The position numbers and the translations under genes are program-made. A model generated the notes under the pieces. It had not been told where the DNA came from. It searched no databases and saw only the letters and a list, made by a program, of their open reading frames with translations. This document shows, piece by piece, positions 1 to 32,165 of a stretch of 32,165 nucleotides of DNA. The stretch is from Patescibacteria group bacterium (GTDB taxonomy: Bacteria > Patescibacteriota > Minisyncoccia > Phycocordibacterales > UBA918). Each line of letters starts with the position of its first letter. The stretch's first letter is position 1. Where the stretch lies: NCBI GenBank assembly GCA_019745315.1, contig JAIETH010000014.1, positions 1 to 32,165 of the forward strand, read 5' to 3'.

Positions 1-103
1 TGGCCGTGATAGGTGTCATGTTTGGTTCGTGAGGCAAGAGACGTACAATAACGCCGAAGAGAATCAGAATGCATACGACATAGATGATATTTTTCTTGTT
101 CAT
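1..103 (-). CDS. Partial CDS (N-terminus only), DUF6580-like / ECF S-component-like membrane protein
   Basis: Minus-strand reading from ATG at 103: MNKKNIIYVVCILILFGVIVRLLPHEPNMTPITA..., hydrophobic helix followed by an RLLPHxPNxTPITA motif; runs off the window. Confidence 0.5.
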   Translation of the reverse strand, partial: MNKKNIIYVVCILILFGVIVRLLPHEPNMTPITA

Positions 104-107
104 ATGA

Positions 108-539
108 TTAAAACTCTGATTTACTAAAATACCATTCAATAGTATCTCCATTTTTAACTTCAAGCGTATCTGCTCCCACCTGGGGCATTGTCCCATTTAC
201 CTTGTATTGCCAATACTTATCATCCATTCCGTTTGTTTTATCGCCGATACTTTCGACCAGTGTTCCGAGTCCAGGGTAGTCTTTCGTCGTAAGTCGTACT
301 TCGTCGTCCTCTGTGTCAAGTTGCTGCAACACCTCCAGTACAGTCTTGGGAGAGATGAACTGGATATCTTTATCGATATAAAGCCCTTCGATTGTTACGG
401 TTGAAGTCTGTGTCTCCGATATTTTTTGTCTAGGCTCACTGGGTACATTATTTCGGTCTATGGTCGCAGAGATGCCAAAAAGCAAAATGATTGCGACAGC
501 TCCAACTCCTACTGTTTGCCAAATTGTATTTTTTCTCAT
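108..539 (-). CDS. DUF4430 (transcobalamin-like C-terminal domain) protein with N-terminal TM anchor
   Basis: ORF 108..608; internal Met at 539 avoids overlap with the upstream gene; TM helix then '...VLEVLQQLDTEDDEV...GLGTLVESIG...YWQYKVNGTMPQVGADTLEVKNGDTIEWYF', typical of DUF4430. Confidence 0.7.
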   Translation of the reverse strand: MRKNTIWQTVGVGAVAIILLFGISATIDRNNVPSEPRQKISETQTSTVTIEGLYIDKDIQFISPKTVLEVLQQLDTEDDEVRLTTKDYPGLGTLVESIGDKTNGMDDKYWQYKVNGTMPQVGADTLEVKNGDTIEWYFSKSEF

Positions 540-549
540 GATTCTGTTG

Positions 550-1086
550 TTACGAATAAGACGGCGATGCTTCTTTCCTATCATCTTCCGCCGCGACATA
601 GCGCGCAAGTGCGTACAAAAGACTCGAGAGACGGTTGAGGTAAGTAAGTGATTCGTCGGACACCCTTTGTTTCACACTTGGTGCAACGATTGAGCGTTCT
701 GCACGTCGAGCTACTGTCCGGGCATAGTCAAGAAAAGCTGATAACTTTGTTGCGCCCGGAATTACAAAAGCATGAGGATTCCCAATAAGAACCTCTACTT
801 TATTAATGACAGCTTCGATACCCTGCACTCGTGTTGTATCAATATGCTTGTTGGACCCAGCAAGTTCTGCTTGAACAATAAAGAGTGCTTCTTGTGCACT
901 ACGGATTTCATCCTGCAAAGATATGTCGCCGACTGTACCAGTAGCATACACTCTGCAGATACCTAAAAGGGAATTTAACTCGTCTAATGTACCAAGAGCT
1001 TCATACACGGGATGGTCCTTTGAGAACCGTTCTTTAGTACCAAAGAGTCCGGAAGTTCCACTGTCTCCTTTGCGAGTGTATAACAT
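550..1086 (-). CDS. pduO: Cob(I)alamin adenosyltransferase, PduO type
   Basis: N-terminus MLYTRKGDSGTSGLFG, EALGTLDELNS motif, C-terminal RTVARRAERS...YLNRLSSLLYALAR. Confidence 0.88.
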   Translation of the reverse strand: MLYTRKGDSGTSGLFGTKERFSKDHPVYEALGTLDELNSLLGICRVYATGTVGDISLQDEIRSAQEALFIVQAELAGSNKHIDTTRVQGIEAVINKVEVLIGNPHAFVIPGATKLSAFLDYARTVARRAERSIVAPSVKQRVSDESLTYLNRLSSLLYALARYVAAEDDRKEASPSYS

Positions 1087-1092
1087 ACTTAT

Positions 1093-3429
1093 TTAGCGTG
1101 TTACGGCCAGTTCGGATGCTTCGACAGACATGGTGTCATCAATCTCACAAGTCCCACCTGCACAAGCGAGCTCACGCTTCTGTTCAGTCTCATCAGCATG
1201 CTCGTATGCAAGCAATTTTGAATAATCAATGACGGGCAATTTTGTCATCATCTCATCATATTGTTTTTTAGTGATCGTCTCATACGGCGCGAGTTGATAG
1301 ACGTGGTCAAATCGGGGTAGAAATGAAAGTCCGCCGATGATGTCCCAATTTTTCTGCACCCAATCGACGACACTAATCCATTCGTCCTCTCCAACAGATA
1401 TCGTTGCAGATGGATTATGTTCTGTGTAGTTGAGTTTGATAAGCTTCCAGTATTCAAGCTGCTCGAGTGCGGAGAAATCATCTTTGAATTTTGCATTTCC
1501 TGGAGATTCGATCGGGAATTCTAGGACAAAAGTTGTTGCGTTCTCTATCGATTGTCCGACTTCAGGATGATACGGAACACCCTGATCTTTCATCATTTTG
1601 AACAGTGAATCGGTCGCTGATATGCGAACACGTCGAATGTAATATTTCGCGTGACGCGGATGAATACCCGATGAGCAGTTGAATGTCTGCGAAACGGTAC
1701 CTGAAGGCTTCACAGCGGTAACAGAGAGAGAAGGTTTAATTCCAAACCGCTTCGCGTACACCTCATTTGTTTTGACGGCCATATCACGCATTGCTTGCAT
1801 GGTTTTTGGATCACGTACTGTCGCGCAATCCCATTGCCCAGTAACAGACACTCCTAAAAGACGCTCTTCTTCACAATGCTTAGCCCAATCATTGGAGATG
1901 TAGTTAAACTTCGACAAAGAAGATTGATATGTACCAAGCAGTGACGCTAGTCGTGCCTTCCTTACTAAGTTTTCGTGTGAATCGTCGGCACGTGCAATAA
2001 CTTCCGAAAGATTACAAAATTGTTTCGACTGCAGAATGATCTCACCGCAGGGATTTGTACCGATAGGACCCTGTACTACGCCATCGTCACCAATGAATCC
2101 AACTTTCTTGAAGTATTTTTCACGACGTTTTGGTAAAGTGTTTGCCAGTGACCCTCGATTGAATATCCCTCGTTCACCAGAACCGCTTTTCATGAGTGCA
2201 ACCCATTCCTCCATAAGCTCGTTGCTAGTCGGTCTCATTCCATATACAGCTGAATTGTTAGCAACCGAGCGATGGGGTTCTGTAAGGAAAAATTGACCCT
2301 TTTTTGCGTCGCGCATGTCAACATCATCGAGATCAGATAGGCTGATCATGGCGGTCCGTCGCACACCTCCGGATACCACGCATTCACCAATTTTGCAGAT
2401 AATATCGTGAACATCGATCGGTCGCAGTCTTCTGCCTTGACGCTTAAGTATCTTTTCACGAGAAAATACCAGAAGTGATCGAAGTGGCTCCGGCCCAGAA
2501 GCTTTACCTCCCATCGTCTTCAATCGCGCACCTGCTGGACGAATATGTGAGAAGTCAAATTCAATATCCTTTCCTTCGTACCATGTTTTAAGTCCAAGTG
2601 TTAAGGCATCGCACCAACCTTCCTTTGAGTCCAAAACGATATGTTTTGAGACTTTCTTTGACGTCTGTTTTTGTATCTGCGGTAGCTGTTCAATGTTTTG
2701 ACTCTCAACGGCAAATCCAACACCACACCCTTGCATAGAGAGGTACATGATTTCCGCAAAATCCTCTAACGCGGTTGGTGCAATGAAGGTGCAGTTATAT
2801 GCGCAAGTGTTGCAGCGACGCGCTGGATCTCCCGCAAACTGCATAAGGCGCATCGAAGGCATGATTTCTTGTTTGAGGATCGCTTCCTGCACCTCTGCAT
2901 ACTCTTCCTCGGATAGTTTTTTACCGAGATTTTCACGCATGAAAGCGATATACCTATCGACAGTCTCAATCCAAGTCTCACGACGCTTCTCAACCTCAAT
3001 CCAACGAGCATATGTACGGAGATAAACGAATTCACCTAAAGGATTGCCTTCGAAATATTTCTTACTCTCAGATGATAGAGTGCGGACATGTTCGGGAATT
3101 TCTCCTATCTCAAATCGTTTCTCTGTTCGTTCTGCACGGTACAGGATGTATGCCTTGGCAGATTTAAGAAATCCCAACAACATTAGTCCTGTCTCCACTT
3201 CGTCTTGCACCCCCTCAACAGTGGGGATGAAGTGTTCGTCAGCAAGTTTTTTAGCCATGAGCCGCTTCTCAACTGCACGGGCAACCGTCTCTGCCGCATT
3301 TTCTTCAAATTCGCTAACGGATTTCATTGCTTTACTGATTGCGGTTACAATCTTTTCTCTTTGAAAAGGAGCCGTGGTACCGTTACGTTTCGTAATGATG
3401 GCAAGTTTTGAAGAAGTTGATTGTGACAT
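1093..3429 (-). CDS. nrdJ: Adenosylcobalamin-dependent class II ribonucleotide reductase with N-terminal ATP-cone
   Basis: 778 aa; ATP-cone-like N-terminus; MPSMRLMQFAG, NTCAYNCTF, SGSGERGIFNR, GTNPCGEIIL; C-terminal CAGGTCEIDD. Confidence 0.88.
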   Translation of the reverse strand: MSQSTSSKLAIITKRNGTTAPFQREKIVTAISKAMKSVSEFEENAAETVARAVEKRLMAKKLADEHFIPTVEGVQDEVETGLMLLGFLKSAKAYILYRAERTEKRFEIGEIPEHVRTLSSESKKYFEGNPLGEFVYLRTYARWIEVEKRRETWIETVDRYIAFMRENLGKKLSEEEYAEVQEAILKQEIMPSMRLMQFAGDPARRCNTCAYNCTFIAPTALEDFAEIMYLSMQGCGVGFAVESQNIEQLPQIQKQTSKKVSKHIVLDSKEGWCDALTLGLKTWYEGKDIEFDFSHIRPAGARLKTMGGKASGPEPLRSLLVFSREKILKRQGRRLRPIDVHDIICKIGECVVSGGVRRTAMISLSDLDDVDMRDAKKGQFFLTEPHRSVANNSAVYGMRPTSNELMEEWVALMKSGSGERGIFNRGSLANTLPKRREKYFKKVGFIGDDGVVQGPIGTNPCGEIILQSKQFCNLSEVIARADDSHENLVRKARLASLLGTYQSSLSKFNYISNDWAKHCEEERLLGVSVTGQWDCATVRDPKTMQAMRDMAVKTNEVYAKRFGIKPSLSVTAVKPSGTVSQTFNCSSGIHPRHAKYYIRRVRISATDSLFKMMKDQGVPYHPEVGQSIENATTFVLEFPIESPGNAKFKDDFSALEQLEYWKLIKLNYTEHNPSATISVGEDEWISVVDWVQKNWDIIGGLSFLPRFDHVYQLAPYETITKKQYDEMMTKLPVIDYSKLLAYEHADETEQKRELACAGGTCEIDDTMSVEASELAVTR

Positions 3430-3455
3430 ACAAGAGGATGCGTTATATTGATAGT

Positions 3456-3477
3456 GGTCTATGCATTATAATATAGA
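3456..3477. promoter_or_regulatory. Candidate operator/promoter between divergent nrdJ and arsR-like genes
   Basis: Inverted repeat GTCTAT-N10-ATAGAC spanning a TATAAT in the 57-bp intergenic region. Confidence 0.4.
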
Positions 3478-3486
3478 CGAGTATCT

Positions 3487-3852
3487 ATGAATAAGAAATC
3501 ATTGGGGACAGAAGATAAGACGACAGAATCAGCTCACGGTAAAGAGAAAAAAACGTATCCACGACCCTCATGGGTCAAGAGTGGTGAAGAAGAGCTTTGT
3601 CCTGACTGCTTTAAGGTGGTAGGTGATCGTAGTCGTTATAACCTAGTCTGCATGCTAGGAAAGTCCAAAGAAGGCATAACTGTGGGTCAATTGACCAAAA
3701 TGGTTAAACTCACTCAACCAACAGTCACACATCATCTACAAGTCCTTAAGTCAGTGGACGCAGTCGAGATTGAACCGCGTGGTCGAGAACGAGTATATAG
3801 ACTTAATCGGGACGCACATTGTTTTGAGGAGTGCCAGATTCCATATCAGTAA
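3487..3852 (+). CDS. ArsR-family winged-helix transcriptional regulator
   Basis: 121 aa; CPDCFKVVGDRSRYNLVCMLGKSKEGITVGQLTKMVKLTQPTVTHHLQVLKSVDAVEIEPRGRERVYRL = ArsR HTH; Cys/His at the C-terminus (HCFEEC). Confidence 0.85.
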   Translation: MNKKSLGTEDKTTESAHGKEKKTYPRPSWVKSGEEELCPDCFKVVGDRSRYNLVCMLGKSKEGITVGQLTKMVKLTQPTVTHHLQVLKSVDAVEIEPRGRERVYRLNRDAHCFEECQIPYQ

Positions 3853-4077
3853 TAAATAGAGTTTACTAGCCAAACCATTTCACCACGCTTTTTTTAAATA
3901 TTTTCTAAGGCCTGATAATCAAGTGTGGGGTATCTTGGACTCGAACCGACGAAGCGGCTTGAAATATAGCTTTCCTGATTTCGAGGAAAATAGCAAAAGT
4001 TCGAGCCCATGACTCGTTCTTAAAATGCTTTGGAAAATATAGCGATTTTAAGAGTCTCGATAGCTCTCACATGGCTG

Positions 4078-4148
4078 CTGCCAGACTAGGATTCGAACCT
4101 AGATAAACGGATTCAGAGTCCGTTGTCCTACCATTAGACGATCTGGCA
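4078..4148 (-). tRNA. tRNA-Gln(CTG)
   Basis: Acceptor TGCCAGA/TCTGGCA, anticodon stem ACGGA/TCCGT with loop CTCTGAA, T-loop TTCGAAT; no encoded CCA. Confidence 0.9.
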
Positions 4149-4209
4149 ATGAAAAAAGCGCTTTCGCGCGAGCGTACTGTACCACACTTTTTCTCGCCAA
4201 ACCATCTCT

Positions 4210-5868
4210 CTAATCCTTCTTCTGCGCTCCTACTTTTGCCGCTTTAATGAACGCAGTGAAGAGTGGGTGCGGCGCAAGCGGTCGCGCGAGAAGTTCGGGA
4301 TGAAACTGTGTTCCAAGAAAAAACGGGTGTTTTCCTACCGGCAACTCCCCTATCTCCATAAGCGTACCATCCGGTGATTTGCCTGAGAATACAAAGCCTG
4401 CTTTTTCGAGATCAGGAATATATATAGGATTTACTTCATAGCGATGACGATGACGCTCAACAATCTCTGCTGCTCCATACGCCTTTCGCGCAATGGTGTC
4501 ATTTTTTAATTCACATACATAACTTCCGAGACGCATGGTGCCACCGTAATCTCCCTTAGCCATTTTTTCTTTTTGATCTGGCATGATGTCAATGAGAGGG
4601 TGCGCTGCTTTTGGATCAATCTCAACAGTATTTGCGCCTTTTAATTTCAAGACATTCCGTGCATATTCAATCACTGCGAGCTGAAGCCCATAGCAGAGTC
4701 CGAAGTAAGGGATTTTTTGTGTGCGTGCGTATTCAATCACACGAATCTTTCCTTCAATACCTGTCTCACCAAACCCTCCAGGAATAAGGATGCCGTCGTA
4801 TTTTTTAAGAGAACCAAGCTCTTTAGCGCTTGCATCAAATTTCTTTGAGTTCACAAATTCAATGACTGGTTTTACTCCAGCTACGTATGAAGAAAACTTC
4901 AAAGCCTCAATGACTGAGATATATGAATCAGAAAGAACAAAGTCTCCTGAATCAAAATATTTACCTACAATTGCAATGCGTACTTCTTTCTTTACGTTTC
5001 GCGCACGACGTACGAAGTCTTCCCATGGAGCAAAGTCTGGCTTTTTGCAATTAAGAGCGAGCATATCACAGAGATACTCGCCAAGCTTATCTTTTTCAAA
5101 ATTAAGTGGTACTTCATAAATACTCTTTACGTCTGGTGCTGCAATCACATGCTCTCTCCGCACATTACAAAACAACGCAATCTTTTCTTTTCGCTTTTCA
5201 TCAATTGGGACGGCGCTGCGAGCGATGATAAAGTCTGCAAATACTCCTGCACTATTGAGGGTCCGCGCGGCATACTGTGTCGGCTTTGTCTTCATCTCAC
5301 CCAAGGAACCTGGTACTGGCAAATAACTCACTAATACAACAGCAACATCAGCAGGACACTTACTCTTCATCATGCGCGCAGCTTCAAGGAAAAGAATATT
5401 TTGATACTCTCCTACTGTTCCTCCGATTTCAACAGTTGTAACATCAGCGTCAGCCTTCTCTGCTGCAGCCTCAATACGCCTAATAACCTCAAGAGGGATA
5501 TCAGGTACCACCTCTACGTTCTTCCCTTTGTATTCAAGATTGCGCTCTTTTCTGATGACATCAAGGTACACACTTCCTGTCGTCATGTAGTTAATAGCAG
5601 GAAGCGAGGTATTGAGGAAACGCTCATAATTTCCCATATCCTGGTCAGTCTCCAATCCATTTTCAAGCACAAATACTTCACCATGCTCAGTTGGATTCAT
5701 CGTCCCTGCATCCACGTTGATATATGGGTCGATCTTAAGAGAGGTAACTTTAAGCCCACGAGAAAGTAAAATGCGTCCGATAGACGCAGACGCAATTCCT
5801 TTACCGACACCGGACATTACCCCTCCAACAATAAAAATATATTTCCGCGTGTTTTGTTTTTTTGCCAT
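4210..5868 (-). CDS. pyrG: CTP synthase
   Basis: 552 aa; KYIFIVGGVMSGVGKGIASASIG, KIDPYINVDAGTMNP, GQL amidotransferase domain GLCYGLQLAVIEYARNV. Confidence 0.96.
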   Translation of the reverse strand: MAKKQNTRKYIFIVGGVMSGVGKGIASASIGRILLSRGLKVTSLKIDPYINVDAGTMNPTEHGEVFVLENGLETDQDMGNYERFLNTSLPAINYMTTGSVYLDVIRKERNLEYKGKNVEVVPDIPLEVIRRIEAAAEKADADVTTVEIGGTVGEYQNILFLEAARMMKSKCPADVAVVLVSYLPVPGSLGEMKTKPTQYAARTLNSAGVFADFIIARSAVPIDEKRKEKIALFCNVRREHVIAAPDVKSIYEVPLNFEKDKLGEYLCDMLALNCKKPDFAPWEDFVRRARNVKKEVRIAIVGKYFDSGDFVLSDSYISVIEALKFSSYVAGVKPVIEFVNSKKFDASAKELGSLKKYDGILIPGGFGETGIEGKIRVIEYARTQKIPYFGLCYGLQLAVIEYARNVLKLKGANTVEIDPKAAHPLIDIMPDQKEKMAKGDYGGTMRLGSYVCELKNDTIARKAYGAAEIVERHRHRYEVNPIYIPDLEKAGFVFSGKSPDGTLMEIGELPVGKHPFFLGTQFHPELLARPLAPHPLFTAFIKAAKVGAQKKD

Positions 5869-5871
5869 AAA

Positions 5872-6792
5872 CTAGTAGCGAAGGTAGCGAGCGATAGCGA
5901 GGATACTTGAAACCATACCGAGCATAATACCTGATCCCATAATAACAAGGAAGATATGCCCAAAGTCCTGTACGTAGTACTGGAAGAGATCAAGCTGGAA
6001 AAAAGCGCGAGTACCATCCGAGAGCCAGAGCGTAATAGGATAAAACAGAAGCAGGGTTAGTATCGCAGCAACCGCTCCATACATAATACCTTGGAGTATA
6101 AACGGTCCACGGATAAACATGTTACCTGCCCCCACAAGGCGCATCACCGTAATCTCTTCGCGTGAAGTATAGATCGCAAGACGAATCGTATTAAAGGTTA
6201 TGAGTATAGACGCAACGATAAGAATAATAGTTGCAAAGAAGCTGACGCGCTCTATAGCATTAATAATTGCAGTGAGCTTATCGATGGCACCTTTATTAGT
6301 GTCGTAGTTTATGCTATCGATAAACCCTTTTTCAATAGGAGTTGTCGCATTTTGCTCATCGAGAAAAGCCGCGATACCTTCATACTGCGAGGTTTCCTTG
6401 GTGCGAACACGAAGCGTTGCACCAAGCGGATTATCTCCAAGCTCCTCAATAGCCTGAGCAGTTGTCTCGTCTCCCTCGTGACGCTCTTCAAATGCAATAA
6501 GTGCTTCTTCACGAGATATATAGGTAACCGCCTCTACCTCAGGCAACGCTTCGAGTGATTTTTTAAGTGCAAGGATTTCATCTGGCACTGCGTCCGTTGT
6601 GAAATATACGTTTATATCAACCTTATCTTGAATTTGAGCGAGTGATACATTGAGAAGCTGACTCAAGAAAAGAACAGAGCCAACAACAAACAGAGTTACC
6701 ATCATTACGAAGATTGCAGCGAGTGAGACGAAGGCATTCCGCCAAAAGCCTACAAATCCTGATCGCACCGTTCGCTTGAATGAAGTCCACAT
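5872..6792 (-). CDS. ftsX: Cell division protein FtsX
   Basis: 306 aa, 4-TM FtsX architecture, VDINVYFTTDA...EALPEVEAVTYISREEAL; adjacent to ftsE. Confidence 0.92.
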   Translation of the reverse strand: MWTSFKRTVRSGFVGFWRNAFVSLAAIFVMMVTLFVVGSVLFLSQLLNVSLAQIQDKVDINVYFTTDAVPDEILALKKSLEALPEVEAVTYISREEALIAFEERHEGDETTAQAIEELGDNPLGATLRVRTKETSQYEGIAAFLDEQNATTPIEKGFIDSINYDTNKGAIDKLTAIINAIERVSFFATIILIVASILITFNTIRLAIYTSREEITVMRLVGAGNMFIRGPFILQGIMYGAVAAILTLLLFYPITLWLSDGTRAFFQLDLFQYYVQDFGHIFLVIMGSGIMLGMVSSILAIARYLRY

Positions 6793-6798
6793 AAAATA

Positions 6799-7476
6799 TT
6801 ATAGAGAATACTTACCATCCATATCATCGCGCACAACACGTCCTCCGTCCATAGTGAGTACGCGGCGTCCTAGTGCATCGATCACACCCTTATTATGTGT
6901 GGTCATAATTACTGTAGTACCGAGATCGTTAATCTTTTTAAGAATTTGAACCACCTCATATGTTGCAATAGGATCAAGGTTCCCTGTCGGCTCGTCAGCA
7001 ATAATCAGATCTGGCTGATTTACAATAGCGCGCGCGATTGCAACACGCTGCTTCTCTCCTCCTGAAAGTTCGCTTGGAAAATTCCACATCTTGTCACCGA
7101 GATCGACGAGCTCAAGTGCCTGCGGCACATTCTCTCGAATCTCCTCATCACTTCGACCATTCGCCTCCATCGCAAATGCAATATTTTCGTATGCTGTCTT
7201 ATTAGAAAGAAGTTTGAAATCTTGAAAAACAGTACCGATCTTTCGACGGTACTGTGGCAAGCGACCACGAGGAATAGTGTGTACGTTCAAAGATTCAAAA
7301 AAGACCGCGCCATCAGTCGGTTTATCTTCAGCGATAAGCATCTTGATGAGCGTGGTTTTTCCTGCACCTGAATGACCTACAATAGAAATAAACTCACCTG
7401 GCGCAACCTTGAAGGTTACGTCACGAAGAGCTGCAGAGTTGTCATATACTTTTGAGACTTTTTCGAAATAGATCAT
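6799..7476 (-). CDS. ftsE: Cell division ATP-binding protein FtsE
   Basis: Walker A GHSGAGKTTL, signature LSGGEKQRVAIARAI, Walker B LIIADEPTGNLD. Confidence 0.94.
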   Translation of the reverse strand: MIYFEKVSKVYDNSAALRDVTFKVAPGEFISIVGHSGAGKTTLIKMLIAEDKPTDGAVFFESLNVHTIPRGRLPQYRRKIGTVFQDFKLLSNKTAYENIAFAMEANGRSDEEIRENVPQALELVDLGDKMWNFPSELSGGEKQRVAIARAIVNQPDLIIADEPTGNLDPIATYEVVQILKKINDLGTTVIMTTHNKGVIDALGRRVLTMDGGRVVRDDMDGKYSL

Positions 7477-7508
7477 AGAAAAGACACCTTCTTTGGAACC
7501 ATACTATT

Positions 7509-8381
7509 CTACTCCACCGAAGGTGTTGCGTCTAGAAAAGCTGTTAAATCTCCTTCAAGGACACGAGTCACATCACGCACCTCCACGTTAGTCCTGTGAT
7601 CTTTCACAAGCTGGTATGGGTGCAGTACATACGAGCGAATCTGGCTTCCCCACTCGATTTTCATCGTCTTTTCAACAGACAATCCTTTGAGTTCACGTTT
7701 TCGCTGTTCTTCTGTAAATGCATAGACCTTTCCTGCGAGAAGTGCGAGCGCTCGTTCACGATTTTGCTGCTGACTTCGCTCCGTAGAAACATGAACCGAA
7801 ATGTGTGTCGGTATATGAGTAATACGCACTGCGGTCTCTCGTTTATTCACGTTCTGTCCACCAGCACCACCCGAGCGAGCAAAAGAAACCTCGAGCGCAT
7901 CTTCAGGAAGCTCAATTTCTTTTGTTGAATCAAATTTTGGCACAACCTCCACAAGGACAAACGATGTCTGCCGCTTCCCTCCTGCATTAAATGGCGAAAT
8001 GCGCACAAGCCTATGAACACCTGATTCATTTTTAAGAAGTCCGTATGCCCCTTTGCCTCGAATCTCAAACATAATATTGCGATACCCTCCGTGATCATTT
8101 TGATTTTCATCAATAATTGCAGTTTGCCATGAACGACCCGCTCCAAAACCCTGATACATCGCAAGTAGCATGCGCGCAAAGTCTTCAGCATCGTCTCCTC
8201 CAGCTCCAGCAACAATAGTCACCACGGCATGATTGTTGTCGTATTTTTCTTTTCCTGCCCCTGAGTCTTTAAGCTCTTGAAGCTCTTTAATCATCGCTTG
8301 CGCCGCACGAGGATCGCTCCAAAAATCCGCCTGCTGCATGGCGGTTTCTATTTCTGTTATGCGTATAGCTGTATCATCCAT
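7509..8381 (-). CDS. prfB: Peptide chain release factor 2 (short domain 1)
   Basis: GGAGGQNVNKRETAVR (GGQ), SPF tripeptide in VRISPFNAGG, WGSQIRSYVLHPY; only 290 aa. Confidence 0.92.
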   Translation of the reverse strand: MDDTAIRITEIETAMQQADFWSDPRAAQAMIKELQELKDSGAGKEKYDNNHAVVTIVAGAGGDDAEDFARMLLAMYQGFGAGRSWQTAIIDENQNDHGGYRNIMFEIRGKGAYGLLKNESGVHRLVRISPFNAGGKRQTSFVLVEVVPKFDSTKEIELPEDALEVSFARSGGAGGQNVNKRETAVRITHIPTHISVHVSTERSQQQNRERALALLAGKVYAFTEEQRKRELKGLSVEKTMKIEWGSQIRSYVLHPYQLVKDHRTNVEVRDVTRVLEGDLTAFLDATPSVE

Positions 8382-8392
8382 AACGAGAAGGT

Positions 8393-8716
8393 TTAATAGC
8401 TCGCTGTATCTCTCGGTAGAGTCTTTATTTTATTTTGAACTTCTTCAATAAAACTCTTTAAATTTTCGTTACCAAGAGAAACGAGTAATCCCTCTTCAAG
8501 CTCTTCCCAGTCTTCACGGGAAACCTCTTTTTGTTGTTGTTTTTTAAGCACATCGTCAATGTCCTTAAGTGACCCTTCAATGTCTCTAAGACGACGAACA
8601 AGAAGATGCAAGAAACCATCAGCCTCTTCTTGTGTTTTTAAATTCTCTATGACTTCTTTAATGCGTTTTTCATTAAGAAACTCAGCAGACTCTTTTTTAG
8701 GTGGTAGCTCACTCAT
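8393..8716 (-). CDS. Hypothetical protein, about 107 aa, charged/helical
   Basis: ORF from internal ATG (MSELPPKKESAEF...); the longer ORF start at 8899 lies in tRNA-derived repeats and is probably not used. Confidence 0.5.
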   Translation of the reverse strand: MSELPPKKESAEFLNEKRIKEVIENLKTQEEADGFLHLLVRRLRDIEGSLKDIDDVLKKQQQKEVSREDWEELEEGLLVSLGNENLKSFIEEVQNKIKTLPRDTASY

Positions 8717-8740
8717 ACCTCTATAGTACCACTTCTTTCC

Positions 8741-9108
8741 TTGAGCTATCTCCCAGGTGAGCATGCAAATATATCGCTTCGCTCTTTGAGCCATCTCCCA
8801 GGATTGTCCTGACGGTTCGTAATTCGCTTTGCTCATAACGACCGCGGGACACGGCTCGCGGTCGCAAGCGACATCGCTCCGCCGTTCAATCCCTATCAAT
8901 GCTTCGCATTGATGAGCTGTCTCTACGCTTCGCTTGAGCCATCTCCCAGGATTGAAACTTACAGTTTCAGTACGGGTTGTCGTTTTTTTACTTCACTTCG
9001 TTCGTAAAAAATCTGGCAACCCCTTCAATCCCTGCTCCTGTTGTAAAAACAACAGTTACGCGATATGCCTCAATATCGCTTCGCTCTTTGAGCCATCTCC
9101 CAGGATTG
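8741..9108. repeat. Array of partial tRNA-Thr 3'-end copies separated by hairpin-rich spacers
   Basis: 36-bp exact direct repeat atatcgcttcgctctttgagccatctcccaggattg at 8771-8806 and 9073-9108; further copies at 8741-8757 (diverged) and 8925-8956; the last copy is the 3' end of the intact tRNA-Thr. Confidence 0.9.
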
Positions 9109-9163
9109 AACTGGGGACCTCATCCTTACCATGGATGCGCTCTACCGACTGAGCTAAGATGGC
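9091..9163 (-). tRNA. tRNA-Thr(GGT)
   Basis: Acceptor GCCATCT/AGATGGC, anticodon stem CATCC/GGATG, loop ATGGTAA. Confidence 0.92.
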
Positions 9164-9212
9164 TGAAATCAAATTGCCATATCATGCAATCTGAATCTTT
9201 GCTGTAAAGAAC

Positions 9213-9325
9213 AAAAAAGTGAGAGGGCGGATCAGCCTGATGACGACTCCACCAAATGGTGAAGGACAGCGGCCATTGGAAGCTCTGTCACTGACCCGCC
9301 CTCTGACGCCGAGTATTCGGTGGCG
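9213..9325 (-). ncRNA. Candidate structured RNA or elaborate terminator, family unknown
   Basis: 14-bp closing stem 9222-9235/9291-9304 (one GU), internal hairpins including CTTCACC-ATTT-GGTGGAG, flanking CGCC/GGCG hairpin, U-run on the minus strand just after the stem. Confidence 0.4.
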
Positions 9326-9404
9326 ACCAAAAAACAATACCAGAAAGTACTTTGTTTTGCGAATAACTATATTCGTACACTGTGACGCATGATATAAATA
9401 TTCT

Positions 9405-10013
9405 ATGAACACATTTTTCACTAAAGATCGACTCGTGCTCAGCCTATTTACTTCAGGCTACATAGTCGCTTCAAGTATCTGGTTTATTGCACAGCGTAAT
9501 TATGAATTTATTTGGTACGTCGCTACCATGCTCGTAATTGTCGGAATCCTCCTTGCAACATATCGAGCATCCCAACTCCCTAACCCTCTCTTGTGGTTGC
9601 TGTCTATTTGGGGGTTACTCCATGTACTTGGCGGAGGAATATTTATAGATGGTCACTCACTCTACGCACAAATACTTTACCCGTTTCATGTTGATGGTGA
9701 CTTCACAATCCTTAAATACGATCAGGTTGTACACGCGTATGGATTTGCTGTGGCAGCTCTCGTGCTCCACAACATACTCTCGCGCCTTGCGCCCACAATG
9801 GGAGTATTTGGCAGAATTATGTTCCCTGCGCTCGGCTCAATGGGACTTTCAGTTGTGAATGAAATTATCGAATTTATTGCAGCGCTCTCTCTTCCAAATA
9901 CCTGGGTTGGTGGATATTACAATCTTTCACTTGACCTCGTAGCAAACACAATTGGCGCATTTGGTGCTGTGATTATCTTTGAGATTATTCGATCTTTTCG
10001 GAAAAACTTCTAA
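9405..10013 (+). CDS. Polytopic membrane protein, DUF2238/YjdF-like
   Basis: 202 aa, about 6 hydrophobic segments, YDQVVHAYGFAVAALV...NEIIEFIAAL...YYNLSLDLVANTIGA. Confidence 0.6.
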   Translation: MNTFFTKDRLVLSLFTSGYIVASSIWFIAQRNYEFIWYVATMLVIVGILLATYRASQLPNPLLWLLSIWGLLHVLGGGIFIDGHSLYAQILYPFHVDGDFTILKYDQVVHAYGFAVAALVLHNILSRLAPTMGVFGRIMFPALGSMGLSVVNEIIEFIAALSLPNTWVGGYYNLSLDLVANTIGAFGAVIIFEIIRSFRKNF

Positions 10014-10062
10014 ATTGAAAACATACTTGCACTGTATTACCATCTTAAACACAGTGCAGTAT

Positions 10063-10135
10063 GCCATTGTAGCTCAGTTGGTAGAGCAGGTGCTTCGTAA
10101 GCGTCAGGTCGTCGGTTCAATCCCGACCAATGGCT
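10063..10135 (+). tRNA. tRNA-Thr(CGT)
   Basis: Acceptor GCCATTG/CAATGGC, anticodon loop TTCGTAA, T-loop TTCAATC. Confidence 0.9.
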
Positions 10136-10174
10136 CAAAAACAGAGGAAATTCTCTTATGGTAAACTTCTGATA

Positions 10175-10711
10175 ATGAAAATCCTTATCGCTACCCCTCT
10201 CTATCCTCCTGAAATAGCACCCATTGCTCGATACGTAAAAGAGCTGGCAACACGACTTACAACCACTCACAGTATCACCATTTTGACGTATGGATATATT
10301 CCAGAAAAAATAGAAGGAGTAAAAATTATAACTATCGACAAACACGCTCCACGCTTAGTGCGAATTGCGCGTTTTTTCTTTGCTCTTTTCAAAATAAAAG
10401 CAGATAGAATCTATTCCCTAAATGGTGCATCAGTCGAACTTCCTGTCTCTCTCCACAGCTTCCTTAGGTCGACTCCCATAGTGTTTTGCATAGGTGATAC
10501 ACAGGCATCTCTCCATGCGCAGAAGAGCTTTTGGCACAGCTCACTTGAAAAATTAATGAGACATCGTTCTCAAACGCAATCCACCGTACCTAATGACAAA
10601 CCTGAGATACTACCTTTTGAAGCATATCCAACACAGTCTCTCGCGAAATGGGAGAATGAGTGGATTGCTCATATCAAAGAAGTAATGAAGCTTTTTTCGT
10701 ATGACACATAA
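10175..10711 (+). CDS. Glycosyltransferase GT4-like N-terminal domain only (truncated)
   Basis: MKILIATPLYPPEIAPIARYVKELATRLTTTHSITILTYG resembles a GT-B N-terminal domain, but only 178 aa; the annotated ORF start at 10130 lies inside the tRNA. Confidence 0.55.
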   Translation: MKILIATPLYPPEIAPIARYVKELATRLTTTHSITILTYGYIPEKIEGVKIITIDKHAPRLVRIARFFFALFKIKADRIYSLNGASVELPVSLHSFLRSTPIVFCIGDTQASLHAQKSFWHSSLEKLMRHRSQTQSTVPNDKPEILPFEAYPTQSLAKWENEWIAHIKEVMKLFSYDT

Positions 10712-11816
10712 CACCCTGCCATCCTCAAGAGAAAATTGGGAGCGCCTCTATCGAGAGGATATGGAGCGCATCCGTCCCCTCTTGACCAAACACGAACTTG
10801 CTCTAGACCCCGAACAACCGCATACGCAAGGCGAACGATTTTTAATGCAGGCTGTTACCACAGAGAGCGGACGGAAGCTGATCTTGCTTGGGACAACAAA
10901 AAACGGAAAACGTATTGTTATTAAGATTACTAAAGATCCTCAAGGAAAAAAAGAACTGGTGCACGAGCGAGCATGTCGCACACTTCTTAAGAAAATTCGT
11001 TTTGCGTATGATGTTTTTTTCTCCCCAGAAGAAATACTGTTTATAGAAGAAAAGGAATACCTCATTGCCGTCTATGTTTTCATAGAACAAGAATGCGCGT
11101 TTCTTGAACGACCAATTGAAAAACAGTTTGCTTTTGCACTTAGAGCGTTTAAGGCACAGGAAAGCGCTCATGCAACCACATGGGCACATAGAAAGCTTAT
11201 AGAAAATAGCTTTACGCGCGCAACTTCAAATACCTATATACAAACCTTCAAAGAGTTTAAAGAGAAGACAATCGCCGCGCACGCGACCAATACTGACTTA
11301 TCAAACCTCTATGCGCGAACCCTTGAAGAATTAGAGAGGAATAAAGAAACGATTGAGCAATACACGGACTTCCTCACACACGTTGACTTCGTGCCGCATA
11401 ACTTTCGCATACAAAACAATACCATCTACCTTCTCGATCACTCATCACTTCGCTTTGGAAACAAATATGAAGGGTGGGCTCGTTTTCTTAACTTCATGGT
11501 GCTGTATAACAAACCGCTTGAAGAAGCACTCGTTTCCTATGTGAAAAATAATCGCTCTCCTGAAGAGACTCTATCTCTCCACCTCATGCGTCTCTATAGG
11601 CTTGGTGAAATTATCTGGTATTACACACGCACCCTTGAGCGCTCAGAAGGCAACCTACTCGCCCTTAATACAAAACGCATATCTTTTTGGTCAAAAGTAC
11701 TTGAAGCAGCACTACGCCATGAGTCAGTGAATGAAGAAATGATTACCGAGTACAAAAAAAGCCGCGATCTACTTCGCAGTGATGATGAAAAACAACGGCA
11801 AGTTGGACTTCATTAA
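10701..11816 (+). CDS. Aminoglycoside phosphotransferase/choline-kinase-like protein
   Basis: HVDFVPHNFRIQNNTIYLLDHSS resembles the HxDxxxxN catalytic loop and LDxxx of the APH fold. Confidence 0.55.
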   Translation: MTHNTLPSSRENWERLYREDMERIRPLLTKHELALDPEQPHTQGERFLMQAVTTESGRKLILLGTTKNGKRIVIKITKDPQGKKELVHERACRTLLKKIRFAYDVFFSPEEILFIEEKEYLIAVYVFIEQECAFLERPIEKQFAFALRAFKAQESAHATTWAHRKLIENSFTRATSNTYIQTFKEFKEKTIAAHATNTDLSNLYARTLEELERNKETIEQYTDFLTHVDFVPHNFRIQNNTIYLLDHSSLRFGNKYEGWARFLNFMVLYNKPLEEALVSYVKNNRSPEETLSLHLMRLYRLGEIIWYYTRTLERSEGNLLALNTKRISFWSKVLEAALRHESVNEEMITEYKKSRDLLRSDDEKQRQVGLH

Positions 11817-11827
11817 AAGACGAGAAT

Positions 11828-13006
11828 CTATTCACCGAGAATTTTAGCAAATACTTTCCGTCGCATATCAGTCGCTATCATATCCCAATTAAATTTCTCT
11901 ACGACCATATCACGCGCATATGTAGTTACTTCTTCTACTTTTTGAGGATTTTCAAGAATTTCAAGAACAGCGCGAGCTATAGCCTGAGGATTATCTTTCT
12001 CTACCACCCATGCTGTTTGTGGCACGTCGGGATTATGCTTTGTATCAAAAATAAATTCAGCTAAACCTCCCTCTTGGGTTGCTACAACAGGAAGGCGCGA
12101 CGCCATTGCAGAAAGAAATGCGTTGCCAAGACCCTCTGACCTGCTTGGTGCAACAAAAATATCAGAGATTTTTCGATACATCGTGACCTCCGTCCGGTCA
12201 ACTTGCCCAACAAATATAACGCGAGATTCAAGTCCTAATTCGCTCACCAAATTCTTTAGCATTTCTTCATCAGTACCACCTCCAACAATTAAAAAATGAA
12301 TATTTTCTGGGAGAAGTAGAAGCGCACGAATCACATCGTTGTGCGCTTTCTGATATTCAAGACGTGCAGTATTCACTAAATATACAATCCCTTCCTTTTT
12401 TCCTACTTTCTTTTTCCATTCCTCCACCTCGGCATCTGAAACACTATCAGCAATATCACGAGGATTAGCTCCATTATATACAAGCTCAATCTGCCCCTTA
12501 AACCCCCTCTTGCGAGGCCATTCTGCTAGCGAGCGAGATATTGCTTGTACGAGAGACGCATGTCGAAAGCCATAATCAAGAATCGGCAATAATGGCTTTA
12601 TAAAACGACGACCAAACACTTTATTGTACGGATCTCCATCCTGGAGGGTCAGCATGTATGGCGTGCGTACACCTACAAGGCGCATGACTGCGATCGGGAA
12701 AAGCATGTAGGTCATCATTGACCACACTGCATCTATTTTATATTTCCAACAGAAATATATACCTTGTAGTATCGAAAGCGGGATAAAAAGAATTTTAGAA
12801 AGATATGACGGACCAATACCAACGCGATGCACGATGACATTCCCAATCTTCTCGGTGCGAAGGTCACGCGCATCAAAACGAAGCGTTAGCATGTGAAACT
12901 CAATATCAGAAGGATCGATTCTGTCGGTAATTTCTTTAATAGCTGCTTCTGCCCCACTTACATGTCGAGGGTAATATGCGAGCGAAAAAATAAGTATTTT
13001 CTTCAT
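11828..13006 (-). CDS. Glycosyltransferase family 4
   Basis: FSLAYYPRHVSGAEAAIKEI, YLVNTARLEYQKAHNDVIRAL, DIFVAPSRSEGLGNAFLSAMASRLPVVATQEGGLAE. Confidence 0.9.
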   Translation of the reverse strand: MKKILIFSLAYYPRHVSGAEAAIKEITDRIDPSDIEFHMLTLRFDARDLRTEKIGNVIVHRVGIGPSYLSKILFIPLSILQGIYFCWKYKIDAVWSMMTYMLFPIAVMRLVGVRTPYMLTLQDGDPYNKVFGRRFIKPLLPILDYGFRHASLVQAISRSLAEWPRKRGFKGQIELVYNGANPRDIADSVSDAEVEEWKKKVGKKEGIVYLVNTARLEYQKAHNDVIRALLLLPENIHFLIVGGGTDEEMLKNLVSELGLESRVIFVGQVDRTEVTMYRKISDIFVAPSRSEGLGNAFLSAMASRLPVVATQEGGLAEFIFDTKHNPDVPQTAWVVEKDNPQAIARAVLEILENPQKVEEVTTYARDMVVEKFNWDMIATDMRRKVFAKILGE

Positions 13007-13009
13007 AGA

Positions 13010-13888
13010 CTATCCCTGAGACCTATTTTCTTCAATATATTCTTTGAGTGTTTTTTTCTGTTGCCACCCGAGCGCTTCAAGTTTTGAGGTCAGTGCAGCG
13101 CCAGATGATCGCGTACTTTGTGTGCTTGGCATCATCGATACGGTGCACCCAAACATTTCTGCAACGTCAAGCAGTGAGTAGACTTCTTGAGCACTTATCG
13201 CATATTCATCAGCCTCACCTTTCTCCCCAATATACATAAGTCCTGAAACAGTATCTTCTACATGGGTAAATGCACGAGTCTGAGTACCCGGAGCATTCAC
13301 CGGACAAACTTCACCTTTTAATGAGCATTGTTTAAAAACCTCTATAACGGTCCCATACCCTGCCTCCCAATCAGCGCGCTCCCCTGGTCCGTATACATTG
13401 TAGAAGTAGGCAATTGAATATGGTAGCTCATACCATCGCCCATAGTTGTGTACCAACTCGCTGAGACACGCTTTCGCCCATGAGTAAGGTGATCTATCCC
13501 GCCCAAGAACACCGTCTTCTCGGTCATCCGCAAACTTTGTTGAAGAACCAGCGTAGACAAGCTTACATTTTTTTTCTCGCCAATATTCCAACACTGCAAG
13601 CGTCCCTGCAATATTTAAATCAAAAACTGTTTCAGGCTCAGAGAGACTTTTTGCCACACGCGAATATTCTCCTAAGTGATAGATAAGATCTGGGATTTCT
13701 GGCACCAACGCTGCAATATCTTTTGTATGACCTTCACGATACTCAACACCAGAAACATGATTTTCTTTTGAGCCCGTAAAGTAGTTATCCAGAGACATAA
13801 CAGAATGTCCGTCTGCAACAAGGCGAGCACATAGATGCGACCCGATAAACCCCGCTCCCCCAGTGACAAGAATAAGCTTTTTTTCCAT
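13010..13888 (-). CDS. NAD-dependent epimerase/dehydratase (SDR, GalE-like)
   Basis: LVTGGAGFIGSHLCARL Rossmann motif, SPYSWAKACLSELV (YxxxK-like), NVYGPGE. Confidence 0.9.
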   Translation of the reverse strand: MEKKLILVTGGAGFIGSHLCARLVADGHSVMSLDNYFTGSKENHVSGVEYREGHTKDIAALVPEIPDLIYHLGEYSRVAKSLSEPETVFDLNIAGTLAVLEYWREKKCKLVYAGSSTKFADDREDGVLGRDRSPYSWAKACLSELVHNYGRWYELPYSIAYFYNVYGPGERADWEAGYGTVIEVFKQCSLKGEVCPVNAPGTQTRAFTHVEDTVSGLMYIGEKGEADEYAISAQEVYSLLDVAEMFGCTVSMMPSTQSTRSSGAALTSKLEALGWQQKKTLKEYIEENRSQG

Positions 13889-13967
13889 ACGTCCAGATTA
13901 TCATATAATTAAAACTCTGCTCATAAATCGAAGGTGATGAGTTCAAGTCCTCATCGTGCTCACACGA

Positions 13968-13997
13968 AAAAACCTGGCACAAAGCCAGGTTTTTTTC
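13968..13997. terminator. Hairpin terminator
   Basis: AAAAAACCTGGC-ACAAA-GCCAGGTTTTTTT. Confidence 0.75.
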
Positions 13998-14003
13998 ATG
14001 TTG

Positions 14004-14299
14004 CGCGAGCGATGGGACTTGAACCCACGGCCTCTTCCGTGCACGTTATCCGCTATTTTCATAACGGCATGGACTATATCTTTACCATAAGTCTTTCGAC
14101 TCGTAGGTACCCCGGTATCTAGTCTCTACGGCGCCCTCATGCTATGTGTTTTTGTACATGAGGTTCCCTCGGTATTCGCATATCTTAGACCTAACTAAGA
14201 CGTAGCCTTCACCGATATCCCGGAAAGTTTCAATCTCCCTTTCGAAGAGAAAGCTGCATGTCTACAGGGAAGCGCTCTAACCAGCTGAGCTACGCCCGC
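14004..14299 (-). tRNA. tRNA-Asp(GTC) interrupted by a group I intron (exons 14264-14299 and 14004-14041)
   Basis: Acceptor GCGGGCG/CGCTCGC; anticodon stem CTTCC/GGAAG; splicing of CTGT + CAC gives loop CTGTCAC (anticodon GTC, C38), discriminator G73: all Asp identity features. Confidence 0.85.
14042..14263 (-). mobile_element. Group I self-splicing intron, 222 nt, inside the anticodon
   Basis: Core strings GTAGAGACTAGA and ATGGTAAAGATATAGTCCATG resemble the P7/P3 core of the Azoarcus tRNA-Ile intron (GTAGAGACTAGA, ATGGTGAAGGCATAGTCC); P1 pairing CTGT/GCAG with U-G at the 5' splice site; intron ends in G. Confidence 0.85.
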
Positions 14300-14961
14300 A
14301 ACTTTCGACTTTTTACAAACCCTTCAAAGACTCGCCTTTTGCGCTCTAAGAGGAGGTTGCAGGGCACATTATACATAATTTTGTAAAGTTTCATAGAGTC
14401 GAGAGTTGAAAAATTAAGGCGCCCATAATTATCATTTTTAACCCTATAAAGACCCCCTCCGCGCATACCATGAGCCTGGAGTTGTTCACGTAACGAAAAT
14501 AAAAAAGCTGATGAGCTACTGGTAAATGCTACATAGAGAACCTTAGTAGGAGTTTTTCTCTTTTTATTGATATATCCCTGCCAAACATTCCCGTCCCCAT
14601 CGAAGTATCCGCGCACAAAAGAACCAAAGTGCTTGGGTGGGATTATTGGCAGCTCCATGCGTGTGGCTTTATTCGGATGCAAACCGTAGCGCTGTATATC
14701 ATCAAACCACTCTCTACTGCCAATCTGAATACGGTACACAGAACCAGTTTCTGATTTTATTTCAGAAATCATATGATTTGATTTTATTACAGATCGGATA
14801 CTTAAGAGAAGTGCTTTGTCTTTTGTGTAAAGCGCAATGAAGTGAGTGCCACGCTTTGTAAGAGTAATATTCCCATCCGCAAATAAAAAACCAAGCACGT
14901 ACGCCATATCATCTGACCATTTTTTAAAGAAATCTTTATTGTAGTCTTTGTATATAGGCAT
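14290..14961 (-). CDS. LAGLIDADG homing endonuclease
   Basis: Two LAGLIDADG-like motifs: YVLGFLFADGNI and FVRGYFDGDGNV; start at MPIYKDYNKD preferred because TATAAT lies just upstream. Confidence 0.85.
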   Translation of the reverse strand: MPIYKDYNKDFFKKWSDDMAYVLGFLFADGNITLTKRGTHFIALYTKDKALLLSIRSVIKSNHMISEIKSETGSVYRIQIGSREWFDDIQRYGLHPNKATRMELPIIPPKHFGSFVRGYFDGDGNVWQGYINKKRKTPTKVLYVAFTSSSSAFLFSLREQLQAHGMRGGGLYRVKNDNYGRLNFSTLDSMKLYKIMYNVPCNLLLERKRRVFEGFVKSRKLRA

Positions 14962-14962
14962 G

Positions 14963-14979
14963 ACAGTATTATACACTGT
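14963..14979 (-). promoter_or_regulatory. Candidate promoter/operator of the homing endonuclease
   Basis: ACAGT-GTATAAT-ACTGT, an inverted repeat around a -10-like TATAAT. Confidence 0.35.
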
Positions 14980-15006
14980 ACATATTGTTTTATATGAGAG
15001 GGTGAT

Positions 15007-15042
15007 TAATAAAAAGACCTGCGAAAGCAGGGATATTTTATT
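15007..15042. terminator. Hairpin, probable terminator
   Basis: AATAAAAAGA-CCTGC-GAAA-GCAGG-GATATTTTATT. Confidence 0.5.
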
Positions 15043-15090
15043 GAACGAGCGACAGTGACTGACCTAAAAGATCACGCCGTACTCTCCGTG

Positions 15091-15163
15091 TGTCGAGGGT
15101 GGGGCTCGAACCCACGACCCCAGGCTTATGAGTCCTGTGCTCTACCAGCTGAGCTACCCCGAC
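15091..15163 (-). tRNA. tRNA-Met(CAT), probable elongator (Ile2 not excluded)
   Basis: Acceptor GTCGGGG/CCTCGAC, loop CTCATAA, T-loop TTCGAGC. Confidence 0.85.
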
Positions 15164-15222
15164 AAAAACAACGCCTACATACCATAATATAAATAAGGCT
15201 TCTAGTAAACCTTTTTGGTTAA

Positions 15223-15267
15223 AAGGCATAGAAAAACTCCACGGTGTGTGGAGTTTTTCTATGCCTT
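15223..15267. terminator. Bidirectional terminator
   Basis: Perfect 20-bp arms AAGGCATAGAAAAACTCCAC / GTGGAGTTTTTCTATGCCTT with 5-nt loop. Confidence 0.8.
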
Positions 15268-15282
15268 GCTTCTTAGACCACT

Positions 15283-15819
15283 TTAATCTGATACTTCACC
15301 TTTTTGACCTCCCATCATGTGACTACCCATAGGTGAGCGATGCATTCCTTTCCCAAAACCTAATTCCTTTAGGATCTCAAAAGCACCCTCTTTGTCCCCC
15401 GCCTCTCGAAGCTTATTCGCTTCAACGAGTTTAGTAAAGTTCTCTTCTGTCACCATATCTCTAAATGGTGCATCAAGCGTTGCTTCTTTGAATGCGGCAA
15501 AGTCGTTATTTTCTACAGCTTCTTTCAAGGCTTGGTGTTTGATGGCCATTTTTTCACGCTCTTCCTCAGTCATATCTTTCATCCCGTGCCCTTTCCCGTG
15601 ACCGCGAAATTCCGGCAACCCCGCCTCTTTTAAGACTTCTTTTGCTTCATCACGAGATCCCTCTTTGAATAACTCTCGCGCTTCTTCGAGCGCTGAGCGC
15701 TGCTCTTCGGTTAGCTCAGCGAACGCACGTGGTGAATATGCTGAGGCAACTGAAGAACCGAGAATAATGAGCGCAAGGGCTGGAAGTGTGGCTAATGCAA
15801 TTTTTTTTCTTTTTGTCAT
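15283..15819 (-). CDS. Secreted helical protein with a His/Met-rich tail
   Basis: Signal peptide KKIALATLPALALIILGSSVASA; HGKGHGMKDM; C-terminal MHRSPMGSHMMGG. Confidence 0.6.
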   Translation of the reverse strand: MTKRKKIALATLPALALIILGSSVASAYSPRAFAELTEEQRSALEEARELFKEGSRDEAKEVLKEAGLPEFRGHGKGHGMKDMTEEEREKMAIKHQALKEAVENNDFAAFKEATLDAPFRDMVTEENFTKLVEANKLREAGDKEGAFEILKELGFGKGMHRSPMGSHMMGGQKGEVSD

Positions 15820-15890
15820 ATGTATGGTGAATAGTTTTTATATACACCTATAGAAGGTGCGCTGATACCAATTTTTAATGTAGTTAACTT

Positions 15891-16748
15891 TTAACGCTCA
15901 GGTAGTGGTGCAAAGCGTACGTAAGGCCGTACGTCCTTACATTCTTTAGTACGTGATATCAGTATTTTTCTTTCACCCTCTTCATTTGTTTCGAATTTTT
16001 CATGCATATGTGCCCTTCGCAATATGTCATCGTTTTTCATAAAAATAATACATCCCTCGAGAATACCTGGTGTTGTGGTGGGCATACCTACAACACGCAC
16101 ATATTCGCCTGCACGAAGCATAAGTCGACTATTCACATCAACATTCATCTCAATCCGATACGGACTCCCATCAGCTCCCTCCAACCAAAAACCAGTGTCC
16201 CCATAAGGAACTTCTCGTATAATTCCAGCAAGGCGTCCATCCGTTGGCTTCATCCACGTCATACGTTCGCGTGACAAGAGAGGATTATGGAATGGCACAA
16301 ATGCTCCAACTCGCTCGTCTATAAAACGCCCCATACCAAAAGAATAGAATCCCACACCCATCACCCCTGTAGAAACCAGAGAGACGCACACAACAAGTAA
16401 GAATGAATACCGATATCCACGAGATGTTGATCGAAGGAGGTGATATACCGGTATCAAGAAAAGAATAAAGAGTATGAGCCACACGAGGGGAAGCGCATCG
16501 AGCATAAACATAAAAAATGAATCATGCGTTGCCTCATAAACATCCCACCATGCATAGCGCAACTCAAACAAAAGACCAGCAATTGCGAGAGCACCCACGA
16601 AGATAGAAAGACCGCCGAGCGTCCACATAACTCCTTCTTTCATTAAAAAGTGCCACCGAGGCCTCGGACAAATGCCATCACGCACAATGCACGCGAGCAC
16701 GCTTTCAGACATGCCCCCCTCTTTGTGTTTTGTGTTATGCGTGTCCAT
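15891..16748 (-). CDS. Membrane protein, possible anti-sigma/partner of the adjacent sigma factor
   Basis: Several TM helices then a soluble C-terminal domain; overlaps the 3' end of the sigma gene by 14 nt (alternative Met at 16712). Confidence 0.5.
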   Translation of the reverse strand: MDTHNTKHKEGGMSESVLACIVRDGICPRPRWHFLMKEGVMWTLGGLSIFVGALAIAGLLFELRYAWWDVYEATHDSFFMFMLDALPLVWLILFILFLIPVYHLLRSTSRGYRYSFLLVVCVSLVSTGVMGVGFYSFGMGRFIDERVGAFVPFHNPLLSRERMTWMKPTDGRLAGIIREVPYGDTGFWLEGADGSPYRIEMNVDVNSRLMLRAGEYVRVVGMPTTTPGILEGCIIFMKNDDILRRAHMHEKFETNEEGERKILISRTKECKDVRPYVRFAPLPER

Positions 16749-17319
16749 ATAAATATCCTACATTCTCTAATAAAATTCTCAATCGATCCTTGGCACGAAA
16801 TACAAGCGTCGCAACTGTTCCTATCGGCATCTCTAAAATATCTGCTATCTCTTCATATGTCCGCTCTTCAAAAAATCGCAAAACTAATACGTCGCGATAC
16901 TTCTGGGGAAGCCGCTCAAGCGCTTCTGAAATAGCGGCGCGATCACTTTCCTCAAGATGCACTTTTTCACTCGATTCTCCACCGGAAATAAGTCCGAGTA
17001 TTTCATCTCCATCATCTGCCATATGCCCTTCAGGACGAGCTTTCCTCTTGCGAAACCAACTCATCGTCTCATTATGTGCAATGCGATAAATCCACGAAGA
17101 AAAAGATAGCGATGCATTAAATGCATTTAAATTTCGATACACTTTTATAAAAATATCTTGGAGCACATCGTGTCGATCATCAGCATTAGCAACACCCAAC
17201 CGTCGAACATATCGATCAAGCTTTGCTTCATAACGCAAAATAAGCACGGCAAAAGAGTCTTTATCTTTAAGTGACTGTGCTACCACAGACGCGTCAGAGA
17301 GTGAGCTCGAATCAACCAT
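16735..17319 (-). CDS. ECF-type RNA polymerase sigma factor
   Basis: DVLQDIFIKVYRNLNAF...SFSSWIYRIAHNETMSWFRKRK (region 2) and LPQKYRDVLVLRFFEERTYEEIADILEMPIGTVATLVFRAKDRL (region 4). Confidence 0.93.
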   Translation of the reverse strand: MVDSSSLSDASVVAQSLKDKDSFAVLILRYEAKLDRYVRRLGVANADDRHDVLQDIFIKVYRNLNAFNASLSFSSWIYRIAHNETMSWFRKRKARPEGHMADDGDEILGLISGGESSEKVHLEESDRAAISEALERLPQKYRDVLVLRFFEERTYEEIADILEMPIGTVATLVFRAKDRLRILLENVGYLYGHA

Positions 17320-17433
17320 GATGTAACTCTACCTCTTATACGCAAAAATACGAAAGATATTTCATATCAAAAATATATAGACAATATTAAATATATATGT
17401 CATTATCCAAACAGACACAGAGGAGCACCTGCG

Positions 17434-18126
17434 ATGTACAAAGAAAGATCCTTCAATCTCCGTGTATGGAACGGAGATCAAGCTACGGTTTCCGAAGCGC
17501 GGAGAGCGTACGCAGACGATCAGACGGACGCCAATCTGCTTCGCTTCGCCAGCACCCTCTATAGCTTCAGAGTAGAACGCAATCTGGCGCTCGAGCTCGT
17601 ACTACACCGTATAGAATTGCTCACCTACGCAATCACGAACATGCAAGACGGCGAAAAAGCGCCGCCCTATGACAACGAGATGGCGCAGAATGCAGATCTG
17701 CTCTCCACGATATTCGAGTGGATGAGCTGGCACAAGGATACGCCAGAACACGAGCGCGAAGACCTCCACAACGCTGCCGTTGGCGTGTGCTTGTATGGCC
17801 TCCTGCGAGCCAATCCCATGCTGGCGGACGGATCAACCAGTCACACGTGGTGCTTGCTTATGCTCACGCACTCGCAGCTCCTCATCACAAATGAGGACAC
17901 ATTACATGCAGCAAATAAACTGTGGGAGGTGTCGCAGACAGCCGCATATGTCCGGGATCCAAATCAACGATCACGTGTCTACCGAAAGCTCGGCACTCTC
18001 TACAGACAGCTATCCGGACGCTGGATTCGTGGAGTCCATTGGCACCTCTACGCCTGCTTCATGCGCGATATTCCTCTCGGAGTGCGGGTAAAAAACTTCG
18101 CAGCTCTTCTCGGTATCATTCGCTAA
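17434..18126 (+). CDS. Hypothetical protein, 230 aa, GC-rich relative to its surroundings
   Basis: Long ORF followed by a terminator; no recognised domain. Confidence 0.65.
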   Translation: MYKERSFNLRVWNGDQATVSEARRAYADDQTDANLLRFASTLYSFRVERNLALELVLHRIELLTYAITNMQDGEKAPPYDNEMAQNADLLSTIFEWMSWHKDTPEHEREDLHNAAVGVCLYGLLRANPMLADGSTSHTWCLLMLTHSQLLITNEDTLHAANKLWEVSQTAAYVRDPNQRSRVYRKLGTLYRQLSGRWIRGVHWHLYACFMRDIPLGVRVKNFAALLGIIR

Positions 18127-18127
18127 C

Positions 18128-18150
18128 CCACCTCACCCAGGTGGTTTTTT
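18128..18150 (+). terminator. Rho-independent terminator
   Basis: CCACCT-CACCC-AGGTGG followed by T-run. Confidence 0.8.
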
Positions 18151-18226
18151 ATTTTTCAATTCTGACGGAAAGCACGCAAGTGCTTGTCGGCGCGCCTGCG
18201 GTCGTTCGATTCCGTTCTCTCTGTAG

Positions 18227-18269
18227 AGAATATAAAAAGACCGGCACAGTGCCGGTCTTTTTATATTCT
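18227..18269. terminator. Near-perfect palindrome, bidirectional terminator
   Basis: 21-bp perfect arms AGAATATAAAAAGACCGGCAC-A-GTGCCGGTCTTTTTATATTCT. Confidence 0.75.
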
Positions 18270-18271
18270 TG

Positions 18272-18342
18272 TTGCGGGGCCCGGAATCGAACCGGGGTCT
18301 GGAGGTTATGAGCCTCCCGAGGTACCTCTCCTCTACCCCGCT
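18272..18342 (-). tRNA. tRNA-Met(CAT), probable initiator
   Basis: GCGGGG/CCCCGC acceptor with unpaired 1:72 (A/A), anticodon stem GGAGG/CCTCC, loop CTCATAA. Confidence 0.8.
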
Positions 18343-18429
18343 ATAAATCTTATACAACGAGAGCAGCGAAAGATTCCTCGAGAGGCAAGCCTCCCCGTAG
18401 TCAATCTCCCAGATTGACTACCCTCTTCC

Positions 18430-18446
18430 TCTACCCCGCTATATAC
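18430..18446 (-). repeat. Duplicated 5' end of tRNA-Met
   Basis: TATAGCGGGGTAGAGG recurs about 100 bp upstream of the intact tRNA. Confidence 0.7.
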
Positions 18447-18522
18447 CTTAAAAACTACAGTAATGAAACTATACGGAAAAAATACTAAAATCGCAAGACC
18501 TCCTGCTCAAACCTATGCATGA

Positions 18523-19122
18523 TTAAATAATATGTAATTCTGTGAAAACCCTGCGGTACTGCTCAATAGTTTCTTTTGCAAGACGCTTTGTAAGCACAAA
18601 ATCGCTACCTCGGTGAGCAATCTCGTTACGTACACGATGTGCTTTCCATGCATCATCAAGAGTTGTAAAAAATTGAGGTGATGCCTGTTTGAGTTTATCG
18701 CCGATAGTGATACCAGCATATCCGAGTGCATCGAGCGCTTCTTCAAGCATAATATCTGCCTCAATGATTGCAAGTCTCCAGTCATTCGGATTATCTGATT
18801 CAATATGATGAGAGGCTTGCTCCCATCGTTCATTCTTAGATGAATGATGATGCTCTTCAAAATGATGCTCCAGCTCGTGAAGTGCATGATCTCGCAACTC
18901 AGCAAGTTCACCACGGCGAATTATGGAATATATGATCCCGAAAAGAAAAAGGGCGCTGAGAATAAAAGCGAAAACAGCATATATCGTCCACAGCGTTCCA
19001 AAAAACTGGAACACTCCATCTACTCTCTCAGGAGAACCGAGAACTAATTCTAAAATAGCATTAAATATCCGCTCTATATCAAGACCGTATCCTGAAACTA
19101 CAATAGTATTTCCTTCTTGCAT
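18523..19122 (-). CDS. Membrane-anchored protein with HEPN-like C-terminal motif
   Basis: TM segment, His-rich linker (HALHELEHHFEEHHHSS), then AWKAHRVRNEIAHRGSDF (RN-x-x-x-H). Confidence 0.5.
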   Translation of the reverse strand: MQEGNTIVVSGYGLDIERIFNAILELVLGSPERVDGVFQFFGTLWTIYAVFAFILSALFLFGIIYSIIRRGELAELRDHALHELEHHFEEHHHSSKNERWEQASHHIESDNPNDWRLAIIEADIMLEEALDALGYAGITIGDKLKQASPQFFTTLDDAWKAHRVRNEIAHRGSDFVLTKRLAKETIEQYRRVFTELHII

Positions 19123-19124
19123 GG

Positions 19125-20537
19125 CTATTCGCCCCGATATCGTTTTGCAATATCAAAGAGTCGCTTCTCACCATTATGCGGTGCCATCGCTTGGATACCA
19201 ATAGGCAAATGCACAGTATCTCTAGTTACCGTACCTGCAGGAATAGAAATCGCTGGTACACCTGTGAGATTTGCTCCCACTGTATAGATATCTTCAAGAT
19301 ACATTGAAAGCGGGTCTGCTTTTTCTCCAAACTTCCAGGCAGGCGTTGGTGTTGTTGGAGTTACAATCACATCAACGTTTTCAAAATTCTGAGCAAGCTC
19401 TTCACGCATACGATCACGTACTCGCTCTGCGGTTCCATAGTACGCATCATAATAACCAGAAGAAAGAACATACGTACCAAGAAGTATTCTTCGCTTTACC
19501 TCTGCACCAAATCCAAGTGCGCGAGTTTTTCGATAATCATCGAGCAGAGTATCTCCTGAAACATGGAGACCAAATCGCACGCCATCAAATCGCGCAAGGT
19601 TTGATGAAACTTCTGCAGGCATCACAATATAATATGCAGCCAGCCCCTCTTTCATATAAGGCAATGAAATATCAACGATCGTATGGCCGTCAGCCGTAAG
19701 TTTCGCAAGCGCAGCATCAAAGAGCGCACGGACATCAGGAGCTAGCCCTTCGAGAAACGCATACGGTACACCAATGCGATACATCTCTTTCACCGAAACC
19801 TCCGGGTACACTCCTTCATCCCATGATGTTGCATCATACTGATCTTTCCCTCGAATAACATTAAAGATCAACTCTGCATCTCCGACGGTATGTGTAAGTG
19901 GCCCTGCCTGATCAAGCGAAGAGCCCATGGCCATAAGACCGTATCGAGACACAGCTCCATAGGTCGGTTTGAGTCCCACAAGACCACAAAAACTTGCGGG
20001 GCCTCGAACTGAGCCTCCTGTATCAGTACCAAGAGAAGCGAGTGCGCTCTCCATAGCAACAGCAGCGGCGGAGCCTCCCGAAGAACCTCCGGGGACACGC
20101 GATGTATCATGTGGATTTTTTGTAGGACCAAATGCTGAGTTTTCAGTAGAAGAGCCCATTGCAAATTCATCCATATTTGTCGCACCCACAAAAATCGCGC
20201 CCGCCGCGCGCAGTCGTGCGGTAACTGTTGCGTCATACGGAGCAATATAGTTTTCAAGAATCTTTGAGGAAGCCGTTGCTCGTTCCCCATTAACCAAAAT
20301 ATTTCCTTTCATTGCAATGGGGATCCCCGTGAGGAGCGGTGCCTCCCCACCCTTCTGTTCTAACGTTTTTTGTGCTTCCTCAGCCCTCTTCTCAAGATCA
20401 GAGAATACATCGACATATGCATGTACATCTGGTTCGCGTAAAGCAAGGACATTCATGCATTCAGCAATAACATCCTGAGGAGAAAGCTCCCCATTTTGAT
20501 ACAACGTTCTCGTCTCTTGTATTGTTCGCTTAGCCAT
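19125..20537 (-). CDS. gatA: Asp-tRNA(Asn)/Glu-tRNA(Gln) amidotransferase subunit A
   Basis: Amidase signature GGSSGGSAAAVA...ALGTDTGGSVRGPASFCGLVGLKPTYG. Confidence 0.95.
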   Translation of the reverse strand: MAKRTIQETRTLYQNGELSPQDVIAECMNVLALREPDVHAYVDVFSDLEKRAEEAQKTLEQKGGEAPLLTGIPIAMKGNILVNGERATASSKILENYIAPYDATVTARLRAAGAIFVGATNMDEFAMGSSTENSAFGPTKNPHDTSRVPGGSSGGSAAAVAMESALASLGTDTGGSVRGPASFCGLVGLKPTYGAVSRYGLMAMGSSLDQAGPLTHTVGDAELIFNVIRGKDQYDATSWDEGVYPEVSVKEMYRIGVPYAFLEGLAPDVRALFDAALAKLTADGHTIVDISLPYMKEGLAAYYIVMPAEVSSNLARFDGVRFGLHVSGDTLLDDYRKTRALGFGAEVKRRILLGTYVLSSGYYDAYYGTAERVRDRMREELAQNFENVDVIVTPTTPTPAWKFGEKADPLSMYLEDIYTVGANLTGVPAISIPAGTVTRDTVHLPIGIQAMAPHNGEKRLFDIAKRYRGE

Positions 20538-20826
20538 TGTTATTTTCAAGGATCTTCTTCACCTTTATATACTCTTTTTCTCGTGTTGGTGCAGCTGCAA
20601 GAAGTGATTCTGTATATAGACCTGGCTCATGCGGATCAGCATCCTCTCGAAACACATTATGAACCACACCAAGGTGTGGTGTAGATGTATCCGAGCCCGC
20701 CAAATCTTTTATCCGAGCAACATACGATAGAATGGCGTCAAAATCTGTACCAAAGCGAACTATTTCCTCAGGAGATAGTTCAATCCGGGCAAGTGTTGCC
20801 AAATGAAGTACTTCTTCTTTTGTCAT
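20530..20826 (-). CDS. gatC: Asp-tRNA(Asn)/Glu-tRNA(Gln) amidotransferase subunit C
   Basis: VLHLATLARIELSPEEI...FGTDFDAILSYVARIKDL; upstream of gatA. Confidence 0.9.
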   Translation of the reverse strand: MTKEEVLHLATLARIELSPEEIVRFGTDFDAILSYVARIKDLAGSDTSTPHLGVVHNVFREDADPHEPGLYTESLLAAAPTREKEYIKVKKILENNNG

Positions 20827-20874
20827 GGCGTCATGATACCACTCTGACTTAAAATCTGCATCTCGGGCGAATAC

Positions 20875-22926
<2,052 letters not shown>

Positions 22927-22929
22927 CTA

Positions 22930-23397
22930 TTAATACTCTATTTTAATAGCACGCTCAACTGCTCGAGCATCAGATTGACCACTTATGCCACGATTAAAAC
23001 CACTTGCCCGCACGACTGTTGATTGACAATTTACACCACAGTTAACTTTTGTAATGCTCACATTTGCCGAAAGCTGCGGATTAGACCCCCACTCGATTGA
23101 AAAAGTATGCGAGCCACCGCTTATTGACGAAGTAATAGTAGAACCAGCAACGCAATAAATAGTTGCAGGAGCTAACGCGGCGAAGGCATTAGCAACCTTA
23201 TCCCAATACAAAGCACACTCAGCAAGAGCATCTGATGCATAGAACGCCACCTCTGCATCACGAGCTACATTTGCAAACAAAAAACCTTTCAGCGTTAGAT
23301 TTAATATTGAAACACCAATAGCAAGAACAAGGCTTGTGGTAATAACGGCGACAAGTAGCGTGAAGCCTTTTTGTAATTTTTGTTTAAATTGAACCAT
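22930..23397 (-). CDS. PilX-like minor pilin/pseudopilin
   Basis: QKGFTLLVAVITTSLVLAIGVSILNL, in pilus cluster. Confidence 0.7.
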   Translation of the reverse strand: MVQFKQKLQKGFTLLVAVITTSLVLAIGVSILNLTLKGFLFANVARDAEVAFYASDALAECALYWDKVANAFAALAPATIYCVAGSTITSSISGGSHTFSIEWGSNPQLSANVSITKVNCGVNCQSTVVRASGFNRGISGQSDARAVERAIKIEY

Positions 23398-23406
23398 AAG
23401 TAGTCA

Positions 23407-24006
23407 CTATCGATAATGGTCAAAAAGTCTTTCTTGGATAGTTATTTGTTTTCTACCAGAGAACAAATTTGCTTGCCAACTCACGCGAGCAGTAACCACA
23501 ATTTCACGATCATTCGGACTTGAGTAATCATAAATAAAGAGCTTGCGTGTATAAGGAGAGAGCGCACCACCGCTCACGGCATTATTAAAGTATGACCCAT
23601 TAACACTGGCAGCGGTCGCAGAATCATACTTAAGTCGACATCCTCCCCCATCGGTGCCGCAATCAAAAAAAGTTTTTGCTCGAGTGTCTATGCCACATCC
23701 ATGATCATCTGCTACAGTAAAGAGCTCTTTGCATATCGTAGGAACACCATTTACATCCGTAGAAGCATTATACCAGCCAAAACTACTTCCTGAGTTTGCG
23801 AGCGCATACTGATCGCGCTTCATACGAACAAGCTCGATTGCTTCTTGCGCAAGGAAAACTGCCACCATCTCGTCTTTTGAGTAATAGGCAGTTTGAAGAC
23901 CTCGTGCAGCAATTGTCATTGGACCAGCTATCGCAGTAACAAGAATAGTAATGGCGATCAGTGTCTCCATTAATGTAAATCCTTTTTGTAGAGAAATAGT
24001 ACGCAT
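23407..24006 (-). CDS. PilV-like minor pilin
   Basis: QKGFTLMETLIAITILVTAIAGPMTIAARG. Confidence 0.8.
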   Translation of the reverse strand: MRTISLQKGFTLMETLIAITILVTAIAGPMTIAARGLQTAYYSKDEMVAVFLAQEAIELVRMKRDQYALANSGSSFGWYNASTDVNGVPTICKELFTVADDHGCGIDTRAKTFFDCGTDGGGCRLKYDSATAASVNGSYFNNAVSGGALSPYTRKLFIYDYSSPNDREIVVTARVSWQANLFSGRKQITIQERLFDHYR

Positions 24007-24008
24007 AA

Positions 24009-24590
24009 CTAATTGATCGTATCAAGAACTCGCTGAGTTGCAGTGGTTTGCACATTGAAACTCCCCAGCGTGCTTGCTTTGCTAGAAGTACCTGCAGCGC
24101 CTTCTAGTATAACTGTAACGATAGGCTGGAAAGCATCATTTACAGTTGTACCAGTTACAAAAAAGCGTAATTTTTCAATGCGAGCCTCAGGAGCAGTTAT
24201 ACGCTCCCAGCTAGATCCATCAACACTGCGTAGCACTGCCTGTAGCGTAGCGTCATATTTATACCCGATTCGATCGGTACCGTCTGAGTTGGTAAACTCA
24301 ATTCCGTCGCCCCCTCCCGAGCAATCTGGACCAACTTCTGTGTTAGCAGAATTAACAGAGGAGGCAGAGGCAGGACATGAGTAGTTGTACCCCGTACGAA
24401 TTGACCGAGTCATGGTATCCATAGCAAACGCAACGTTATCAGTAACAACTCTGAGAGCTTGCACTTTCCTATTTGCATCCACAAGCGTCAATAAAGAACC
24501 GATACTTATCATCATCACAATAGAAAAAAGAGCAACTGAAACAAGGAGCTCAACCAATGTAAAACCTTTTTTAGATATATCTTTCTGCAT
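24009..24590 (-). CDS. PilW-like minor pilin
   Basis: KKGFTLVELLVSVALFSIVMMISIGSLLTLVDANRK. Confidence 0.8.
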   Translation of the reverse strand: MQKDISKKGFTLVELLVSVALFSIVMMISIGSLLTLVDANRKVQALRVVTDNVAFAMDTMTRSIRTGYNYSCPASASSVNSANTEVGPDCSGGGDGIEFTNSDGTDRIGYKYDATLQAVLRSVDGSSWERITAPEARIEKLRFFVTGTTVNDAFQPIVTVILEGAAGTSSKASTLGSFNVQTTATQRVLDTIN

Positions 24591-24599
24591 GAATACTTA

Positions 24600-25241
24600 T
24601 TATGGCACGGACACCTGACCTGTATTGGTTATACGTACAGTACGTTCAATAGTATTGCGTGCATTAATGAGTGTAATTTCAACCTCCGATACAGTACCCA
24701 CAGGGGAAGGCAATGTTCCCGTTCGTGCAAAGAATGCATCCGGATTCGGTCGCACAAACATTATATCAAGCGTACTTATCCAACACTCATTTGTGGCAAA
24801 TGCGCCACCACTATCGCGATCCCCTGCACACAGCCCTCCTTTTCCAGCAGACAATGGAGACGGCAGTGGTTTTATAGAATTGCCTCGAGTCATAGTGAAC
24901 GTATTTACCGCCTCTCCTGCATCATATGTGAGGTCGTCATTCGCATCACGAAATATAATATATTGCGTAGGAGCTGCGTGAGTAAAATGAACACCATACG
25001 CAAACGTATTGGCACCTACTTTAGTATCCTGTGCAGTAATACCTCGCTGCTGTGCATCGCGTATAGAGAGCGCTACTTCAAAAGCAAGGTTTTTGAGGAG
25101 GAGTTGCCCATCAAATCTTGCATATTGAAAAATAATAACTCCTGAGATAGTTGTGATTATAAAAATAGACACCATGAGCTCAATCAGCGTGAAGCCCCGT
25201 GAGCTATTTTTTGAATGTACTTTTTTTTTCAAAAATGACAT
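24600..25241 (-). CDS. GspH/FimT-like pseudopilin
   Basis: SRGFTLIELMVSIFIITTISGVIIFQYARFD; internal Met chosen to avoid overlap with pilD. Confidence 0.8.
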   Translation of the reverse strand: MSFLKKKVHSKNSSRGFTLIELMVSIFIITTISGVIIFQYARFDGQLLLKNLAFEVALSIRDAQQRGITAQDTKVGANTFAYGVHFTHAAPTQYIIFRDANDDLTYDAGEAVNTFTMTRGNSIKPLPSPLSAGKGGLCAGDRDSGGAFATNECWISTLDIMFVRPNPDAFFARTGTLPSPVGTVSEVEITLINARNTIERTVRITNTGQVSVP

Positions 25242-25248
25242 GAAGTTA

Positions 25249-26121
25249 TTAAAAAGAAAGCATGACATCAAAAACAGAAATCCCCAGAAAATGCGCCACA
25301 CAAAAACCTGCGAGAAGAAAAGGTGCAAACGGTATCTCACTTTTCATTGTAAGCCCCATGCGCGCGCAATGAAAGCGTTTTCGTAGAGCTTCTGTGGAGC
25401 GTACGATACGTGACTGATAAGGTAAAGATTCTATATAGGTACGAATACGCTTTATTACCCACGCTAAACATACCAGTGAAACACTTATTCCAGCACCTAT
25501 CCAGAATGAAAAAACAACCATAGAGACTGATGCCGGCCATGAAGCAATTATCCCGAGAGGGAGTGCGAGTTTGGCGTCTCCTAGCCCGATCCATCTTCCT
25601 TGAGAAACAAGCCAAAGAACATAAAAGAACAGAGAAGCTGAGGCGCCACCCAGCACCCTCAGTAAAAGCTCATATGTATCTGGCGCATACAAATAATGAA
25701 TGCCAGAAATTAACGCGGCGCATACACTAAAAGCAATAACAAACTCGTCGGGAATAATAGTATGAAGGACGTCATATACGCTAATAAGAACAAATATAAT
25801 CGCAAGACACAGATAGAGAGCACGTAGAAGCGGATCTTGTATCACATACGCAACAAACCCAAAAAGTGCACCCGTAAGAACCTCAACCATGAGGTATCGC
25901 GGAGAAATGTGAGCACTGCAATAGCGACACCGTCCACGGAGCGCCATATACGACACAACAGGAAACAAACACTTCCACGAAAGAGTGTGCCCGCACGACA
26001 TACAGTGCGACCTTCCCTCGAGAGACTTTCCTGTATGAAACCGATAGATTACTACGTTAAGAAAACTACCAACAATGAGTCCGAGAAGTACGTACCAGAT
26101 TACAACTATATGTTCGAGCAT
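25249..26121 (-). CDS. pilD: Prepilin peptidase
   Basis: SFLNVVIYR, zinc-type CxxC pairs (CMSCGHTL, CRYCSA), GLGDAKL. Confidence 0.93.
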   Translation of the reverse strand: MLEHIVVIWYVLLGLIVGSFLNVVIYRFHTGKSLEGRSHCMSCGHTLSWKCLFPVVSYMALRGRCRYCSAHISPRYLMVEVLTGALFGFVAYVIQDPLLRALYLCLAIIFVLISVYDVLHTIIPDEFVIAFSVCAALISGIHYLYAPDTYELLLRVLGGASASLFFYVLWLVSQGRWIGLGDAKLALPLGIIASWPASVSMVVFSFWIGAGISVSLVCLAWVIKRIRTYIESLPYQSRIVRSTEALRKRFHCARMGLTMKSEIPFAPFLLAGFCVAHFLGISVFDVMLSF

Positions 26122-26177
26122 TACTATTCATTATACAACCCAAGCCTTCTACGCCACATGAAAAATTCTCACATCAC

Positions 26178-26591
26178 TTAACCACAGACGTAGTCAGAGC
26201 CATCAGATATTGAAGATGCCGCAGTCGTTGTCGCTACGCCGGTACTGTCTACACAGTAAAAATCTGTTGATCCCTTAAGTTGGCCTTCGAGCGCCCACGC
26301 ATCCACATCATCCGCACATGTTGCGGAAAGACTTCCCGCAACCAGAACAGCTGCCTGTAAATCTATGATTTTTTGATCAGCACAGAGACTGGTATACGCA
26401 TTACCGTTATCATCATAAAACAACGCTGCTTGAGCACGAGAATTATATATATTCGACTTAATCGCAGCATCAGCTCCTTTTGTACGAGCGGTGTTGAGAG
26501 ACGCCAATACAACTGATGCGAGAATACCGATAATTGCGATCACCACAAGAAGTTCGATAAGGGTGAAACCTCTTGTTTTATTTTTTATTGT
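26178..26591 (-). CDS. pilA: Type IV pilin (PilA-like)
   Basis: TRGFTLIELLVVIAIIGILASVVLASLNTARTKGADAAIKSN; ORF 26178..26615 with a likely internal start. Confidence 0.88.
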   Translation of the reverse strand, partial: TIKNKTRGFTLIELLVVIAIIGILASVVLASLNTARTKGADAAIKSNIYNSRAQAALFYDDNGNAYTSLCADQKIIDLQAAVLVAGSLSATCADDVDAWALEGQLKGSTDFYCVDSTGVATTTAASSISDGSDYVCG

Positions 26592-26640
26592 CATAGTATC
26601 TATATGATACATCATATTTATTTTTAAAAAGTACTCAGAG

Positions 26641-26679
26641 GTTTACAAAAACCTCCTTTTTCGGGAGGTTTTTGTAAAC
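26641..26679. terminator. Hairpin between the two pilin genes
   Basis: 16-bp arms GTTTACAAAAACCTCC / GGAGGTTTTTGTAAAC. Confidence 0.75.
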
Positions 26680-26697
26680 GATACAAACAAGTATCTA

Positions 26698-27159
26698 TTA
26701 CGGACAAACAATAGCGTTAGCGGCAAGAGTTGTAGAAGCACCCCTAGAAACACCAGTACTATCTACGCACCAATACCCAGAACCACTTGTCTTAAGAGGG
26801 GCCGCAATTGCCCATGCCGCTCCTGTTGTAGCAGTTACGTGACAAATAACAGTCGTTGCTGTTCCAGCAGTACCGATAGCGCTCACTACAGAGGTTGCAT
26901 CAGAAGAGCTCACTACTGATGCCAATGCAGCTGCGACCGTACTGTTAGTACAAAGGTTCAGGTAGTTGCCCTGTGTATCATAAATAATCTCAGCCTGAGC
27001 TCTGATATTTGCAAGGTTCGACTTAATCGCAGCATCAGCGCCCTTCGTACGAGCAGTGTTGAGAGACGCCAACACAACAGATGCGAGGATACCGATAATT
27101 GCGATCACCACAAGGAGTTCGATAAGGGTGAAGCCTCTTGTTCTATTATAAATATTCAT
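26698..27159 (-). CDS. pilA: Type IV pilin (PilA-like), paralog
   Basis: Same N-terminal pilin block as the neighbouring gene, different C-terminal domain. Confidence 0.88.
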   Translation of the reverse strand: MNIYNRTRGFTLIELLVVIAIIGILASVVLASLNTARTKGADAAIKSNLANIRAQAEIIYDTQGNYLNLCTNSTVAAALASVVSSSDATSVVSAIGTAGTATTVICHVTATTGAAWAIAAPLKTSGSGYWCVDSTGVSRGASTTLAANAIVCP

Positions 27160-27283
27160 ACTGAATTGTTATTAAAAACTCTTTTTTAGTTAATTATAGA
27201 CCACGAGTTTTAATGGCTCACATCATTATACTCCTTTCTTGACCCACAAAAGATATGCTTGGGGAAAAGCCCTACAAAAAGAG

Positions 27284-28492
27284 CTATATCCCTGTTGCTA
27301 TGTTGTAAATAGGCATCATGATCGCAGCCAACAGAGTTCCTACACCGAGTCCAAGCATCACGATCATGGCCGGCTCAATCATATTGATAAGCGTATCTAC
27401 CGCATTATTTACCTCGCGCTGATAGAACTTTGCAACAGTGGTAAGAATCGCTGAGAGACTACCTGTCTCCTCTCCCACCTTCATCATCTGTGACATTACT
27501 CCTGGAATCTCTGGAAAGTTGCCGAGCACATCTGAAACAGCTCGCCCCGCCTTCACACCAACAATCGTTTCTTCAATAATTTCTCGATATACACGATGTT
27601 CCACCAATTCAGAAGTTATTTCGAGTGTTTGCACCATCGAAAGACCAGCAGAGAGCAAGGTTGAAAGACCATCAGCGATACGTGAGAGATAGAGTCTCTG
27701 ATAGAGAGTACCTACATAGGGAATTCCGAGCTTTAACTCATCGAGTGCACGTGCGCCAATTTCAGTCTTAGTAAAGCGCCATACGCCGACACCAGCAAAA
27801 GCCACAAAAATCAGGATGAGTACTATGTATTTTGTAAGGAATGCTGAAGCGGCCATCACAACAGATGTAAATACAGGAACCTCCTGCCCGGACTGGAGAA
27901 TGATGTCGCTCAAGCGCGGAACAACCAAGGTCATCATGAGTGTCATCACAGTCACAAAAGTAGCGATAACAAACGCTGGGTAGATCAACGCATTTCGTGT
28001 CTTCGACATCACTTCATACGAACGATCGAGATAGTCAGCGAGCTGTGTAAAGATACTATCGAGACGTCCTGACTCTTCTCCGGCACGAACCATATTCACG
28101 TAAAACGATGAGAATGTATCCGGATGCCGAGCAAGCGCCTTTGCAATAGTACTTCCTCCTTGAATATCGTCTCCTATTTCAGTGAGGATTCTTCTAAGTA
28201 ATGGATTTTCTGTTTCAGAAGCCAGCAACCTAAAGATTCGAAGAGCAGATACCTGCGCTTCGAAAAGTGTTGCTATTTGTCGAGAAAAAATAACAATCTC
28301 TTTATGAGATACGTGTTCAAGAAACGTGAGCTGAATACCAAACAGTGAACTTTTCTCAAGTGCTGGATCTATTGCCGCAACGGTATACCCACGTCTCTGG
28401 AGAGAGTTTATTGCGGAATCAATATTGGAAGCATCAATCACACCCTCCCATTTGGTACCTTTTTGGTCAAACGCTTTATAGTCAAAAAGCAT
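27284..28492 (-). CDS. pilC: Type IV pilus inner membrane platform protein
   Basis: 402 aa GspF/PilC; FSRQIATLFEAQVSALRIFRLL, VRAGEESGRLDSIF. Confidence 0.93.
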   Translation of the reverse strand: MLFDYKAFDQKGTKWEGVIDASNIDSAINSLQRRGYTVAAIDPALEKSSLFGIQLTFLEHVSHKEIVIFSRQIATLFEAQVSALRIFRLLASETENPLLRRILTEIGDDIQGGSTIAKALARHPDTFSSFYVNMVRAGEESGRLDSIFTQLADYLDRSYEVMSKTRNALIYPAFVIATFVTVMTLMMTLVVPRLSDIILQSGQEVPVFTSVVMAASAFLTKYIVLILIFVAFAGVGVWRFTKTEIGARALDELKLGIPYVGTLYQRLYLSRIADGLSTLLSAGLSMVQTLEITSELVEHRVYREIIEETIVGVKAGRAVSDVLGNFPEIPGVMSQMMKVGEETGSLSAILTTVAKFYQREVNNAVDTLINMIEPAMIVMLGLGVGTLLAAIMMPIYNIATGI

Positions 28493-28497
28493 ATAGT

Positions 28498-29568
28498 TTA
28501 TAGAAGACGCTTAAGTCCTTTCGGATTAGTTGAATACGCAAATGCGTTCTCAATAGAAATTTCACCTCGATGAACAAGCTCTGAGATAGAGCGATTCATT
28601 TCGATCATGCCGTGCTCGGTTCCTGTTTCAATAACAGTGTTGAGTTCATGTGTTCTGCGCTCACGTATAAGGTTTGCAACAGCATTGTTATTTATCAAAA
28701 GTTCATATGTTGGAACGAGACCTCCTGCAATTCGTGGAATAAGACGCTGAGAGAAAACTCCGAGGAGAGATCCAGCGAGCTGAACACGAATCTGATCTTG
28801 CTGTCCACCTGGGAACGAGTCAATAATACGATCAATTGTCTGCGCAGCGGTGTTGGTGTGGAGCGTTGAAAGCACGAGATGTCCTGTTTCGGCTGCAGTT
28901 ACCGCAGTACTTATGGTCTCAGCGCTCCGCATCTCACCAACCATGATAACGTCAACGTCCTGGCGAAACGCTGAGTGAAGCGCAGTATGGAAGTCAGCAG
29001 TATCGACACGAACTTCACGCTGATCAATCAATGATCTCTTTGGCTCGTAGATATATTCAATAGGATCTTCAATGGTAACAATATGAGCCGCTTGAGTTGT
29101 ATTAATGAGATCAATCATCGCAGCAAGAGTGGTTGACTTACCCTGCCCCACAGGACCCACACAAAGAAAGAATCCTTGAGGACGCGCTGCAAATGTTTCA
29201 AGAATCGGCGGAAGATTAAGTTCTTTAAATGTACGAATAGCGTTTTGAATATGACGCAATGCAATAGAGATGCCTCCTCGTTGAAAAAATCCATTGCCAC
29301 GAAAACGCACGCCATTTTTATATGCATATGAAAAGTCTACTTCTTTCGCTTTCAAAAAAGCCTCAGCTTGCTCTTTAGTCAAAAGAGCTTTCGCAAAACC
29401 AAGGGCGTCATCTGCATCGAGAATAGGCTTCTTAAGAAGTGGAATCAGTGAGCCTGACACACGAATCATTGGATGTGATCCAACAGAGAGGTGTATATCA
29501 GAACCTCCCTCACCCACAACGATGTCTATAAGCTCTTCAAGCTCCCCCTTATAATCAATAGATGCCAT
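28498..29568 (-). CDS. pilT: Type IV pilus retraction ATPase
   Basis: GPVGQGKSTTLAAMID, IEDPIEYIYE, QDVDVIMVGEMRSAETISTAVTAAETGHLVLSTLHT. Confidence 0.93.
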   Translation of the reverse strand: MASIDYKGELEELIDIVVGEGGSDIHLSVGSHPMIRVSGSLIPLLKKPILDADDALGFAKALLTKEQAEAFLKAKEVDFSYAYKNGVRFRGNGFFQRGGISIALRHIQNAIRTFKELNLPPILETFAARPQGFFLCVGPVGQGKSTTLAAMIDLINTTQAAHIVTIEDPIEYIYEPKRSLIDQREVRVDTADFHTALHSAFRQDVDVIMVGEMRSAETISTAVTAAETGHLVLSTLHTNTAAQTIDRIIDSFPGGQQDQIRVQLAGSLLGVFSQRLIPRIAGGLVPTYELLINNNAVANLIRERRTHELNTVIETGTEHGMIEMNRSISELVHRGEISIENAFAYSTNPKGLKRLL

Positions 29569-29574
29569 ATTATT

Positions 29575-29964
29575 TTATTTTACTGCATTCGCCTTTTTCT
29601 CTGCGTACTCTTTTACCGAACGCACAACTTCGCTCGGTATAGAATTTGCTTTGATAATGTACCCATCAGCCCCTGCTTCATTCGCAGCCTCGATATCTGT
29701 TCGCTCTCCTTGATTCGAGAGAACAATACACAAAGGATCCCCTCCGAGAGATTCAGCTCTTATTGCCTTAAGGAGATCGAGTCCTGTCAGGTGCGGCATG
29801 ATCATATCGAGCAAAATGATATCAAACGAAGTTCCGCTTCGGAGCTTTTTAAGTGCTTCTTCAACGCTTTTTGCCGTATCAACCGTATACGCATTCTCAC
29901 CAAACTTGAGAGCATACATATCAAGCAAGAAAGAATCGTCATCAACTATCAGGATGGTACTCAT
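29575..29964 (-). CDS. Stand-alone CheY-like response regulator receiver
   Basis: ILIVDDDSFLLDMY, DIILLDMIMPHLTG (phospho-Asp), conserved Lys in YIIKA. Confidence 0.9.
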   Translation of the reverse strand: MSTILIVDDDSFLLDMYALKFGENAYTVDTAKSVEEALKKLRSGTSFDIILLDMIMPHLTGLDLLKAIRAESLGGDPLCIVLSNQGERTDIEAANEAGADGYIIKANSIPSEVVRSVKEYAEKKANAVK

Positions 29965-30012
29965 GCATCTATTATACGCTGCTTACACAAATAAAATCCG
30001 CGTTATCGACAG

Positions 30013-31797
30013 CTACTTTGCGACAGCCTCTGCAGCAATCGTTTCATCTTGATCAAGCTCAATAAGCATTCCTCCCAGAGCATTGACCTCTTCAAACGGT
30101 ATCTCTCGTTTCATTGCTTTAATAATGGCATCTTCGCGCATAGACATAAACCCATTCTTTCGTGCGCTCTGGAAAAGATCATCCTCCCCCGCACCCTTGA
30201 GAATCAGGTTTTCTAGTTCATCATTCACATTGATTACCTCCATAACGACCGTACGACCTCGCGTTCCATTGGGGCATGCTGCACTTGGTTCTGCTCGCAA
30301 CACACTTTGTACGTTTGGAATACGAGTTTTAAGAGCAGGAGCAAGTCCGGCGAACTCTTTTTCGATCATAAGCTGAAGAGATCCTTTTATAGGAACCTCT
30401 TTTCCAGAATCAGGGCAAATCTTTCGCACTAAACGTTGCGCCATTGCAAGTATGAGCGTAGGAGCTATGAGGTATGGGTCAACACCCATGTCTATCAAGC
30501 GAGGAATTACACCCACAGCACTGTTGGTGTGGATGGTCGAAAGCACTAAGTGACCGGTAAGCGCTGCCTGAATAGCGAGCTGCGCTGTTTCTTTATCACG
30601 AATTTCTCCCACCATGATTACGTCAGGGTCCTGACGGAGGACGGTACGGAGTCCACTCGCAAACGTATAGCCAATCTCTGGTCGTATTTGAGACTGACTT
30701 ACTCCGTCGATCTTATATTCAACCGGATCCTCTAGAGAAATAACGTTTTTCCCAAGGCGATCAACTTCACTCAACATCGCATAGAGAGTTGTTGATTTTC
30801 CTGAACCAGTTGGTCCTGAAATAAGAATAATTCCGTGCGGTTGCCGCACCGCCTCTTGTATCATTGGAACATAATAATCAGAAATACCGATACTTAAGAG
30901 AGAGCGCACAGTACTATCAGGATCCAAGATACGCATCACAATCTTCTCTCCGTAATAGGTAGGCAGCGACGAAACACGAAAATCGATACGTCGTCCATCG
31001 ATAGTTGCCGAAAATCGTCCGTCTTGTGGTTTACGTTTTTCATCGAGCCTCAGAGAAGCGAGTATTTTTACACGAGCCGCAATTGCTGTATGAATCTTGA
31101 TAGGCAGCTCAATTGAGGTAGCAAGAACCCCGTCGACACGAAATCGTACACGAACCTTTTCTTCCGTAGGTTCAATATGTATGTCAGAGGCATGACCATC
31201 AACCGCATAACGAAGTATGGTTGCCACAATACGTGTAACCGGGGCGTCTTCCTTTATAACAGTTTCCTTTTCTACCTCTGTTTCAGCAGCTTCTTTTTTA
31301 CGGTCTTCGATATCGCTCGTCAACTCGCTCTCCAAATCAGTCAATGCTTCGTCCACCTCACCTGTTAGATTTTCATAACCTGCCAAAACCTTCTCGAAAT
31401 CTTCCTGCAGGATAATAACAAGCTTGTACGGTATATTATTTTTTGAGGAAATGAAATTTAATGCATCTGTTGCCTGAAGATTATCTGGATCGGTAATGCC
31501 CACCTCAAGAACTCCATCTTTTTCTTCGAGAGGAACAAATCTATAATGACGCGCCGATTCTTCAGGAATATATCGCAACGCGTCTGAAGCAATTTTTTCT
31601 TGTGGAGCAATGCGACGTGTAGGCAAGCGATAGTACTCGCCCATGTTCTGTAAAAGCACATCGGGATCAACCCCTCGGGCCAGCAAGCCTGCTTCAATCG
31701 AAACCCCTCCTCCTTCAGATTCAGTTAAAATTTCCGTAGCAGCCTGCTCACTTAAAATCCCCTTTTTTTTGAGTAGATCAAGAATGTACATACACAA
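30013..31797 (-). CDS. pilB: Type IV pilus assembly ATPase
   Basis: 594 aa GspE/PilB; GPTGSGKSTTLYAMLSE, SLEDPVEYKIDGVSQSQI, RQDPDVIMVGEIRDKETAQLAIQAALTGHLVLSTIHT. Confidence 0.94.
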   Translation of the reverse strand: MCMYILDLLKKKGILSEQAATEILTESEGGGVSIEAGLLARGVDPDVLLQNMGEYYRLPTRRIAPQEKIASDALRYIPEESARHYRFVPLEEKDGVLEVGITDPDNLQATDALNFISSKNNIPYKLVIILQEDFEKVLAGYENLTGEVDEALTDLESELTSDIEDRKKEAAETEVEKETVIKEDAPVTRIVATILRYAVDGHASDIHIEPTEEKVRVRFRVDGVLATSIELPIKIHTAIAARVKILASLRLDEKRKPQDGRFSATIDGRRIDFRVSSLPTYYGEKIVMRILDPDSTVRSLLSIGISDYYVPMIQEAVRQPHGIILISGPTGSGKSTTLYAMLSEVDRLGKNVISLEDPVEYKIDGVSQSQIRPEIGYTFASGLRTVLRQDPDVIMVGEIRDKETAQLAIQAALTGHLVLSTIHTNSAVGVIPRLIDMGVDPYLIAPTLILAMAQRLVRKICPDSGKEVPIKGSLQLMIEKEFAGLAPALKTRIPNVQSVLRAEPSAACPNGTRGRTVVMEVINVNDELENLILKGAGEDDLFQSARKNGFMSMREDAIIKAMKREIPFEEVNALGGMLIELDQDETIAAEAVAK

Positions 31798-31814
31798 CCT
31801 CTGTAATTAAGCTC

Positions 31815-32114
31815 TTATCTTGAAGTACCTGAAACAGGAAGGTAAGGATTATCTCGTCCCACTGGCTCGCTCACAACTTCTTTTCTGAAATCTACCAAAG
31901 ACTCAAAACGCACGTCTTGCAATACATCCCCACTTATTGATACAGACTCAATCTCTTGTAACTTAACCAACAGATCCTGCCCTGCGTACGACGCCTCACT
32001 TAACCCATCTCCCGTAACAAGATCTTCGGAATCCGCTATAAAAAGTGTATATCCAAGCCAGCCCAACACAGCGAGTCCGAAGGCGAAGAGGATATTACGA
32101 AGAAGAGATGACAT
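31815..32114 (-). CDS. Small membrane-anchored protein in pilus operon
   Basis: N-terminal TM helix (NILFAFGLAVLGWLGYTLFIA); operon position. Confidence 0.5.
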   Translation of the reverse strand: MSSLLRNILFAFGLAVLGWLGYTLFIADSEDLVTGDGLSEASYAGQDLLVKLQEIESVSISGDVLQDVRFESLVDFRKEVVSEPVGRDNPYLPVSGTSR

Positions 32115-32115
32115 A

Positions 32116-32165
32116 TTATTTTTCAGGATTAAACGTATAGGTATGTAGAGTTATGTCAAAATCAA
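32116..32165 (-). CDS. C-terminal end of an upstream partial CDS
   Basis: Open frame ...DFDITLHTYTFNPEK-stop entering from the window edge. Confidence 0.4.
   Translation of the reverse strand, partial: DFDITLHTYTFNPEK

Follow-up and report, generated by a model that had tools for sequence, protein, structure and literature searches.

Structured non-coding units, putatively mobile, at the 3' ends of tRNA genes in one order of Patescibacteria

Downstream of the tRNA-Thr(GGU) gene of a Patescibacteria group bacterium lies an array of hairpin-rich repeats, which belongs to a real family of structured non-coding units that is widespread within one bacterial order. Mobility is the most likely explanation for these units, whose arms would be rewritten to fit every target. 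They look like a small element of a type not described before, which adapts itself afresh wherever it inserts. As for the array itself, we give somewhat better than even odds to its being two copies and a remnant of a non-coding, hairpin-rich, putatively mobile element family that targets transcript 3' ends. The window analyzed is a stretch of 32,165 nucleotides, with the following features in and next to the array.

9090–9163, minus strand: tRNA-Thr(GGU), the intact target gene (ARAGORN; Rfam RF00005, 63.8 bits)
Between 9108 (C56) and 9107 (A57), minus strand: putative T-loop cut point in tRNA-Thr(GGU)
8934–9089, minus strand: unit 1 (type A), with flank, reversed tail and hairpin, core A and tail copy 1 (direct-repeat spacing 154; R1 match of 85.7 bits)
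9065–9073, minus strand: unit 1, imperfect reversed copy of the acceptor 3' strand of the tRNA (read from sequence)
9038–9055, minus strand: unit 1, small hairpin P3 within the reversed tail (CTGTTG/CAACAG; fold)
9024–9033, minus strand: unit 1, reversed T-arm 3' half, which is the 5' strand of P0 (AGGGATTGAA on the minus strand; P0 in R1)
8974–9023, minus strand: unit 1, core hairpin P1 with CCA/GA internal loop (covariation in 20 sequences; 96.7% of P1 cells paired)
8954–8970, minus strand: unit 1, core hairpin P2 with conserved loop TGTAA, preceded by GTACTG (100% of P2 cells paired; double changes in 4/5 pairs)
8934–8953, minus strand: tail copy 1, tRNA positions 57 to the 3' end (repeat analysis)
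8785–8933, minus strand: unit 2 (type C), with flank, reversed tail and hairpin, core C and tail copy 2 (direct-repeat spacing 148; type C alignment)
8914–8922, minus strand: unit 2, reversed acceptor strand, imperfect (sequence)
8895–8913, minus strand: unit 2, small hairpin P3 (ATCAATGC/GCATTGAT; fold)
8885–8894, minus strand: unit 2, reversed T-arm 3' half (sequence; repeat family D2)
8807–8884, minus strand: unit 2, core C, two hairpins with GTCAGGAC at the tail copy (21/37 pairs hold via double changes, six sequences)
8785–8806, minus strand: tail copy 2, running on to 8771 as a 36-bp exact repeat of 9073–9108
8741–8757, minus strand: third tail copy, truncated, one mismatch
7509–8381, minus strand: prfB (peptide chain release factor 2), the syntenic neighbor that marks the empty site in relatives (TIGR00020, 340 bits)

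The array lies on the minus strand, 3' of the tRNA gene, and consists of a 154-bp and a 148-bp unit in tandem, with the truncated third tail copy after them; its tail copies start 45, 148 and 154 bp apart. Each unit runs in the same order: flank, reversed acceptor 3' strand, small hairpin P3, reversed T-arm 3' half (ending in GAA), core, and a forward tail that begins at T-loop position 57. The exact repeat (8771–8806 and 9073–9108) consists of tail copy 2 plus ∼16 bp of the tRNA's own downstream flank, and hence the direct duplication extends beyond the end of the gene. The two spacers are unlike each other in sequence, although TTCAATCCC faces the tail in both, and they represent distinct core types (A and C) within a single system. 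In core A (unit 1), hairpin P1, which has a CCA/GA internal loop, is followed by GTACTG and by hairpin P2, whose loop is TGTAA; core C (unit 2) is formed by two other hairpins and ends in GTCAGGAC. The units encode no proteins. All the features listed in the earlier note (tail copies, 36-bp repeat, unit lengths, differing spacers, inverted T-loop strings and hairpins) were found again, with the reading direction corrected to the minus strand, downstream of the tRNA. Two of the names it had offered, a tRNA-derived palindromic element and a miniature cassette array, suit this anatomy well. Between the array and prfB there is also a 107-residue open reading frame (8393–8716, minus strand), for which no homologue was seen in 19 relatives' loci and no match in NCBIfam. 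Upstream of the tRNA gene, a 93-nt inverted repeat at 9217–9309 folds strongly (z = −3.5 and −4.5); neither 47 relatives nor Rfam yielded a match for it.

Both units fold much better than shuffled sequence (z = −5.4 and −4.3; 0/200 shuffles). In a single strand, the reversed T-arm pairs with the tail copy to form P0, which yields a three-way junction of P0, P1 and P2. R1 is a covariance model of the type A (unit 1) core. Double changes occur in 23 of the 26 pairs of type A across 20 sequences, and the covariation score is 0.604, compared to 0.201 for shuffles and at most 0.181 when the partners are slid. P0 pairs vary because the tRNAs vary, so it is P1 and P2 that provide independent structural evidence. 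Type C, an assignment made by eye, covaries as well. G-U pairs account for 2.1% of P1/P2 pairs versus 4.8% of tRNA stem pairs at the same loci (Fisher P = 2e-5). This deficit is a modest hint that the folded molecule may be DNA; it is compatible with, but not proof of, a folded single-strand site recombined on one strand, and gives modest support to the mobile reading.

Good folding of the units as RNA and strong covariation are also what one would see if the units were functional RNAs, a reading that is the main rival to mobility and that we consider the less likely of the two. Here, P1, P2 and P3 would be protein-binding hairpins in the trailer of the tRNA transcript, and the arm would match the tRNA because pairing is selected: the reversed arm would pair either with the tail of the tRNA itself or with the copy downstream of it, acting as a three-strand switch or a processing decoy. 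Against this, a terminator often lies ahead of the unit, and the core persists where the tail copies are often degraded or lost. An Rfam search of the array at gathering and relaxed thresholds returned the tRNA alone above the gathering score, the best other match having an E value of 0.14. The earlier note knew of no named family with this layout, and this stands, in that we found no Rfam match and, in a non-exhaustive search of open-licence PMC papers, no earlier description.

To assess how general the arrangement is, we analyzed the source genome (771,341 bp in 15 contigs, 98.8% complete), which has 36 tRNA genes. Twelve of these are followed within 400 nt by a copy of their own tail with at most 4/17 mismatches (permutation maximum 5), and 16 by their own T-arm, inverted, with at most 1/11 mismatches (permutation maximum 11). 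One or the other is found at 20/36, compared to a maximum of 11 in 5000 label permutations. As the same anatomy recurs genome-wide to this extent, the Thr array is not a product of chance. The covariance search of this genome gave 29 matches. Of the best 15, 14 follow a tRNA on its strand at a distance of no more than 300 bp, and the remaining one lies behind a 13-kb island at tRNA-Trp. Copies are not confined to tRNA genes. Those at the 3' ends of two protein genes, which we take to be groEL and ftsZ from their encoded C-termini, without database search, obey the same rule, T – rc(T) – core – T, and in another family the 3' end of a protein gene (L160) carries a unit of this kind. Units behind protein genes lie on the same strand as the upstream transcript. 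Their existence goes against a role as tRNA-specific RNA and suggests that fold-back copying acts on the end of a transcript or on the corresponding DNA. Type A cores were also seen 5' of two tRNA-Glu genes and of tRNA-Arg(GCG), on the strand opposite to the tRNA (L023 1223–1314, L055 1316–1407 and, in the source genome, L146 623–694).

We then extended the search to relatives. R1 matches were found in 47/49 genomes of the same family, with 0 to 66 copies per genome, and in 11/382 genomes of a phylum sample, all but one of these from the same order; top scores reach 94 bits. Since comparable units occur in dozens of other genomes, an assembly artifact is unlikely. Of 96 distinct matches, 67 lie in sense orientation within 300 nt behind a tRNA (median 65; 31 anticodon types), three lie antisense at tRNA 5' ends, and 26 have no tRNA within 300 nt, although part of this set was picked at tRNA genes and the tRNA-adjacent proportion is therefore biased upward. 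The covariance search of the source genome is free of this bias. Presence in nearly all genomes of the family, and sense orientation close behind the gene, are what a functional trailer RNA would predict; variation from 0 to 66 copies among related genomes is not. Other arrangements also involve tRNA genes. Just upstream of tRNA-Thr(GGU), L005 and L014 (both ∼1310–1430) contain a copy of the tRNA 5' part split by a type A core; this copy ends in anticodon-arm sequence, which suggests that the anticodon arm is used besides the T-loop. Furthermore, tRNA-Asp genes (G032:C11 2781–3076; G016:C19 17992–18312) and tRNA-Thr genes (G001:C7 34887–35164; G007:C6 48355–48639) are split near the anticodon loop by ∼200–240 bp, possibly by introns or by insertions of related elements.

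The arms of a unit belong to its site. Inverted arms correspond to the adjacent tRNA, with at most 1/11 mismatches, in 49/65 units (permutation mean 7.1, maximum 17), and tail copies, with at most 3/16 mismatches, in 39/65 tRNA-adjacent units. Cores behave differently. For just 3/66 cores, the nearest core lay in another genome behind a tRNA of the same isotype (2.3 expected), versus 13/66 for which it lay at another tRNA of the same genome (4.0 expected; maximum 12 in 500 shuffles), and cores that are 93% identical were found behind tRNA-Cys (G048), tRNA-Leu (G042) and tRNA-Asp (G009). Across the family, these nearest-core counts lend no support to vertical inheritance of the core with its tRNA. 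That the core type is independent of tRNA identity also speaks against a functional trailer RNA.

Occupancy varies among genomes as well. At tRNA-Asp, the site is empty in L202, L204, L206, L207, L209 and L213, and is otherwise occupied by type A (L194–L198) or, with types B, C and D being assigned by eye, by type B (L200, L217) or type C (L208, L214, L218, L221); the arms of the units correspond to each genome's own tRNA. Within one genus, the core has likely been inherited with tRNA-Asp: the unit in G037, G038 and G043 looks vertically inherited, its arms having changed jointly with the tRNA. Such tracking counts in favor of a functional RNA, as selection for pairing would produce it as well. 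Between the related genomes G017 and G021, arms and tails at tRNA-Asp agree almost exactly, whereas the terminator loop, core and downstream genes all differ, and hence one clean insertion does not account for the difference. At the site of our array, comparison of 19 relatives' loci by tblastn places prfB next to tRNA-Thr(GGU) in 14, and the spacer between the two genes is ∼60–85 bp in L003, L007, L008 and L019 versus 709 bp in the source genome. The possibility, raised in the earlier note, of an array fixed in all relatives and with no other genomic copies is contradicted by these variable sites and by the copies throughout the genome. Near-exact direct duplications that take in the flank or the whole terminator mark the freshest units, those at tRNA-Val (L087), tRNA-Asp (L096) and tRNA-Met (L081). 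No transposition was seen between near-identical genomes, which weighs against mobility.

These observations can be accommodated by the following scheme. The inserted form is T – rc(T) – core – T, where T starts at position 57 of the T-loop, spans the acceptor strand and in many cases continues into the flank or terminator; the core is drawn from a few structured types, independent of tRNA identity, and units stack in tandem. Insertion would occur above all at the tRNA T-loop, in the orientation of the transcript. The core would be copied to the new site, while the arms would be made anew from the target by fold-back copying. In this process, a strand that has reached the end of T would reverse course and copy T backward as far as the T-loop, then incorporate the core and resume at T. 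The active form may be a folded single DNA strand, since stacking of P2 on P0, which the folded unit allows, would leave the strand continuous at the C56/R57 junction, a feature shared with folded recombination sites. If so, the units would be geneless mobile elements that re-program their ends at each insertion by copying the target both ways around a conserved structured core, a proposal that we put forward tentatively, at a little under even odds. We know of no precedent for a mode of insertion in which an element tailors its arms to any tRNA.

Large gene-bearing elements are also found at the ends of tRNA genes in this genome. A 12.8-kb island lies between tRNA-Trp and its unit (L107 1626–14442, contig C1 of the source genome) and encodes MgtC, an ion channel, a large serine recombinase, a DNA methylase, an Avs4 defense protein (1911 bits) and two unknown proteins. 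A second island of ∼13 kb, with a related layout (large serine recombinase, methylase, helicase), lies between tRNA-Glu(TTC) and its unit (L146 ∼900–13570, also C1). Both share the right-end motif GTCACTTTTGTCACTTTTT followed by a degenerate tail, and hence were apparently inserted at the tRNA tail, displacing the unit. In G001, tRNA-Arg(TCG) is followed by two identical core copies of 80 bp that enclose an AAA_21 ATPase and RloB-like gene pair of 2 kb, resembling a gene cassette (L101 2806–4718).

Given such neighbors, the units might themselves be scars or att sites of integrase-borne islands that target tRNA genes, that is, attL/attR remnants after loss of cargo, much as the earlier note had suggested in speaking of successive att sites. 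The duplication of the tail does start in the T-loop, where integrases also act, and the two islands and the G001 pair, flanked by identical units, are in keeping with the idea. Nonetheless, we think it very improbable. The reversed tail copy present in every unit is not a product of ordinary att duplication, the units are geneless, their cores are structured families rather than random cargo, and all isotypes carry the same cores. In both islands, moreover, the unit lies outside the island's own boundary; with islands located between tRNA and unit, and having a right-end motif of their own, the units are not their ends. The islands and the G001 pair look like separate elements at the same hot spots, and they offer no proof that the units are their att sites.

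A dedicated tyrosine integrase, which the att-site proposal would call for, was not found: the search for tyrosine recombinases elsewhere in the genomes revealed mostly one Xer-like protein of Xer length per family genome, including genomes with 0 or 1 copies, and none in two draft genomes of the family. Reverse transcriptase (PF00078) is absent from the source genome (G000), G007 and G042, all of high copy number. The Y1 (PF01797)/RAYT transposase is absent from the source genome (26 copies) and from G007 (45 copies), and only 1 of 20 Y1 regions has a unit, that one adjoining tRNA-Gln. The enzyme need not be a dedicated integrase, reverse transcriptase or REP-type (Y1) transposase of the same genome. 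These presence tests revealed no cognate enzyme, which weighs against mobility; the activity may come from a host enzyme or from template switching during replication. Taken further, the latter could dispense with an element altogether, if slippage or template switching at quasi-palindromes behind tRNA genes caused hairpins to grow, self-correct and duplicate in tandem. No enzyme would be required, and perfected inverted repeats and identical tandem units (L085) are typical products of such events. We nevertheless give this explanation hardly any credence, as it does not explain core motifs (GTACTG, TGTAA and the CCA/GA loop) conserved across genomes and loci, with model scores of up to 94 bits.

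If the mobile reading is correct, ends that re-program themselves would allow a single core to colonize all tRNA genes of a genome and leave them intact, and the question arises as to which host enzyme acts. If the units are functional instead, more than half of the tRNA genes in the source genome would be followed by a tRNA-specific RNA structure of a kind not described before. Both outcomes are of importance for bacteria with reduced genomes, where annotation pipelines are currently blind to these units.

The units share traits with several known systems. Like REP/BIME sequences and their RAYT (Y1) partners, they are short, structured extragenic palindromes, present in many copies downstream of genes and in dimeric arrangements. 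Unlike REP/BIMEs, they have arms derived from the target and a site in the tRNA T-loop; in addition, the source genome and G007 lack RAYT despite 26 and 45 unit copies, and no units lie beside the RAYT genes tested, except for one at tRNA-Gln. They resemble integron attC sites in being imperfect hairpin sites of conserved structure that form tandem arrays, with successive units sharing the cleavage point, but lack IntI, the GTTRRRY core and almost all cargo genes, and their receptor is a tRNA gene. With tRNA-targeting integrative elements they have in common the duplication of the tRNA 3' end from the T-loop on; they differ in being ∼150 bp long, with no integrase gene and with a reversed tail copy inside each, and in that the same cores use all isotypes. 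A retroelement would need a reverse transcriptase (PF00078), which G000, G007 and G042 lack. Rickettsia palindromic elements and bacterial MITEs are non-coding structured repeats of 100–200 bp in reduced genomes. Our units are likewise short, non-coding, structured repeats of reduced genomes. The palindromic elements and MITEs are reviewed in PMC10969869. Compared to MITEs, the units have no constant terminal inverted repeats, and their arms follow the local target rather than each other. As in MITEs, there is a target-site duplication, which in the units reaches into the flank, for example at tRNA-Val (L087) and tRNA-Met (L081).
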